DNA of 64,000 nt from Clostridia bacterium. GTDB taxonomy: Bacteria; Bacillota; Clostridia; RUG12999. Below are positions 1-64,000 of the stretch, piece after piece. The stretch spans positions 1 through 64,000 of the forward strand of contig JAAWTG010000001.1 in NCBI GenBank assembly GCA_022801925.1, given 5' to 3'. The position numbers and the translations under genes are program-made. Positions within the stretch are counted from its first letter, which is position 1; every line of letters starts with the position of its first letter. The notes beneath the pieces are model-generated. The model made no database searches. It had not been told where the DNA came from and saw only the letters and a list, made by a program, of their open reading frames with translations.

Positions 1-18
1 AGCAGAAAATTTTCTGCT
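1..18. terminator. Short palindrome, possible end of an upstream terminator
   Basis: The first 18 bases form a perfect inverted repeat (AGCAGAAAA/TTTTCTGCT) followed by CCGTTTTTG. It could be the end of a terminator for a gene outside the window. It has no free loop and the upstream side is missing, so the call is weak. Nothing else is visible before the glmS promoter at 81. Confidence 0.3.
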
Positions 19-80
19 CCGTTTTTGTGCGGCATATTTGGCGATAATAATGAAGATTTTTTGAAAAAGCAAAAAAATGG

Positions 81-109
81 TTGACTTTTGGGAGGCTGTT
101 GTATATAAT
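81..109 (+). promoter_or_regulatory. Sigma-A promoter of glmS
   Basis: TTGACT at 81-86 and a perfect TATAAT at 104-109 are separated by 17 bases. Transcription would start near 116, giving a leader of about 420 nt that contains the glmS ribozyme. Confidence 0.85.
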
Positions 110-229
110 AGGAGTATTATTGAGTTTTGTTGCAAAGCGGGTTTGTGCAAAAGGATTTCTTTTTGCAGGCGAAAGACGATTCGGCATCCTGCATGGCAGC
201 AATGATTCAGAAAGGAGTATAAACGTATT

Positions 230-400
230 CAAAAGCGCCAGAACTCATGCAGACGCGTGAGTTGACGAGGATGGGGAGTATCGAATCTTCGGCGGGTGCC
301 CCACGGTATCGCACTACCGTTAACGATTGATAAAAGCACAAAGTGATTTGTGTCACAACATCAATCTGGTGTTAAAACCGAATCGTTACGTAAATCAGGC
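230..400 (+). ncRNA. glmS ribozyme: glmS ribozyme (glucosamine-6-phosphate-activated self-cleaving RNA)
   Basis: The conserved core is present in order: AGCGCCAGAACT at 234-245, TTGACGAGGATGGGG at 262-276, ATCGAA, then TTCGGCGGGTGCC. Cleavage is expected between A234 and G235. Helices seen: P1 242-250 with 255-263, a hairpin 303-308/315-320, P3 325-331 with 360-366, and the enclosed P4 hairpin 337-342/347-352. In this family, GlcN6P is the coenzyme for cleavage and the cut mRNA is degraded, giving feedback on GlmS. Position directly upstream of glmS fits. The 3' boundary is approximate. Confidence 0.95.
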
Positions 401-538
401 TGCGGCGTACAGAGGTGATGAAACTTCTGAAATGGGACGGCTTTTTTGTCATACCCAAATTTGCAGGACAGCCTTATCTTATTGCGTTCTTTTTTTGGAA
501 AAAGAGCGGAAAACGTAATCGGAAAGGAAGAATAAAAC

Positions 539-2353
539 ATGTGCGGAATTGTAGGATATATTGGACAGAGAGAAGCAAAAGAATTATTATTGGACGGGCT
601 GAAAAAGCTGGAATATCGCGGATATGACTCGGCGGGAATCGCTGTGCTGCAGTGCGGCGCATTGCATGTGAAACGCGCGGTTGGACGGCTGGAGAATCTT
701 TGCACGGCAACCGGTAATGGGGAACTAAATGGAACTGCGGGAATCGGGCATACGCGCTGGGCAACGCACGGCGCGCCGTCAGTAGAAAATTCCCATCCGC
801 ATTGCAACGAAGCGGGAACCATTGCGGTTGTGCATAACGGTATTATCGAAAATCATGAGGAACTCAAAACATTTTTGATGGAAAAAGGGTATCGGTTCCG
901 GTCTGAAACGGATACGGAAGTGATACCGCATTTGATAGATTTTTATTATCAGGGAGAGTTGCTGGAGGCGGTGCAAAAAGCAGCGCAGCAGCTGAAAGGA
1001 AGTTTTGCGGTTTGCGTCATGCATGTGCAGCATCCGGAACAAATTGTTGCGGCGCGCAAAGACAGTCCGCTGATTGTGGGACTGGGGCAAGATGAAAATT
1101 TTGTCGCGTCTGATATTCCGGCGGTACTGAAAGAAACGCGGGACGTCTATTTGCTGGAGGACGGTGAGTTTGCGGTTGTGACGGCAAATGACGTTACATT
1201 ATATGACATGGAAAAGAAACCGATACAGCGAAGTATTTACCATGTCACATTTGATGAAAATGCGGCGGAAAAAGATGGTTACGACCATTTCATGTTAAAA
1301 GAAATTTTTGAACAGCCACAGGCAATTCGTGAAACATTGCGCGGGTGCGTTGCGCCGGGACAGCCGGTGGTGTTTGACGGCGTGGATTATCAGGATATTG
1401 CGCACATTCGGGAGATTTTTATTGTTGCCTGCGGTACGGCATACCATGCAGGACTGGTAGGGAAAAACGTCATTGAACGGCTGACAAATATTCCAGTGGA
1501 TGTGGACATTGCATCGGAATTTCGTTACCGCCATCCGATTATTGACAAAGATACTTTGCTGGTGGTGATTAGCCAGTCGGGCGAAACGGCGGATACTCTG
1601 GCTGCGCTTCGTCTGGCGCAGCGGCGCGGCTGCCGTGTGTTGGCAGTGACAAACGTGGTGGGAAGCACGATTGCGCGGGAAGCAGACCATGTGTTTTACA
1701 CCCATGCCGGACCGGAAATTGCTGTAGCGTCTACCAAAGCATACACGACGCAGCTCATTGCGCTCTATGGATTAGCGTTATTCTTGGCAGAGCATAAAGG
1801 GACGCTTTCAGAAGAGGAATGTGAAATGGTGAAACAGGAAATGCTGCAACTGCCGGAGTTGACGGCGCAAGTGCTGGAATCGGCAGAATCACTGCATACG
1901 CTGGCGGACAAATTTTTGCAGGAAAATGATATTTTTTATCTTGGACGGGGACTGGATTATGCGGTTGCTATGGAAGGTTCACTGAAATTAAAAGAAATAT
2001 CGTATATTCATTCGGAGTCTTATGCCGGTGGAGAATTGAAACATGGTCCCATTGCTTTAATAGAAGAAGGCACAGTCGTGATTGCAGTCAGTACAAATGA
2101 ACGGCTGCGCGGTAAAATGGAAAGCAACGTTAAAGAAGTGGTGACCAGAGGGGCATATGTACTAGGAATTTTAACAGAAGGATTTCCGGCAAGTGTTTTT
2201 GACGATGTGTTTTATCTGCCGGAAGTGAATCCGTTGTTTGCGCCGGTGCTGGCAATTCTTCCATTACAATTGCTCAGCTATTATATTGCAGTGGGAAAAG
2301 AATGTGATGTTGATAAACCGCGAAATCTGGCAAAATCGGTTACGGTAGAATAA
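539..2353 (+). CDS. glmS: Glutamine--fructose-6-phosphate aminotransferase (isomerizing)
   Basis: Converts fructose-6-phosphate and glutamine to glucosamine-6-phosphate, the first committed step to UDP-GlcNAc and peptidoglycan; cytoplasmic. At 604 residues it is full length. The N-terminus MCGIVGYIG carries Cys2, the glutaminase nucleophile exposed after Met removal. The class II amidotransferase domain covers about 1-220, followed by two SIS sugar-isomerase domains; the end DKPRNLAKSVTVE is typical. A GGAAAGGAAG ribosome-binding site sits about 9 bases before the ATG. The gene is monocistronic: own promoter at 81, ribozyme leader, strong terminator at 2398. Regulation by the GlcN6P ribozyme is expected. 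Confidence 0.98.
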   Translation: MCGIVGYIGQREAKELLLDGLKKLEYRGYDSAGIAVLQCGALHVKRAVGRLENLCTATGNGELNGTAGIGHTRWATHGAPSVENSHPHCNEAGTIAVVHNGIIENHEELKTFLMEKGYRFRSETDTEVIPHLIDFYYQGELLEAVQKAAQQLKGSFAVCVMHVQHPEQIVAARKDSPLIVGLGQDENFVASDIPAVLKETRDVYLLEDGEFAVVTANDVTLYDMEKKPIQRSIYHVTFDENAAEKDGYDHFMLKEIFEQPQAIRETLRGCVAPGQPVVFDGVDYQDIAHIREIFIVACGTAYHAGLVGKNVIERLTNIPVDVDIASEFRYRHPIIDKDTLLVVISQSGETADTLAALRLAQRRGCRVLAVTNVVGSTIAREADHVFYTHAGPEIAVASTKAYTTQLIALYGLALFLAEHKGTLSEEECEMVKQEMLQLPELTAQVLESAESLHTLADKFLQENDIFYLGRGLDYAVAMEGSLKLKEISYIHSESYAGGELKHGPIALIEEGTVVIAVSTNERLRGKMESNVKEVVTRGAYVLGILTEGFPASVFDDVFYLPEVNPLFAPVLAILPLQLLSYYIAVGKECDVDKPRNLAKSVTVE

Positions 2354-2397
2354 AAAGGGAATGCCTACTATTGAATTTGTAGGCTGAAACATAAAGG

Positions 2398-2447
2398 AAG
2401 AACATGGGATTCAGGCTGTTCAGGTTGGAATCCCATGTTCTTTGTTT
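2398..2447 (+). terminator. Rho-independent terminator of glmS
   Basis: A 13-bp perfect stem (2400-2412 with 2428-2440) is followed by TTTGTTT. A smaller hairpin (GCCTAC/GTAGGC, from 2363) lies between it and the stop codon. Confidence 0.9.
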
Positions 2448-2593
2448 GATATGGCTGAAAATTTGTAGATAGGAAATATATTGGAATGCTTGCAGAACGA
2501 GGTTTCATTTTATTTTGAAATTTATCAAAATGTGCATGAAAAAATGGACAGGAAACGTGAAAAAATTGTTGGAGAAATGAGACAGAAATGTCA
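2448..2593. other. AT-rich intergenic spacer
   Basis: Part of the 326-nt gap between glmS and ftsQ. Apart from the glmS terminator and the ftsQ promoter that flank it, I see no ORF, repeat or structured RNA here. Confidence 0.6.
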
Positions 2594-2622
2594 TTGACGG
2601 CAACATATAAATATGTTATAAT
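2594..2622 (+). promoter_or_regulatory. Sigma-A promoter of the ftsQ operon
   Basis: TTGACG at 2594-2599 and TATAAT at 2617-2622 with a 17-base spacer. The predicted start of transcription near 2629 leaves about 50 nt of leader before the ATG at 2680. Confidence 0.85.
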
Positions 2623-2679
2623 ATAAAAAGTGTATATTATAATATGGAAAAGTCATTTGGACAGGGTAGGAGAGCGGAT

Positions 2680-3435
2680 ATGAACAGAAAAGTAAATGCT
2701 GGGTCCTCCCCGAAACACCGGCGAAAGAAAAGGACAAGTGTTACGATTTTAAAGTTCCTTTTCATCATGATGTTACTCGCTGGTGTATTATTATGTCTAC
2801 CAGTGTTTCGATTATCCAAGGTGGATATTAGTGGACTGAAAAACATTCCGCGGGAAACGGTTATGAATGCAGTGCAGGACGAAATGGGAAATCACATTCT
2901 GCGTGTGGACAAGCAGACATTGGAGGAACGGATTCGTAAAATTGCTTATGTTGCGGACGCTGCTGTGCAGACAAAGTTTCCCAACCGCCTGGAAATTGTC
3001 ATTAAAGAAACCACAATGGTGGGATATATTAAATTCACGGACGGCTTTATTGGAATCGATGGGACAGGAAAGGTTATTACGACGGCACAGGAAAAAAATG
3101 AAGCCATACCGGTGGTGGAAGGCGTAAGAGTAAAGACGTTTGTGATTGGAGAAATCATTGCGGTGGCGGAGGAAGAACGATTAAAAACGGTACTCACTTG
3201 TTTAAATGCAATACAAACGAACGGACTTACGAGTACCATTGCGAAGGTAGATACCACGAATTTGCAGGAAATTATGCTGCAAACATCAGGACAAGTGATT
3301 GCAAAATGTGGTTCTAAAGACCAGTTGGAATATAAAATTGCCATGTTTTCCAGCGTATTGCCGCAAATAAACCTACAGGTGCCCGGAACGGTAGATTTGA
3401 GAATTGCAGGACAGGCGATTTATGATATTTCATAA
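2680..3435 (+). CDS. ftsQ: Cell-division protein FtsQ/DivIB
   Basis: Bitopic divisome protein that bridges FtsL/FtsB and septal peptidoglycan synthases. The 251-residue protein has a basic cytoplasmic head (KHRRKKR), one membrane segment (about 23-42), a POTRA domain beginning FRLSKVDISGLKNIPRETV and an FtsQ-type beta domain. The ATG at 2680 is chosen because AGGAG at 2668-2672 is 7 bases upstream; an in-frame ATG at 2644 lies only about 15 nt after the predicted transcription start and has no ribosome-binding site. It heads ftsQ - DUF881 - sbp - ftsZ, the usual Clostridia order without the mur genes. Confidence 0.9.
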   Translation: MNRKVNAGSSPKHRRKKRTSVTILKFLFIMMLLAGVLLCLPVFRLSKVDISGLKNIPRETVMNAVQDEMGNHILRVDKQTLEERIRKIAYVADAAVQTKFPNRLEIVIKETTMVGYIKFTDGFIGIDGTGKVITTAQEKNEAIPVVEGVRVKTFVIGEIIAVAEEERLKTVLTCLNAIQTNGLTSTIAKVDTTNLQEIMLQTSGQVIAKCGSKDQLEYKIAMFSSVLPQINLQVPGTVDLRIAGQAIYDIS

Positions 3436-3531
3436 ACAGACGGGAAAAAAGTTAGCCTGTTGCCGTATAGAAAGCCGAGCCTGAAACAAAATGCAACAAG
3501 AGATATGTAGCATTGAGAATGCATTGTACTT

Positions 3532-3560
3532 ATAAAATGAGATAATAATAAAATGAGATA
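3532..3560 (+). repeat. Tandem 13-bp direct repeat upstream of the DUF881 gene
   Basis: ATAAAATGAGATA occurs at 3532-3544 and again at 3548-3560 (16-bp period), just before the ribosome-binding site of the DUF881 gene. A small GCATT/AATGC hairpin lies at about 3510-3522. Function unknown. Confidence 0.6.
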
Positions 3561-3575
3561 GATTGGGAAAGGATT

Positions 3576-4331
3576 ATGCCGAATATGAAAAAAACGGATA
3601 TCGGCAGACAAGTTGCTTTGACGGCGGTTTGTCTCTTATTGGGATTTGTGGTTTCGTTGCAGCTTAAAAGCGTGACTATCAACTACGCGAGCAGCAATAC
3701 GGAAGTGAAACGCGCAGAAGAACTGCAGAAGGATTTATTAAAAGAAAAAACGAAAAATGAAGAGTTATATAGTCAGCTCATGCAGATGAAAAACGAAGTG
3801 GAGCAGTATAGAAAAATATCGGAAGAAAACGGAAATGTTTCGCAGGTTTTGATGGAACAGGTGAATATGGCGGAGACCTTAGCGGGACTTTCGGCAGTGG
3901 AAGGAACCGGCGTGGTTGTGACTTTAAAAGATGCCACAGGAGAACAGAACGCACTCCAGGATGCACAAAATTCCATCATTCATGAAGGCGATTTGCGAAC
4001 CATTATCAATGAACTGTTAGCTTCCGGTGCAGAGGTGGTATCGCTGAACGATGAGAGACTGGTCTCTACCAGTTCCATCCGATGTGTGGGGCCAACGGTG
4101 ATGGTAAACAATACAAGAATTGCCCCGCCGTTTGTTATCAAAGCGATTGGTGATTCCAAAACATTAGAAGCAGGACTTTTGATTAAAGACGGTATTGTAG
4201 AAGTGCTGAAAAGCTACGGCATATCCGTGGATATTCAAATAAGCGATAAAGTGGCGATTCCGGCGTATAAAGGCGCTGTCACCTTTAAATATGCACAAAA
4301 AGTAAAGCAGACAGGAAATGGAGGAAATTAG
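3576..4331 (+). CDS. DUF881 family protein (YlxW/YlxX-like)
   Basis: A 251-residue membrane-anchored protein of the DUF881 family, nearly always encoded beside ftsQ/ftsZ in Firmicutes; molecular function is not established. It has one N-terminal membrane segment (about 13-30), a coiled-coil stretch rich in Glu/Lys (about 42-85, KEKTKNEELYSQLMQMKNEV), then the conserved extracellular DUF881 domain (GTGVVVTLKDATGEQN, INELLASGAEVVSLNDERL, CVGPTVMVNNTRIAPPF). GGGAAAGGA precedes the ATG. It lies 140 nt after ftsQ and 3 nt before the next gene, so translation with its neighbour is probably linked. Confidence 0.85.
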   Translation: MPNMKKTDIGRQVALTAVCLLLGFVVSLQLKSVTINYASSNTEVKRAEELQKDLLKEKTKNEELYSQLMQMKNEVEQYRKISEENGNVSQVLMEQVNMAETLAGLSAVEGTGVVVTLKDATGEQNALQDAQNSIIHEGDLRTIINELLASGAEVVSLNDERLVSTSSIRCVGPTVMVNNTRIAPPFVIKAIGDSKTLEAGLLIKDGIVEVLKSYGISVDIQISDKVAIPAYKGAVTFKYAQKVKQTGNGGN

Positions 4332-4334
4332 ACG

Positions 4335-4682
4335 ATGTATCCAATCATTGGACTGATTATTGGCATTATTGCAGGATATACTGTGAATTTCCACATTCCG
4401 CCGGAATATTCCAAATATGTTGCAGTTGCGATTTTGGCAGCGCTGGATTCGGTGTTTGGCGCGGTTACGGCATCTGCACAAAAGAATTTTAGTTTAAAAG
4501 TATTCATAACAGGATTTTTTGGAAATTCATTGTTGGCAGCGGGACTCACATTCTTAGGAAAACGCTTGGATGTGGATTTGGGACTGGCGGCAATACTGGT
4601 TTTCGGCACAAGAATGTTTAACAATTTTGCGATTATGCGCAGACTTTTGCTGAATAAATTTAAAAAGGTGGAAAAAATTTAA
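4335..4682 (+). CDS. sbp: Small basic family protein (DUF1290)
   Basis: A 115-residue integral membrane protein of the DUF1290 / small basic protein family found between DUF881 and ftsZ genes in Firmicutes. The start [19 protein letters not shown], the conserved [15 protein letters not shown] and the GTRMFNNFA(I)RR-like end identify it. Three hydrophobic segments and a Lys-rich C-terminus are visible. Exact role unknown; association with division is inferred from gene order. GGAGG precedes the start, 3 nt after the previous stop. Confidence 0.85.
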
Positions 4683-4691
4683 AATTTTGTA

Positions 4692-4720
4692 TTGTATTAT
4701 CCTTGAAAGTATTGTATAAT
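4692..4720 (+). promoter_or_regulatory. Probable internal promoter of ftsZ
   Basis: TTGTAT at 4692-4697 and TATAAT at 4715-4720, 17 bases apart, immediately after the DUF1290 gene. It would let ftsZ be transcribed independently of ftsQ. Confidence 0.7.
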
Positions 4721-4750
4721 GATAAAATAGAGTATAGGGAGGGCGAGTCT

Positions 4751-5965
4751 ATGATCGATGTTGATGTGGTTTCAAATAATATTGTAAAAATGAAGGTCGT
4801 CGGTGTCGGCGGAGGCGGAAATAACGCAGTAAACCGAATGATTGAAGTAGGGCTGGAAGATATTGAATTTATTGCAGTGAACACAGACCACCAGGTGTTG
4901 ATGAGTTCCAAGGCAAATAAAAAATTGCAGCTTGGTGAAAAAATCACAGGTGGAATGGGTGCCGGTGCAAAACCGGAGATTGGAAAAAAGGCTGCGGAAG
5001 AAAGTCGGGAAGAAATCGCGGCAGCACTGCAGGGCGCTAATATGGTGTTCATCACTGCCGGTATGGGCGGTGGAACAGGAACAGGTGCGGCGCCTGTTGT
5101 GGCGCAAATTGCCAAAGAAATGGGAATGTTGACCGTTGCGGTTGTAACAAAACCGTTTTCTGTGGAAGGTCGTGCACGTTATAAAGCAGCGGAAGAAGGC
5201 ATTGACGTTTTAAAAGAATATGTGGATTCTATTGTGATTATTCCCAATGACCGTTTGTTGATGATTGCAGATAAAAAGACGACTGTGACAGAAGCGTTTA
5301 AAATGGCGGATGATGTACTGCGTCAGGTGGTACAGGGAATTTCAGACGTCATTAAAAATACAGCATGTATCAATCTGGACTTTGCAGACATTAAGACAAT
5401 TATGCAGGATCAGGGTCTGACGCATATGGGGATTGGTCATGGAAAAGGCGAAGAAAAAGTGGAGGAAGCAGTTCGTCAGGCAGTGGACAACCCCTTGCTG
5501 GAAACATCTATCAATGGGGCAAAATATGTACTGCTTTATATTGTGGGCGGCAACGACTTCGGTATGTTTGACGCCAATGCGGTGGCAGAAATTGTACAGA
5601 AAGACATTGATGAAGATTCCACGTTTATTTATGGACTGGGTATTGATGAATCTTTGGATGATGAACTGATTGTCACGATTATTGCTACAGGATTTGACCA
5701 TGAAGTGTCTACGCCGTTTGGCATGGGCAGACAGCAGGTAGTAAAAAAGGAAACAGTTCAGGCGCCGCCACAGCAGCAGCCGGCAAAACAAACGACTGTA
5801 CCGCGGGACAATAAAGCAACAGATTATAGAAACTTTATTCAGCAGTTCAGCAACAAAGGTCGTGATTATACACCGACAAATACTTCAGCGGCTGGACAAG
5901 CAGATGAAATCGGAGAAGATGAAGAAGGGTTTGAAATTCCACCGTGGATGTCGTCTGACCGGTAA
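4751..5965 (+). CDS. ftsZ: Cell-division GTPase FtsZ
   Basis: Tubulin-like GTPase that forms the Z ring. The 404-residue product has the nucleotide-binding start [15 protein letters not shown], the tubulin signature [10 protein letters not shown], the T7-loop region NLDFADI, a Gln/Pro-rich flexible linker (about 325-385) and the conserved C-terminal peptide EIPPWM that binds FtsA/SepF. The ATG at 4751 has AGGGAGGG upstream at good spacing; the longer in-frame start at 4703 lies inside the promoter and is rejected. Last gene of the division block, ended by the terminator at 5986. Confidence 0.97.
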
Positions 5966-5985
5966 TTACATAGAAAAATATAATT

Positions 5986-6028
5986 AGCACTGCTATGATT
6001 GCTTTTGAACAATATAGCAGTGCTTTTC
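5986..6028 (+). terminator. Terminator of ftsZ
   Basis: An 11-bp perfect stem AGCACTGCTAT (5986-5996) with ATAGCAGTGCT (6014-6024), followed by TTT. Confidence 0.85.
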
Positions 6029-6070
6029 ATGTATATAAAGTTTAGTTACGAAATGAAAGAAGTGAGTGCG

Positions 6071-6607
6071 ATGGAGGGCGTTGCAAGGTATCAAGTCCGA
6101 TTACTTCCTCATAATGCGGCTTGGGAAGAAGAATTTCAGCAAGTAAAAAACTGGCTGGAGCGTTGTTGGCAACAGAATGTGATAGATATTCAACACGTTG
6201 GCAGTACCGCAATTAAAACAATCTGCGCTAAACCAATTCTTGATATTGCTGTGCAGCTGCATTCTATCCAGCTTATGGATATACCGGCGCTTGTGCAGCA
6301 AGGGTACGAATACCGCGGAGAACAAGGGGAGAATGAATCGCATCATCTCTTTGTGCTGCGCAGCGAGCAAGGGCTGTCTTTACAGCATATCCATTGCTAT
6401 GATAGGAACGAAAAAGGGTTTTATCAATTGGTAGGGTTTCGGGATTACTTAAATCAGCATTTGAAGGAAGCTAAACAGTATGAAACGTTGAAACAAAAAC
6501 TAGCGGAAAACTATGCAGAGAATCGAGTGGCTTACACCAAGAGTAAAGAGGAATTTATTCAGTCTATCTATAAAAAGTTAGCTGAGATAAACCATTTTTG
6601 CGAATAA
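6071..6607 (+). CDS. GrpB family protein (UPF0157)
   Basis: A 178-residue member of the GrpB/UPF0157 family, whose fold belongs to the nucleotidyltransferase superfamily; biochemical role not established. Conserved features: HNAAWEEEF near the start, the HVGSTAI and KPILDIAV blocks, HLFVLR, and FRDYLNQHLKEAKQYETLKQKLA. Start assigned to ATG 6071 (GAAAGAAG 8 bases upstream); an ATG at 6053 is possible but has no ribosome-binding site, and the longer TTG frame begins within the ftsZ terminator. Single gene between two terminators, convergent with the MATE gene. Confidence 0.85.
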   Translation: MEGVARYQVRLLPHNAAWEEEFQQVKNWLERCWQQNVIDIQHVGSTAIKTICAKPILDIAVQLHSIQLMDIPALVQQGYEYRGEQGENESHHLFVLRSEQGLSLQHIHCYDRNEKGFYQLVGFRDYLNQHLKEAKQYETLKQKLAENYAENRVAYTKSKEEFIQSIYKKLAEINHFCE

Positions 6608-6617
6608 ATATCAATAA

Positions 6618-6676
6618 ACAAAACGCCGGAATTATATATTAGCATCGTGCTGATACATCATTCCGGCGTTATTTTA
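6618..6676. terminator. Bidirectional terminator between GrpB and MATE genes
   Basis: An 11-bp stem, AACGCCGGAAT (6622-6632) with ATTCCGGCGTT (6660-6670), flanked by A-rich and T-rich sequence on the two sides, serves the convergent genes. Confidence 0.8.
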
Positions 6677-6697
6677 TATTCTGATTGGATTATTACG

Positions 6698-8080
6698 TTA
6701 TGCGCTGAGTGTCTTAGTGGTGTTGGGCTGTTGATTCGCCACACGCCGCCTGATAATGAAATAGGCGACGATAGAAGCGACCGATGAGATGAGCCAACTG
6801 ATGGGATAGACCCACATCAGCGTAGCAAACGACGGCGCCAGCGGGAACACGAGATAGACCCACAACAGCCGGAAAGCGCAAGAACCGGCAAACGAAATCA
6901 ATGCAGGCGTCAGGGAATATCCCAGACCGCGCATACTACCGGAGAGCACATCCATAAAGACGCTGATAAATTGCATGACGAGACAATATTTCATGCGGAC
7001 AAGTCCTATCTCAATCACAGCGGTTTCCGTTGTGTAAAAATGCAATGCGCCTTTGCCTGCAAAGAAAAATATAAGACTTAAAGAGGTGGAAAAAACAAAT
7101 CCCATCAGCAAGCAAAGCTGTGTGACACGTCTGCATCTGGCATATTCACCGGCGCCATAATTTTGTCCTGTGAATGTGACACATGCCTGAGTGAAGGCAT
7201 TCAGTAAAAAGTAAACAAAATATTCAAAATTCAATGCTGCCGCAGAACCTGCAACAGTATCGGAACCGAGCGAGTTCAGCGCGGATTGCACACAAATATT
7301 GGACAGCGAAAATACAACGCCTTGCAGTCCGGCAGGAAGCCCGATTTTTGCAATGCTTTTTAGGATATCAACATCCATTCTGAGACGGCGTAAATTGACC
7401 CGAAGTGCTCCTTTTTCGTGTGTCAAAAACCAAAGAATCAGGCTGGCACTAATGATGTTTGAGATGACGGTGGCAATTCCAACGCCTGCGACACTTAGTT
7501 TGCAAACAATCACAAAAAATAAATTTAAAAGCACATTGATAATGCCGGATATCAGCAAACAAATAAATGGTGTTTTCGTATCGCCGCGGCTTCTGAGAAT
7601 TGCCGAACCGAAATTATAGAGCATCATAAAAGGCATACCGAGAAAATAAATTCTCAGATAAACGGTTGCAAGGTCAATGATGTCGTGCGGTGTCTGGATG
7701 AGCTGCAAAATAGGACGCGTGATAATAAGTCCCAGAATCATAATGAGCAGCCCGCTGAGCAGCGCCACGAGTACGGTTGTATGTACAGCTTTGCGTACCT
7801 GTGAGGTGTTGCCTTCACCGAGGAACCTTGCAATCATCACATTTGCGCCAACGGATAGTCCGACAAATATGTTGACTAATAAATTAATAACAGCGCCGTT
7901 GCTGCCGACTGCCGCTAACGCCTGACTGCCGGCAAACCGTCCCACCACTGCAACGTCCGCGGAATTGAATAATTGCTGGAGTATACTGCTTGCAGCAAGC
8001 GGCAACGCAAATAGTAATATTTTATTCCATAGCGAACCGTGAAGTAAATCCAGTTCTTGCTTTTCTTTTTTTGTTTGCAT
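6698..8080 (-). CDS. MATE family efflux transporter
   Basis: A 460-residue polytopic membrane protein with about twelve hydrophobic segments and two MATE repeats (LFALPLAASSILQQLFNSADVAVVGRFAG at the start). Family members export drugs or metabolites using Na+ or H+ gradients; substrate unknown. The start is ATG at 8080 with GGGAGG at 8091-8096 on the minus strand; the longer TTG reading frame begins inside that ribosome-binding site. It lies 118 nt downstream of nadE on the same strand, possibly co-transcribed. Confidence 0.92.
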   Translation of the reverse strand: MQTKKEKQELDLLHGSLWNKILLFALPLAASSILQQLFNSADVAVVGRFAGSQALAAVGSNGAVINLLVNIFVGLSVGANVMIARFLGEGNTSQVRKAVHTTVLVALLSGLLIMILGLIITRPILQLIQTPHDIIDLATVYLRIYFLGMPFMMLYNFGSAILRSRGDTKTPFICLLISGIINVLLNLFFVIVCKLSVAGVGIATVISNIISASLILWFLTHEKGALRVNLRRLRMDVDILKSIAKIGLPAGLQGVVFSLSNICVQSALNSLGSDTVAGSAAALNFEYFVYFLLNAFTQACVTFTGQNYGAGEYARCRRVTQLCLLMGFVFSTSLSLIFFFAGKGALHFYTTETAVIEIGLVRMKYCLVMQFISVFMDVLSGSMRGLGYSLTPALISFAGSCAFRLLWVYLVFPLAPSFATLMWVYPISWLISSVASIVAYFIIRRRVANQQPNTTKTLSA

Positions 8081-8177
8081 ATATGAATTTCCTCCCAATA
8101 TATATGTAAAAAAGGCGGCGTATCACGTACGCCGATTTGAGTTTTGGTATTTGAGTCAGATTGTCATTGCGGCGCAG

Positions 8178-8223
8178 GGAGGAGTTAGAAAAGTTATCTC
8201 AAGATAACTTTTCTAACTCCTCC
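8178..8223. repeat. 22-bp perfect inverted repeat across the nadE stop codon
   Basis: Arms 8178-8199 and 8202-8223 are perfect reverse complements separated by 2 nt. The right arm is the nadE C-terminal coding sequence (EELEKLS) and the centre holds its TGA stop. No T-run follows on the minus strand, so it is not a standard terminator. Confidence 0.9.
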
Positions 8224-10115
8224 AGCCATGCGCTTGCGCTGGCGTCACTGGGCATACGCCAGTCGCCGCGCGGGGAGAGCGCCACAGACCCGACTTTCGG
8301 TCCGTCGGGTAGACAGGAACGTTTGAATTGCTGTGAGAAAAAGCGACGGTAAAACAATTTGAGCCACGATAAAACGGTTTCATGGTCAAACTGCCCTGCG
8401 AACGCATAGTCTGCCAGCCGCAATACTTTTGCGGGCGGAAATCCGAAACGAATCGCATAGTATAAGAAAAAGTCGTGCAAATCGTAAGAACCAACGATTT
8501 CTTCCGTTTTTTGTGCAATATCATCACCGGAGGGCGGAAGTAATTCCGGACTGATGGGCGTTGCTAAAATATCTAACAATACTTCCTTCAGTTTTGTATC
8601 TTTCGCTTGCGCTGCTTCATATTCGACAATGTGACGCACCAATGTTTTGGGAATAGATACGTTGACACCGTACATGGACATATGGTCGCCGTTATAAGTC
8701 GCCCAGCCCAGTGCGAGTTCCGATAAATCACCGGTGCCAATCACAATACCGTCGGTTTGGTTGGCAATATCCATTAGAATTTGCGTGCGTTCTCGCGCCT
8801 GTGCATTTTCAAATACAACGGAATAATCGTCTGCGGCATGACCGATATCAGAAAAATGCTGCTCTACGGCGGCGGCAATGTCAATGGTGCGCAGCGTGAC
8901 GCCCAATCTTTCACAAAGCAGTTCCGCATTGGTTTTGGTGCGCGCTGTCGTGCCGAAACAGGGCATGGTGACTGCCACAATATCCTTGCGCGGGCAGGAG
9001 AGCTGATCCATTGCCCGAACCGTTACCAGCAGCGCCAGACAGGAATCCAGACCGCCGGAAATACCGACAACAGCCGTTTTGCTGTAGGAACGCTGCAGCC
9101 GCGTTTTGAGTCCCTGTGATTGCATAGCCAGAATCTCTTCGCAGCGGTTTGATAGATCTGCTGCACCGGCAGGCACAAAGGGACGCGGTGAAACCATGCG
9201 GGTCAGCGCCGTTTCTGTTTTCGGCATGGAGAAAGAAATTGTTTGATAGCCGATGGGTGGCGCGGCATTGGTATAGGTGCTCATGCGCTGCCGTTCATGG
9301 CGCAGACGAAACAAATCAATTTCCGTACATATCAATTGATTTTGAAACAGAGGGCTTTCTGCGAGCAAAGTACCATTTTCGCAAATAATATTGTGACCTG
9401 CAAATACCATATCGGTTGTAGATTCTCCGTCTCCGGCGTCCGCATAAATATAGCCGCAGAGTAGGCGTGCAGATTGGTTTTGCACCAAGGCGCGTCGATA
9501 ATCGCTTTTCCCGATGGTCTCATCGCTGGCGGAACAATTTACAATCAGATAAGCACCGGCCGGTGCAAGGTCGTTAGAAACCGGATTCGCAACCCAGACG
9601 TCTTCGCAGATTTCAATGCCAACCGTAAATTCCGGCAGTTCTTTACAGGAAAACAGCAGTTTTGCGCCAAAGGGGCAGGTGAGCGCACCGATGGTAACGG
9701 TGGTGTTATCGGCGGGCGCGGGCGTGAAATACCGTTTTTCATAGAATTCGCCATAATTGGGAATATGCGTTTTTGGTACAATGCCCAGAAGACTGCCGTC
9801 ATGAATCACGGCGGCGCAGTTGTATAGTCGGTATCCTACGCGCAGCGGCAGTCCGACAACAATGACGGCTTGTATGCCGTGGCTATAGGAGACAAGCTCC
9901 AAAAGCGCTTGCTGCGCTTCGTCAGCCAGCAGAGATTGCAGAAATAGGTCGCCGCAGGTGTAGCCGGTGATACACAGTTCGGGAAACACCAAAAGATGTG
10001 CGCCTTGTTGCTGCGCTAAATCTATTTGTTTTTTGATTTCGCCTAAGTTTGTCCGACAGCCGGCAACGGTGATTTGTGGTGTTGCTGCCGCCACTTTGAT
10101 AAAACCATGTTGCAT
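8199..10115 (-). CDS. nadE: Glutamine-dependent NAD+ synthetase
   Basis: Catalyses the last step of NAD+ synthesis, amidating deamido-NAD+ with ammonia from glutamine. The 638-residue protein is the two-domain form: an N-terminal nitrilase-type glutaminase (1-~290) with the Glu-Lys-Cys triad in FPELCITGY (E46), VPKTHIPNY and GIEICEDVW; and a C-terminal synthetase domain with the ATP pyrophosphatase P-loop SGGLDSCLAL and the GTGDLSELALGW motif. ATG start, preceded by AAAGGGG. The 3' end lies inside a 22-bp inverted repeat. First gene of a minus-strand pair with the MATE exporter. Confidence 0.97.
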   Translation of the reverse strand: MQHGFIKVAAATPQITVAGCRTNLGEIKKQIDLAQQQGAHLLVFPELCITGYTCGDLFLQSLLADEAQQALLELVSYSHGIQAVIVVGLPLRVGYRLYNCAAVIHDGSLLGIVPKTHIPNYGEFYEKRYFTPAPADNTTVTIGALTCPFGAKLLFSCKELPEFTVGIEICEDVWVANPVSNDLAPAGAYLIVNCSASDETIGKSDYRRALVQNQSARLLCGYIYADAGDGESTTDMVFAGHNIICENGTLLAESPLFQNQLICTEIDLFRLRHERQRMSTYTNAAPPIGYQTISFSMPKTETALTRMVSPRPFVPAGAADLSNRCEEILAMQSQGLKTRLQRSYSKTAVVGISGGLDSCLALLVTVRAMDQLSCPRKDIVAVTMPCFGTTARTKTNAELLCERLGVTLRTIDIAAAVEQHFSDIGHAADDYSVVFENAQARERTQILMDIANQTDGIVIGTGDLSELALGWATYNGDHMSMYGVNVSIPKTLVRHIVEYEAAQAKDTKLKEVLLDILATPISPELLPPSGDDIAQKTEEIVGSYDLHDFFLYYAIRFGFPPAKVLRLADYAFAGQFDHETVLSWLKLFYRRFFSQQFKRSCLPDGPKVGSVALSPRGDWRMPSDASASAWLEELEKLS

Positions 10116-10267
10116 ATAGGTCGCCCCTTTTATTGAAATATTTGCTATCTACTATTTTATATCTTGTGCAATTGTTTGTCAAATTATTTTCTGTATATAA
10201 AAAAGAATTCAGAAGACAGAACAGCGAAACAATGGTTTCATGCCGGAAAAATTGTGGAAGCTGCCCA

Positions 10268-10296
10268 TTGTATTCGGTTTGTTTTTGTAGTATAGT
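10268..10296 (+). promoter_or_regulatory. Probable promoter of the metallophosphoesterase gene
   Basis: TTGTAT at 10268-10273 and TATAGT at 10291-10296, 17 bases apart. This placement supports the short start at 10331 for the downstream gene. Confidence 0.65.
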
Positions 10297-10330
10297 AGGC
10301 ATATCAAGTGATGAAAGAAGTGTGCGGGAC

Positions 10331-11230
10331 ATGAAATTGGCAGTGATGGCGGATTTACATGTGGATTTGGTACCGGGAGCGCAGCGGCGGTTGACGGACT
10401 TTTTCGCAGCAGCGCGGCGGGAACATGCGGATATGATTGTAAATTTGGGGGATTTTGCCGCGCCAGGGCCGGAAAATCAGTGGGTTGCTGATATGTGGAG
10501 AAGCTGTCCTGTGCCGCACTGTATGGTATTGGGCAATCATGATATGGACGAAAGCGACAAAAGCGGAGTGATGCAATTCTACGGATTGAAACGGAGCTAT
10601 GATACCTTTGTTTTTGAAGGCGTACAGTTTATACTATTGGATACGAACCATTTTGAGAGAAACGGTATATGCTATGATTATGCATACCGGAATTATTTTG
10701 ACAAACAACGTGAATTTTTGGGCGCAGAGCAGAGGCGGTGGCTGCTCGGCGTATTGGAGCAGACAGAACTGCCGTGCGTGTTGTTTAGCCATGAGGGCAT
10801 GGAAAACACAGGAGACAAAGAAGAGGTGCTGGCAATTTTAAAGCAATACCGAAATAAAATTGCAGTATGTATCAACGGACATAATCATGTGGATGGATTG
10901 ACAGAACAAGAAGGGATTCATTTTTTGGATGTGATTAGTATGTCACAGCATTGGATTGGGGAAACAACACACTTATTAACAGCAGAAGAATGTACGGATT
11001 ATTGCTCAGAGGAAGTGTTTCGGAAACATAGGTGGCTGCCGTATGTAGTACCATTGGCAGATACGATGTATGAAATGATAGAAATTGATTTGGAACAAAA
11101 AAGAATAGCGGTTTCAGGTCCCCAAAGCAGTTTTATTGGGAAGAGTCCGGTGGAACGAGGACATAGCGGATTGCTTAATGGAATTGCAATGACGGCAGAA
11201 GTGAAAGAGAAAACATTTTATTGGGGATAA
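10331..11230 (+). CDS. Calcineurin-like metallophosphoesterase
   Basis: A 299-residue cytoplasmic protein with the five metallophosphatase motifs: ADLHVD (res 9-14), NLGDFAAPG, LGNHDMDES, FSHEGM and NGHNHVDG. These bind a dinuclear metal centre. The substrate (nucleotide, phosphoprotein or diester) cannot be told. The start was set at ATG 10331, after the promoter; a longer in-frame ORF from 10133 with a Cys-rich leader overlaps the promoter and is rejected. Monocistronic, with a very strong terminator directly after. Confidence 0.85.
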   Translation: MKLAVMADLHVDLVPGAQRRLTDFFAAARREHADMIVNLGDFAAPGPENQWVADMWRSCPVPHCMVLGNHDMDESDKSGVMQFYGLKRSYDTFVFEGVQFILLDTNHFERNGICYDYAYRNYFDKQREFLGAEQRRWLLGVLEQTELPCVLFSHEGMENTGDKEEVLAILKQYRNKIAVCINGHNHVDGLTEQEGIHFLDVISMSQHWIGETTHLLTAEECTDYCSEEVFRKHRWLPYVVPLADTMYEMIEIDLEQKRIAVSGPQSSFIGKSPVERGHSGLLNGIAMTAEVKEKTFYWG

Positions 11231-11233
11231 GAG

Positions 11234-11287
11234 GAACGCAAACAAAGAGGGCGGTGCGAAATAACACCGCCCTCTTTGTTTGCGTGG
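11234..11287. terminator. Bidirectional terminator, 21-bp stem
   Basis: Arms 11236-11256 and 11265-11285 are perfectly complementary over 21 bp with an 8-nt loop. It separates the convergent metallophosphoesterase and isomerase genes. Confidence 0.9.
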
Positions 11288-11329
11288 CATGGTTTTAATG
11301 GGAAAACATCATTTTATCACTATAGGAAA

Positions 11330-12223
11330 TTAGTCAGCAATAAAGTTTTCTGAGATTAACTCTTTGCCGATTGCATATAACAATTGCAAGGCGGCATCTT
11401 TGCAGGTATTAGGGACAGGGCGAATCAACATGTGGGATTCAAAAGTAAAGGGACCCGGAAATGCAATCTCATGGAGTGCCTGCATGATGGGCTTCCACTC
11501 AATAGTTCCGTAAAATGGGGCGGTATGTTGGTCTTGTTTCCCGTTGCTGTCTTGAATATGCACTGCTTTGAGACGACTGCCAATCATGTGGAGCATGTCA
11601 GGCTGTGACACCCCTTGAATATGTGCATGTCCTGTATCCCAGCAGATGCCGACATGGGGGGAACCCAAACTGTCCACAAGGTCTATGAGATTTTCTGTTT
11701 TGGCAGTATAGAGCCCTTCCATGCCGCTATAGCGACCAAACTGGTCTGCCATATTTTCAATTGCGATGCCGATGCCGGAGTCTTCCGCAAGCTGCACGAA
11801 CGGTTCAAACCAACGAAGGTTGGCGTCCTTCAATGCTTGCGTATGTGCGGCGTCAAAGCTGCCCGGGAAGGTACCCGCATGGAAAACAAGCCATGGTATG
11901 TCCAGCATGGCGGCAGCCTGAATGCTGCGCTTTGCCTGTTTATATAGATGGTCGCTCTTTTCGCCTTCGCTGAAAATGGGATAAATGGGGGCATGACCTT
12001 GCACATAAGTAATACCATGGTTTTGCCCATATGTTTTGATATCCTGAATCCAATCTTCCCAATGCTCCTGTACAAAAGGAGAATCGGGAAATGGGGAATA
12101 GTCGCCGGACCAGTCGCCGAAATTGATATCCATACATGTGAAACCGGCACGGCGAATCCGTTCTATTTGTTCTATCATGGTGCCGCAGCCAAATAATACA
12201 TTTACTGATGTTGCAATGTCCAA
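11330..12223 (-). CDS. Sugar phosphate isomerase/epimerase family protein (AP-endonuclease-2-like TIM barrel)
   Basis: A 297-residue protein of the xylose-isomerase-like TIM barrel family. Metal-site motifs are visible in order: VFHAGTFPG, IAIENM, ICWDTGHAH, VHIQDSNG and FESHM. Such proteins isomerise or epimerise sugars or act as inosose dehydratase-like enzymes; the substrate is unknown. Translation is likely from TTG at 12223 because AAGGAGG (12232-12238) is 8 bases upstream. It lies downstream of ppdK on the same strand but behind that gene's terminator. Confidence 0.85.
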   Translation of the reverse strand: MDIATSVNVLFGCGTMIEQIERIRRAGFTCMDINFGDWSGDYSPFPDSPFVQEHWEDWIQDIKTYGQNHGITYVQGHAPIYPIFSEGEKSDHLYKQAKRSIQAAAMLDIPWLVFHAGTFPGSFDAAHTQALKDANLRWFEPFVQLAEDSGIGIAIENMADQFGRYSGMEGLYTAKTENLIDLVDSLGSPHVGICWDTGHAHIQGVSQPDMLHMIGSRLKAVHIQDSNGKQDQHTAPFYGTIEWKPIMQALHEIAFPGPFTFESHMLIRPVPNTCKDAALQLLYAIGKELISENFIAD

Positions 12224-12239
12224 TTTTGAAACCTCCTTA

Positions 12240-12302
12240 AAAAAGAAACATCACCTGATTCCTGTTATCCATAAGGACAGCACAGGAAACAGATGATGTT
12301 AC
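12240..12302 (-). terminator. Terminator of ppdK
   Basis: Arms 12247-12265 and 12282-12300 pair over 19 positions with a few mismatches; on the minus strand the stem ends in TCTTTTTT. Confidence 0.85.
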
Positions 12303-12336
12303 AGATTTCATCTACATTTTTATGAAATGCAGCGAA

Positions 12337-14946
12337 TTATCCTTCTTTTACTTTTGCCTGCGCCGCAGCCAGTCTTGCAATCGGCACGCGGAACGGCGAG
12401 CAGGATACATAGTTCAGACCGGTACGGTGGCAGAATTCAACGGAGGACGGGTCGCCGCCGTGTTCACCACAGATACCCAGTTTGATGTCAGGACGCGTTT
12501 GACGTCCCAGTTTTGCAGCCATTTCAACCAGTTTGCCAACACCATCCTGATCCAATTTTGCAAACGGATCACTTTCAAAGATTTTCTTATCATAGTAATC
12601 ATCTAAGAATTTACCAGCGTCGTCACGGCTGAAACCGTATGTCATCTGGGTTAAGTCGTTGGTACCGAAGCTGAAGAATTCTGCTTCTTTTGCAATTTCG
12701 TCCGCTGTGACAGCAGCACGCGGAATTTCAATCATGGTACCTACTTTGTAGGTCATGTTCACGCCGGCTTTTGCAATGATTTCATCTGCTGTTTTGGTGA
12801 CAACAGATTTCACATATTTCAGTTCGTTCACATCGCCAACCAACGGAATCATAATTTCAGGAACAATATCTCCGCCAACGCTGATAGCAGCTTCGATAAT
12901 AGCACGTGTCTGCATTGCCGCGATTTCCGGATAGGTAACAGCCAGACGGCAGCCACGATGTCCCAGCATGGGGTTGAATTCGTGCAGGTCTGCGGAAGTC
13001 TGTTTGATGGATTCTAATGTTACGCCCATTTCTTTTGCGAGGTCTGCCATTTCTTCTTCTGTGTGTGGCAGGAATTCATGCAACGGGGGATCCAGCAGAC
13101 GAACTGTGACAGGCAGTCCTTTCATTGCTTTGAAAATGCCTTCAAAGTCACCTTTCTGATAAGGTAACAGTTTTGCCAACGCTTTTTCGCGGTCTTCCAA
13201 TGTTTTGGACAGAATCATTTGACGGATGGCACTGATACGGTCTTCTTCAAAGAACATGTGCTCGGTACGGCACAGACCGATTCCCTGTGCGCCAAAGTGC
13301 AATGCGGTTTCCGCATCTTTCGGTGTATCTGCATTGGTGCGAACCTGCAATGTACGAATTGCATCCGCCCAGCCCATGAATTTGTTGAAATCGTCTGTCA
13401 TAACAGCGTTCATGGTTTCAACAGCTTCACCGTAGATGTTACCGGTGCTGCCGTCAATGGAGATGAAATCGCCTTCTTTGATGGTCAAACCGCCAACAGT
13501 GAACAGTTTTGCATCTTCATCAATTTTGATGTCGCCGCAACCAGCTACGCAGCAAGTACCCATACCACGCGCAACAACAGCAGCGTGAGAGGTCATACCG
13601 CCACGAACCGTCAGGATACCTTCGGAAGCGTCCATACCTTCAATGTCTTCCGGAGAGGTTTCCAGACGAACCAGAACAACTTTCTGTCCGCTCTGTGCAG
13701 CAGCAACAGCGGTTTCTGCTGTGAAATATACCTGGCCACAAGCAGCGCCGGGAGAAGCCGGCAGACCTTTTGCAACAGCGGTCGCTTTTTTCAGCGCGTC
13801 AGGATTGAACTGCGGATGCAGCAAGCTGTCGAGTTGTTTGGGTTCCACTTTTAAGATAGCTTCTTCTTTTGTCAGCATACCTTCAGCCACCAAATCCACT
13901 GCAATTTTCAGTGCAGCAGCAGCCGTTCTTTTTCCGTTACGGGTTTGCAGCATATATAATTTACCATTTTCAATGGTGAATTCCATGTCCTGCATGTCTC
14001 TGTAGTGCTGTTCCAGTTTTGTTGCAATGTCAACAAACTGGTTATAAACAGCCGGATTTTCTTTTTCCAGCGCGGAGATAGGCTGCGGCGTACGGATACC
14101 AGCCACAACGTCTTCGCCCTGTGCATTCATCAAATATTCGCCATAGAGTTTCTTTTCGCCGGTGGAGGGGTTTCTTGTGAAAGCAACACCTGTACCGGAG
14201 GTATTACCCATGTTACCGAATACCATTGCCTGCACGTTAACAGCAGTACCCCAGCTGGAGGGGATATCGTTCATGCGGCGGTATACATTTGCACGCGGGT
14301 TGTTCCAGGAACGGAACACAGCTTTCACAGATTCAATTAACTGGTCTTTCGGGTCTTGCGGGAAATCAAAGCCTTTTGCTTCTTTGAAATATGCTTTGAA
14401 TTTCACAATCATTTCTTTCAGGTCGTTTGCGTCCAGTTCAATATCCTGCGTTACGCCTTTTGCTTCTTTCATTTCGTCAATGATGCGTTCAAACTGACTC
14501 TTCGGCACTTCCATAACAACGTCGGAAAACATCTGAATGAACCGGCGGTAGCTGTCATAGGCAAAACGCGGGTCTGTTTTTTCTTTGAATTTTTCAACGA
14601 TTTCATCATTCAGTCCCAGATTCAGGATGGTATCCATCATGCCGGGCATGGAAGCTCTTGCGCCGGAACGAACGGATACCAAAAACGGATTTTCAGGATC
14701 ACCGAATTTTTTACCGGCGATTTCTTCTACTTTTGCAAGTTGTGCAAAAATTTCGTCAATAATTTCCGGTGCAATGGTTTCACCGTCTTCATAGTATTTG
14801 GTGCAAGCTTCTGTTGTTACCGTGAAGCCTTGCGGTACCGGAAATCCCAGATTTGTCATTTCTGCCAGGTTGGCGCCTTTACCGCCAAGGAGGTTACGCA
14901 TGCTTGCGTCGCCTTCCGTAAACAGGTAAACGTATTTTTTACTCAT
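12337..14946 (-). CDS. ppdK: Pyruvate, phosphate dikinase
   Basis: Interconverts pyruvate + ATP + Pi and phosphoenolpyruvate + AMP + PPi. In anaerobic Clostridia it often supports PPi-dependent glycolysis or PEP formation. The 869-residue protein is full length: N-terminal ATP-grasp nucleotide domain (GGKGANLAEMTNLGFPVPQGF), the central phosphohistidine domain with GGMTSHAAVVARG, and the C-terminal PEP/pyruvate barrel ending GICGEHGGDPSS...GLNYVSCSPFRVPIARLAAAQA. ATG start with GGAGGT upstream. Own promoter at 15125-15153 and terminator. Confidence 0.98.
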   Translation of the reverse strand: MSKKYVYLFTEGDASMRNLLGGKGANLAEMTNLGFPVPQGFTVTTEACTKYYEDGETIAPEIIDEIFAQLAKVEEIAGKKFGDPENPFLVSVRSGARASMPGMMDTILNLGLNDEIVEKFKEKTDPRFAYDSYRRFIQMFSDVVMEVPKSQFERIIDEMKEAKGVTQDIELDANDLKEMIVKFKAYFKEAKGFDFPQDPKDQLIESVKAVFRSWNNPRANVYRRMNDIPSSWGTAVNVQAMVFGNMGNTSGTGVAFTRNPSTGEKKLYGEYLMNAQGEDVVAGIRTPQPISALEKENPAVYNQFVDIATKLEQHYRDMQDMEFTIENGKLYMLQTRNGKRTAAAALKIAVDLVAEGMLTKEEAILKVEPKQLDSLLHPQFNPDALKKATAVAKGLPASPGAACGQVYFTAETAVAAAQSGQKVVLVRLETSPEDIEGMDASEGILTVRGGMTSHAAVVARGMGTCCVAGCGDIKIDEDAKLFTVGGLTIKEGDFISIDGSTGNIYGEAVETMNAVMTDDFNKFMGWADAIRTLQVRTNADTPKDAETALHFGAQGIGLCRTEHMFFEEDRISAIRQMILSKTLEDREKALAKLLPYQKGDFEGIFKAMKGLPVTVRLLDPPLHEFLPHTEEEMADLAKEMGVTLESIKQTSADLHEFNPMLGHRGCRLAVTYPEIAAMQTRAIIEAAISVGGDIVPEIMIPLVGDVNELKYVKSVVTKTADEIIAKAGVNMTYKVGTMIEIPRAAVTADEIAKEAEFFSFGTNDLTQMTYGFSRDDAGKFLDDYYDKKIFESDPFAKLDQDGVGKLVEMAAKLGRQTRPDIKLGICGEHGGDPSSVEFCHRTGLNYVSCSPFRVPIARLAAAQAKVKEG

Positions 14947-15124
14947 TTGTGATTACCTCCAACTGTATGATATTTATATGAAAGCATGCCGGGCCTGTCC
15001 GCCGGGCAGAGCTCTTATAACAAAAGGAAAAATATTTTCGCCCTTTATCCTATCATGGAGTGTACTTTATGAAACAAAAAAGAATGGAAAAATCTTTCTT
15101 TTTCACCAAATACACTCAACTTAT

Positions 15125-15153
15125 ATAATATACAAAAATAAGGAAAATGTCAA
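15125..15153 (-). promoter_or_regulatory. Promoter of ppdK
   Basis: On the minus strand TTGACA (15148-15153) and TATTAT (15125-15130) are 17 bases apart. Confidence 0.8.
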
Positions 15154-15345
15154 GAATAAATTCATGTTCGCCGTTTTTTTTTCTGTAGGATTTATGAAAG
15201 AGTAGGCAAATTATGATTCGGTTTTCTCACGTGCTTGCTTCAGCAAAAATAATCTGGTAGGCATTTCAACTGTTTATTGATACTATTTCCTATAAAGTTT
15301 TTTTTATGTGGTTGGAGCAATTTGACACTGAATAAAATGCAGCAA

Positions 15346-15378
15346 TTGTTTTAATACTAATTATTTGTTTTAATACTA
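15346..15378 (+). promoter_or_regulatory. Two 14-bp direct repeats, candidate operator of the XRE gene
   Basis: TTGTTTTAATACTA occurs at 15346-15359 and 15365-15378, a 19-bp period, within the region where the XRE promoter must lie. The reverse complement of its core, TAGTATTA, appears at the methyltransferase promoter (15956-15963). Autoregulation by the XRE protein is inference. Confidence 0.5.
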
Positions 15379-15444
15379 CTTGCAGTAGCTTACAATATAA
15401 AATGTCTTGTAGTTTAATAAATAGTATGCAAGGAGTTGTTATTT

Positions 15445-15801
15445 ATGCTTACAAATAAATTATCGGGTGATTACGATAAAGTAAATTTTCATAAAATCGG
15501 TAAAAGAATCAAGGAGGAACGGCGGAAGCGTCAATTGACACAAGAGCGGTTGGCAGAGCTGGTCGATGTTACCCCTGCGTTTATCGGGCATATTGAACGC
15601 GGTGAGAGGTCGTTGTCGCTGATTACGCTGATTAAAATTTCCAACTGTTTGGGTGTCACTATTGATTATCTGTTATCAGAAACTATTATTCCTAAAGATG
15701 AAGGTATTATAGAAGAATTTAAAAATTTAATTCATGATAAGCCGATAGAAACAAGAATGGCTGTGATGGATATTTTAAAATCAGTGCTGAAATATTTGTA
15801 A
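15445..15801 (+). CDS. XRE family transcriptional regulator
   Basis: A 118-residue DNA-binding protein. A helix-turn-helix of the Cro/CI type spans about 18-72 (IGKRIKEERRKRQLTQERLAELVDVTPAFIGHIERGERSLSLITLIKISNCLGV); the C-terminal 45 residues are probably a dimerisation region. AAGGAG ends 9 bases before the ATG at 15445; a TTG-started extension is possible but unlikely. Followed by a terminator, then by a methyltransferase gene whose promoter carries a related motif. Targets unknown. Confidence 0.85.
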   Translation: MLTNKLSGDYDKVNFHKIGKRIKEERRKRQLTQERLAELVDVTPAFIGHIERGERSLSLITLIKISNCLGVTIDYLLSETIIPKDEGIIEEFKNLIHDKPIETRMAVMDILKSVLKYL

Positions 15802-15858
15802 AAAATTTGAAAAATACTGGAATACCGTTGATATATTTCTTAAAAATCAGACTTTTTG

Positions 15859-15895
15859 CGGCGTAGCAGTTTTAATGACTGCTGCGCTTTTTTTT
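15859..15895 (+). terminator. Terminator of the XRE gene
   Basis: GCGTAGCAGT (15861-15870) pairs with ACTGCTGCGC (15878-15887), one mismatch, followed by eight T. Confidence 0.9.
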
Positions 15896-15924
15896 GTGCA
15901 TTTTTTTTATCTAAATAATTTGAC

Positions 15925-15953
15925 TTGACAAATAAGTTGTTTTAAAATATACT
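15925..15953 (+). promoter_or_regulatory. Promoter of the methyltransferase gene with candidate operator
   Basis: TTGACA (15925-15930) and TATACT (15948-15953) with a 17-base spacer that contains TTGTTTTAA. TAGTATTA follows at 15956-15963 and TAGTATTT at 15978-15985, so the same motif family as upstream of the XRE gene surrounds the -10 element. Confidence 0.75.
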
Positions 15954-16063
15954 ATTAGTATTATTTATATTATCTGTTAGTATTTAATTGGACAAAAACA
16001 GAGAAAATCCGATGGATAATCGAAAAATTTATAGTATCAAGACGAATACTGGAGTGAAAAGCT

Positions 16064-16900
16064 ATGGTAAATTTATTGAAATTCTGGAACAAATGTTTTA
16101 AACCGGTTGTACATCCTTTTAATTTGTCTAATGACGGCGTTCAAACATATTCAATGTGGCAGTATGAAAAAGGAGAAGATACAATTAGTTTTTATTTGGA
16201 TTATCTCACCAAAGAAGAAATGTTTTGCGGAAAAGAGGTTTTGGATATTGGCTGCGGCGCGGGAGGTAAATCTCTTTATTATGCTTCCTGCGGCGCAAAA
16301 AAAGTAATCGGTATTGATATCGTTGCAAGATATAAACAGGAGGCGCTCGAACTTGCAAAGACTTTAAATTTGCAGGAGAAATTTGAATTTTTTGCGGCTG
16401 ACGCTTCCGACCTTCCGTTTCCGCCCGAAAGCTTTGATACAATTATCATGAATGATGCGATGGAACATGTTGCAAGACCGGAAGCTGTTTTACAAGAAGT
16501 GCTACGCGTTTTGAAAAAAGGAGGGAGAATTTTTATCAATTTTCCTCCCTATAATCACCCGTTTGGAGCGCATTTAAGCGATGTGATTTTTATTCCATGG
16601 GTTCATCTGTTCTTCAGCGATAAAACTTTGATAAAGGCGTATAAAGAATTGGTATGCAATTTACCTGATGGAACAGAACGCGTTTCCTTCCGAATCTCAA
16701 AAGACAAAAATGGAGAAGAATATTTTTCATATATCAATAAAATGACGTTAAAACGTTATAAACAAATGCTAAACAAACTACATATCTTGCCCGTATATTA
16801 TAAGGAAGTGCCGCTGCGACCTTTTTTAAAACCACTTGCAAAGCTGCCGTTCTTCCGTGAATATTTTGTTAAAATGGCTGTCAGTGTGATTGAAAAATAG
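16064..16900 (+). CDS. Class I SAM-dependent methyltransferase
   Basis: A 278-residue enzyme with the Rossmann-fold SAM motif VLDIGCGAGG (res ~60-69), the acidic residue ending strand 2 (VIGIDIV), the motif II region DASDLPFPPESFDTIIMNDAMEHV and FPPYNHPFG beyond. The end shows no membrane segment. The substrate is unknown; relatives act on lipids, glycans or small molecules. ATG with GGAG 10 bases upstream. It stands alone with its own promoter and is convergent with recO. Confidence 0.85.
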   Translation: MVNLLKFWNKCFKPVVHPFNLSNDGVQTYSMWQYEKGEDTISFYLDYLTKEEMFCGKEVLDIGCGAGGKSLYYASCGAKKVIGIDIVARYKQEALELAKTLNLQEKFEFFAADASDLPFPPESFDTIIMNDAMEHVARPEAVLQEVLRVLKKGGRIFINFPPYNHPFGAHLSDVIFIPWVHLFFSDKTLIKAYKELVCNLPDGTERVSFRISKDKNGEEYFSYINKMTLKRYKQMLNKLHILPVYYKEVPLRPFLKPLAKLPFFREYFVKMAVSVIEK

Positions 16901-16928
16901 CAAAACAAGGTAAAAGACATTTGATATT

Positions 16929-17648
16929 TCAGCGACGACCTTTCTTTGCATTGCCGAAATAACCGATATGCTGTCGGATAAAGGCGAAAAGCAGCGGGTC
17001 TGCTGCCGCCAGCAGCGCGTCTTCCGCGCGGTAGGCAAAACAACGCTGCACAGGTGCGTTGAGAATATATTGGAACATTGCCAGCAAGGAAGGCGATAGG
17101 TTTTTCTTTGTGGCGCATCCACTGCACAGGCACGTACCATTTTCCGTGTCAAACCACACCAATGCATCTGTGCTGCCGCAGCGGGCGCACGTGCTGAAAT
17201 CAGGCGTGAATCCGGCAGTTTGCGCTGCCTTTAGCAGAAAGGTGAGTTGCACTTGTTTTGGATTTGCGTCGTGGCAAAGCAGATGGAAACTGCCCAGCAC
17301 CAGCCGTAGCATGGGTTTGGCATAGTCAGCGGAAATGCAGAGATACCGCGCAAATTTTGCAATTTCGGTTGCTGTTTCAAGTCGGTCTAAATCTTCTGCC
17401 AGTTCCAGAAAAACTTGCAGCGGCGCGGCAGATTTGAGAGAATAGATTTCTTTTTTGGCAGGATACAGAATAAATTCCGCGTAGCAAAAACAGCGTGTAG
17501 CGTTATGTAGTCCCGCTTTCATACTGCGGGCGCCTTTGGCGGACACTTGTATCATGCCAAGTGTGGGGGACAGTATGCTGAGCATTCTGTCATATTCCCC
17601 TATGTTCGTATGCTGAATCACCAGTCCGGTCGTTTTGATTAGCGGCAT
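16929..17648 (-). CDS. recO: DNA repair protein RecO
   Basis: Recombination mediator that helps load RecA on SSB-coated gaps with RecR and RecF. The 239-residue protein shows the N-terminal OB fold (TGLVIQHTNIGEYDRMLSILSPTLG, VSAKGARS) and the C-terminal helical domain with a zinc-type cysteine cluster CARCGS and CLCSGCA. ATG at 17648 has GAGGAGG on the minus strand; an upstream start MRRKH lies within that site. The 5' end overlaps yqzL by 59 nt, so translation is probably coupled. Confidence 0.95.
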   Translation of the reverse strand: MPLIKTTGLVIQHTNIGEYDRMLSILSPTLGMIQVSAKGARSMKAGLHNATRCFCYAEFILYPAKKEIYSLKSAAPLQVFLELAEDLDRLETATEIAKFARYLCISADYAKPMLRLVLGSFHLLCHDANPKQVQLTFLLKAAQTAGFTPDFSTCARCGSTDALVWFDTENGTCLCSGCATKKNLSPSLLAMFQYILNAPVQRCFAYRAEDALLAAADPLLFAFIRQHIGYFGNAKKGRR

Positions 17649-17751
17649 GTGCTTCCTCCTCATCTTCCTGTGACAGGCTGCTGTAAAACAGATAATCAGA
17701 AATATGTCCTTTTTGACAAAATAAATTCCAAGCTAAATCTTTTGCTTCCAT
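17590..17751 (-). CDS. yqzL: YqzL-like small protein
   Basis: A 53-residue protein matching the YqzL family in its first 25 residues (MEAKDLAWNLFCQKGHISDYLFYSSL; the family reads as short W..F..TG....YL). In Bacillus yqzL also precedes recO. Here the C-terminal half is Glu/Asp-rich and runs 59 nt into recO in another frame. The ribosome-binding site AGGGG (plus-strand 17762-17766) is 10 bases before the ATG and lies inside a long hairpin (17762-17808). Function unknown. Confidence 0.75.
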   Translation of the reverse strand: MEAKDLAWNLFCQKGHISDYLFYSSLSQEDEEEAHAANQNDRTGDSAYEHRGI

Positions 17752-17761
17752 GGAATGCACG

Positions 17762-17808
17762 CCCCTCTCTTTTGATGTAACAATAGATATTGTTTGCCAA
17801 AAGAGGGG
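17762..17808 (-). promoter_or_regulatory. Hairpin that may mask the yqzL ribosome-binding site
   Basis: On minus-strand RNA, 17798-17808 (CCCCTCTTTTG) pairs with 17762-17774 (one bulge), and an inner pair AACAATA/TATTGTT (17779-17794) extends it to about 18 bp. The 3' arm contains the AGGGG of the yqzL ribosome-binding site. No T-run follows, so termination is unlikely. Confidence 0.6.
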
Positions 17809-17871
17809 AGAATATGAGAGTAAATGTTTGTCATTTTTAGAAGCTGCATTCAGTTTTGTGCAAAGCAATTT

Positions 17872-18831
17872 TTAACGCGTTTTCCGAAGTATGCGCCGGT
17901 AGGAAAGCGAATCTTTTTCGGCTTCTGAAACAATTTCCAGTATCCCGTGGCGAATCATTTCTTCTATGCGATAGGCAATCCAACCATCGCTGATACCAAG
18001 CCGGTATTTTCCAAGAATGCGCCCTATTACCATGGCTTCTTGAAATTCTTCCTGTTCCGATGCAATTTCTCGGAGAATAAAATCGTCATAGAATGGTTCC
18101 GGTACACTCACCAGCTGACCGTTTATAACTGCCCGCAGCGCAGCATTATCTGTTTGTAGTGTTTGCCAGTGTGCAGCATAACTTTGGCGCAATACCGCCG
18201 GGACAGGTCGTTGTAAGGGAAGGTACCGACCCCATTCTTCGGGCGCAACCTCGCCCCAACCCGCTGCGTGTCTGACAGTTTGATTTTCGGTGACTTCCCA
18301 TTCCGGTAACCAAATGAGATATAGCGGTGCGCGAAACGATTTAAGACGGCTGAGCTGTGCCATGAGCCAATACATTCCGCATAGTTCATCCGGCTGGTTG
18401 CTGCACCAAATGCGGATAGCTTCTCCTGCTGCCGTACGTGTACAAACGGTTTGAAGGGAGCATTTTACCTGATGCAACAGTTCCTGCGCGGTCTGGGTTC
18501 CTATATTGCTGGGGAGGACATGATCCAATTGCTTCAGCGTTTGCTGCCGCTGCACATCAAAGTCGTTTTCCGCAATGCTGCCAACGCTGAGCGCTAACGG
18601 AAATCCAAAGACGTCGGCGGGAGCGCCGCCCAGCGGCACGGCTTTTTTTCGTGTGCGGCGTTCTCGTTGGTCTGTTTTGTGTTTTTCGCGCCATAATTCC
18701 CATTTGGTCGGTTTTCTGCCGTCCGAATGGATGATGAAAACGCTGGAACACGCATGATAGCTGCCTGAACCATAGTGCTGTGCCTGTTTTAAACTTCCGG
18801 CTGCACTGTCGCTAAATACAATTTCTATCAT
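17872..18831 (-). CDS. DUF1835 domain-containing protein
   Basis: A 319-residue protein whose start MIEIVFSDSAAGSLKQAQ and the IRIWCSNQPDELCGMYWLMAQL block match the DUF1835 family, widespread in Firmicutes with no proven function. The C-terminal third (YDDFILREI...GRILGKYRLGISDGWIAYRIEEMI) resembles the DUF3658 helical domain seen in the same proteins. ATG at 18831 has AAAGGAG 7 bases upstream; longer starts are rejected. No membrane segment. It lies between the M16 peptidase and yqzL genes on the same strand. Confidence 0.7.
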   Translation of the reverse strand: MIEIVFSDSAAGSLKQAQHYGSGSYHACSSVFIIHSDGRKPTKWELWREKHKTDQRERRTRKKAVPLGGAPADVFGFPLALSVGSIAENDFDVQRQQTLKQLDHVLPSNIGTQTAQELLHQVKCSLQTVCTRTAAGEAIRIWCSNQPDELCGMYWLMAQLSRLKSFRAPLYLIWLPEWEVTENQTVRHAAGWGEVAPEEWGRYLPLQRPVPAVLRQSYAAHWQTLQTDNAALRAVINGQLVSVPEPFYDDFILREIASEQEEFQEAMVIGRILGKYRLGISDGWIAYRIEEMIRHGILEIVSEAEKDSLSYRRILRKTR

Positions 18832-18953
18832 GTGCATACTCCTTTCAAGAGCGGACGACATCAATAATCATATATCTACAATGCGGAAATTTCTGACCAC
18901 TTGCCAATTAAAATCCGTGTGAATGAAAAATATGCCTTGGGTGATGGTGTGTT

Positions 18954-20183
18954 TTATTTTGGCTCTGGCAATACATAGGCTTTACCCATGTCAGAAAAGC
19001 AAAACAGCGTTTCAATGACACGGTTCACATCATCGCAGGCGATAGCGTCGATTTGTTTTAGCAACTCGTTTTCGTCCCGCACGTTGCCGTATATGACACT
19101 CTGTTTGCCAATTTGACTCATGCGGCTGTAAGTGCTTTCCTCAGACAAAATGAACGAACTTTTCATTTGTTCTTTGGTGCGGCGCAGTTCTTTTTCCGTA
19201 ACGCCGCGTTGCCGCAATATTTCAATTTCCTGCACCACCAGTTCCTCTACTTGCGCGGCATGAGTAGGGTTGCAGCCGGCATAAATACCGGTATATCCAC
19301 TGTCGCGGTGGGCTGTGGGATAGGTATAAACGCTGTAGGCAAGCCCTTTTTCCTCGCGAATGGACTGAAACAGGCGGGAACTCATGCCGCCGCCCAAAAT
19401 GTTGGAAGCGGTGAGCAGTGCATAAATATCCGTATCACGCGCCGGCAGTCCCGGAAAGGAAAACGCCAAATGCGCCTGTTCTATTTCTTTATATTTCGTC
19501 TGCACGCCGGTATGATAGACGGGCGGTTCCCAACAGGGCAGAAACGAATCGGTATGCGGATAATGGCTGAAATACTGCGCAGTCAACTCTGTAATGGCGG
19601 CAGGGTCAAAGCTGCCGGCAATGGCAACAACAATATTGCCGGCGGCATAGTGCCGGTGCATATAATCGCGTATGGAATCCGCTGTGAAGGAAGCGAGAGA
19701 TTCTTCGGTGCCCAAAATATTTTTGCCAATGCTGTGCAGGGGAAAACAAAGAGAATTGAGCGTTTCCTGCACCAATTCCTCCGGCGTGTCCTCATACATG
19801 CGGATTTCTTCCGCCACGACGTCTTTTTCCAGCGCCAAATCATCGGAAGCAAGACGCGGATGGGAAACCATATCGGATAAAATATCCATTGCTTCTTCCA
19901 AATGGGAATCCAGCGTTTTGGTATAAAAACAAGTGCATTCCCGCGCGGTAAACGCGTTGATATATCCGCCGATATCGTCCATATGTTCCGCGATTTCGCG
20001 TGCGCTGCGGTTTTCTGTTCCTTTGAACAGCATATGTTCGATAAAATGGGAGATGCCCTCCGTTTCAGGCGTTTCGTGGCGGGAACCGTTTGCGACCCAA
20101 ACGCCCAGCGAACAACTGCGCAGATAGGGAAGATGTTCATATACCAACCGGATACCGTTTGGTAAAGTCTTTGTTACAATCAT
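18954..20183 (-). CDS. M16 family zinc peptidase (processing-peptidase-like)
   Basis: A 409-residue metallopeptidase. The inverted zinc motif HxxEH is present as H46-F-I-E49-H50 (EGISHFIEHMLFKGT), with the distal glutamate expected in VVAEEIRMYEDTPEE. The second half holds the inactive-type M16 C domain with GGGMSSRLFQSIREEKGLAYSVYT. In Firmicutes such genes (mlpA/ymxG type) sit beside pnp, as here. ATG at 20183 with TTGGAG upstream; a longer in-frame extension to 20303 covers the pnp terminator and is rejected. Confidence 0.93.
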   Translation of the reverse strand: MIVTKTLPNGIRLVYEHLPYLRSCSLGVWVANGSRHETPETEGISHFIEHMLFKGTENRSAREIAEHMDDIGGYINAFTARECTCFYTKTLDSHLEEAMDILSDMVSHPRLASDDLALEKDVVAEEIRMYEDTPEELVQETLNSLCFPLHSIGKNILGTEESLASFTADSIRDYMHRHYAAGNIVVAIAGSFDPAAITELTAQYFSHYPHTDSFLPCWEPPVYHTGVQTKYKEIEQAHLAFSFPGLPARDTDIYALLTASNILGGGMSSRLFQSIREEKGLAYSVYTYPTAHRDSGYTGIYAGCNPTHAAQVEELVVQEIEILRQRGVTEKELRRTKEQMKSSFILSEESTYSRMSQIGKQSVIYGNVRDENELLKQIDAIACDDVNRVIETLFCFSDMGKAYVLPEPK

Positions 20184-20239
20184 ATGTGTACTCCAATCTT
20201 TTGCGTATACCGCAATTTTTCTGCGGTGGGGTATAAAAT

Positions 20240-20290
20240 CCGAAAAAGGCAGAAACCAAGCCGTTGCTTCGTTTCCGCCTTTTTGATAAA
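20240..20290 (-). terminator. Terminator of pnp
   Basis: Arms 20243-20256 and 20271-20284 pair over 14 bp with one mismatch; on the minus strand the stem ends in a T-run. Confidence 0.8.
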
Positions 20291-20303
20291 ATGGCTGCGC
20301 CAA

Positions 20304-22376
20304 TTAATCTAATATTCTTGCCAGATTAATGCGACCCATGCGGTCAATTTCAGCGATACGGACACGCACTTTGTCACCCACACTCACAACGTCTTCCACT
20401 TTGTTGATACGTTCTTTTGCAAGTTTACTGATGTGAATGAGTCCTTCTTTGCCCGGCAAAAATTCTGCGAATGCGCCGAACGTCATGATTTTGGTAATGG
20501 TTGCGTCAAATTCCTGTCCGATTTCAGGGTCGTTTGCAATGCCGTTGACCATGGCAATTGCCTTTTGTGCAGCATCGTCGTCAACGGCTGCGATGAACAC
20601 ACGACCATCGTCTTCAATATCAATTTTCACGCCGGTTTCAGCAATGATTTTCTGAATTGTTTTTCCACCGCTGCCGATAACATCACGGATTTTATCGGGA
20701 TGAATTGTCAATGTATACATCTTCGGTGCATACGGCGACAGGTTTTCGCGCGGGCTGTCAATACATTTCAAAATGATTTCGTCCAAAATATAATATCTTG
20801 CGTCACGCGTTTTTTCCAATGCTTCTTTGATGATTTCCGGCGTTAAACCGTCAATCTTAATGTCCACTTGAATGGAGGTGATACCCTTTTTGGTACCCGC
20901 CACTTTGAAGTCCATGTCGCCGAAGAAATCTTCCAATCCTTGAATGTCCAGCATGGTCATAAAGCGGTCGCCTTCCGTAATCAGTCCAACCGAAATACCG
21001 GCAACCGGCGCTTTAATCGGTACGCCGGCGTCCATCAACGCCAGCGTACTGCCGCAGACAGACCCTTGGGAAGTGGAACCGTTGGAACTGAGCACTTCCG
21101 AAACCAAACGAATCGCATAAGGAAATTCTTCTTCAGACGGAATCACCGGTTCCAAAGAACGTTCCGCCAATGCACCATGTCCGATTTCGCGGCGTCCAGG
21201 GCCACGGGAAGGGCGCGTTTCGCCAACACTGTAGGACGGGAAATTATAGTGATGCATATAGCGCTTGGATTCATCGGTGTCAATACCGTCCAGCTTCTGA
21301 ATGTCACCCAGCGGTCCCAGTGTTGCAACGGTTAATACCTGTGTCTGTCCGCGGGAGAACAGTCCGCTTCCGTGTGTCCGCGGCAGCAGACCAACTTCCG
21401 CAGAGAGCGGACGGATTTCATTCATACCGCGACCGTCAACACGTTTTTGTTCGTCCAGCAGCCAGCGGCGGACAATAAATTTTTGCAGTTGATACAAACA
21501 TTCGCCAACCTCAGCGTCCAGACCTTCATATTTTTCGCCGAAATGTTCAAAAATCTCTTCTGTGACAACTTGCAGACGTTCGTCACGAACAGTTTTATCG
21601 TCTGTATCCAGTGCGAATTTTACTTTATCCATAGCGAAATCCTTGATTTCGTTATACATTTCTTCATCAACGTGTTTTTCTTCATACGCCAGCTTGGGTT
21701 TGCCGATTTCCTCTCCAATCTGTTTGATGAATTTGCAAAGTTCTTTGATTTCACCGTGTGCTTTGAGAATTGCCTCAAGCATAATGTCTTCCGGCACTTC
21801 GCGCGCGCCGGCTTCAATCATAACAACTTTTTCCATGGTACCTGCAACAGTTAATGTCAAATCGCTTTTGCTGCGCTGTTCGTCTGTCGGATTGATAATC
21901 AGTTCGCCGTCCACCAGACCGACATTGACGCTTGCAACAGGACCTTTAAACGGAATGTGGGAAATTTCCAAAGCGCAGGCTGCGCCAACCATAGCGGCGA
22001 TTTCCGGCGCATTGTCATATTCCACAGACATTACCGTTGCCACAATTGCAACATCGTTGCGCAAATCCTTAGGGAACAAGGGACGCAGCGGACGGTCAAT
22101 GGCGCGTGACGCCAAAACGGCTTTTTCAGAAGGTTTCCCTTCGCGTTTGATAAATCCGCCGGGGATTTTCCCAACGGAATATAGTTTTTCTTCAAAATCT
22201 ACGCTCAGCGGAAAAAAGTCAATGCCTTCCCGCGGTTTTGCGGACATGGTCGCTGTGACCAGAACAACAGTGTCGCCGTAGCGCACCAAAGCGCTGCCGC
22301 TTGACAGCTGTGCCAACTGACCGGTCTCCACTTTCAGCGGACGACCGGCAAGGGTTGTTTCAAATACTCGTTTCAT
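20304..22376 (-). CDS. pnp: Polyribonucleotide nucleotidyltransferase (PNPase)
   Basis: Phosphorolytic 3'-5' exoribonuclease, trimeric, central to mRNA decay. The 690-residue protein has two RNase PH domains (start VFETTLAGRPLKVETGQLA; second with RTHGSGLFSRGQTQVL and SPRENLSPYAPK), a KH domain (VIGSGGKTIQKI) and a C-terminal S1 domain (GAFAEFLPGKEGLIHISK). ATG start with GGAAGGAAT upstream. It lies downstream of rpsO, the usual rpsO-pnp order, and the leader holds a stem-loop at 22442-22493. Confidence 0.98.
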   Translation of the reverse strand: MKRVFETTLAGRPLKVETGQLAQLSSGSALVRYGDTVVLVTATMSAKPREGIDFFPLSVDFEEKLYSVGKIPGGFIKREGKPSEKAVLASRAIDRPLRPLFPKDLRNDVAIVATVMSVEYDNAPEIAAMVGAACALEISHIPFKGPVASVNVGLVDGELIINPTDEQRSKSDLTLTVAGTMEKVVMIEAGAREVPEDIMLEAILKAHGEIKELCKFIKQIGEEIGKPKLAYEEKHVDEEMYNEIKDFAMDKVKFALDTDDKTVRDERLQVVTEEIFEHFGEKYEGLDAEVGECLYQLQKFIVRRWLLDEQKRVDGRGMNEIRPLSAEVGLLPRTHGSGLFSRGQTQVLTVATLGPLGDIQKLDGIDTDESKRYMHHYNFPSYSVGETRPSRGPGRREIGHGALAERSLEPVIPSEEEFPYAIRLVSEVLSSNGSTSQGSVCGSTLALMDAGVPIKAPVAGISVGLITEGDRFMTMLDIQGLEDFFGDMDFKVAGTKKGITSIQVDIKIDGLTPEIIKEALEKTRDARYYILDEIILKCIDSPRENLSPYAPKMYTLTIHPDKIRDVIGSGGKTIQKIIAETGVKIDIEDDGRVFIAAVDDDAAQKAIAMVNGIANDPEIGQEFDATITKIMTFGAFAEFLPGKEGLIHISKLAKERINKVEDVVSVGDKVRVRIAEIDRMGRINLARILD

Positions 22377-22441
22377 GTTAATTCCTTCCTTTCTTTTGTC
22401 GCATGGTCACGGAACGGAAGGGAATACACGAAATGTATAGT

Positions 22442-22493
22442 TTAGCACTTAGATAAATCCTTAAAATGATTTAAAAACTTATCTAACTGCTAA
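22442..22493 (-). promoter_or_regulatory. Stem-loop in the pnp leader
   Basis: Arms 22442-22456 and 22479-22493 pair over 15 positions with one mismatch and a 22-nt AT-rich loop, about 65 nt before the pnp start. In enteric bacteria a pnp leader hairpin cut by RNase III mediates autoregulation; an equivalent role here is inference. Confidence 0.55.
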
Positions 22494-22565
22494 TCTGTAC
22501 ATGACGGTTACCCTGCCGCGGCGCCATGATAAAATGTTTGCCAGAACAAAGCGGTTAAGAATGCA

Positions 22566-22597
22566 AAGAAAGGCAGGCGCTAAGACCTGCCTTATTC
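22566..22597 (-). terminator. Hairpin after rpsO, probable (leaky) terminator
   Basis: AAGGCAGG (22570-22577) pairs with CCTGCCTT (22586-22593) with an 8-nt loop. The T-tract on the minus strand is poor, so read-through into pnp is likely. Confidence 0.5.
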
Positions 22598-22641
22598 CGC
22601 CTATTTTCACGCTATGTCTTTAAAATACCTGCGTCTTATGA

Positions 22642-22911
22642 TTATTTTCTCAGACCCAGTTTTTCGACAATCGCACGATAACGGTTTACATCTACTTTGG
22701 TCAGATAGTTCAGCAAAGAACGGCGCTGTCCAACGAGTTTCAGCAGACCGCGTCTGGAATGGTTATCCTTTTTGTGCAGCTGCAAATGTTCGTTGAGCAT
22801 GTTGATTCTTGCTGTCAGAATCGCAATCTGAACCTCAGGGGATCCGGTATCGCTTTCGCTCAGTCTGAATTTTTTGATGACTTCCTGTTTGTCTTCTTTA
22901 GAAAATCTCAT
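22642..22911 (-). CDS. rpsO: 30S ribosomal protein S15
   Basis: An 89-residue ribosomal protein that binds 16S rRNA helices 20-22 early in 30S assembly. It is the standard length and has the family signature ([38 protein letters not shown], then [12 protein letters not shown]). ATG at 22911 has GGAGGT 7 bases upstream; an in-frame ATG 5 codons earlier overlaps the ribosome-binding site. Driven by the promoter at 23039-23067. Confidence 0.98.
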
Positions 22912-23038
22912 GTTTCGCACCTCCAATTATTTTTATGGTATCATGTATGAAATAAGCTATTTCACACATCCGCTAAGCTAAGGCAGAGGTTGGAGAATCC
23001 ATTCCGCCGGAGCCAAGGGACTTTTCATACCGCTTTCT

Positions 23039-23067
23039 ATCATACCATATCTTTACCAATTTGTAAA
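23039..23067 (-). promoter_or_regulatory. Promoter of rpsO
   Basis: On the minus strand TTTACA (23062-23067) and TATGAT (23039-23044) with a 17-base spacer. Confidence 0.75.
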
Positions 23068-23211
23068 GAGGTAATTCTTAATTTTTACAATTTGTACATT
23101 AAAAAAATAAATATGTTCAATATTAAGGTAGAAAACCGGCTATCCGAATACCACTAAAATAGTATATTTGACGAAATTCATTTTTTCTGCCAAAAAAATG
23201 AATGAAAACGG

Positions 23212-23241
23212 TTGACAAGAAAGGGGAAAAAGGAGTATGAT
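23212..23241 (+). promoter_or_regulatory. Promoter of the AraC-led operon
   Basis: TTGACA at 23212-23217 and TATGAT at 23236-23241 with an 18-base, purine-rich spacer. Confidence 0.75.
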
Positions 23242-23286
23242 AGAAACAGAGATTTGAAAAGCTGGCAAAAGGGGGACTGGGGATTT

Positions 23287-24198
23287 ATGAATAAAGACGT
23301 TATGCCGCCTGCGTGGAATGAATTTGCGGGGCGTTTGAATTATTTTCCAGTCGTTGTGAAATCGCTGGAAAAAATCCACGATACGTCTTGGTCTATGGAT
23401 CAGAATATTCACGACCATTTTGAAATGGTTTACATCAAACGGGGCAGTGCAATCTTTCAGATTAACGACATCTTTGTGCCTCTGGAACCAAATTGTATTG
23501 TAATTATTAAGCCACGCCAATGGCACAAATTTCAAGTAAAGTCGAAAACGTGTGAATTTATCGTACTCAGTTTTTATCTGCCGGGACATACAGACCCGCA
23601 GCTGGAGGAAGTGACGTCCCTGACCGATTTCATCAACAGCATGGAATCCATGGAAAAGGAACGGTTTATCACGCTCAAGCTGGGGCCGAAAAATGACATT
23701 ATCGGCACCATGCGCCGCATTTTGTATGAACGGGAGAAAAAAGAGGAATGGAGCGACTTTTTGACGTATCTGCTGGTGATGGAATTGTTTGTGCTGCTGT
23801 CGCGCACCATTAAACAGGAATGGCAGCAAACCACGCGCAACCGCAGTGTGAATCTCAAAGAAAGTCTGGAAAGCGCGAAGGAATATATTGACAACAACTA
23901 TAACAGGGATATTTCGCTGTCCGATGTGGCACGTTATATCTATATCAGCGACAGTTATTTTGCCCATAGTTTTAAAAACCAATTTCAAATCAGTCCGAAA
24001 AACTATATTTTGCGCACACGCGTGGAAGCGGCAAAAGACATGCTGAAAAACACGGATATGAAGGTGAGCGATATTGCGCTGGCGGTAGGGTTTTCCAGCC
24101 AGCAGCGGTTCAATGATATTTTCAAAAAAACAACGGGTATGACGCCCATTAAATTCAAAAAACAATGGAAAGAAGCACAGATTAATAAAGTGGAATAG
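23287..24198 (+). CDS. AraC family transcriptional regulator
   Basis: A 303-residue regulator: N-terminal cupin-type sensor domain (about 30-130, HDHFEMVYIKRGSAIFQINDIFVPLEPNCIVIIKPRQWH) and C-terminal double helix-turn-helix (about 200-300, ISLSDVARYIYISDSYFAHSFKNQF; VSDIALAVGFSSQQRFNDIFKKTTGMTP). ATG at 23287 follows GGGGGACTGGGG. It is the first gene of a dense operon (12 nt to the next gene) that continues through prmC-radC, lspA and rluD. The nearest plausible target is the aldo/keto reductase gene or its own promoter; this is inference. Confidence 0.92.
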   Translation: MNKDVMPPAWNEFAGRLNYFPVVVKSLEKIHDTSWSMDQNIHDHFEMVYIKRGSAIFQINDIFVPLEPNCIVIIKPRQWHKFQVKSKTCEFIVLSFYLPGHTDPQLEEVTSLTDFINSMESMEKERFITLKLGPKNDIIGTMRRILYEREKKEEWSDFLTYLLVMELFVLLSRTIKQEWQQTTRNRSVNLKESLESAKEYIDNNYNRDISLSDVARYIYISDSYFAHSFKNQFQISPKNYILRTRVEAAKDMLKNTDMKVSDIALAVGFSSQQRFNDIFKKTTGMTPIKFKKQWKEAQINKVE

Positions 24199-24210
24199 AG
24201 GCGCGGAGAA

Positions 24211-24384
24211 ATGGGAGAAGAAAAAGAATGCCTGCTGGGTTATGGGATTTGCACGGATTGCGGCGAATGCGATAAATGCGATTTCTATGAACACAAGCTA
24301 TGCGACAACTGCGGCGCGTGTCTGGAGACGGACGCGGATTTTGCCGCGATTATGATTGACCACGTGGAACTGGAAGGAGAATAA
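24211..24384 (+). CDS. Small cysteine-rich protein, function unknown
   Basis: A 57-residue ORF with ATG at 24211 and TAA at 24382. Eight cysteines lie at residues 7, 14, 17, 20, 23, 31, 34 and 37, arranged CxxCxxCxxC and CxxCxxC, typical of a zinc ribbon or iron-sulphur site. The C-terminal 20 residues are acidic. It sits 12 nt after the AraC gene and 2 nt before the aldo/keto reductase gene, so translational coupling is likely; GAGG is about 10 bases upstream. I do not recognise the family. It could be a metal chaperone, redox partner or regulator. Confidence 0.75.
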   Translation: MGEEKECLLGYGICTDCGECDKCDFYEHKLCDNCGACLETDADFAAIMIDHVELEGE

Positions 24385-24386
24385 AA

Positions 24387-25376
24387 TTGTATAAAGCAAG
24401 CAGTGAACGTTATGACAGAATGCAATATATCCGCTGCGGAGAAAGCGGACTGCTGCTGCCGCGTCTGGCGCTTGGGTTATGGCAGAATTTTGGGGCGGAG
24501 CAGGATTTGAATAAAGCTAAAAACATGGTGTGCGGCGCGTTTGACCTCGGAATTACCTATTTTGACTTGGCGAACAACTATGGACCGCCGCCGGGCAGCG
24601 CAGAGGAAACGTTTGGAAAAATCGTAAAAGAAGAACTTGCCGCATATCGAGATGAAATGATTATTGCGACCAAAGCGGGCTATACCATGTGGGACGGCCC
24701 GTATGGCGTGGGCGGCAGCAAGAAATATTTGATTTCCAGTCTGGATCAAAGTCTTAAGCGGATGGGGCTGGACTATGTGGATATTTTCTATTCCCACCGA
24801 TATGATGAAAATACGCCGCTGGAGGAAACTATGGACGCACTGGCGACCGTGGTGCGGCAGGGAAAGGCGTTATATGTGGGGATTTCCAACTATAAACCGG
24901 AACAGACGAAAAAAGCGTATAAAATTTTGCACCAGATGGGTGTTCGCTGTTTGATACACCAGCCGTCCTATTCCATGTTTAACCGCTGGATTGAGGAAGA
25001 ATTGCTGGATGTGCTGGAGGAACGCGGAATGGGCTGCGCTGTTTTTTCGCCGCTTGCCCAAGGTCTGCTCAGTACGAAATATTTAAGCGGAATTCCCTCC
25101 AATTCGCGCGCCGGAAAACAGCAGACGAGAATGCACACGCAGATTACGGAGGAAACTGTTGCGCAAATTCGTCAGCTGAATGAAATCGCGGACGCGCGCG
25201 GACAAAGTCTGCCGCAAATGGCGCTGGCATGGGTGCTGCGGGAAAACCGCGTACAGACGGCGATTATCGGGGCAAGTTCCATGCTGCAAATTGAAGAAAA
25301 TGTAGATGCGCTGCAAAATCTATATTTTACGAGAGGCGAAATTGTGCAGATAAATGACATTTTAAAGCAGGGGTAA
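24387..25376 (+). CDS. Aldo/keto reductase (YghZ/Gpr-like, AKR14 type)
   Basis: A 329-residue NAD(P)H-dependent oxidoreductase closely resembling E. coli YghZ (L-glyceraldehyde-3-phosphate reductase, methylglyoxal detoxification) along its length: ERYDRMQYIRCGESGL near the start, FDLANNYGPPPGSAEE with the catalytic Tyr, ATKAGY with Lys, FYSHRYDENTPLEETMDAL with His, and LAQGLLSTKYL. Start assigned to TTG at 24387: GGAAGGAGA is 8 bases upstream and the family N-terminus aligns from there. It lies 2 nt after the Cys-rich gene and 11 nt before DUF1385. True substrate not proven. Confidence 0.93.
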   Translation: MYKASSERYDRMQYIRCGESGLLLPRLALGLWQNFGAEQDLNKAKNMVCGAFDLGITYFDLANNYGPPPGSAEETFGKIVKEELAAYRDEMIIATKAGYTMWDGPYGVGGSKKYLISSLDQSLKRMGLDYVDIFYSHRYDENTPLEETMDALATVVRQGKALYVGISNYKPEQTKKAYKILHQMGVRCLIHQPSYSMFNRWIEEELLDVLEERGMGCAVFSPLAQGLLSTKYLSGIPSNSRAGKQQTRMHTQITEETVAQIRQLNEIADARGQSLPQMALAWVLRENRVQTAIIGASSMLQIEENVDALQNLYFTRGEIVQINDILKQG

Positions 25377-25387
25377 AAAGGAGCCAA

Positions 25388-26335
25388 ATGATGAAAAAGG
25401 AAGAGAAAAAACAAGTGCATAAAACCAGTATTGGCGGACAGGCCGTCATTGAAGGCGTTATGATGCGCGGGCCGGAAAAAATTGCGACGTCGGTGCGTAA
25501 ATCAAGCGGCGAAATTTTGTTAAAGGTGGACGATATCGGGCAGGTGCGCCGGAAAAAGATTTTGAAACTGCCTGTTATCCGCGGTGTGGTGAATTTTATT
25601 GATTCTATGGTGCTGGGCGTGCGGACGCTGATGTATTCCGCTGACCAATATGATGTGGAGGAAGACGAGGAAGCCTATAAACCCTCTAAATTTGACGATT
25701 TTATTGAACGGGTGTTCAGCAAGGACGCGCTGATTTATGTGTCTGTTGTAATTGCGCTGATTTTTTCTGTCGGTCTGTTTATTCTGCTGCCGGCAGCGAT
25801 TACCAGTTTCTTGCGTCCGTTTGTGCAGAGCGATTTACTTAAAACGCTGGTAGAAGGGCTTGTGCGCATGACTATTTTCATTTTATATATTTTTCTTGTG
25901 TCGCGCATGAAGGACATTCAGCGTGTGTTTGAATACCATGGTGCAGAACATAAAACGATTGCCTGTTATGAACACGGAGAAGAATTGACGGTGGAAAACG
26001 TTAAAAAATATTCGCGGTTTCATCCGCGCTGCGGAACCAGCTTTTTGATTATGGTAATGATTATCAGTGTATTGGTCTTTTCAGTAGTTTCATGGAACAA
26101 CATCTTGGTGCGCATGGGTATCAAAATTCTGTTGCTACCTGTTGTTGCAGGAATTACCTATGAATTCATCAAACTGGCGGGACGCAGTGAAAATAAAATT
26201 GTGCAGATATTGAACAAGCCGGGACTTTGGCTGCAACGGTTGACGACCCGCGAACCGGACGCCAGTCAGATTGAAGTGGCGATTTCGTCCTTAAATGCAG
26301 TATGTACGGGGAATAGAGAAGATGATAAATGGTAA
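25388..26335 (+). CDS. yqhQ: DUF1385 family membrane protein (YqhQ-like)
   Basis: A 315-residue polytopic membrane protein of the DUF1385/YqhQ family. Signatures: SIGGQAVIEGVMMRGPEKIA at the N-terminus, PVIRGVVNFIDSM, and the central YHGAEHKTIACYE followed by RFHPRCGTSFL. At least four hydrophobic segments. In Clostridia the gene commonly precedes prmC, as here. Function unclear. AAGGAG lies before two adjacent ATG codons (25388, 25391). The stop overlaps the prmC-radC start by 14 nt. Confidence 0.9.
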   Translation: MMKKEEKKQVHKTSIGGQAVIEGVMMRGPEKIATSVRKSSGEILLKVDDIGQVRRKKILKLPVIRGVVNFIDSMVLGVRTLMYSADQYDVEEDEEAYKPSKFDDFIERVFSKDALIYVSVVIALIFSVGLFILLPAAITSFLRPFVQSDLLKTLVEGLVRMTIFILYIFLVSRMKDIQRVFEYHGAEHKTIACYEHGEELTVENVKKYSRFHPRCGTSFLIMVMIISVLVFSVVSWNNILVRMGIKILLLPVVAGITYEFIKLAGRSENKIVQILNKPGLWLQRLTTREPDASQIEVAISSLNAVCTGNREDDKW

Positions 26336-27851
26336 TCGAATCAAAGATGTGATTTTAGAGGCAAGCAAAATATTAGACACTACCTGCGAAGAATCATTGC
26401 GGGAGGCGCGTATTCTCATGCGTGAATGCTTGCAGGTGGATGATGCAGAACTGATATTGCGTCTGGAAGCCCCTTGCAGCCGGAGTGTGCGGGAGCAATT
26501 CAGCGAAATGGTAGCACGGCGTGCCAAGGGTGAACCTACGGCATATGTTGTGGGACATAAGGAATTTATGAAACTGGATTTTTTGGTGGAAAAAGGCATT
26601 TTAATTCCCCGTCCCGAAACAGAGACACTTTGTGAATGGGTCATTGACCAGGCGCCGGAAAAAGCAAAAATTCTGGATTTGTTCACCGGAAGCGGCTGCG
26701 TTGGTATCAGTATTGCGCACGCATTGGAAAAGTCCAGCGTGTGCTGCGTGGATATTTCGGAGCAGGCGCTGGAGATTGTGAAAAAGAACAGTATGCGTCT
26801 GGACATGGGCAAACGTGTGCAGACAGTGCAGGCAGATTTGCGCGCTACATGGCCGTTTCAGGAAAATAGCTTTCATGTGATTACGGCGAACCCGCCATAC
26901 ATACCTACACGGGATATTGCGAAGCTGGAGAAAGATGTAAAAGAATATGAACCGCATTTGGCGCTGGACGGCGGCGAAGATGGGCTGGTATTCTATGAGA
27001 CCATTGCGAAAAATGCCGCGCGCATTTTGAAAACCAAAGGAATTTTGGCAGTGGAAATCGGTATCGGACAAGCGGACGACGTGGTGCGTATCATGAAAAA
27101 CTATCTGGTAGATGTGCAGGTAATTGAGGATTTACAGGATATTCCACGCGTTGTGATTGGATATAAAAAGAAACCGGATTATACAGGACACAGAGGAAGA
27201 GTGAAAGAACGTGCTATCACAGGCGGTTTGGAACATTTTCAGGAGTATGAATTACTGGAACTTTTGCTGTTTTATACCACGCCGCAAAAAGATACCAAAC
27301 CAAAAGCGAAAGAATTGCTGCGGGAAATCGGCAGCATTTCAGAACTGATAGATATGGCGTTGGAAGATTTGATGACCGCGGGAAAAATGACGGCGAACAG
27401 CGCGTTGTTGTTTTCCGTTATCCGCGAAGTGATGCAACGTTACAATCGGGAGAAATGGGCAGAAAAACCGGTTTTGGCAACTTGCCATGATGTGGGGCGT
27501 TATGCAGTCGATAACATTCCCAACGAAAAAGTAGAATCGTTTTATGTCATATGTTTGGATACGCAGCGCCGCGTGATAAAGATGGTGAAAGTGGCAAAAG
27601 GCGCGGTGGACTATGCGCCGGTCGATAAACGGGAGGTAACGCGTATTGCTTTGCGGACGGAAGCCAAGAGCGTTATATTGGCACATAACCATCCCGGCGG
27701 CAATTTGCAACCGTCTCAAGCAGACATTGAATTGACAAAGGAACTGGTTAGAGCGCTGGAAGCCAATGATATTGACGTGATTGACCATGTGATTGTCGGC
27801 GGCAAAGGAGAATATTTCAGTATGGAACAGGGAGGATTTATATTGCAGTGA
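26322..27851 (+). CDS. prmC-radC: Fused release-factor methyltransferase PrmC and RadC-family (JAMM) protein
   Basis: One uninterrupted 509-residue frame joins two usually separate proteins. Residues 1-~285 are full-length PrmC/HemK: helical N-domain, PRPETE, SAM motif ILDLFTGSGCVGIS and the catalytic N190-P-P-Y193, for methylating the Gln of the GGQ motif in RF1/RF2. Residues ~288-509 are a complete RadC: GHRGRVKER...LEHFQEYELLELLLFYT, then the JAMM motif H455-N-H457-P...D468 (HNHPGGNLQPSQAD). There is almost no linker. RadC's role is unsettled. ATG 26322 overlaps yqhQ; the stop overlaps lspA (GTGA). prfA is absent nearby. A missed stop in the assembly is the alternative to a genuine fusion. 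Confidence 0.93.
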   Translation: MINGNRIKDVILEASKILDTTCEESLREARILMRECLQVDDAELILRLEAPCSRSVREQFSEMVARRAKGEPTAYVVGHKEFMKLDFLVEKGILIPRPETETLCEWVIDQAPEKAKILDLFTGSGCVGISIAHALEKSSVCCVDISEQALEIVKKNSMRLDMGKRVQTVQADLRATWPFQENSFHVITANPPYIPTRDIAKLEKDVKEYEPHLALDGGEDGLVFYETIAKNAARILKTKGILAVEIGIGQADDVVRIMKNYLVDVQVIEDLQDIPRVVIGYKKKPDYTGHRGRVKERAITGGLEHFQEYELLELLLFYTTPQKDTKPKAKELLREIGSISELIDMALEDLMTAGKMTANSALLFSVIREVMQRYNREKWAEKPVLATCHDVGRYAVDNIPNEKVESFYVICLDTQRRVIKMVKVAKGAVDYAPVDKREVTRIALRTEAKSVILAHNHPGGNLQPSQADIELTKELVRALEANDIDVIDHVIVGGKGEYFSMEQGGFILQ

Positions 27852-28357
27852 AAACAGGATTACAAACAAAACGCGGCGGTCTGTATTGGATTTATGGAAT
27901 TGTTGCGGCGGCGCTGCTCTGTGCAGACCAAGGGACAAAATGGTTGATTCGGCAGTCTATGCAGCCGGGAGATTCCGTTTCGTTTTTGCCGCATGTGGCG
28001 CAGCTAACCTATGTGCAAAACACAGGCATCGCCTTTGGCGCGTTGGCTGGGAGAGTGAATTTTATTACGGTTTTGACGGCAGTATTGCTGGCGGCGCTGG
28101 TGGTGTTCATGATTGTGAAACGTCCGTGCGCACATGCCGTTTGGCTTGCTGTTTCAGCCATTGTGGCGGGCGGAATCGGGAATTTGATTGACCGCATTTG
28201 GCTGAACTATGTGGTGGATTTTATTGACGTGTTGTTTATAGATTTTCCGGTGTTTAATGTTGCGGACATGTGGGTGGTCGGCGGAACAGGATTGCTGTTG
28301 ATTTATATGTTGTTTTTTGAGGAGAAACAAGGTGGAAAAGAAAAAAATCTGCATTGA
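27848..28357 (+). CDS. lspA: Lipoprotein signal peptidase
   Basis: Aspartyl membrane protease that removes the signal peptide of prolipoproteins after Lgt modification. The 169-residue protein has four membrane segments and both catalytic aspartate regions, GGIGNLIDRIWLNYVVDFID and FNVADMWV; TYVQNTGIAFG is also typical. It starts with GTG at 27848, overlapping the stop of prmC-radC by 4 nt, and its end overlaps rluD. Confidence 0.96.
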   Translation: MKTGLQTKRGGLYWIYGIVAAALLCADQGTKWLIRQSMQPGDSVSFLPHVAQLTYVQNTGIAFGALAGRVNFITVLTAVLLAALVVFMIVKRPCAHAVWLAVSAIVAGGIGNLIDRIWLNYVVDFIDVLFIDFPVFNVADMWVVGGTGLLLIYMLFFEEKQGGKEKNLH

Positions 28358-29273
28358 AGCCGCATGGGCGGGCGTTCGTATGGATAAGGTAGTGCCGGAA
28401 CTGCTGCCGGAGCTGTCGCGTTCCTATGTCCAGACGCTGGCAGGCGAAGGGCGCGTGTTGGTGAACGGACGCTCTGTCAAGCCGAACGTGAAGGTGAAAG
28501 AGGGCGACTGCGTGGAGGTGGAGGTGCCGCCGCCGCGCAAGCTGGAAACCCAGCCGGAGAACATTCCGCTGGACATTGTTTATGAGGATAGCGAACTGCT
28601 GGTAGTTAACAAACCGCAGGGCATGGTGGTACATCCGGCGGCGGGAAACTATGAGGGAACGTTGGTGTCCGCATTGCTGTATCATTGCGGAGAAAATCTG
28701 TCCGGTATCAACGGCGTACTGCGCCCGGGCATTGTCCACCGCATTGACAAGGATACCAGCGGACTGCTGCTGGTTGCGAAAACGAATGAAGCGCATGTGT
28801 CGTTGGCGGCGCAAATTAAAGAACATTCGCTGACAAGACGGTATCAGGCATTGGTGCGAGGCGGATTTTCGCAGCCGGAGGGCACGGTGAATCAGCCCAT
28901 TGGACGCAACCCCAAAGACCGCAAGAAAATGTGTGTGTCGCGGCAACAAGGCAGCCGCGAAGCGGTGACGCACTACCGTGTTTTGGAGCGGCTGGGACCG
29001 TATACATTGGTGGAATGCCGCTTGGAAACAGGGCGGACGCATCAAATCCGCGTCCACATGAATCATTTGGGACATCCGGTGGTGGGAGACCCTGTTTATG
29101 GTGCGCACAAGGAAAAGTTTCAAACGAATGGACAATTGCTGCACGCCGCTTGCATAGGATTTATTCACCCCAAAAGCGGAGAATATATGGAGTTTTCTGC
29201 ACCGGTGCCGCCGCAGTTTGAAAAGGTGCTTGGGTTGCTGCGCGGAAAATATGGACAAGCGGGAGAAGCATAG
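28332..29273 (+). CDS. rluD: RluA family pseudouridine synthase (RluD-like)
   Basis: Converts uridine to pseudouridine in 23S rRNA (or tRNA). The 313-residue protein has an N-terminal S4 RNA-binding domain (about 10-65, MDKVVPELLPELSRSYVQTLAGEGRVLVNG) and the catalytic domain with HRIDKDTSGLLLVAK, where Asp is the nucleophile, and GRTHQIRVHMNHLGHPVVGDPVYG. GTG at 28332 is chosen: GAGGAG is 8 bases upstream. The gene overlaps lspA by 26 nt; lspA-rluD is a conserved Firmicute pair. Last gene of the AraC-led operon; no clear terminator follows. Confidence 0.95.
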   Translation: MEKKKICIEAAWAGVRMDKVVPELLPELSRSYVQTLAGEGRVLVNGRSVKPNVKVKEGDCVEVEVPPPRKLETQPENIPLDIVYEDSELLVVNKPQGMVVHPAAGNYEGTLVSALLYHCGENLSGINGVLRPGIVHRIDKDTSGLLLVAKTNEAHVSLAAQIKEHSLTRRYQALVRGGFSQPEGTVNQPIGRNPKDRKKMCVSRQQGSREAVTHYRVLERLGPYTLVECRLETGRTHQIRVHMNHLGHPVVGDPVYGAHKEKFQTNGQLLHAACIGFIHPKSGEYMEFSAPVPPQFEKVLGLLRGKYGQAGEA

Positions 29274-29354
29274 GAGAAATATCCTTCGCTTTTGCCCCGC
29301 TCGCCTTTTACTTTTTCTGAGGCACTGTGTGCTATAGAGTGGTATCGCTTCCGT

Positions 29355-29636
29355 TTAGGAGAGGGAATCGAGGATTTTGAGGTAGTTCAGGCAATCGGAG
29401 AAACCACGTCGGTAGAGAAACAGTTCAAAAAGAGAATTGAGCATTTCAAGGGAAGAAAAATATCCTTCCAGCAGGTCGGAATGCTTCGGATTGGCGAGAT
29501 CAATAATGGAGGATACTGCCTTATCTCTCTGTTTGTAGCGTTTATATTCCGGCGTTTGCTGGAACGCTTCGTATGCTTCTGCATAGCGTTCCTGAATGAA
29601 TTGTTCAATTTGCTCGTTGAGTTGATTGTTCATCAT
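29355..29636 (-). CDS. Hypothetical 93-residue protein
   Basis: A predicted all-helical acidic protein with no membrane segment or known motif: Gln/Glu-rich N-terminus (LNEQIEQFIQERYAEAYEAFQQTPEYKRYKQR) and a hydrophobic C-terminal helix (YFSSLEMLNSLFELFLYRRGFSDCLNYL). Two adjacent ATG codons (29636, 29633) follow AAAGGA. A near-perfect minus-strand promoter at 29684-29712 supports expression. It is divergent from a tandem-XRE regulator and may be its target. Family not recognised. Confidence 0.7.
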   Translation of the reverse strand: MMNNQLNEQIEQFIQERYAEAYEAFQQTPEYKRYKQRDKAVSSIIDLANPKHSDLLEGYFSSLEMLNSLFELFLYRRGFSDCLNYLKILDSLS

Positions 29637-29673
29637 AATATCAATCCTTTCTAAAAATAAAACATAAAAATCG

Positions 29674-29695
29674 GAGTAATACCATTATACTACTC
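29674..29695. promoter_or_regulatory. Palindrome over a promoter, candidate XRE operator
   Basis: GAGTAATA (29674-29681) and TACTACTC (29688-29695) form an inverted repeat with one mismatch and a 6-nt centre. It covers the -10 box of the minus-strand promoter, so a bound repressor would block that gene. Binding by the adjacent tandem-XRE protein is inference. Confidence 0.55.
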
Positions 29696-29712
29696 TAACT
29701 TTTATGTGTCAA
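29684..29712 (-). promoter_or_regulatory. Promoter of the 93-residue protein gene
   Basis: On the minus strand, perfect TTGACA (29707-29712) and TATAAT (29684-29689) with a 17-base spacer. Confidence 0.85.
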
Positions 29713-29749
29713 GAGAAAAAAGAAATTTTTTTGAAAGAAGTTGAATAAA

Positions 29750-30181
29750 ATGCTTTTGGTCGCTGCACAATTAAGAAAATTGCGAATAGAAAAAGCATTA
29801 ACGCAGAGTCAAGTTGGTGCTTTTATTCAGATGTCTGCAACAAATTATCAAAAATTTGAGTATGGGTATAATAAACCGTCTATTGAACAGTTAATTGCCT
29901 TTGCAAAGGGGCTGGATACTTCTGTGGAGTATCTAACGCGTGGCAGAGAAAACAACGTTGTTTATATGGAGGAAGTAGTACCATTTCACAAGCGGCTGAA
30001 AGAATTGCGGGAACAAAATGATATGACACAGAAACAACTTGCCGCTTTAATCGGGAGCAACGAATCTGGTGTGCAAAAATATGAATATAACGAAAATATA
30101 CCTCGTTTAGAGCGTATTATCCAATTAGCGGATATTTTTGGTGTCACCATGGACGACATGGTGGGGCGGGTGAAAAAGTAA
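29750..30181 (+). CDS. Tandem XRE-domain transcriptional regulator
   Basis: A 143-residue protein made of two helix-turn-helix domains of the Cro/CI type: about 5-63 (LRKLRIEKALTQSQVGAFIQMSATNYQKFEYGYNKPSIEQLIAFAKGL) and about 80-138 (LKELREQNDMTQKQLAALIGSNESGVQKYEYNENIPRLERIIQLADIFGV). The halves are similar, suggesting an internal duplication; a monomer could bind two half-sites. ATG 29750 with AAAGAAG upstream; a TTG 9 nt earlier is an alternative. Divergent from the 93-residue gene, whose promoter carries a palindrome. Confidence 0.85.
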   Translation: MLLVAAQLRKLRIEKALTQSQVGAFIQMSATNYQKFEYGYNKPSIEQLIAFAKGLDTSVEYLTRGRENNVVYMEEVVPFHKRLKELREQNDMTQKQLAALIGSNESGVQKYEYNENIPRLERIIQLADIFGVTMDDMVGRVKK

Positions 30182-30225
30182 AAGGGAACGTATCCAGCCA
30201 TGGGAGGAGATACGTTCCCTTAAAT
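30180..30225. terminator. Bidirectional terminator
   Basis: AAGGGAACGTATC (30182-30194) pairs perfectly with GATACGTTCCCTT (30209-30221) between convergent XRE and AraC genes. Confidence 0.85.
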
Positions 30226-30235
30226 TGGTTATCAT

Positions 30236-31024
30236 TTATCCAAAATGATGGCGAAAAGTATTTGGCGTGACGCCCTCCTGCCGCCGGAACAAACGACCGA
30301 AATAGACAGGGTCATGAAAGCCGACAAGCGCGCTGATTTCGCGGACAGTGAGGTCTTTGCGGATCACCAGCAGTTCTTTTGCTTTTTGCAGGCGTACGCT
30401 GTGCAAAAAAGAAAACGGTGTGGCGGCATAGTCGCGGCGAAACGCGCGGCACAGGGCATATTTGCTCATGTCCGCCTGCGCAGCGATGTCGTCCAGCGTG
30501 AGGTCTTCCGCATAGTGTTCACAAATCCAAGTACGCAAAGGCTCCAAATCGTTTATTGCCGCCGCATTTTTTTCCGAAAGTGCGTCCATGAGAAACGAAT
30601 AGAGACGGGCAGACAGGAAGGGAGCAGGAGCGTTTTGCGCCGCTGCTTCCAGCAAGGACTGATGCTGCTGGTGCAGCAGAGATAGGCGGCGGGGGAAAAA
30701 GACGGAGACGGGCGGCAATGCAAAATATTGCAGCAGTCCTTCTGCACCGTTGCCGTCAAAACAGACCCAGCGCGTAGTAAACGGTTCTGCAGCTGCGTGA
30801 TAGCTGTGCGGAGTGTCCTTACGGATAAACCAAAAACAGCCTTTTGATAGTGTGACGGTTTTTTCTTCATATTCCAAAACACCTGCGCCGTGTGTTACAA
30901 AAATAAGCTGATGATAGGGAAAGCCTTCCTGACGGATAATAGATTCTTGATTTTCCTGCCGTCCTGTACCAGCGAGGTACAGCGGCAGGATTTTTTCTTG
31001 TTCGCCGACCATGGGAAAATACAT
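30236..31024 (-). CDS. AraC family transcriptional regulator, divergent from GH42
   Basis: A 262-residue regulator with an N-terminal cupin sensor (about 30-100, YHQLIFVTHGAGVLEYEEKTVTLSKGCFWFIRKDTPHSY) and a C-terminal AraC domain (about 165-260, LTLDDIAAQADMSKYALCRAFRRDYAATPFSFLHSVRLQKAKELL; VREISALVGFHDPVYFGRLFRRQEGVTP). ATG at 31024 is chosen with AGG upstream; a TTG start 8 codons earlier is possible. The arrangement suggests it controls the divergent GH42 beta-galactosidase gene in response to a sugar. Confidence 0.9.
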   Translation of the reverse strand: MYFPMVGEQEKILPLYLAGTGRQENQESIIRQEGFPYHQLIFVTHGAGVLEYEEKTVTLSKGCFWFIRKDTPHSYHAAAEPFTTRWVCFDGNGAEGLLQYFALPPVSVFFPRRLSLLHQQHQSLLEAAAQNAPAPFLSARLYSFLMDALSEKNAAAINDLEPLRTWICEHYAEDLTLDDIAAQADMSKYALCRAFRRDYAATPFSFLHSVRLQKAKELLVIRKDLTVREISALVGFHDPVYFGRLFRRQEGVTPNTFRHHFG

Positions 31025-31095
31025 AGCCTCAACCTGCTTTCTGTGCAATATTATCCTATGATATGCAAAATGATTCTATTTACATGCATTTCTTT

Positions 31096-31124
31096 TTGTG
31101 ATATGATTGCAATATCATTATACT
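31096..31124 (+). promoter_or_regulatory. GH42 promoter with operator-like inverted repeat
   Basis: TTGTGA (31096-31101) and TATACT (31119-31124), 17 bases apart. TGATAT (31099-31104) and ATATCA (31112-31117) form an inverted repeat centred in the spacer, a natural site for the divergent AraC-type regulator. Confidence 0.65.
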
Positions 31125-31158
31125 ATAAGGGGAACGATTTGGCAAGGAGGAATATAAA

Positions 31159-33198
31159 ATGAAAGAAAAACGGAAGCCCATTATGTCCGGATTTACCCAT
31201 ATATTGCACGGCGGGGACTACAATCCGGAACAATGGAAAGATACGCCGGAAATCTGGCAGGAAGACATGCGGCTGATGAAATTGGCAAACTGCAACACCA
31301 TGTCGGTCGGTATTTTTTCGTGGGCAGTGCTGGAGCCTGAGGAGGGTGTTTTTGATTTCTCTTTTTTGGACACGGCAATGGACAACATTGCGAAAAACGG
31401 CGGGAAAGCGGTGCTGGCAACGCCGAGCGGCGCGCGTCCGCATTGGATGAGCGATAAATATCCCGAGCTGCTGCGGGTTTTACCCGACCGTCAGCACGCG
31501 CTGTTTGGTGTGCGGCATAACCACTGTTTCACTTCACCGGTCTATCGGGAAAAGACAGCGAAAATCAACCGTCTTTTGGCAGAACGATATAAAGACCATC
31601 CTGCGCTGGGCATGTGGCATGTTTCCAATGAATATGGCGGAGAATGTCATTGCCCGTTGTGTCAGGCAGCGTTTCGGGAATGGCTGAAAAAGAAATACGG
31701 GGGAGATTTGGAACGGCTGAATCATGCGTGGTGGACGGCATTTTGGAGCCATCGTTATACCTCATGGGAACAGATTGAATCGCCGTCGCCGATTGGTGAA
31801 ATATATGTGCACGGACAAAATTTGGACTGGAAACGGTTTGTCACAGACCAGACGGCGGATTTTATGCATAACGAAACCGCGCCGCTGCGGGAGATGACGC
31901 CGGACGTACCGGTGACGACCAATTTCATGGGATTTTACCCGGGGCTGAACTACTGGAAATTACGCAAAGAAGTGGACGTAGTTTCATGGGACAACTATCC
32001 GAATTGGCATATGCCGGACAGCAACATTGCGACGGCGGTGCAGACGGCGTTTTTGCATGACATGAACCGGAGTTTTCTGCATAAGCCGTTTATGATGATG
32101 GAAAGCACGCCCAGTTTGGTGAACTGGAAACCGTATAACAAACTGAAACGCCCCGGTATGCATAAGCTGTCGTCCATGCAGGCAGTGGCGCATGGCAGCG
32201 ACACCGTGCAATATTTTCAGTGGCGCAAAAGCCGCGGTTCCAGCGAAAAGCTGCACGGCGCGGTGGTAGACCACTGCGGACATGAGAACACGCGTGTGTT
32301 CCGTGAAGTGGCTGAGTTGGGCGGTCTCTTGCAAAAATTGGACGGTATTGTCGGAACCATGCCGGAAAGCAAAGTGGCGGTGTTGTATGACTGGGAAAAC
32401 CGCTGGGCATTGGACGATTTGCAAGGGTTGCAAAACGAGGATAAAAAATACATAGAAACGACATTGAAGCATTATACGCCGCTTTGGAAACGCGGCGTGA
32501 GCGTGGATGTGCTGGATTTTCATGAGGATATCAGTGCCTATTCGCTGGTGATTGCGCCCATGATGTATATGATGGAACGGGAAACGATTCAGCGGCTGAA
32601 ACAATATGTGGCGCAGGGCGGCACGCTGGTATGCACCTATCTGACCGGCACGGCGGACGAAAACGACTTGTGCTGGCTGGGTGGGCTTCCGGCGGAGGAT
32701 TTAAAAGAAGTGTTCGGTTTATGGACGGAGGAGATTGATACGCTCTATCCGGAAGAACGCAATGCGTTGGTGCTGCCGGACGGGACAAAATATGCCGTCT
32801 GCGACTACTGCGAAATTGTCCATCCGTCTACAGCGGAGGTATTGGCGACCTACAAAAAAGATTTTTATGCAGGACAACCGGCGGTCTGCAAAAACAGTTA
32901 CGGCAAAGGAACGGCATATTATATAGCATGTCGGGATACCGGAGAATATGTGGATGTACTCTATGGAGAACTGTTGCAGCAACTGGAAATTCCGCGCGCA
33001 CTGCCGAATTTGCCGGAGGGCGTGACGGCGCATGTGCGTGAGGGCGGCGGAGAACGGTATTTGTTTGTGGAAAACTATAATGGTGCGCCGGTGCAGGTTG
33101 TATTAGAGAAAAATTATATTGATATGGAAACGGAACAAACCGTCCGGAATACATTAAAACTGGACGGATATGGTGTGAGTGTGTTAAAAGAATTATAA
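31159..33198 (+). CDS. Beta-galactosidase, glycoside hydrolase family 42
   Basis: Hydrolyses terminal beta-galactosides; no signal peptide, so it acts in the cytoplasm on imported oligosaccharides. At 679 residues it is full length. The catalytic (beta/alpha)8 barrel has the acid/base E158 in HVSNEYGG and nucleophile E315 in MMMESTPS. Cysteines 123, 163, 165 and 168 fit the GH42 zinc cluster. The trimerisation and C-terminal beta domains follow (VAVLYDWENRWALDD; EGVTAHVREGGGERYLFVENY). AAGGAGG precedes the ATG. Divergent from an AraC regulator and convergent with an MFS transporter. Confidence 0.95.
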   Translation: MKEKRKPIMSGFTHILHGGDYNPEQWKDTPEIWQEDMRLMKLANCNTMSVGIFSWAVLEPEEGVFDFSFLDTAMDNIAKNGGKAVLATPSGARPHWMSDKYPELLRVLPDRQHALFGVRHNHCFTSPVYREKTAKINRLLAERYKDHPALGMWHVSNEYGGECHCPLCQAAFREWLKKKYGGDLERLNHAWWTAFWSHRYTSWEQIESPSPIGEIYVHGQNLDWKRFVTDQTADFMHNETAPLREMTPDVPVTTNFMGFYPGLNYWKLRKEVDVVSWDNYPNWHMPDSNIATAVQTAFLHDMNRSFLHKPFMMMESTPSLVNWKPYNKLKRPGMHKLSSMQAVAHGSDTVQYFQWRKSRGSSEKLHGAVVDHCGHENTRVFREVAELGGLLQKLDGIVGTMPESKVAVLYDWENRWALDDLQGLQNEDKKYIETTLKHYTPLWKRGVSVDVLDFHEDISAYSLVIAPMMYMMERETIQRLKQYVAQGGTLVCTYLTGTADENDLCWLGGLPAEDLKEVFGLWTEEIDTLYPEERNALVLPDGTKYAVCDYCEIVHPSTAEVLATYKKDFYAGQPAVCKNSYGKGTAYYIACRDTGEYVDVLYGELLQQLEIPRALPNLPEGVTAHVREGGGERYLFVENYNGAPVQVVLEKNYIDMETEQTVRNTLKLDGYGVSVLKEL

Positions 33199-33242
33199 TA
33201 ACAAAAGAAACTCCTGCACATGCAGGAGTTTCTTTTGTTATT
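33197..33242. terminator. Bidirectional terminator, 20-bp arms
   Basis: 33199-33218 and 33221-33240 are perfect reverse complements; the outer halves supply A- and T-runs for the convergent GH42 and MFS genes. Confidence 0.9.
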
Positions 33243-33259
33243 TCAGATACATCATATTT

Positions 33260-34531
33260 TTATGCGTTTGCGTTTTTAAAACGAATCCAGCGGCGGCTGG
33301 TGGCGATACAAAAAACAAGTCCAACCACGGCGATACCAACCCACACCCAAATGGTGAAGTTCCAGCCCATTGCGCCGGAAATGGCGCCGATACCATAGCT
33401 GGAAACAGCGCTGCCGACATAAGTGAAAGAATTGAGGACGCCGGTCGCGCTGGCAGATTTTCCGGATTTGGCAAAATGTAGCGGAATCACGCAGATAATC
33501 ATAGTGTTAATGGCAACCATGGAGGAGGTTGTAACCGACAGCAGCAGAACCGCCAAAATAACATTGACCTCACCAAAATAAATCAGGCAAAGTAATGCTG
33601 CTATTGCCAAAATGAAGAAAAATGCAGAGGTTATCATTTCGTTTTTAAAATATCGCCGGTTTAGCCAAGAAGAGGTATATACACCGGAGAGATTAATAAT
33701 GGGAAGCAGTGTTGACGCCAAAATGGAGGCAGAGGAACCTATCCGGAAAATTTCGGAAACATAGGTCGGAACCCATGTTGTGACGCCGTCTTTCAAAATA
33801 CCATGCATAATAACGGCAATCCCGATGAATAGCATACCGGACGCCATCATCAAATGCCGAAAAGAAACATTTTCTTCCGGAACAAAAGCGGGATCCATTG
33901 GTGCGGATTCTTCTATCACGCCATGGCGTTCACTGTGGCGTTCCACTTTGGTGAGACCAACAAACCAAATCGCTGCAACAACAAACATGAAAATTGCAGC
34001 GGAGAAGAATGTTGCACGCCAGTTGATAACAGCGACACAAACAGCGGTAAGCAGATAGGAGACGAGCGTTCCGACAGCGTAAGAAGTGGAAATATTCACA
34101 CTTGCTTTCACGCGGCTGCGTGCAGGAAGATAGTCAGAGAATAATTTAATAATCGGCGCCCATGTCATAGATTGTGCGAAACCGTTTATTCCCCAGAGTA
34201 TAGTCATAAATGCAACTGAGTGCGCCAGTCCCATAAAAATGTTCACTGTCGCAGAAACGGTCAAACCAATAAACATCATCCATTTTGAGGAAACGCGGTC
34301 GCTGACAATGCCGTTGCAAAGCTGCCCGATTCCATATGTAAAAAAAGAACATGTACTAATAAAACCCGCTTGTGCTTTGGTAATATTTTCTGCGCGTAAA
34401 ATTTCTGTGATGGAAGCATTATAGTTCAGCCGTCCGATATAGGTACAAAAATAGGCGAGCCAGCAAAGCCAAAACAGTAATGCCGCCATTTTTTCATTTG
34501 TGATTTTTTTCTTTTCCGTTATTTGTGCCAT
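33260..34531 (-). CDS. MFS transporter, OPA (GlpT/UhpT-like) family
   Basis: A 423-residue transporter with twelve predicted membrane segments. The N-terminal LCWLAYFCTYIGRLNYNASI, the GIGQLCNGIVSDRV loop and the GINGFAQSMTWAPIIKLFSDY block are typical of the organophosphate:phosphate antiporter subfamily of the MFS. The substrate is unknown: a sugar phosphate, glycerol phosphate or a related anion. ATG start at 34531, with AGAGG upstream and its own promoter. Convergence with GH42 makes a shared role possible but not shown. Confidence 0.88.
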   Translation of the reverse strand: MAQITEKKKITNEKMAALLFWLCWLAYFCTYIGRLNYNASITEILRAENITKAQAGFISTCSFFTYGIGQLCNGIVSDRVSSKWMMFIGLTVSATVNIFMGLAHSVAFMTILWGINGFAQSMTWAPIIKLFSDYLPARSRVKASVNISTSYAVGTLVSYLLTAVCVAVINWRATFFSAAIFMFVVAAIWFVGLTKVERHSERHGVIEESAPMDPAFVPEENVSFRHLMMASGMLFIGIAVIMHGILKDGVTTWVPTYVSEIFRIGSSASILASTLLPIINLSGVYTSSWLNRRYFKNEMITSAFFFILAIAALLCLIYFGEVNVILAVLLLSVTTSSMVAINTMIICVIPLHFAKSGKSASATGVLNSFTYVGSAVSSYGIGAISGAMGWNFTIWVWVGIAVVGLVFCIATSRRWIRFKNANA

Positions 34532-34567
34532 GTTTATTGCCTCTTTCTTATTTTTCTTAACTTTAGC

Positions 34568-34596
34568 ATTGTACCACGATTACAAAAAAAAAGCAA
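34568..34596 (-). promoter_or_regulatory. Promoter of the MFS gene
   Basis: On the minus strand TTGCTT (34591-34596) and TACAAT (34568-34573), 17 bases apart with a T-run in the spacer. Confidence 0.6.
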
Positions 34597-34636
34597 GTGG
34601 CAAAAAGTAAAACAACAAATAAAAAGAGAACGTGTC

Positions 34637-34665
34637 TTGCAAATAAAAGCCATTGCAGGTATAAT
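34637..34665 (+). promoter_or_regulatory. Promoter of the amidohydrolase gene
   Basis: TTGCAA (34637-34642) and TATAAT (34660-34665), 17 bases apart. Confidence 0.75.
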
Positions 34666-34730
34666 AGAGGATAGAAAATCTGAAGCAGCGGACGGGAGAG
34701 AACTCTCGGTAAACGCGGAAAGGCGGAAAC

Positions 34731-36014
34731 ATGAAACGATATTTAAAACATGCAACGATATTAAAAATGGACGGGACGGAACCCATTACAGACGGCGGAC
34801 TTTGTATGGAGAATGGTATCATTACCTATGTGGGTGCGCACAGGGAGGACATGCAGGCGGAGGAAACCATTGACATGAAAGGCGCTATTGTCATGCCGGC
34901 GCTGGCAAACGGGCATACGCATTTACCCATGACGCTCATGCGCAGCTATGCGGACGGACACAATTTGCAGGATTGGCTGACAAACTACATTTTTCCTGTG
35001 GAGGACAGACTGACGAAAGAGGATATTTATTGGGGCAGCAAGCTTGCCATGGCGGAATTGGTGGCAGGCGGGACGGTTTTTTTCAATGATATGTATTGGC
35101 TGATGGAGGAGGTTGTGCGTGCGGCGGAAGAAAGCGGTCTATGCGGCGTTGTGGCGCGTAGCGTGGTACACCCGTCTGATGAAGAACCCATTGAAACCAG
35201 CGAACGCGTTGCAGAAGCGCTACGGTTGCTGGAGGTTTGCGGCAGCAGAAAAAACGGTAATGTCAAGGCGGCGCTGTCTGTTCATGCAATTTATACCAAT
35301 ACGGAAAAAGCCTTGTGCTACATGAGCGATTTGGCAAAAGAACACGGCGCGCTTATGCACATTCATTTGTCGGAAACATTGACGGAAAACGAGGATTGTC
35401 TGCGGCAGCACGGAAAAACGCCGACGCAGTATCTGGACAGTCTGGGATTTTTTCAAAATCCCACCATTGCGGCGCACGGCGTGTTTTTGAATGAGGAAGA
35501 TTTGGAGATTTTGAAAAAGCGCGGCGTAGTGATTGTGCATAATCCTGACAGTAATTTAAAACTGGGCAGCGGCATTGCGCCACTGGCACAAATGTTGAAA
35601 AAAGGGATTCCGGTCATGCTTGGCACGGATGGCGCGTCCAGCAACAACAATTTAAACATGTTTGAAGAAATGCATTTGGCGGCGGTGGTGCATAACGGCG
35701 CGGCAGGGGATCCGATTTGTATTGGCGCTTATGACGCGCTGAAAATGGCGTGTCGTCCCGATTTGCTGGGCTTTGACAGTGGACAGCTTTTGCAGGGCAA
35801 ACGGGCGGATATTATTGCGGTAGACACTAGTCGCCCGCATTTTCAGCCAATGCTGAATCCTGTCAGCAATTTGGTATACAGCGCGCAGGGCGGAGATGTG
35901 CAGTATGTATTCTCCGGCGGCGAACTGCTGTATCGGAAAGGTGAATTTTTTAAGGTGGATTTGGAAGAAATCTATTATCATGTCAACAACTGTGTGAAGC
36001 GGCTTTATCAATAA
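34731..36014 (+). CDS. mtaD: Amidohydrolase, 5-methylthioadenosine/S-adenosylhomocysteine deaminase-like
   Basis: A 427-residue metal-dependent deaminase of the TrzN/AtzA-MtaD subgroup of the amidohydrolase superfamily. Metal-ligand motifs: H62 and H64 in ANGHTHLPMTLMRSYADG, HIHLSET, AAHGVFL, and LGTDGASSNNNLNMFEEM with the catalytic Asp. The N-terminal beta sandwich (ATILKMDGTEPITDGGL) and C-terminal KRADIIAVDTSRPHFQP are typical. Members deaminate MTA, SAH, adenosine or guanine, so the substrate is provisional. ATG start with GGAAAGGCGG upstream. Single gene with own promoter and terminator. Confidence 0.88.
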   Translation: MKRYLKHATILKMDGTEPITDGGLCMENGIITYVGAHREDMQAEETIDMKGAIVMPALANGHTHLPMTLMRSYADGHNLQDWLTNYIFPVEDRLTKEDIYWGSKLAMAELVAGGTVFFNDMYWLMEEVVRAAEESGLCGVVARSVVHPSDEEPIETSERVAEALRLLEVCGSRKNGNVKAALSVHAIYTNTEKALCYMSDLAKEHGALMHIHLSETLTENEDCLRQHGKTPTQYLDSLGFFQNPTIAAHGVFLNEEDLEILKKRGVVIVHNPDSNLKLGSGIAPLAQMLKKGIPVMLGTDGASSNNNLNMFEEMHLAAVVHNGAAGDPICIGAYDALKMACRPDLLGFDSGQLLQGKRADIIAVDTSRPHFQPMLNPVSNLVYSAQGGDVQYVFSGGELLYRKGEFFKVDLEEIYYHVNNCVKRLYQ

Positions 36015-36064
36015 AACAGCGCCCCGCCGGAGAAAATGGTATCCAGCGGGGGCGCTGTTTTATT
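36012..36064 (+). terminator. Terminator of the amidohydrolase gene
   Basis: AAACAGCGCCCC (36014-36025) pairs with GGGGCGCTGTTT (36049-36060), followed by TATT. Confidence 0.85.
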
Positions 36065-36069
36065 GATAT

Positions 36070-37391
36070 TGTATATATCTGATGGTAGCATCCAGAGATA
36101 TGATCGATATTGTAGAATCGGATTGGTTTAACTATACGGGTGGACCGGACAAAGCGATTAAAGATAAGATTATTTATCCGCTGAATGAATTAATGGATAA
36201 AGTATCGCCGAACTTGAAAAAATATTATGAAGAGAATCCCAAAGTGGCAGGACAACTGCAAACAGATAGCGGGAACTACTATATGTATCCATTTACCACA
36301 GTAGACCCGAAACTGCGCACATTTATGGGATATATGGTTCGGAAAGATTTGTTAGACAAAGCGGGACTTCAAATACCGGAAACCATTGGCGAATAGGAAA
36401 CAGCACTGACAAAATTCAAAGAAATGGGCATAAAAGCGCCGATTGTCATGCATTTAAAAAATAGCATGATAATTTGGTGAGCGGATTCATGGGCGCATAT
36501 GGCATTCAAAGCGGTTGGTATTTGGACGGAGATACCGTGAAGTTTGGATAATATGAACCGGCGTTTCGCGATTATGTAACAACCATGGCACACTGGTATA
36601 AAAATAGACTCATTGTCAGCGGGTTTGCAGATGAAGACAGCAAACGTATTTCGGCATTGGTAATTGCCGGAGACGCAGGAGCAGTTGCCGGTTATAACGG
36701 CAGTGGATTTGGCAGTTGGATTCCGAGATTGAAAAACGCAGTTCCGGGTGCGGCGCTGGAGCCGGTACCCTATGTGGCACAAAGCAAAGGCGGAAAACTG
36801 TTTACAGGACAAATGGCGGGAGAATCAAATGCCAGTGGTGCAGCAATTACAACATCTTGTAAAGAAATTGAAATTGCAGCGCGCCTTTTGGACTATGGAT
36901 ATAGCGAAAAAGGACATATGATGTATAATTTCGGACGGGAAGGAATTTCTTATGAAATGAAAGACGGCGTGCCGACCTATACGGACGTTATACTGGATAA
37001 CAGTAAAAATGGCGGACTATCTGTCAGTCAGGAAATGAGTAAATACATTCGCAGGTGCTATAATGGACCATTTGAACAGGACCCTGATTATCTGTTCCAA
37101 ATGTATCCGCTGCAGGAACAAAAAGATGGCGTCACCATTTGGTCGCAGACTGACGCAGCACAGCATAAGTTACCGCTGATAGTAATGACAGAGGAAGAAA
37201 ACAAAGAATTTTCTGAAATTATGAGCGATATCAATACGTTCCGGGAAGAAAAATTGGCGAAGTTCGTTTCGGGACAGGAATCTTTGGATACGCTTAATAG
37301 CTATTATGAAACACTCAAAAACCTGAAAATAGAACGTGCAATTGAAATTCAACAGCAGGCATATGACCGCTATTTGGCACGTCAGAAATAA
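36070..37391 (+). pseudogene. Decayed extracellular sugar-binding protein of an ABC transporter (family 1, LplA/YtcQ-like)
   Basis: Similarity begins abruptly at DMIDIVESDWFNYTGGPDKAIKD, so the signal peptide and about 100 N-terminal residues are missing. The reading frame is broken by TAG at 36394 (expected Trp in IGE-W-ETALTKFKEMG), a frameshift between 36397 and 36477 (resuming VSGFMGAYGIQSGWYLDG), and TAA at 36549 in FG-stop-YEPAF. It is open again from 36585 to 37391 (268 codons: MAHWYKNRLIVSGFADED...). No permease genes lie beside it. It sits between two terminators with no promoter seen. Long intact fragments suggest recent loss. Confidence 0.88.
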
Positions 37392-37402
37392 AATTTGACT
37401 AT

Positions 37403-37447
37403 AAAAGAACACTGTGCAGGGCAAATTCCGCACAGTGTTCTTTTTTG
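37403..37447. terminator. Bidirectional terminator
   Basis: GAACACTGTGC (37407-37417) pairs perfectly with GCACAGTGTTC (37430-37440); flanked by AAAA on one side and TTTTTT on the other. Confidence 0.88.
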
Positions 37448-37465
37448 CAGTATCTGTAACTTTGT

Positions 37466-38077
37466 TTAAAAATTTTGATATAACAACAAAACGGCGTTGT
37501 TCCTAATAATACAAGTGCCGTGTTCCTGTAAGATATCATAAAACAAAACGCTTTCATCAACCGGCTGTGCAAACTCGCAAATATAGTTATCCAATTCGTT
37601 TTGATAGAGCCTGCTGCCGCCCATACCATGAAAAACGAGGTAATATTTGTCCCGATATTTGAATAAATCTGTATAACCGTCCGCAATGCCGTGCAAAACA
37701 GGAAATTCCGTGCAAAAGGCACATACATCGTCAAAGGTTTCAAACTGATAGGCATAAACGCTTTGGCGCGGCGCTGCCGGTTTGGATTTTACCTTATAAC
37801 GCCGTCCGCTGCGCGCGGTGTGTTCCTGTTGAAACTGTGTTTTTGTGATATACATAATAAAGGTGGAATCGTCTTTTTGTAAGGCTTCTACCGTGAGTTT
37901 ACAGTTTTCAAACACGATACCGGTTTCCTCTTCTGCCTGATGTAAAATATCCCAAAACATTTCATTGGCGTCCGGGTCGGGATTGGAAAGCGCCTCACAG
38001 GAAATGTTCCAGCGGAGCATATCCTCCGGACGCAAGGTGATTTTCAATTTATAATCAGAGATACGTTCAATTTTCAT
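37466..38077 (-). CDS. mecA: MecA-family adaptor protein
   Basis: MecA adaptors deliver substrates to the ClpC/ClpP protease; in Bacillus they hold back competence. The 203-residue protein has the N-terminal substrate-binding module (MKIERISDYKLKITLRPEDML..., MFWDILHQAEEETG), a charged linker (about 88-108, SGRRYKVKSKPAA) and a C-terminal ClpC-binding module (SVYAYQFETFDDVCAFC...). ATG start with AAGGAAG upstream. Single gene with own promoter. ClpC is not in the window; the substrate here is unknown. Confidence 0.85.
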   Translation of the reverse strand: MKIERISDYKLKITLRPEDMLRWNISCEALSNPDPDANEMFWDILHQAEEETGIVFENCKLTVEALQKDDSTFIMYITKTQFQQEHTARSGRRYKVKSKPAAPRQSVYAYQFETFDDVCAFCTEFPVLHGIADGYTDLFKYRDKYYLVFHGMGGSRLYQNELDNYICEFAQPVDESVLFYDILQEHGTCIIRNNAVLLLYQNF

Positions 38078-38123
38078 CTTATTTCACTTCCTTTTGCTAG
38101 GAAACAGCCTAAATGATATTAAT

Positions 38124-38152
38124 ACTATACTATATAATACGGTAATTTGCAA
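38124..38152 (-). promoter_or_regulatory. Promoter of mecA
   Basis: On the minus strand TTGCAA (38147-38152) and TATAGT (38124-38129), 17 bases apart. Confidence 0.7.
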
Positions 38153-38212
38153 GAAAAAGTTTCATGAAAACGATTTTTTTAAAACAGAAATTAGAAAATT
38201 CGGCGGACAAGG

Positions 38213-38241
38213 TTGTAATTTGGCGAAAAAAGCGTTATAAT
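38213..38241 (+). promoter_or_regulatory. Promoter of the rnf operon
   Basis: TTGTAA (38213-38218) and TATAAT (38236-38241) with a 17-base spacer, about 45 nt before the rnfC start. Confidence 0.75.
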
Positions 38242-38292
38242 GGTGAATGTATATTAGGGTTTTATCGGAAAAAACAAGAAAGGGGCAGTGTT

Positions 38293-39606
38293 ATGGGATT
38301 ATATTCCTTCAAAGGTGGTATTCATCCTGACTATCACAAACAGGAAACCGCCGCAAAGCCGCTTGAGGTGATGACGCCGCCGAATGAGGTGGTCATACCG
38401 ATGTTGCAGCATATCCGTGTGGCATGTCAGCCGTTGGTTGCCAAAGGGGATATGGTGAAAATGGGGCAGAAAATCGGCGAAAGTGATGCGTTTTTGTCTG
38501 CGCCGGTTCATGCAAGCGTTTCGGGGCAGGTAGTGGCAGTGGAGCCGCGTCCGCACCAGAACGGCACGCGGGTGATGAGCGTGGTTATTCAAAACGATTT
38601 TCAGGACACACCGGCAGAACGAATCACTGCGAAGGACAACTTTGAGGACATGAGCGTGGAGGAAATCCGCCAGTGTATCCGTGAAGCGGGACTGGTCGGC
38701 ATGGGCGGCGCAGGGTTTCCGGTTCATATCAAGCTGGACATTCCAAAAGGGAAAAACTGCGACACGGTCATTGTCAACGGCGCGGAATGCGAACCATATC
38801 TTTCCAGCGACCATCATTCCATGCTAAATTACAGTGATGAACTGATTGATGGACTGCGCGCCGTGATGAAAGCGGTAGGCGCGGAAAAGGGTATTATCGC
38901 AGTGGAGGACAACAAGCGAGACGCAGAACAATTGCTGTGCGACAAAACAAAGGACATTGCGGAAATTGAGGTGGCGCTGCTGGAGACAAAATATCCGCAG
39001 GGCAGCGAAAAACATATCATCAAAACCGTTTTAGGCAAAGAAGTACCAAGCGGGAAACTGCCGATTGACGTGGGCGTTGTTGTCAACAACGTGGATACTT
39101 GTATCAGCATTTGCCGCGCGATTCGTGACGGAATGCCACCGGTGGTGCGGCGTATCACGGTTGCGGGCGGCGGCGTGAAAGAGCCGAAAGTGCTGGAAGC
39201 GCGGATTGGAACGCCGTTTGAAGCGCTGGTGGAAGCGGCGGGCGGCGCGGCGGAGGAACCGCTGAAAATTGTGGCGGGCGGCCCGATGATGGGGCATTGC
39301 CAATATGACCTCGGCGCGTCTGTGATTAAGACTTCTTCTGGACTGCTGCTGCTAACCGAGCAGGAAATAGGAATTTTTGAAGAAGGTCCCTGCCTGCGCT
39401 GCGGAAAATGTGTGGACGCCTGTCCAATGAATTTGATGCCCATGCTGCTGTCGGTGGCAGGACGCAGAAAAAATGTGGAACAGAGCGTAAAGCTTCATGC
39501 AACAGATTGTTTGGAATGCGGCTGCTGCACCTATAGCTGTCCGTCCCACCGGTATTTGCTGGAGGGAATCCGGATGGCAAAACAGCACGCGGTTGCAAGA
39601 ACATAA
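38293..39606 (+). CDS. rnfC: Rnf electron transport complex subunit RnfC
   Basis: Peripheral, NADH/flavin-binding subunit of the Rnf complex, which oxidises reduced ferredoxin with NAD+ and pumps Na+ or H+. The 437-residue protein has the FKGGIHPDYHKQ start, a Complex I 51-kDa-like domain (GLVGMGGAGFPVHIKL, VNGAECEPYLSSDH), an SLBB part, and two 4Fe-4S motifs (CLRCGKCVDACPM, CLECGCCTYSCPS). ATG 38293 has AAAGGGG upstream; the frame extends further 5' over the promoter and is rejected. First of rnfCDGEAB. Confidence 0.97.
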   Translation: MGLYSFKGGIHPDYHKQETAAKPLEVMTPPNEVVIPMLQHIRVACQPLVAKGDMVKMGQKIGESDAFLSAPVHASVSGQVVAVEPRPHQNGTRVMSVVIQNDFQDTPAERITAKDNFEDMSVEEIRQCIREAGLVGMGGAGFPVHIKLDIPKGKNCDTVIVNGAECEPYLSSDHHSMLNYSDELIDGLRAVMKAVGAEKGIIAVEDNKRDAEQLLCDKTKDIAEIEVALLETKYPQGSEKHIIKTVLGKEVPSGKLPIDVGVVVNNVDTCISICRAIRDGMPPVVRRITVAGGGVKEPKVLEARIGTPFEALVEAAGGAAEEPLKIVAGGPMMGHCQYDLGASVIKTSSGLLLLTEQEIGIFEEGPCLRCGKCVDACPMNLMPMLLSVAGRRKNVEQSVKLHATDCLECGCCTYSCPSHRYLLEGIRMAKQHAVART

Positions 39607-39624
39607 GGGAGGAGAATGGATTCC

Positions 39625-40620
39625 ATGAACGGACAAGTAACATCTTCTCCGCATTTACATAGCGGAGAAAGCGTCCGCGGCATTATGCTGGATGTGATTT
39701 TTGCATTGCTTCCGGCGGGCGTTTGCGGCGTATTCTTTTTTGGTATCCGCGCGCTGATGGTGATTCTGGTCTCTGTTGCAACATGTGTGCTTTGCGAAAT
39801 GTTGTGGCAATGGCTGTTTAAAAAGCCCATCAGTATCGGAGACATGAGCGCAGTCGTAACGGGGCTGCTTTTGGCATATAACTTGCCGCCGACATTGCCG
39901 CTTTGGATGGTGGCAATAGGCGCGGCATTTGCGATTATCATTGCCAAGCAGGTGTTTGGCGGATTAGGGCATAATTTCATGAACCCTGCCTTAGCGGGAC
40001 GTGCCTTTTTGCTGGCGGCATTTGCAGGCAACATGACAACGTGGGTATCGGCATCGCTGTTTGGTATGGATGCGCAGACTACGGCAACGCCGCTTGCATT
40101 GCTAAAAGCGGGCAATTTAGAAGAAATGCCGGAACTGATGCAGTTGGTGCTGGGACATGTTGGCGGCTGTATTGGTGAAACCTCGGCTGTGTTGCTGCTG
40201 CTGGGCGGTTTGTATCTGTTGGCGCGGCGCGTGATTAAAATTCGGATTCCGGCCGCCTTTATCGGTACGGTTGCTGTGTTGACCTTCATTTTCGGAAGCG
40301 ATGGCGGATTTGGAGAACGTATGCAAATCATGGGCTATCATCTATTTTCCGGCGGACTGTTTTTGGGCGCGTTTTTCATGGCAACGGACTATACGACAAC
40401 ACCGTCAACGCCGCTGGGACAATTGCTGTTTGGCATTGGCTGCGGCTTGATTACCACGGTGATTCGCCTGATTGGCGGCTATCCGGAAGGTGTTTCCTAT
40501 TCCATTTTGATGATGAACGTCGCGGCGCCGCTTTTGGAACGGCACACCATGCCGCGCGTCTATGGATATGCGCGGAAAAAACCGTCTTTACGGAAAAAAG
40601 GAGGTGCCGAAACAGCATGA
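39625..40620 (+). CDS. rnfD: Rnf complex subunit RnfD
   Basis: Membrane subunit carrying covalent FMN. The 331-residue protein has about ten membrane segments; HNFMNPALAGRAFLLAAF and the DYTTTPSTPLGQLLFG block are conserved. The usual flavinylation region reads TTATPLALLKAG here instead of the common SGATPL form. The start MNGQVTSSPHLHSGESVRGIM aligns with RnfD homologues; an ATG at 39616 is too close to the AGGAG. The stop overlaps rnfG (ATGA). Confidence 0.95.
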   Translation: MNGQVTSSPHLHSGESVRGIMLDVIFALLPAGVCGVFFFGIRALMVILVSVATCVLCEMLWQWLFKKPISIGDMSAVVTGLLLAYNLPPTLPLWMVAIGAAFAIIIAKQVFGGLGHNFMNPALAGRAFLLAAFAGNMTTWVSASLFGMDAQTTATPLALLKAGNLEEMPELMQLVLGHVGGCIGETSAVLLLLGGLYLLARRVIKIRIPAAFIGTVAVLTFIFGSDGGFGERMQIMGYHLFSGGLFLGAFFMATDYTTTPSTPLGQLLFGIGCGLITTVIRLIGGYPEGVSYSILMMNVAAPLLERHTMPRVYGYARKKPSLRKKGGAETA

Positions 40621-41270
40621 GCAACTCTTTTAGTGTAGATAGTGTGAAAGATATTATCAAAAAAATCGGTTGTAGCGTTAAAAAAGGCGTTGACTTTTGC
40701 ATGGGTAACAGCGTTTTAAAACCGGGTATCGTGCTGGGCATTATCGCGCTGTCGGTGGGATTGCTTTTGTCGGTGGCAAACGTTTTCACAAAAGACACCA
40801 TTGCGGCGGCAAAGGCAAAAGAGATTACAAACGCCTTGGCGCAGGTGCTGCCTGCGGCGCAGACGTTTGACGAAATGGCACCGGAGAGTGCGGACGCTAT
40901 GGTGACAACGATCTACGCCGGCAAGGACGCATCGGGCGAAACCGCCGGATATTGTGTGCAGGTGCAGCCGAGCGGATATGGCGGACCGATTGTGATGATG
41001 GTTGGTATCGCGAAAGACGGCAGCGTGCAGGGCGTCAGCATTACGGAAAGTAGTGAGACGCCGGGGCTGGGTGCGCTGGCAAACGAGGATAAGTTTAAAA
41101 AGCAATATAACGGACGCACGGAACCTGCACAGGTCAACAAAGACGGCGGGGATATTGAAGCAATCAGCGGCGCGACCATCACATCGCGCGCTGTGACAAG
41201 CGGCGTGAACGCTGCGCTGGAAACAGTTCGTCCACTGCTGGAAGAAGCGGGAGGTGCGGCAGGTGAATAA
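40617..41270 (+). CDS. rnfG: Rnf complex subunit RnfG
   Basis: Subunit with one membrane anchor (about 36-57) and an extracytoplasmic FMN-binding domain. The flavinylation motif is intact: SGATIT with T187 as the FMN acceptor (attached by ApbE, not in this window). The N-terminus has an extra cytoplasmic stretch of about 35 residues before the membrane segment. 217 residues. AAAGGAGG is within the end of rnfD; start overlaps that stop by 4 nt. Confidence 0.95.
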   Translation: MSNSFSVDSVKDIIKKIGCSVKKGVDFCMGNSVLKPGIVLGIIALSVGLLLSVANVFTKDTIAAAKAKEITNALAQVLPAAQTFDEMAPESADAMVTTIYAGKDASGETAGYCVQVQPSGYGGPIVMMVGIAKDGSVQGVSITESSETPGLGALANEDKFKKQYNGRTEPAQVNKDGGDIEAISGATITSRAVTSGVNAALETVRPLLEEAGGAAGE

Positions 41271-41883
41271 AAAACTTAGCATTTTAATCAATGGACTGAT
41301 TCGCGAAAATCCGTCGCTGGTATTGCTGCTCGGTATGTGTCCGACATTGGCGGTCACAACATCGGTCAACAATGCCATCGGTATGGGACTGGCAGCAACG
41401 TTTGTGCTGATTGGCTCTAATGTAGTGATTTCCTTATTGAAAAAATGTATACCTGATAAAATCAGAATCGCGGCATATATTGTGATTATCGCCGGATTTG
41501 TGACGCTGGTGCAAATGTTGCTGGAAGCATATGTGCCGGCGCTGAATAAGTCGCTGGGCGTGTTCATTCCGCTGATTGTGGTAAACTGTATCATTTTGGC
41601 GCGGGCAGAATCGTTCGCTTCCAAAAATACGGTGTTGGATTCCATGATGGACGGCGTTGGTATGGGACTGGGATTCACAGCTTCCCTGATTTTGGTGGCT
41701 TCTGTGCGTGAGATTTTGGGGAACGGTTCTTTCTGCGGCATTCCGTTGTTTGGAGAAGGGTTCCAAGGCGCAACGATTATGATTTTGCCGCCGGGCGGAT
41801 TTTTGACACTGGGAATTGTGATTGCAGTTGTAGGCGTAGTGCGTAAAGCGATTAGCGCCAGAAAGGCAGGGAAGGAAATATGA
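41263..41883 (+). CDS. rnfE: Rnf complex subunit RnfE
   Basis: A 206-residue six-segment membrane subunit, paralogous to RnfA (LLLGMCPTLAVTTSVNNAIGMGLA; IPLIVVNCIILARAESFASKN; GLGFTASLILVASVREILGNG). Together RnfA and RnfE carry an intramembrane Fe-S centre held by cysteines; GMCPT supplies one. GTG at 41263 is chosen with GGGAGG 8 bases upstream; it overlaps rnfG by 8 nt, and its own stop overlaps rnfA. Confidence 0.95.
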   Translation: MNKKLSILINGLIRENPSLVLLLGMCPTLAVTTSVNNAIGMGLAATFVLIGSNVVISLLKKCIPDKIRIAAYIVIIAGFVTLVQMLLEAYVPALNKSLGVFIPLIVVNCIILARAESFASKNTVLDSMMDGVGMGLGFTASLILVASVREILGNGSFCGIPLFGEGFQGATIMILPPGGFLTLGIVIAVVGVVRKAISARKAGKEI

Positions 41884-42470
41884 GTTATTTTACAAATATC
41901 ATGGTCATTTCCCTGACTGCTATTTTGGTGGAAAATTTTGTGTTGGTGAAGTTTTTGGGGATTTGTCCGTTTCTGGGCGTGTCCAAACAGACGAAAACAG
42001 CAGTCGGCATGGGCGGCGCGGTTATGTTTGTCATGACGATTTCTTCCGCCATGACATGGCTGGTGCAAAAGTTTTTGCTGGAACCACTGCATTTGGAATA
42101 TTTGCAGACCATTGCGTTTATTTTGGTGATTGCGGCATTGGTGCAATTTGTGGAAATGGCGCTGGAAAAATTGTCTCCTGCACTCTATGATTCGCTGGGG
42201 ATCTATTTGCCGTTGATAACGACAAACTGCGCTGTGTTGGGCGCGGCAATTCTGACGCAGCAAAAAGGATATGATTTTGTGGAAACAGTCGTGTTCGGAC
42301 TGTCGGCAGGTATCGGTTTCACGCTGGCAATTGTGCTCTTTTCCGGCGTGCGGGAGCGGCTGGAAACCAGCGACATTCCGGAAGCACTGCAAGGGTTCCC
42401 GAGCGCATTGATTGCGGCGGCGTTGATTTCTCTGGCTTTCTTCGGATTCCAGGGGCTGAAACTGGGCTGA
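41880..42470 (+). CDS. rnfA: Rnf complex subunit RnfA
   Basis: A 196-residue membrane subunit with six segments (VENFVLVKFLGICPFLGVSKQTKTAVGMG; YLPLITTNCAVLGAAIL; GIGFTLAIVLFSGVRERLE). The cysteines in GICPF and TTNCAV match the RnfA/E metal-centre positions. ATG overlaps the rnfE stop (ATGA), showing coupled translation. Confidence 0.96.
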   Translation: MSYFTNIMVISLTAILVENFVLVKFLGICPFLGVSKQTKTAVGMGGAVMFVMTISSAMTWLVQKFLLEPLHLEYLQTIAFILVIAALVQFVEMALEKLSPALYDSLGIYLPLITTNCAVLGAAILTQQKGYDFVETVVFGLSAGIGFTLAIVLFSGVRERLETSDIPEALQGFPSALIAAALISLAFFGFQGLKLG

Positions 42471-42488
42471 TAAGGAGGGAGAATCAAA

Positions 42489-43283
42489 ATGGAAATTCTA
42501 TATGCTGTTTTAGTGCTGGGCGGTCTCGGCGTGCTTTTTGGGCTGGGATTGGGACTGGCGTCCAAGGTATTTAAAGTAGAACGCGATATACGGATTCAGA
42601 AAATCATGGAAACGCTGCCTTGTGCAAACTGCGGCGGCTGCGGATTTGCAGGCTGCAGCGCGTTTGCCACGGCGGTGGTGGAAAAGGGGGCAGACCCTGC
42701 TTCCTGTACGGTAGGCGGCGCGGCATGTGCGGAAAAAGTGTCGGAAATCATGGGTGTGAAAGCATCGTTTGAACGAAAAACGGCGCGCGTGAGATGCGCC
42801 GGCGACTGCGAACATGCCCCGCTGAAATTTGAGTTTCACGGACTGGCGAACTGCGAATCGGTCAGCAAGGTGGCGGGCGGTTCCAAAGCCTGCGCCTATG
42901 GTTGCTTGGGGTTGGGAAGCTGCGTGCAGATGTGTGAATATCAGGCGATTTCCATTGTGGACGGTGTGGCGCAAGTGAACGAAAACAAATGCTACGGCTG
43001 CGGCAAATGTGCGAGCGTCTGTCCGCGGCATTTGATTGAAGTGGTACCGGCACAGAAAAAATATTTTGTAGCCTGTACCAACAAAGATAAAGGCTCGTTC
43101 ATGAAAGATGTGTGCAGCGCGGGCTGTATTGGATGTAAACTGTGTGAGAAAGCCTGCGAATATGAAGCGATTAGTGTAGAAAACAATTTGGCAAAAATCG
43201 ATTATGAAAAATGCACTTCATGTGGGGCATGTGCAGAAAAATGCCCGAAAAAAATCATTCATATGGTGGAAATAGCGGAATAA
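42489..43283 (+). CDS. rnfB: Rnf complex subunit RnfB (polyferredoxin)
   Basis: Entry point for electrons from reduced ferredoxin. The 264-residue protein has an N-terminal membrane anchor (about 3-25), an Fe-S domain starting C45-A-N-C48-G-G-C51...C56, and ferredoxin modules with CYGCGKCASVCPR, CIGCKLCEKACEY and CTSCGACAEKCPK. AAGGAGG precedes the ATG. Last gene of rnfCDGEAB, the order usual for Clostridia; the terminator follows. Confidence 0.97.
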   Translation: MEILYAVLVLGGLGVLFGLGLGLASKVFKVERDIRIQKIMETLPCANCGGCGFAGCSAFATAVVEKGADPASCTVGGAACAEKVSEIMGVKASFERKTARVRCAGDCEHAPLKFEFHGLANCESVSKVAGGSKACAYGCLGLGSCVQMCEYQAISIVDGVAQVNENKCYGCGKCASVCPRHLIEVVPAQKKYFVACTNKDKGSFMKDVCSAGCIGCKLCEKACEYEAISVENNLAKIDYEKCTSCGACAEKCPKKIIHMVEIAE

Positions 43284-43291
43284 TACAGAAA

Positions 43292-43338
43292 TCAAAAGCG
43301 GTCGGTTGTGGGACATCTCCATGACCGGCTGCTTTTTT
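43292..43338 (+). terminator. Terminator of the rnf operon
   Basis: The sequence from 43294 (AAAAGCGGTCGGT) pairs with ACCGGCTGCTTTTTT ending at 43338, one mismatch, with a T-run. Confidence 0.85.
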
Positions 43339-43399
43339 GATGAAATGGGTAGAAAACAAATGAGATTTATGTTACAATATAGGTAGTAGGAGTGATAAC

Positions 43400-44926
43400 A
43401 TGAAAAAATCGGTATTTTGCATAGTAGTTGCGGCGGTTTTGCTAATGTGTGCGTGTACTTATGGATTTTCAGATGTGCAGCAGGAACACTGGTTCTATGA
43501 CAATGTGACGGACATGACGAACCAAGGATATCTGAACGGGTACGAGGACGGCACATTTCGTCCGTCCGACCTGATAACAAAGGCAGAATTGGTATCTGTG
43601 ACCGGTAGGGTGAGCGGTTTGCAAGTAGAAAACGGGCAAAACAATCACTGGGCGGACGGCATGGTGCAGGCAGCGCTGAAAAGCGGTTTGTTTGACTGGG
43701 ATGAAATTCCGCCTACAGGAGAAACCTATAACGAGCCAATTAACCGTCAATTGGCCATTAAAATTGTGATGCAGGCGTTTTTGCCAGGTAAACGCGGCGA
43801 TTATAACCGTGTGAGCAGTGCGGTGCAGGATTTTGCAGAGCTGGACGGTCGATATTATGACAGCGTGATTGCGGCATATTGCGAAGGCGTGGTGCAGGGG
43901 GATAATAACGGCAATTTGAATCCCAAGGAACCGCTGTCGCGCGCGGAGGCTTGCGCCATTATCATGCGTGCCGCAAACATCAAAGGCGGGCTTCAACCAT
44001 ATGTTCCGCCGGTGGTGGAAACGCCGCAGCCGGTGCAGACGCGCAAGGGCGGCGTGAGCGAAAACGGGAAACTGCACGTAGAAGGAAAACAGTTGATGAA
44101 CGAACGCGGCGAAGCAGTACAATTACGGGGCATGTCAACGCACGGACTGCATTGGTTCAGTAATTTCGCAACGGAAAACGCCGTCAAAGCGACTGCTGAC
44201 TATGGCGCAAACCTGTTTCGCTGCGCCATGTATACCGGCGAGGGCGGATACCTGAGCAACAGCGCGGTGAAAGATACGCTGATAAACGCGGTGGACAGCG
44301 CTATCCGGCAGGACATGTATGTCATCATTGACTGGCACATTCTGTCTGATGGCGACCCGCTTACCTCTGCGGACGCAGCGGCAGCGTTTTTCACGGAAAT
44401 GTCGCAACGTTATGGCGATAACCCTGCTGTGCTCTATGAGATATGCAACGAGCCAAACGGAAATATTACATGGAATGGAAATGTCAAGCCCTATGCGGAG
44501 CGAATCATACCGGTGATACGCGCGAACAGCGACGGTATTATTTTGGTGGGCAGCCCCACATGGAGTCAGGATTTGCACGAGGCGGCGAAAAATCCGCTTG
44601 GCGGCGCAAATATCATGTATACCTGCCATTTCTATGCAGGTACGCATACCGATTGGCTCAGACAGCGCATTGTGGACTGCGGACTGCCGGTATTTGTGTC
44701 GGAATGGGGAACCAGCGCGGCGGACGGCAATGGCGGTGTGTATTTGGAGGAAGCGCAGCGGTGGATAGATTTCATGAACGAACAAGGCATTAGTTGGGCG
44801 AACTGGTCGCTGTGCGACAAAAATGAAAGCTCCGCCGCACTGTTGGGCGGTGCGAATGTGAGTGACGGTATCAGCGAGAGCGAGCTTTCGGAGAGTGGGA
44901 AATTCGTGTTTAGGCAATTCAGATAG
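43400..44926 (+). CDS. SLH-domain glycoside hydrolase family 5 (endoglucanase-like), secreted
   Basis: A 508-residue surface enzyme. Residues 1-~22 are a signal peptide (MKKSVFCIVVAAVLLMC); the lipobox is imperfect. S-layer homology repeats follow at about 24-66, 83-125 and 142-190 (NGYEDGTFRPSDLITKAEL; GDNNGNLNPKEPLSRAEACAIIMRA), then a Pro/Thr linker (about 200-214) and a GH5 catalytic barrel (about 220-508) with acid/base E351 (ICNEPNG) and nucleophile E435 (VSEWGTSA). It would be held on the wall by the SLH repeats and cut beta-glucans or related glycans. No operon partner; the next gene is convergent. Confidence 0.93.
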   Translation: MKKSVFCIVVAAVLLMCACTYGFSDVQQEHWFYDNVTDMTNQGYLNGYEDGTFRPSDLITKAELVSVTGRVSGLQVENGQNNHWADGMVQAALKSGLFDWDEIPPTGETYNEPINRQLAIKIVMQAFLPGKRGDYNRVSSAVQDFAELDGRYYDSVIAAYCEGVVQGDNNGNLNPKEPLSRAEACAIIMRAANIKGGLQPYVPPVVETPQPVQTRKGGVSENGKLHVEGKQLMNERGEAVQLRGMSTHGLHWFSNFATENAVKATADYGANLFRCAMYTGEGGYLSNSAVKDTLINAVDSAIRQDMYVIIDWHILSDGDPLTSADAAAAFFTEMSQRYGDNPAVLYEICNEPNGNITWNGNVKPYAERIIPVIRANSDGIILVGSPTWSQDLHEAAKNPLGGANIMYTCHFYAGTHTDWLRQRIVDCGLPVFVSEWGTSAADGNGGVYLEEAQRWIDFMNEQGISWANWSLCDKNESSAALLGGANVSDGISESELSESGKFVFRQFR

Positions 44927-44933
44927 AGAAATG

Positions 44934-44973
44934 AGAAAGCGGGCGGGACAATATTTGTCCCGCCCGCTTTTTC
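44934..44973. terminator. Bidirectional terminator, 15-bp GC-rich stem
   Basis: 44936-44950 pairs perfectly with 44956-44970, loop of 5 nt, ending in T-runs on both strands. Confidence 0.92.
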
Positions 44974-45037
44974 TAAAATATATGATATATTATTTGCTTT
45001 ATTTGAAAGGAATGATCATTTTTCACGAAAGACGTGA

Positions 45038-47179
45038 CTAATCTTCCAGGGGTATGTCTCCATGTACATTCGTTTGATAGAGTATTCCGTTTACATAGTA
45101 GAGCGCGTCAAACTCAAGCGGATTCATATCCTTCGGCGCGTGCAAAATTTCAATATCCCAAGTATCGCCCCGCGGTTTGATGAAAAAGTAAAGCGTTTCT
45201 TTTGTTTTGACATTTTCGCCGGAGGCAAAGAATCCGTCATCTGTCGGAATTATCCGGTCAAATATATAAGGCTCCCGTGTGCAATCTGTGAGATACTGCC
45301 AGGTCTCGCCGTCTTGCGAAACATATAAATCGCCGTCTGTCTGGGCGATATACCAGCCGTTGTGATAGGCGCCCTCCCAGCGACCCGGTTTCATGTGGGT
45401 GAGACCGCTGACCGGGTCTGTGACGGCAAACGGTTTATCAAAGAACATGGCTTTGTTGCCCTCGTGCGCGGCAGTAGGGAGCGCGGAAGCGCCCGCTAAA
45501 GTCCAGGCAAGGCCGTCTTTGGAAGTATAGTAAGCGATTGGTGGGTTTGAATAATAACTGTCTGGTTTTTGACAGCCATAATAGACACCGTCCTGATACA
45601 GAACACGGAAGGGGATATACTCGGTGGTATCCGTCCATTGTTCCATTCCAAAATTCAAAATAGAAATCTTATCCGAGATGACACGCCAATTGGGTCTGCC
45701 ATAAAGCCTGCCGCGGATGTTTCTATTATGTATATAAAGTCTGTTGCCTGCGGCGCGCGGAGAGGTCAAATAGCTGCTGTATAGTTTGAGATCGGGCAGC
45801 AGTAAAGGCGTTTCGGTCACAAAATCTGTGGTGACCGTTAAGGAATAACCATCATCGCCATAATGGCTGCCGCGCAGCAAATAAATCTGCGTGCCGTCCG
45901 TGCAGGACAATACGGGCAAACGGTTGACCGGCGGCAGCGCAGCGCCGTCGTCGTGGAACACGACTGCGTCGGACGCAGCACAAATGCCGGGTCTCGTTAT
46001 TGTTAAAGTGCCTTCAGCAATGTCGCTGTCAAGCTTCAATTCGGCATGCCCGTCCCAGCCGAGTGTTTGCGTAAAGAAGGACAGTGGGATATATGGTTCA
46101 TTTTCATGTATCACTGCCGGAATGGGCGTTGGATAGGCGTTGGGCAGCGACAGCAGCACGGTATCCGGCTGCGGATGACAATAATTCAAATTTCCGTCCA
46201 CATGAGAGCCGGTGTCGCCGGAATAGTAGAGTGTGAATAAACGGTGGTTGTCATAAAATGAAAGCAGCTTTGTGTTGACTTGGGGATGCGAAAAGACTGC
46301 GCCGAAATCACACAAAACGAAGGGCGACAGATAATATTGATTATTGTCAAAATCATATAAACACTGCGACAAATCAAGTTCGCAGCGGCGGTTCCATGTC
46401 GGCTTATTGTCAGAATCGGATTTGGGAATATTAGCGCGCAGTACAGTGATGGTGACAGCATCGTTTCGACGGTCAAAAGAAACATCACAATCCAAATATT
46501 CACGGACAAAATCAAGCGGTAAATAGGCAATGCCGTCCACAACGCGCGTTCCGTGCATGATGGAAATCCAGTCGCCGTTTATCAGCACGTCTGTGCTTTC
46601 GGGATAAAAATCAAAGTTGGCGGCGTGCCATGCTATGTAATAACCACACATGCCGCGTCCCAGCTTGACATCGTAATCACCCATGTCAACTAACGTCTGC
46701 ACAGAGATATAGGACACGCCGTCAATGCGGCGGACGTCCGGCGTGACGTCCAGCTTCCAAGTCTTGGAATACGGTTGGATTTCTTTATCGGGAGAGGTGA
46801 CAGGTTCCTCTGCCGCAACCGGTTCCGCATAGGAACAGAGGTAGAGTTCAGAGGAAGCGGGCACAGGAGAAGGCTTTATACGAAGATAGTATTCTCCGGC
46901 GTCCAAGACGAGCCGTAGCGTTCTGTTTGCGGTGTAGTTGGTAAAAGGCTGTGCTGCACCTCTGTGCAGATAAATGTCTGCATGGGTATTGCCTTCCGAA
47001 GAAAAGGTATAGGCGGCTTTTTCCAAAATCGTCACTTTCAATGTTTTGGAATAATTGATGGGCAGTTCCAGCCGCTGACCGGTGGAATAGGTATCAAAAT
47101 CGGCTGCCGCGGGAATGGACAAACTGACAAGCAACAGAATTGCCAAAAATAAAACGGTGCATATACAGCGCTTTTTCAT
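45038..47179 (-). CDS. Secreted protein with copper-amine-oxidase-N domains and Asp-box repeats
   Basis: A 713-residue exported protein: signal peptide 1-~26 (LFLAILLLVSLSIPAAAD), a beta-rich segment, then a copper-amine-oxidase-like N domain (YISVQTLVDMGDYDV... GDWISIMHGTRVVDGIAYLPLDFVREYL, CDVSFDRRNDAVTITV) and a second such motif (EPYIPLSFFTQTLGW). The C-terminal part contains sialidase-type Asp boxes, SKDGLAWT and SQDGETWQ, suggesting a beta-propeller. These domains are common wall-associated modules in Clostridia and do not imply oxidase activity. ATG 47179 has GAGGGGAG upstream. Function and ligand unknown. Confidence 0.75.
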   Translation of the reverse strand: MKKRCICTVLFLAILLLVSLSIPAAADFDTYSTGQRLELPINYSKTLKVTILEKAAYTFSSEGNTHADIYLHRGAAQPFTNYTANRTLRLVLDAGEYYLRIKPSPVPASSELYLCSYAEPVAAEEPVTSPDKEIQPYSKTWKLDVTPDVRRIDGVSYISVQTLVDMGDYDVKLGRGMCGYYIAWHAANFDFYPESTDVLINGDWISIMHGTRVVDGIAYLPLDFVREYLDCDVSFDRRNDAVTITVLRANIPKSDSDNKPTWNRRCELDLSQCLYDFDNNQYYLSPFVLCDFGAVFSHPQVNTKLLSFYDNHRLFTLYYSGDTGSHVDGNLNYCHPQPDTVLLSLPNAYPTPIPAVIHENEPYIPLSFFTQTLGWDGHAELKLDSDIAEGTLTITRPGICAASDAVVFHDDGAALPPVNRLPVLSCTDGTQIYLLRGSHYGDDGYSLTVTTDFVTETPLLLPDLKLYSSYLTSPRAAGNRLYIHNRNIRGRLYGRPNWRVISDKISILNFGMEQWTDTTEYIPFRVLYQDGVYYGCQKPDSYYSNPPIAYYTSKDGLAWTLAGASALPTAAHEGNKAMFFDKPFAVTDPVSGLTHMKPGRWEGAYHNGWYIAQTDGDLYVSQDGETWQYLTDCTREPYIFDRIIPTDDGFFASGENVKTKETLYFFIKPRGDTWDIEILHAPKDMNPLEFDALYYVNGILYQTNVHGDIPLED

Positions 47180-47363
47180 GTAACGTCTCCCCTCTTTATG
47201 TATATATAACATTAGACGAAACAGCAGCCCTTGGGGATTCCTTTTTTCTCAATTTTCGGCAGACTGCCCAAACATAGGGAATGGTTTTCGGCAGAATCGG
47301 CAAAACAGGCAATAAAAAAAGAAAGTGGGAAATCGCCAGCGCAGAATTCGTCAAAACTACAGA
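47180..47363. other. Divergent intergenic region upstream of greA
   Basis: The 303-nt gap before greA contains the greA promoter at its right end. The sequence TTTTCGGCAGA occurs twice between 47250 and 47305. No clear promoter for the minus-strand secreted protein was found, and no ORF is supported. Confidence 0.5.
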
Positions 47364-47392
47364 TTGACACGGGAGCGGCTTTTTGGTATAAT
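47364..47392 (+). promoter_or_regulatory. Promoter of the greA-lysS operon
   Basis: Perfect TTGACA (47364-47369) and TATAAT (47387-47392) with a 17-base spacer; the first strong promoter of the 12-kb plus-strand run. Confidence 0.9.
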
Positions 47393-47482
47393 AATAAAAA
47401 TATGGTAGAATACTGAAAATACATGTTTCAAACGGTGATTTTCGTCAATATAGAAGCAAAACAGAAAGGTGGAACCATAACA

Positions 47483-49473
<1,991 letters not shown>

Positions 49474-49511
49474 AAAAGAGGTTTATGGCGCGCTAAAAGG
49501 AGCCGATAGAT

Positions 49512-50210
49512 ATGGATAAGGATTTTTCCAAATATTACAAAATAACAGATAAAGAGTTTTGGCGCAACTATTGGTTTTACTATCGGGTACATACCATTGT
49601 GGGCGTGATTGTGGCGGCGTTGATTATCGGAACCGTCGTGAGTTTTGTCACAAGGGTGAATCCTGATATTTTAATCATGCACATTGGCGGCGGATTGTTT
49701 GACGAGGAATGGATACCGGACGTGGAAGCCTATGCGGCGGAAAAAATACCGGATATCAACGAGGACGGCAAACAGATTGTATCCTTCCAGACGCTGATAT
49801 ACAATGAATCGCTGGATGCGCAGATGGCGCTGGCTTCCATGACCAAGGCGGATTTGGAGTTTGCCGGCGGGGACAGCACCTTGATTTTGGTGGATGAAAC
49901 CACTATGGCGCGGTATATCAATATGGAGGTATTCCAAGATTTAACGGACTATGTGCAGCAGCTGGACATTGCGCCGGAACGGCTGAAATACAGCGAGGAC
50001 GGCAGCCGTCCGTTGTTGGTGAATATAACAAGTACGCGGTTTGTAGCGGAAGGCGGCTATCAGGGACCGGATCTCTATCTGGGACTGCGTGTTATTCCGC
50101 AGAATATGCAGAAAAAGAAAATTATGCTTGACCGCGCGGAGGCTTCCAAACAGCTTTTTGAAAGTATTATTACAGATGATACAATCGTATCAAAGAAGCA
50201 TGGTATATAA
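49512..50210 (+). CDS. Hypothetical single-pass membrane protein
   Basis: A 232-residue protein with a cytoplasmic head rich in aromatic and charged residues (KDFSKYYKITDKEFWRNYWFYYR), one membrane helix (about 26-46) and an extracytoplasmic domain of about 180 residues with no motif I recognise (PDILIMHIGGGLFDEEWIPDVEAYAAEKI; DSTLILVDETTMARYINMEVFQDLTDYV). The latter part faintly resembles a solute-binding-protein fold. AAAGGAG precedes the ATG. It lies 38 nt after lysS and 166 nt before an ABC exporter gene. Function unknown. Confidence 0.75.
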   Translation: MDKDFSKYYKITDKEFWRNYWFYYRVHTIVGVIVAALIIGTVVSFVTRVNPDILIMHIGGGLFDEEWIPDVEAYAAEKIPDINEDGKQIVSFQTLIYNESLDAQMALASMTKADLEFAGGDSTLILVDETTMARYINMEVFQDLTDYVQQLDIAPERLKYSEDGSRPLLVNITSTRFVAEGGYQGPDLYLGLRVIPQNMQKKKIMLDRAEASKQLFESIITDDTIVSKKHGI

Positions 50211-50376
50211 GCGTTGGTATGACAAAAATACAGGCGGTGAAACATACGGAATTTGGCGGAAACTGGAAAAGCTGCCTTGCCGCATGGCATTCGCCGCCTC
50301 TTTCTGTTTGAAATGGGAGTGACGCGGAAATTGCCGCGCCTGTTATGGAAAAAAAGAAAAAAGGGAATGATAGATT

Positions 50377-52104
50377 TTGTGGAAGGCGTTTATCAGTTAT
50401 TATAAGCCGCATAGAAACCTGTTTATTTTTGACATGTGCTGCGCGTTTATCGTGTCCATCAGCGAATTGTTCTATCCGGTGATTACGCGCAACATGATCA
50501 ATATTTATATTCCGAACAAGCAAATGCAGTTGCTGTTGGTTTGGGCAATTGTGCTGCTGGGTATTTATATTATGAAAGCGGTTTTAAACTATTGTATGCA
50601 ATATTACGGACACGTGGTGGGCGTGAGAATGCAGGCGGATATGCGCGAAAAAGTGTTCCGGCATTTGCAGCGGCTGCCGTTTACCTATTTTGACAATCAC
50701 AAAACGGGCGTTATCATGTCGCGCATGATTAACGATTTGATGGACGTGTCGGAATTGGCGCACCACGGACCGGAGGATTTGTTTCTGTCGATATTGACGC
50801 TGGCGGGTTCGTTCATTCTGATGGCGAACATGAACTTGTGGCTGACCCTCATTATTTTTGCGTTTTTACCGGTGTTGGTTTGGTTTGCCATAAAAAAACG
50901 GTTGCGCATGAACGAAGCGTTCACCAAAACGCGCGTGGAAGTGGCGGAGGTCAATGCAACGCTGGAAAACAGCATTGCGGGCGTGCGCGTGACCAAAGCA
51001 TTTGTCAATACCGAGCAGGAACTGAAAAAATTTCATAAAAACAACAAAGCGTTTTGTAAGGCAAGGGAATTTTCCTATAAGGTGATGGGAGAATTTTTTT
51101 CCGGCATGAACTTTATCATTGATTTGCTGAATGTGGTGGTGCTGATTGCAGGTGGTATTTTCACTTATTATGGCTGGATTAACGCGGGTGAATTTGTGGC
51201 ATACTTATTATATGTCAATGTCTTTTTGGTTCCGGTTCGCAAGTTGGTACAGTTCATAGAACAATACCAGTCCGGCATGACAGGCTTCAAACGGTTTCAG
51301 GAATTGATGGAGGTCGAGGAGGAACAGGACAGAGAAACGGCGCGTCCGCTGGAAACAGTGGAAGGCAACATCCGTTTTGAGGACGTCAGTTTTATGTATG
51401 AGGACGGGTCGGAAGTGCTCAGCGGTATTGAACTGGAAATCAAAAAAGGAACCACCGTGGCGCTGGTGGGGCCGAGCGGCGGCGGAAAAACAACGCTGTG
51501 CCACTTGATTCCGCGTTTCTACCAAATTGACAGCGGCAAAATTACCATTGACGGAACGGATATCAGGGATATTACACTGGATTCCCTGCGCGGGCATATT
51601 GGTATCGTGCAGCAGGACGTGTTCTTGTTTACAGGCACCATTTATGACAACATTGCTTATGGCGGCTGGCAGGACGGACACGAAGTGACAAAAGAAGAAG
51701 TTGTGGACGCGGCGAAAAAAGCAAATCTGCATGAATTTATTATGAGTCTGGAAAATGGTTATGATACCTATATCGGAGAACGCGGAATCAAGCTGTCCGG
51801 CGGGCAAAAACAGCGCGTTTCCATTGCAAGGGTGTTCCTGAAAAATCCGCCGATTTTGATTTTGGACGAAGCGACTTCCGCGTTGGACAACGTGACGGAA
51901 ATCATGATTCAAAAGGCGCTGGAAGACCTCAGCCGTGACCGCACAACCATTGTGGTGGCGCACCGGCTGTCAACGGTTCAAAATGCAGATGAAATTGTCG
52001 TGTTGACTGATGAAGGCATTGCGGAACGCGGCACGCACCGTCAGCTTTTGGCGTGCGGCGGTATCTACGCAAATTTGTATCAGGTGAGTCAAGGGGTAGA
52101 ATAA
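50377..52104 (+). CDS. ABC transporter, fused permease/ATPase (exporter type)
   Basis: A 575-residue half-transporter, expected to work as a homodimer. Membrane domain with six segments (about 1-315) and ATPase domain (about 335-575) with Walker A GPSGGGKTT, Q-loop VQQDVF, signature LSGGQ, Walker B ILILDEATSALD and H-loop AHRLS. Relatives export lipids, peptides or drugs; substrate unknown. The frame starts with TTG at 50377, with AAGGGA about 10 bases upstream; no ATG fits the conserved N-terminus. It has no partner half-transporter gene nearby. Confidence 0.92.
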   Translation: MWKAFISYYKPHRNLFIFDMCCAFIVSISELFYPVITRNMINIYIPNKQMQLLLVWAIVLLGIYIMKAVLNYCMQYYGHVVGVRMQADMREKVFRHLQRLPFTYFDNHKTGVIMSRMINDLMDVSELAHHGPEDLFLSILTLAGSFILMANMNLWLTLIIFAFLPVLVWFAIKKRLRMNEAFTKTRVEVAEVNATLENSIAGVRVTKAFVNTEQELKKFHKNNKAFCKAREFSYKVMGEFFSGMNFIIDLLNVVVLIAGGIFTYYGWINAGEFVAYLLYVNVFLVPVRKLVQFIEQYQSGMTGFKRFQELMEVEEEQDRETARPLETVEGNIRFEDVSFMYEDGSEVLSGIELEIKKGTTVALVGPSGGGKTTLCHLIPRFYQIDSGKITIDGTDIRDITLDSLRGHIGIVQQDVFLFTGTIYDNIAYGGWQDGHEVTKEEVVDAAKKANLHEFIMSLENGYDTYIGERGIKLSGGQKQRVSIARVFLKNPPILILDEATSALDNVTEIMIQKALEDLSRDRTTIVVAHRLSTVQNADEIVVLTDEGIAERGTHRQLLACGGIYANLYQVSQGVE

Positions 52105-52125
52105 AAAAAGGAGGAGGGAACGCCG

Positions 52126-52905
52126 GTGATTTATAACCAAGGCAGCGAGTATCATATTCATGTGAAACAAGGCGACATTGGGAAATATGTGATTCTGCCG
52201 GGCGACCCGGGGCGCTGTGAGGCGATTGCAAAACATTTGGAGCAGCCGGAAAAAGTGGCGCAAAACAGGGAATATACGACGTGGCGTGGCAAGCTGGAGG
52301 GCGAAATCGTGGCGGTAACCTCCACGGGCATTGGCGGCCCGTCCGCGGCAATTGCGCTGGAAGAATTGGTGCATGTCGGTGCGGACACGTTTATTCGTGT
52401 CGGCACCTGCGGCGGATACCATATGGAGGTGCTGGGCGGCGATTTGGTGGTGCCGACCGGTTCTATCCGTATGGAAGGCACTACGAAGGAATATATGCCC
52501 ATTGAATTTCCGGCTGTAGCGAATTTGGAAATTGCAAATGCGCTGGTGCAGGCGGCAAAACAAAAAGGATATCGCTGTCATGCGGGCGTGGTGGAAAGCA
52601 AGGATTCCTTCTATGGCGAGCATGAAGGCGCAAAAAAACCGGTGGGCTACGAACTGGAGAACAAACGCCGAGCATGGGTCATGGGCGGAACGCTTGCCTC
52701 GGAAATGGAAACGGCGGCGTTGTTTGTCGTGGGTGCAACACTTGGCGTGCGTGTTGGCGCAGTGCTGAACGTGATGGGGAATCAAATCCGGCGGGACAAT
52801 GGGCTGGACGATGCCATTGTTTATGACACAGACCGCGCTATCGAAGTGGCGGTAGAAGCCATGCGGCAACTCATTTGCGAAAGAAAAAGCGGAAAGGAAG
52901 GATAG
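52126..52905 (+). CDS. udp: Uridine phosphorylase
   Basis: Cleaves uridine with phosphate to uracil and ribose-1-phosphate in pyrimidine salvage. The 259-residue protein belongs to the PNP/UDP family: [18 protein letters not shown] (phosphate loop), signature [26 protein letters not shown] and [20 protein letters not shown] with the ribose-binding Glu. Similarity to E. coli Udp extends along the chain, but related nucleosides are possible substrates. GTG start at 52126 with AAGGAGGAGGG upstream; 21 nt after the ABC gene and 4 nt before the next. Confidence 0.9.
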
Positions 52906-52909
52906 GGCA

Positions 52910-53767
52910 ATGGCTGAGATGGATAACAAACAGACGATTTTAATTGGACAACAAGATGAAAAAAAGGTATATATTGAATATGCTGCGTATTTAAAGATTT
53001 TGAAATTCGGAAAAGGCGGCGCGTCTGACGGTGCACGCGGCGTATTGCTGGGAGAGAAAAAAGACGGTGGTATTTTTATTTCAGCGCTCTTGGAAGCGGT
53101 CTATACCGGCGGGGACGGCGTGGAAGCGCCGTCGTTCACAACGGATTCGTGGGAGCGTATCAAGCAGGAACGGGAAATGCTGTACCCGCATTTGGAGATT
53201 TTGGGAAGCTATAGCACCCATCCGGACGTGCACCCCACCGAACAGGATATTTTGATTCAGACAGGCTTTTTCAATGAACCGGACAATATTTTATTCATGT
53301 TTGACCCGGTTGCCAATGTGGAACGGGTGTATATCGGTGACAAGGAAAAATGGCGGCGCATGAAAGGATTTTTCCTGTATGACATGACGGGACGCAGCAT
53401 TGATTTGCGTCTGCGGGAAAATTTGACGCGGACGGTGGACAAAGAAGTGGAACTGCGCAACAAAGTGTTTCATGCGCTGTCCAAAAAAGTGTCCAACATG
53501 ATTGCGGCATTCACCATCTGCATTTTGGTGCTTGCGGTTGTCAATGTATATTTGGTGGTGCAGGTCTATCAAAACAACAAAATGGTAACGGCGGTACAGT
53601 CTGAGGCAAAAGCGCTGATGGACGAAGTGAAAGTGGCGGTTGATGTGATTCCACAGGTGATTCCTACGGCAACGCCAAAAGCAACGGCAACAGCAACGCC
53701 GACGCCAACAAAAACGCCGGAGTCCACCAAAAAACCGACTTCACCGACCAAAGCGCCGGTACAGTAA
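52910..53767 (+). CDS. Membrane-anchored MPN/JAB-like protein with Thr-Pro-rich tail
   Basis: A 285-residue protein. An N-terminal MPN (Mov34/JAB)-like domain (about 18-175) has ARGVLLGEKKDGGIFISALLEA and GSYSTHPDVHPTEQD (99-113). Compared with the JAMM consensus HxHP...D, His104, Pro105 and Asp113 are present but the first His is Ser102, so metal catalysis is doubtful. One membrane helix follows (about 196-220), then a short domain and a tail of Thr/Pro/Lys repeats (252-285, TATPTPTKTPES). The N-domain is expected inside the cell and the tail outside. It lies 4 nt after udp and 26 nt before ligA. Function unknown. Confidence 0.7.
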   Translation: MAEMDNKQTILIGQQDEKKVYIEYAAYLKILKFGKGGASDGARGVLLGEKKDGGIFISALLEAVYTGGDGVEAPSFTTDSWERIKQEREMLYPHLEILGSYSTHPDVHPTEQDILIQTGFFNEPDNILFMFDPVANVERVYIGDKEKWRRMKGFFLYDMTGRSIDLRLRENLTRTVDKEVELRNKVFHALSKKVSNMIAAFTICILVLAVVNVYLVVQVYQNNKMVTAVQSEAKALMDEVKVAVDVIPQVIPTATPKATATATPTPTKTPESTKKPTSPTKAPVQ

Positions 53768-53790
53768 ATTTCAGATAAGGCGGGCGATAG

Positions 53791-55788
<1,998 letters not shown>

Positions 55789-55849
55789 AACGGGCGGCGT
55801 ACCGATTCTGGTACGCTTTGCCGCGAACACATACAGGAGGGGAAGAACC

Positions 55850-56137
55850 ATGAAAATCACAGAAAAAGAAGTGGATTACGTTGCGCGTCTTGCGCGGCTC
55901 CATGTACAGGAAAGTCAAATGCAGCGGCTGACGCAGGACATGGGAAACATCATTGCTTTTGCGGACAAGCTGGGCGAACTGGATACAGAGCAGGTGGAAC
56001 CGGCGGCGCATTCCATTGTGGTGGAAAATGTGCTGCGGGCGGACGAGGTGCAGCCGTCCTATGCGCGCGAGGATATCATTGCAAACGCGCCGCACAAACA
56101 GGCGGGCTGTTTCTCAGTGCCGAAAATCGTAGAATAG
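55850..56137 (+). CDS. gatC: Asp-tRNA(Asn)/Glu-tRNA(Gln) amidotransferase subunit GatC
   Basis: Small stabilising subunit of GatCAB, which converts Glu-tRNA(Gln) or Asp-tRNA(Asn) to the amide form. The 95-residue protein has the family pattern (KEVDYVARLARLHV; DMGNIIAFADKLGELDTEQVEP; LRADEVQPSYAREDIIANAP...FSVPKIVE). ATG 55850 follows AGGAGGGG; the longer frame overlapping ligA is rejected. Confidence 0.95.
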   Translation: MKITEKEVDYVARLARLHVQESQMQRLTQDMGNIIAFADKLGELDTEQVEPAAHSIVVENVLRADEVQPSYAREDIIANAPHKQAGCFSVPKIVE

Positions 56138-56153
56138 AAAGGACGTGACTATC

Positions 56154-57608
56154 GTGGAGTTACTAAAGCTCACTGCAAAAGAAGCGGCTGACAAGTTACA
56201 TAGTAAGGAAGTAAGCTGCGCGGAACTGACAAAAGCATCTTTGGAACAAATCAAAGCGAAAAATGATTCCATTAATGCATATATCACCGTTTGCGAGGAA
56301 GAAGCTTTGCAACAGGCGGAACAAGTAGACGCTAAAATCGTGGCGGGAGAAGCAATAGAACCATTGGCGGGCGTTCCCTATGCCATCAAAGACAACATTT
56401 GTACCAAAGGCGTGCGGACAACCTGCGCATCGAAAATGCTGGGGAACTTTGTACCGCCCTATAACGCTTATGCAGCGGAACGCTTAAGCAAAGACGGCGT
56501 TATGCTGGGAAAATTGAACATGGACGAATTCGCTATGGGTTCCTCCAATGAAACCTCCTATTTTGGTGCGGTGCACAACCCTTATGATTTGAACAGAGTG
56601 CCAGGCGGCAGCAGCGGCGGCAGCGCGGCGGCAGTTGCGGCTGGTATGGCATATTACACGCTGGGTTCCGATACCGGCGGTTCCATTCGTCTGCCGGCGT
56701 CTTTTTGCGGCGTGACAGGGCTGAAACCAACCTACGGAACGGTCAGCCGGTTTGGACTGGTAGCGTTCGCGTCCTCTCTGGACCAAATCGGACCGCTGGC
56801 AAAAAGTGCAGAAGATGTGGCATATATCATGAATCGTATCACGGGGCATGACAAAATGGATTCCACGTCGCTGGACATTGCATATCCGGACTATACCAAA
56901 GCGTTGCAAGGCGATGTAAAAGGCATGAAAATTGCGCTGGTGCGGGAATATTTTGAAGGCGCAGATGCGGCGGTTGACGCGGCGGTGAAAGCGGCAGTGA
57001 AACAACTCACAGACATGGGCGCGCAGTGTGATGAAATTTCCATGCCCATCACAGACTATGCACTTCCGGCGTATTACATCATTTCTTCCTCTGAGGCAAG
57101 TTCCAATTTGGCGCGCTATGACGGCGTGAAATATGGTTTCAGGGCGGAGAAATTTGACGATTTGACGGATATGTATTTTAAAACACGCGATGAGGGATTC
57201 GGCGACGAAGTGAAACGCCGTATCATGCTGGGAACGTACGCGCTGTCCAGTGGATATTATGACGCGTATTATAAAAAAGCGCAGCAGGTGCGCACCATGA
57301 TTAAACAAGGGTTCGACAAGGTGTTTGAAACCTATGATATGATTGCCAGCCCTGTCTATCCGACAACCGCGTTTGGTATTGGCGAAAAAACGGACGACCC
57401 TGTAAAGATGTATGCAGGGGATTTGTGTACAGTTTCGGTGAACATTGCAGGACTGCCGGGCATGTCGCTGCCCTGCGGGTTTGATGAAAAAGGCTTGCCG
57501 ATTGGATTGCAGTTGATTGGCAAACCGTTTGGCGAAGAAACGCTGCTCCGTGCGGCGCACGCATTCCAGTGCGCGACGGATTATCATAAAGGAGGTGCGC
57601 AGGCATGA
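56154..57608 (+). CDS. gatA: Asp/Glu-tRNA amidotransferase subunit GatA
   Basis: Glutamine amidase subunit supplying ammonia to GatB. The 484-residue protein is of the amidase signature family with the Ser-cisSer-Lys triad: Lys in PYAIKDNICTKG, and GGSSGGSAAAVAAGMAYYTLGSDTGGSIRLPASFCG. GTG at 56154 is preferred (AAAGGA 10 bases upstream); GTG 56145 is too close. 16 nt after gatC; its TGA overlaps the gatB ATG by 4 nt. Confidence 0.97.
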   Translation: MELLKLTAKEAADKLHSKEVSCAELTKASLEQIKAKNDSINAYITVCEEEALQQAEQVDAKIVAGEAIEPLAGVPYAIKDNICTKGVRTTCASKMLGNFVPPYNAYAAERLSKDGVMLGKLNMDEFAMGSSNETSYFGAVHNPYDLNRVPGGSSGGSAAAVAAGMAYYTLGSDTGGSIRLPASFCGVTGLKPTYGTVSRFGLVAFASSLDQIGPLAKSAEDVAYIMNRITGHDKMDSTSLDIAYPDYTKALQGDVKGMKIALVREYFEGADAAVDAAVKAAVKQLTDMGAQCDEISMPITDYALPAYYIISSSEASSNLARYDGVKYGFRAEKFDDLTDMYFKTRDEGFGDEVKRRIMLGTYALSSGYYDAYYKKAQQVRTMIKQGFDKVFETYDMIASPVYPTTAFGIGEKTDDPVKMYAGDLCTVSVNIAGLPGMSLPCGFDEKGLPIGLQLIGKPFGEETLLRAAHAFQCATDYHKGGAQA

Positions 57609-59041
57609 GCGAATATGAAGCGGTCATAGGAATTGAAATGCACGCCGAACTGTCCACCAAGACAAAGATTTATTGCGGCTGTAAAAATGAATTCGGCGGA
57701 GAAATCAATACGCATTGCTGCCCTGTCTGTACAGGTATGCCCGGTACGCTGCCAGTGCTGAACGAAAAAGTGGTGGAATATGCTGTGAAAGCGGGCTGTG
57801 CACTAAATTGTTCCATTGCAGAACTTAGCAAACAGGACAGAAAAAACTACTTTTATCCCGATTTGCCCAAAGCATATCAGATTTCGCAGTTTGACATTCC
57901 GCTGTGCGCGGACGGATATGTGGACATTCCGCTGGAGAGCGGAAGCAAACGCATTGGTATCACGCGGATTCACATTGAGGAGGACGCGGGGAAACTGCTA
58001 CATGACGCTTCGGACACAGATTCATTGGTGGATTTTAACCGTTGCGGCGTGCCGCTGATTGAAATTGTGTCGGAACCGGATTTGCGCTCCAGCGAAGAGG
58101 CGAGAGTCTATTTGGAAACACTGCGTTCCATTTTGCAATATATTGACGTATCGGACTGTAAAATGCAGGAGGGTTCTATCCGCTGCGATGTGAACGTATC
58201 CATTCGTCCCAAGGGACAAAAAGAATTCGGCGTGCGCAGCGAGATGAAAAATGTCAACTCCTTCCGTGGTGCGATTCGCGGTATTGAATATGAAATTGCG
58301 CGGCAGACCGCTTTGCTGGAAGCGGGCGGACAAGTAGTACAGGAAACAAGGCGCTGGGACGATGCAAAAGGCGAAAGCGTGTCCATGCGTTCTAAAGAGG
58401 AAGCACAGGACTACCGCTATTTCCCGGAACCTGACCTTATGCCGATTCGTATCGAAAAAGAAACGGTGGAAAAAATCCGGCAGGAACTGCCGGAATTGCC
58501 GCATGTAAAACGGGCGCGGTATGTGAGCGAACTGGGACTGCCGGAATATGACGCAGGCATTTTGACGGAATACCGTCCGACTGCCGAATTCTTTGAAGCG
58601 GCAGTGGCAGCGGGCGCAAGCGCCAAAGGCGCGTCCAACTGGATTATGGGCGACATCTCCCGTATCTTGAAAGAAAAGGATATTTTGATTGACAATGTTC
58701 CGTTTTCACCGCAGCAACTGGCGGAAATGGTGCAGCTCATTGAAAGCGGCGCTATCAGCAATTCCGCCGGAAAGAAAGTTTTGGAAACGCTGTTTGAAAC
58801 ACCCAAAGCGCCCAAACAAATTGTGGAAGAACTGGGACTGGCGCAAATCAGTGACGAAGGCGCACTGCAAAAAATGGTGCAGGATGTTTTAGACCAGAAT
58901 CCGCAATCCATTGAGGACTATAAAGCAGGAAAAGACCGCGCCATTAAATTTATGATGGGTCAGGTTATGAAACTCTCCAAAGGAAAAGCGAATCCGCAGA
59001 CAGTGAATGCATTGCTGAAAGAAGAACTGGACAAAAGATAA
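57605..59041 (+). CDS. gatB: Asp/Glu-tRNA amidotransferase subunit GatB
   Basis: tRNA-binding kinase/amidotransferase subunit. The 478-residue protein begins YEAVIGIEMHAELSTKTKIYCGC and has RKNYFYPDLPKAYQISQFD, GITRIHIEEDAGKL and the C-terminal helical/YqeY-like tail (KFMMGQVMKLSKGKANPQTVNALLKEEL) that contacts the tRNA elbow. AAAGGAGG sits in the end of gatA; start overlaps the gatA stop. Confidence 0.98.
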   Translation: MSEYEAVIGIEMHAELSTKTKIYCGCKNEFGGEINTHCCPVCTGMPGTLPVLNEKVVEYAVKAGCALNCSIAELSKQDRKNYFYPDLPKAYQISQFDIPLCADGYVDIPLESGSKRIGITRIHIEEDAGKLLHDASDTDSLVDFNRCGVPLIEIVSEPDLRSSEEARVYLETLRSILQYIDVSDCKMQEGSIRCDVNVSIRPKGQKEFGVRSEMKNVNSFRGAIRGIEYEIARQTALLEAGGQVVQETRRWDDAKGESVSMRSKEEAQDYRYFPEPDLMPIRIEKETVEKIRQELPELPHVKRARYVSELGLPEYDAGILTEYRPTAEFFEAAVAAGASAKGASNWIMGDISRILKEKDILIDNVPFSPQQLAEMVQLIESGAISNSAGKKVLETLFETPKAPKQIVEELGLAQISDEGALQKMVQDVLDQNPQSIEDYKAGKDRAIKFMMGQVMKLSKGKANPQTVNALLKEELDKR

Positions 59042-59086
59042 GCATGGAAGAAAGGATTCTTTTATGCTTTTGGAAAAGGGGATTAC

Positions 59087-59587
59087 ATGGTTATTTTAGG
59101 CATTGACCCGGGCGTGGCAATTGTAGGATACGGCGTAGTGGACTATACCGGCAACCGTTTTCGGACGATTGACTATGGCGCTATCACCACGCCGGCAAAA
59201 ACAAAATTGACCTCCCGTATCAAAACAATTTATGAAGAACTTCGGCTGTTGCTGTATCGACATAAACCCGACGTGATGGCGGTAGAGGAATTGTTTTTCA
59301 ACACCAACACCACAACAGCAATGGCGGTGGCGCAGGCGCGCGGCGTGATTTTGCTGGCGGGAACGAATGAATCTATTCCGATTTTTGAATATACGCCGCT
59401 GCAAATCAAACAAGCGGTCACGGGCTATGGACGCGCGGATAAACAGCAGATGCAGCAAATGACGAAAACGCTGCTGGGTCTGGCAAGTGTTCCCAAACCG
59501 GACGATACGGCGGACGCGCTGGCAGTGGCAATCTGCCACGGACACAGCAACGGTTTTGGCTCGATTTTGGGCGCGGAAAATATTTGA
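59087..59587 (+). CDS. ruvC: Crossover junction endodeoxyribonuclease RuvC
   Basis: Resolves Holliday junctions. The 166-residue protein shows the RNase-H-like fold with catalytic acidic residues in LGIDPGVAIVGYGVV (Asp), MAVEELFFNTNT (Glu) and the C-terminal PKPDDTADALAVAICH. AAAAGGGG precedes the ATG. ruvA and ruvB, often next in Clostridia, are not here; instead a promoter and yceD follow. Confidence 0.96.
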   Translation: MVILGIDPGVAIVGYGVVDYTGNRFRTIDYGAITTPAKTKLTSRIKTIYEELRLLLYRHKPDVMAVEELFFNTNTTTAMAVAQARGVILLAGTNESIPIFEYTPLQIKQAVTGYGRADKQQMQQMTKTLLGLASVPKPDDTADALAVAICHGHSNGFGSILGAENI

Positions 59588-59596
59588 AAGATTGTA

Positions 59597-59625
59597 TTGA
59601 CAAACCAATGAAAACGTTGTATAAT
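59597..59625 (+). promoter_or_regulatory. Promoter of yceD-rpmF
   Basis: Perfect TTGACA (59597-59602) and TATAAT (59620-59625) with a 17-base spacer, directly after ruvC. Confidence 0.9.
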
Positions 59626-59658
59626 AAATGATATGCGTATGCGGCTGGAGGAGAGAAT

Positions 59659-60171
59659 ATGCAGTTAGATTTGAAAAATGTCCTGGGCGGCATCGTAGAT
59701 CAACTGCCGTTTGAAGGCGCGGTAGAACTGGAGGATATACAGTATTTGGGAAATCAAATACATTTTTCAGTTCCGGTGCAGGTGAGCGGTAAGGTTTCCA
59801 ACATTGGAAAAGGGCTGGAGTTGGAAGGCAAAGCGTGGGGACGGCTGGAGACGTTGTGCGGACGCTGTGGCAAACCGGCGCAGGCGGTATTTTCCTATTC
59901 TTTGGCGGAAACGATTGTCAAGCAGTCGGAAGCAAACGAGGAAACGTCAGAGGAAGTGATTGTGCTGGAAGGCAATTTGCTGGACATGCATGACATAGTG
60001 CTGAACGGTTTTTACGCAGTGGCAGAGACGAAATATTTGTGCAGTGCAGACTGCAAAGGGCTGTGTCCTTATTGCGGCGCGGACAGGAACGTGACAGCGT
60101 GTGAATGTTGCGCCAATGAGATTGACCCGCGGCTTGCCGTGTTGGATACCCTGTTTGACGAAACAAAATAA
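59659..60171 (+). CDS. yceD: DUF177 domain protein (YceD)
   Basis: A 170-residue protein of the YceD family that is encoded upstream of rpmF in most bacteria and is linked to 23S rRNA accumulation. Two paired-cysteine regions are visible: TLCGRCGKPAQ and CSADCKGLCPYCGADRNV...CECC, which may bind zinc. GGAGGAGAG precedes the ATG. It lies 56 nt before rpmF under a shared promoter. Confidence 0.92.
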   Translation: MQLDLKNVLGGIVDQLPFEGAVELEDIQYLGNQIHFSVPVQVSGKVSNIGKGLELEGKAWGRLETLCGRCGKPAQAVFSYSLAETIVKQSEANEETSEEVIVLEGNLLDMHDIVLNGFYAVAETKYLCSADCKGLCPYCGADRNVTACECCANEIDPRLAVLDTLFDETK

Positions 60172-60227
60172 TTGCGCTGCTTCCGGAAGGGGCAGGAAAA
60201 GCAGTAATATAAAAGGAGGTGTTTTAG

Positions 60228-60407
60228 ATGGCAGTACCAAAAAGAAAAACATCTAAAGCGAGACGCGATAAAAGAAGAGCAAACTGGAAACTGGCAGTAC
60301 CGGGAATGGTAAAATGCCCGCAGTGTCACGAGTTTAAAATGCCGCACAGAGTGTGTGCCGCTTGCGGATATTACAATGGCAAAGAAGTAATCGCAACGGA
60401 AGACTAA
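60228..60407 (+). CDS. rpmF: 50S ribosomal protein L32
   Basis: A 59-residue ribosomal protein. The start [21 protein letters not shown] and the zinc-binding cysteines in [20 protein letters not shown] (two CxxC pairs) identify the zinc form of L32. AAAGGAGG is 8 bases before the ATG. It follows yceD and is ended by a terminator. plsX, often next, is absent. Confidence 0.97.
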
Positions 60408-60415
60408 TGTATTTT

Positions 60416-60452
60416 GGGAGGGTGGTATTGAAAAATACGACCCTCTTTTGTT
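60416..60452 (+). terminator. Terminator of rpmF
   Basis: GAGGGTGGTATT (60418-60429) pairs with AATACGACCCTC (60434-60445), followed by TTTTGTT. Confidence 0.85.
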
Positions 60453-60581
60453 CTACATGGAAGAAAAACGCTGTTTGCAACCGGAAGATTTTGGGTGCAA
60501 CGCTAAAATTTGTTTGTGTTGGCGTCATACAATATAGGAAATGCAAACGGTGGCGAGAGAACTATTGGGGAGAAAACAGCT

Positions 60582-61904
60582 ATGGTGAACTATCATGAAG
60601 TGGCGGGCGTCCGCCCGGGCAGTATTGCGGAAGAACTGGGCATTGCGGCAGGGGATACTGTGCGCAAAATGAATGGCTGGGAACTTGGGTCCATTTTGGA
60701 ATATCGCTATTTTGCCCATGATACGCTGATTCGTCTGGAAATTGAAAAAGCATCGGGCGAGGTGCAGGAAATAGACATTGAAAATCCTGAAAACGAAGAA
60801 CTGGGCATTGAATTTGTCTATCCGCTGCTTGCGCCTGCGAAAAGCTGCAAAAATAAATGCGTTTTTTGTTTCATTGACCAATTGCCGAAAGGGATGCGGG
60901 ATACGCTTTATTTTAAAGACGATGACACAACGCTTTCTTTCTTGCAGGGGAATTATGTCACGCTGACAAATATGGGTCATGCGGAACTGGAGCGTATCAA
61001 AGAAATGCGTATCAGCCCTATCAATATTTCGGTTCATGCCACAGACCCGCAGGTGCGCTGTACCATGCTGCACAACCGGTTTGCAGGCAACATTATGGAA
61101 ATCATGCAGGATTTTGCGGCAAACCATATCACCATGAACGCACAAATTGTTTTGTGCCCGGGCTTCAATGACAAAGAAATTTTGGATAAATCGCTTGCAG
61201 ATTTAACCGCACTGCACCCGTATGTGCATTCCATTTCTGTAGTGCCGATTGGCAAAACGGAATACAGACAGGGACTTTGCGAAATCGCTTCTTTTGATGA
61301 ACAGTCCGCGCTGGAGACCGTGCGGCAGGTGGAACAATGGCAGCAAATGAGTCTGTCAAAATATGGTTCGCGCATTGTTTATCTTGCGGATGAGTTTTAT
61401 ATCAAAGCCGGGCGGGAGATTCCGCCGGCAGCGGATTATGAGGAATTTCCGCAGATTGAAAACGGCGTGGGGATGATCGCATCCATGCGGGAGGAATTTC
61501 AGCAGGCAATGGCGGAATTTGAACCGGAAGAAGTGCGCTGCCGCAGCGTCAGCATTGCAACGGGAAAAGCGGCGGGCTGGTTTTTGCGCCAAATGGCGGA
61601 GGAACTCATGCGGCGGACCGATATGAAAATTCATGTATATGAAATAGAAAATACTGTGTTTGGCAAAGAGATTACCGTAGCAGGATTGCTTTGCGGCAAA
61701 GATTTGAAACTGGGACTGGGCGATAAACCGCTGGGCGAAAAACTGCTGCTGACGGAAAACATGTTCAAAGCAGACGAAGACGTTATGCTGGACGATACCA
61801 CGCTGGAGGAATTGGAGCAGGCATTTGGCGTTCCTGTGGAGATTGTGCCGGACGACGGATTCGCATTTGTAGACTATTGTACCGGAAGGGAGGCTGCTAT
61901 ATGA
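60582..61904 (+). CDS. DUF512 family PDZ/radical-SAM-like protein
   Basis: A 440-residue protein of the DUF512 family, usual upstream of der in Clostridia. An N-terminal PDZ-like domain (about 5-70, GVRPGSIAEELGIAAGDTVRKMNG) precedes a radical-SAM-type centre C89-x3-C93-x2-C96 in KSCKNKCVFCFIDQLPKGMRDTL; DDDTTLSFLQGNYVTLTN and ISVHATDPQVRCTMLHN are conserved. The C-terminal DUF512 domain runs to the end. Reaction unknown. ATG at 60582 is chosen with GGGGAG upstream; the longer frame lacks similarity. Its stop overlaps the der start. Confidence 0.9.
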   Translation: MVNYHEVAGVRPGSIAEELGIAAGDTVRKMNGWELGSILEYRYFAHDTLIRLEIEKASGEVQEIDIENPENEELGIEFVYPLLAPAKSCKNKCVFCFIDQLPKGMRDTLYFKDDDTTLSFLQGNYVTLTNMGHAELERIKEMRISPINISVHATDPQVRCTMLHNRFAGNIMEIMQDFAANHITMNAQIVLCPGFNDKEILDKSLADLTALHPYVHSISVVPIGKTEYRQGLCEIASFDEQSALETVRQVEQWQQMSLSKYGSRIVYLADEFYIKAGREIPPAADYEEFPQIENGVGMIASMREEFQQAMAEFEPEEVRCRSVSIATGKAAGWFLRQMAEELMRRTDMKIHVYEIENTVFGKEITVAGLLCGKDLKLGLGDKPLGEKLLLTENMFKADEDVMLDDTTLEELEQAFGVPVEIVPDDGFAFVDYCTGREAAI

Positions 61905-63235
61905 AACCGGTTATAGCGATTATTGGACGCCCCAATGTGGGAAAATCGGCGTTGTTTAATAAAATCATCGGACGCAGGGTGTCTATTGTAGAGGATACGC
62001 CCGGCGTAACGCGCGACCGTATTTATGCGGAAGGCGACTGGAGAAACAAACCGTTTATATTGATTGATACCGGCGGAATTGAGCCGGACAGTAAAGATGA
62101 AATTTTGTCGCAAATGCGCCGTCAGGCGAACACGGCGGTGGATTTGGCGGACGTGATTGTGTTTGTGGCGGATTTGAAAACAGGTATCACGGCAACAGAC
62201 GCGGAAGTGGCGTCTATGCTGATAAAATCAGGAAAACCGCTGGTGTTGGCGGTGAACAAGGTAGACAAGCCGGGAGAAAATCCGCCGGAGTTTTATGAAT
62301 TCTATAATTTAGGGATAGAACCTGTTGCAGTGTCCGCGCTGCAAGGACTTGGTATCGGCGATTTGCTCGACGAGATATATAGCCATTTGGAACACGCGTG
62401 GGACGAAGAAGAGGAGGACGAAGCCATTCATGTGGCGGTAATCGGACGTCCCAACGCGGGAAAATCTTCCTTAGTAAATCAGGTGTTGGGCGAAAATCGT
62501 GTCATTGTCAGCAACATTCCGGGCACGACCCGCGATGCAATTGATACCAGATTCGAGCGGGACGGACAATCCTATGTGTTTATTGATACAGCGGGAATCC
62601 GCCGCAAAGCAAAGGTAGATGAAGCAATTGAGCGTTATTCCGTTATGCGTGCGTTTTCCGCGGTGGAACGTGCGGACGTTTGCCTGCTGATGATTGACGG
62701 CGATGAAGGCGTGGGTGAGCAGGACGCGAAAATTATCGGATATGCCCATGAAAAAGGAAAAGCGTCTATCATTGTGGTGAACAAATGGGACAAGATTGAA
62801 AAAGAAACTAATACCATGCGCAACATGAAAATCAAGGTGCAGGAGCATTTGTCATTTATGCCCTATGCGCCGATTGAATTCATTTCCGCCAAAACCGGCG
62901 CGCGGGTGGAACGGCTGTTTCCGCTGATTCAAGAAGTGGTGCAGCAGAACAATATGCGGGTGACAACCGGCGCGCTGAATGATATTATTAACGAAGCGAC
63001 GTTAAAAGTCCAGCCGCCGTCTGATAAAGGAAAAAGGCTGAAGATTTATTATGGTACGCAGGTGTCAACAAAGCCGCCGACCTTTGTGATTTTTGTCAAC
63101 GACAAACAATTGGCGCATTTTTCCTATATTCGCTATTTGGAAAATCAAATCCGCAGTGCGTTTGAAATGAAAGGAACGCCGGTACGTTTTATCATCAGAG
63201 AGAAAAACACAAGCAAAACAGGGCGTTATAAATAA
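61901..63235 (+). CDS. der: Ribosome-assembly GTPase Der (EngA)
   Basis: GTPase with two G domains needed for 50S assembly. The 444-residue protein shows G domain 1 (IIGRPNVGKSALFNK; DTPGVTRDR; NKVD), an acidic linker (DEEEEDEA) and G domain 2 (VIGRPNAGKSSLVNQ; GTTRDAIDT; NKWD), then a KH-like C-terminal domain (VTTGALNDIINEATLKVQPPSDKGKRLKIYYGTQV). ATG 61901 overlaps the DUF512 stop (ATGA) with GGGAGG upstream. plsY, the usual next gene, is replaced by an ABC ATPase gene 27 nt downstream. Confidence 0.98.
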   Translation: MKPVIAIIGRPNVGKSALFNKIIGRRVSIVEDTPGVTRDRIYAEGDWRNKPFILIDTGGIEPDSKDEILSQMRRQANTAVDLADVIVFVADLKTGITATDAEVASMLIKSGKPLVLAVNKVDKPGENPPEFYEFYNLGIEPVAVSALQGLGIGDLLDEIYSHLEHAWDEEEEDEAIHVAVIGRPNAGKSSLVNQVLGENRVIVSNIPGTTRDAIDTRFERDGQSYVFIDTAGIRRKAKVDEAIERYSVMRAFSAVERADVCLLMIDGDEGVGEQDAKIIGYAHEKGKASIIVVNKWDKIEKETNTMRNMKIKVQEHLSFMPYAPIEFISAKTGARVERLFPLIQEVVQQNNMRVTTGALNDIINEATLKVQPPSDKGKRLKIYYGTQVSTKPPTFVIFVNDKQLAHFSYIRYLENQIRSAFEMKGTPVRFIIREKNTSKTGRYK

Positions 63236-63262
63236 GCCGGACAGAAAAGGGAGGAAACTGTT

Positions 63263-64000
63263 ATGATGCTGAGAGCCGAGGAGATTGTGAAAAATTTTGG
63301 AAAGCTGGAAGTTTTGAAATCCGTTTCTGTCGAAGTGCAAAAAGGGGAAGTTGTGGCGATTATCGGTCCGTCCGGTTCGGGAAAAAGTACACTGCTGCGT
63401 TGCTTAAACTATCTGGAAAAAGTAGATGCGGGAAGTATTGCCATTGATGACGAGTTTATGGTGGAAAACGGCGTTTACAAACCGGAAGCGGAAATTCGCC
63501 GTATCTGCCTGAAAACAGGTATGGTGTTTCAGAGTTTCAATTTGTTTCCGCATATGACAGTGCTGCGCAATGTGATGGAAGCGCCAGTGGTGGTGGGCAA
63601 AGAAAACAAAGAAACGGTCAGGCAACGCGCACTGGAATTGCTGGAAAAGGTGGGATTGTCACAAAAAGCGGACGCGTATCCGTCTCAGCTTTCCGGCGGA
63701 CAAAAACAGCGGGTCGCAATTGCGCGCGCACTGGCAATGAATCCTGAAATTTTGTTGTTTGACGAGCCGACGTCTGCGTTGGATCCGGAACTGACGGGCG
63801 AGGTGCTGAGTGTTATGAAACAGCTTGCCGGCGAAAAGCGCACTATGGTTGTGGTGACGCATGAAATGGGATTTGCGCGGGAGGTAGCGGATAAGGTGAT
63901 TTTTATGGACGAAGGTGTCATTGTGGAACAGGGAACGCCGGAGGAAGTGTTTGAACATGCGCAAAGCGGACGTATGCGAGACTTTTTGCAGAGTATTTTA
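63263..64000 (+). CDS. glnQ: Polar amino-acid ABC transporter ATP-binding protein (partial)
   Basis: The frame is open from ATG 63263 to the window end (246 codons) without a stop, so the 3' end is cut. It is near full length for this family. Motifs: Walker [11 protein letters not shown]-loop [16 protein letters not shown], signature LSGGQKQR, Walker [16 protein letters not shown] and the H-loop [16 protein letters not shown], the last two typical of the GlnQ/HisP group. It energises uptake of a polar amino acid, not identifiable here. GGGAGG precedes the start, and the 27-nt gap after der suggests read-through. Confidence 0.93.

Follow-up and report, generated by a model that had tools for sequence, protein, structure and literature searches.

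A membrane-anchored MPN-domain protein with a broken JAMM site, encoded between a phosphorylase gene and ligA in Clostridia

The window, by which we mean the whole 64,000-nucleotide stretch of Clostridia DNA analysed here, encodes a 285-residue protein (52910..53767, + strand) that combines an MPN/JAB domain with a transmembrane (TM) helix and a Thr/Pro tail. With a probability of roughly two in three, we consider this protein, which belongs to a Firmicutes family of MPN-TM(-LysM) proteins, to be anchored in the membrane and catalytically dead (MPN-minus), and to act as a scaffold after the genes of a conjugation system were lost or left behind. Since its active site is broken and ubiquitin-like machinery was not found in its genome, it is probably a scaffold rather than an enzyme.

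The gene and its neighbourhood

The open reading frame is intact, real and conserved, with a AGGAAGGA stretch 5′ of its ATG start and counterparts in both congeneric genomes that we reached (L001 and L002, uncultured Clostridia MAGs), whose proteins are 98% and 96% identical to the window protein by alignment. Upstream lies a phosphorylase gene (52126..52905, + strand), with its stop 4 bases 5′ of the MPN-TM ATG. Downstream, 26 bases 3′ of the MPN-TM stop, begins a gene with homologues in both congeners (53794..55788, + strand), which we take to be ligA, a name given in the initial annotation by recognition from the sequence and without a family-library run. That annotation had set the gene between uridine phosphorylase and ligA, in agreement with the Pfam match of the upstream gene to PNP_UDP_1 and with ligA downstream; the order phosphorylase, MPN-TM, ligA is common to both congeners. 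The MPN-TM gene is likely expressed jointly with its two neighbours.

Domain identity and architecture

By its sequence, the window protein is an MPN-domain homologue, with the domain covering residues 12-166 (52943..53407, + strand). A profile of 20 family members (A3) matched it with E=1.8e-49, a value to be read in the knowledge that the window sequence is itself among the 20 rows. A profile from which the three window-genus sequences were left out still gave the domain 94.6 bits, against 6.0 for the best of 2,000 shuffles, which rules out a chance resemblance to MPN/JAB. The Pfam family JAB (PF01398) matched at E=1.9e-4 with 21.7 bits, slightly under its curated cut-off of 22.5, and hhalign compared the window genus with five operon MPN proteins (see below) at 99.1%. 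In searches against the PDB with phmmer, the window protein alone found RPN11 at E=0.017; the A3 profile found RPN11 (5e-11), an RPN11-like protein (6fjv, 5.6e-10), CSN5 (1.4e-6) and the MPN-minus PSMD7 (0.0013). The MPN/JAB homology claimed by the initial annotation is thus supported by Pfam, the leave-genus-out profile, hhalign and the matches to RPN11. An AlphaFold2 model from three near-identical sequences had a mean pLDDT of 38.8 and shows nothing on the fold, so that the fold assignment rests on sequence.

NCBIfam profiles gave no relevant match to the window protein and PADLOC models none at E<=0.01; scans of IMG/VR yielded no confirmed relative. A plasmid search with the window protein found no relative, and one with an operon MPN copy found a single cyanobacterial MPN protein.

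Hydropathy analysis shows a single strongly hydrophobic segment (Kyte-Doolittle mean of 2.69 over 19 residues from residue 198), predicted to form a single TM helix with residues 198-216 as its core (53501..53557, + strand). Basic residues immediately precede it (RNKVFHALSKK), which by the positive-inside rule suggests an N-in orientation. Residues 248-285 (53651..53764, + strand) form a tail rich in Thr, Pro, Ala and Lys, which is presumably extracytoplasmic; its 38 residues include 11 Thr and 9 Pro, and its length varies between species. In the Firmicutes MPN-TM-LysM family, the domain recognised by the family MPN profile is followed by one TM helix, as in the window protein, and by a C-terminal LysM domain, for which the window protein had no match to a LysM profile made from its relatives. 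Some operon copies likewise yielded no LysM (L012, L014, L015, L031, L033).

Several known groups offer themselves for comparison. With the orphan MPN-TM-LysM proteins of Clostridia and other Firmicutes, the window protein shares the architecture up to the TM helix, but it is without LysM and set between the phosphorylase gene and ligA. With the MPN+ proteins RPN11/PSMD14 and CSN5, its family shares the MPN domain by profile; unlike these, the window protein is membrane-anchored and has neither an intact metal site nor a proteasome context. In the titles and abstract openings of open-licence papers listed for membrane MPN-LysM proteins, dead bacterial MPN proteins, YukD/E1/E2/RING conjugation operons and bacterial ubiquitin-like systems, we found no description of this orphan protein.

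Active-site residues and selection

Intact operon members of the family carry a glutamate followed by HTHP-x(5)-L-S-x-x-D. Aligned to these, the window protein retains a remnant of the JAMM motif, GSYSTHPDVHPTEQD, at residues 99-113 (53204..53248, + strand), in which Ser102 takes the place of the first JAMM histidine, His104 that of the second and Asp113 that of the aspartate. The motif serine column holds Thr110, and the loop is two residues shorter than in the intact relatives. The catalytic glutamate column is occupied by Gly41 (53030..53032, + strand) in four alignments, including a pairwise one with RPN11. The reading frame, the membrane anchor, the Thr/Pro tail, Ser102 and the shortened loop had all been described in the initial annotation and are borne out by the ORF, hydropathy and the alignments; as judged from these alignments, the active site is more damaged than that annotation recognised, as it had missed the loss of the glutamate. 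Of the features that define a JAMM/MPN+ protein, the window protein thus has the MPN domain, by sequence, but not the catalytic glutamate, the HxH pair (Ser102-Thr-His104) or the S-x-x-D element, and it has one of the features of an MPN-minus scaffold subunit, an MPN domain without the JAMM residues.

The initial annotation had held that homologues lacking HP...D altogether would speak against its reading. Several orphan relatives do lack these residues, but the nearest ones do not, which is why the MPN assignment stands.

The MPN domain is under strong purifying selection and at least as constrained as ligA. Its dN/dS (omega, Nei-Gojobori) was 0.014, 0.017 and 0.023 in pairwise comparisons of the three genomes, among which dS of the domain reaches 0.77; the TM region had values of 0 to 0.012 and the tail of 0.034-0.071. 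For comparison, we obtained 0.044 and 0.038 for ligA and, from one pair, 0.039 for udp. A stronger statement, that the domain is more constrained than ligA, was rejected, as the differences in nonsynonymous changes did not reach significance in Fisher tests (p=0.15 and 0.48 for ligA, 0.07 for udp). With two catalytic positions lost in a domain under such selection, the idea of a pseudoenzyme, already raised in the initial annotation, is strengthened.

Relatives in ubiquitin-like conjugation operons

A search of 391 genomes sampled from the class Clostridia with the first 180 residues of the window protein (E<=0.01) matched 22. Two of these (G088, G312) have short JAB proteins of the common kind, and the remaining 20 encode MPN-TM proteins; TM segments were checked by hydropathy in 18 of them, and G001 and G002 carry near-copies of the window gene. 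In six of these 20 genomes (G086, G275, G304, G359, G388, G268), and in no other, we obtained strong matches to an operon-type E1 (E<=1e-103, at least 49% identity), the next among the matches listed being at 2e-29. The operons of G086, G304 and G275 encode two MPN proteins, a RING protein, a trypsin-like protease, an E2/FHA protein, an E1 and a ubiquitin-like protein (Ubl); that of G388 has the same components with a single MPN protein, and that of G268 comprises RING, one MPN, E2, E1 and Ubl. In G359, two MPN genes, RING and part of the E2/FHA gene are on one short contig and the E1 is in two pieces on another. Pfam names, obtained for the proteins of G086 and the Ubl of G275, were YukD (PF08817, E=4.7e-13), ThiF (5.2e-55), Trypsin_2 (6.7e-31), Prok-RING_1 (8.9e-14) and, within the same protein, UQ_con (27.4 bits, cut-off 27) and FHA (1.6e-13); further matches were to JAB (5.7e-9 and 8.8e-10) and LysM (1.2e-6). 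An E1-E2-RING-JAB-YukD operon type was reportedly described by Burroughs, Iyer and Aravind in 2011 (Mol BioSyst 7:2261).

The JAB proteins of these YukD-Ubl/E1/E2-FHA/Prok-RING_1 operons of Firmicutes belong to the same MPN family as the window protein, to which they are 29-35% identical, and the ten Clostridia copies likewise have one TM helix and a tail. They differ in the active site: E, H, H, S and D are complete in all ten operon MPN proteins of the six class genomes, whereas the window protein has G, S, H, T and D at these positions and its genome yielded no such operon. The motif is broken in all 14 other MPN-TM genomes (three of the window genus and 11 others). By genome, the association of the operon E1 with an intact site has a Fisher p of 2.6e-5, or 5.4e-5 with the window genus counted once, both values being uncorrected for kinship. 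This leads to a first prediction for the Clostridia YukD/E1/E2/RING operon, namely that its MPN-TM proteins would be active, membrane-bound isopeptidases.

Four Clostridia genomes carry pairs of intact JAMM-TM proteins, with LysM on one member of the pair in three of them. Complete or partial operons of YukD-type Ubl, E1, E2-FHA, trypsin-like and RING genes with one or two MPN genes were seen at L038-L042, L054 and L122-L124, in Clostridia and other Firmicutes.

Ubiquitin-like machinery in the genome of the window

The genome from which the window derives (G000) is 2.95 Mb long in 96 contigs and 96.37% complete. We found no YukD-type Ubl in it, either with the operon protein or with PF08817, and no E2 with either the operon protein or a family search. 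No ThiS/MoaD protein scored over the cut-off, the single weak match having 16.2 bits, while 11 of 14 control genomes were over it; nor was there an operon-type E1, the best of two distant E1-like proteins being at 5.2e-10. In the control genomes, the family searches matched 4 of 14 for YukD and 2 of 14 for E2, and the operon-protein searches for Ubl and E2 ran without a positive-control genome; these absences are therefore moderate evidence. Thus, none of the Ubl, E1 and E2 genes that accompany the operon JABs was found adjoining the window gene or elsewhere in its genome, and no operon gene was found by the congener copies either.

The A3 profile detected one copy of the family in this genome, the window gene itself. 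PF01398 had no match there, missing the window gene too, and PF14464 placed L034 over its cut-off and a RadC fusion, L036 and the window gene below it. L034 (G000, contig C23, 53381-53620) is a second Prok-JAB-like protein, with 35.3 bits, an open frame of 488 residues, an HSHN...S..D motif and a different architecture. The RadC fusion lies in the window at 26295-27851 (+ strand), where a single frame of 518 residues joins a PrmC methyltransferase (PrmC_N, MTS) to a RadC JAB domain (PF04002, E=5.7e-38) with the motif HNHPGG.

Scaffold, receptor, enzyme or relic

RPN8/PSMD7, CSN6 and eIF3f/h are eukaryotic MPN-minus scaffolds, which form complexes with an MPN+ protein. The window protein resembles them in having an MPN domain without, in all likelihood, catalysis, and PSMD7 is matched by the family profile. 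It differs from them in being, by profile, the single copy of its family in its genome, with no intact partner of the family seen. Under the scaffold reading that we prefer, the protein would descend from a membrane-bound JAMM isopeptidase whose task was to remove or process a ubiquitin-like modifier of the YukD type. The conjugation genes would then have been lost or left behind, and the MPN fold retained as a binding module on the cytoplasmic face that tethers a partner protein to the membrane, much as the eukaryotic MPN-minus subunits do, while the outer tail may merely span the wall or anchor in it. According to experiments reported in PMC1779556, YukD is not covalently conjugated to other proteins, for which reason the YukD-type modifier is an unproven element of this scheme.

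Such a scaffold has to be weighed against other uses of the same fold. As a pseudo-deubiquitinase, the protein might serve as a membrane receptor to which a ubiquitin-like protein still binds. MPN-minus folds are able to retain surfaces for a ligand, and the nearest relatives of the window protein adjoin YukD-type Ubl genes, both of which favour a receptor; against it, no YukD, ThiS over the cut-off, E2 or operon E1 was detected in the genome by searches of limited sensitivity, and we consider it unlikely. The same result leaves the earlier suggestion that the protein recognises a modifier-like peptide unsupported here, and a function through a local Ubl operon likewise found no support in this genome. 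Still less probable, in our view, is a variant metalloprotease, in which His108 on the short loop would replace the first histidine, zinc being bound by His104, His108 and Asp113, with another acid as the base. The initial annotation had proposed His108 as such a ligand and asked whether it and Ser102 are conserved. Within the genus, His108 is indeed invariant, as are His104 and Asp113, across three species and despite their synonymous divergence, a pattern also to be expected of a metal site; in the motif list of relatives, it occurs in the three sequences of the window genus alone, and no other listed member has a histidine at that position (in L085, one follows HTH immediately). Furthermore, an enzyme of this kind would have to work with Gly41 for the catalytic glutamate, and the neighbouring Asp40 is no conserved substitute, as it is Asn in one congener. 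Finally, a broken active site in a genome where the operon was not found would also be expected of a functionless, decaying relic of a lost ubiquitin-like operon, but we reject decay to a pseudogene because dN/dS of the MPN domain is 0.014-0.023; the low values of the TM region and a frame that is full-length in three species make a relic hardly credible.

Loss of the active site across the phylum

The A3 profile matched 34 of 398 genomes sampled from the phylum and 24 of 382 from the class. Three further loci (G491, G626, G476) adjoin operon genes and have intact motifs (the glutamate of L073 read by eye), without a TM segment by hydropathy, which brings the operon members with an intact site to 13 of 13 over both samples (9 genomes). 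Near the non-operon members, a six-frame scan with profiles of five operon partners found no partner gene at E<=1e-5 in any of 38 stretches, which were 4 to 19 kb long with some ending at contig ends, nor in the congeners L055 and L056; the whole-genome E1 search covered the class sample only. Among these 38 members and the window protein, the site is intact in 13 (including L092, with Asp for Glu) and broken in 26 of 39; in L088, L091 and L093, the glutamate is the sole loss among E, H, H and D. The rule of no operon, no active site is consequently true of the Clostridia sample, while the 13 intact non-operon members speak against it for the phylum as a whole. A few of the non-operon proteins are fragmentary or unusual: L071-L073, L081, L093 and L114 are without a TM segment, L114 being partly masked and L081 cut by the frame, and the glutamate of L073 fell in an alignment insertion and was read by eye.

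A maximum-likelihood tree of the MPN domain was computed with the JAB proteins L028, L029 and L118, which do not have the MPN-TM architecture, as outgroup; L117, another JAB protein of this kind, was kept out of the tree. The analysis covered neither L119 (G083, E=8e-4) nor the phylum matches with the four lowest scores, and for L020 and L027 we used L111 and L112, which are longer copies of these genes. The backbone of the tree has weak support. Broken members form 8 maximal all-broken clades, requiring 7 Fitch changes, so that the site seems to have been lost repeatedly while the gene was kept. Some of these clades are nested by intact or operon copies: L018 and L019 stand beside the operon copy L016 with a support of 87, and L088 lies within an intact clade. 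The window branch is long and weakly placed, with a support of 30 at the next node, for which reason we only infer a descent of the window gene from an operon copy.

Broken members in G330, G294, G242 and G261 adjoin a gene for DUF1256, which we take to be the spore protease YyaC (by Pfam in three, by tblastn in all four), and those of G330, G294 and G242 also adjoin DUF5711 (by Pfam in G330 and G294, by cluster in the third). In another broken clade, four of five members (G172, G150, G319, G076) have homologues of fliD and flaG no further than about 5 kb away, recognised by Pfam in G076 and by tblastn in the others; for the fifth, G192, at a contig end, no fliD or flaG was seen. These neighbourhoods suggest a recruitment of dead copies to fixed positions in the chromosome.

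A broader reading, which we offer tentatively and hold to be somewhat less probable than not, is that in Firmicutes the JAMM isopeptidases of a bacterial ubiquitin-like system repeatedly became membrane- and wall-anchored pseudoprotease scaffolds, which outlived the modifier system and settled at other loci, here in the ligA operon and elsewhere next to DUF1256 and DUF5711 or in the vicinity of flaG/fliD. They would be a bacterial counterpart of the eukaryotic MPN-minus scaffolds that arose independently several times. The JAMM domains of this family appear to have lost their active site several times, with strong selection known in the window genus. An orphan membrane protein would thereby be linked to a poorly studied bacterial ubiquitin-like conjugation operon, offering a testable model of how deubiquitinase folds turn into scaffolds outside eukaryotes.

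The broken MPN-TM loci adjoining DUF1256 are L048, L050, L051 and L140, and the broken MPN-TM-LysM loci near fliD/flaG are L046, L049, L052 and L053, with L046 and L053 directly by flaG. The MPN-TM-LysM proteins L078-L080 and L083-L087 keep E, H, H, S and D, but the residue following HTH is N, S, K, H, A or C instead of proline (HTHxGLG). The MPN-TM-LysM proteins L018 and L019 have the second JAMM histidine changed to cysteine (HTCP) and keep E, the first H, S and D; they are possibly a variant with a cysteine ligand.
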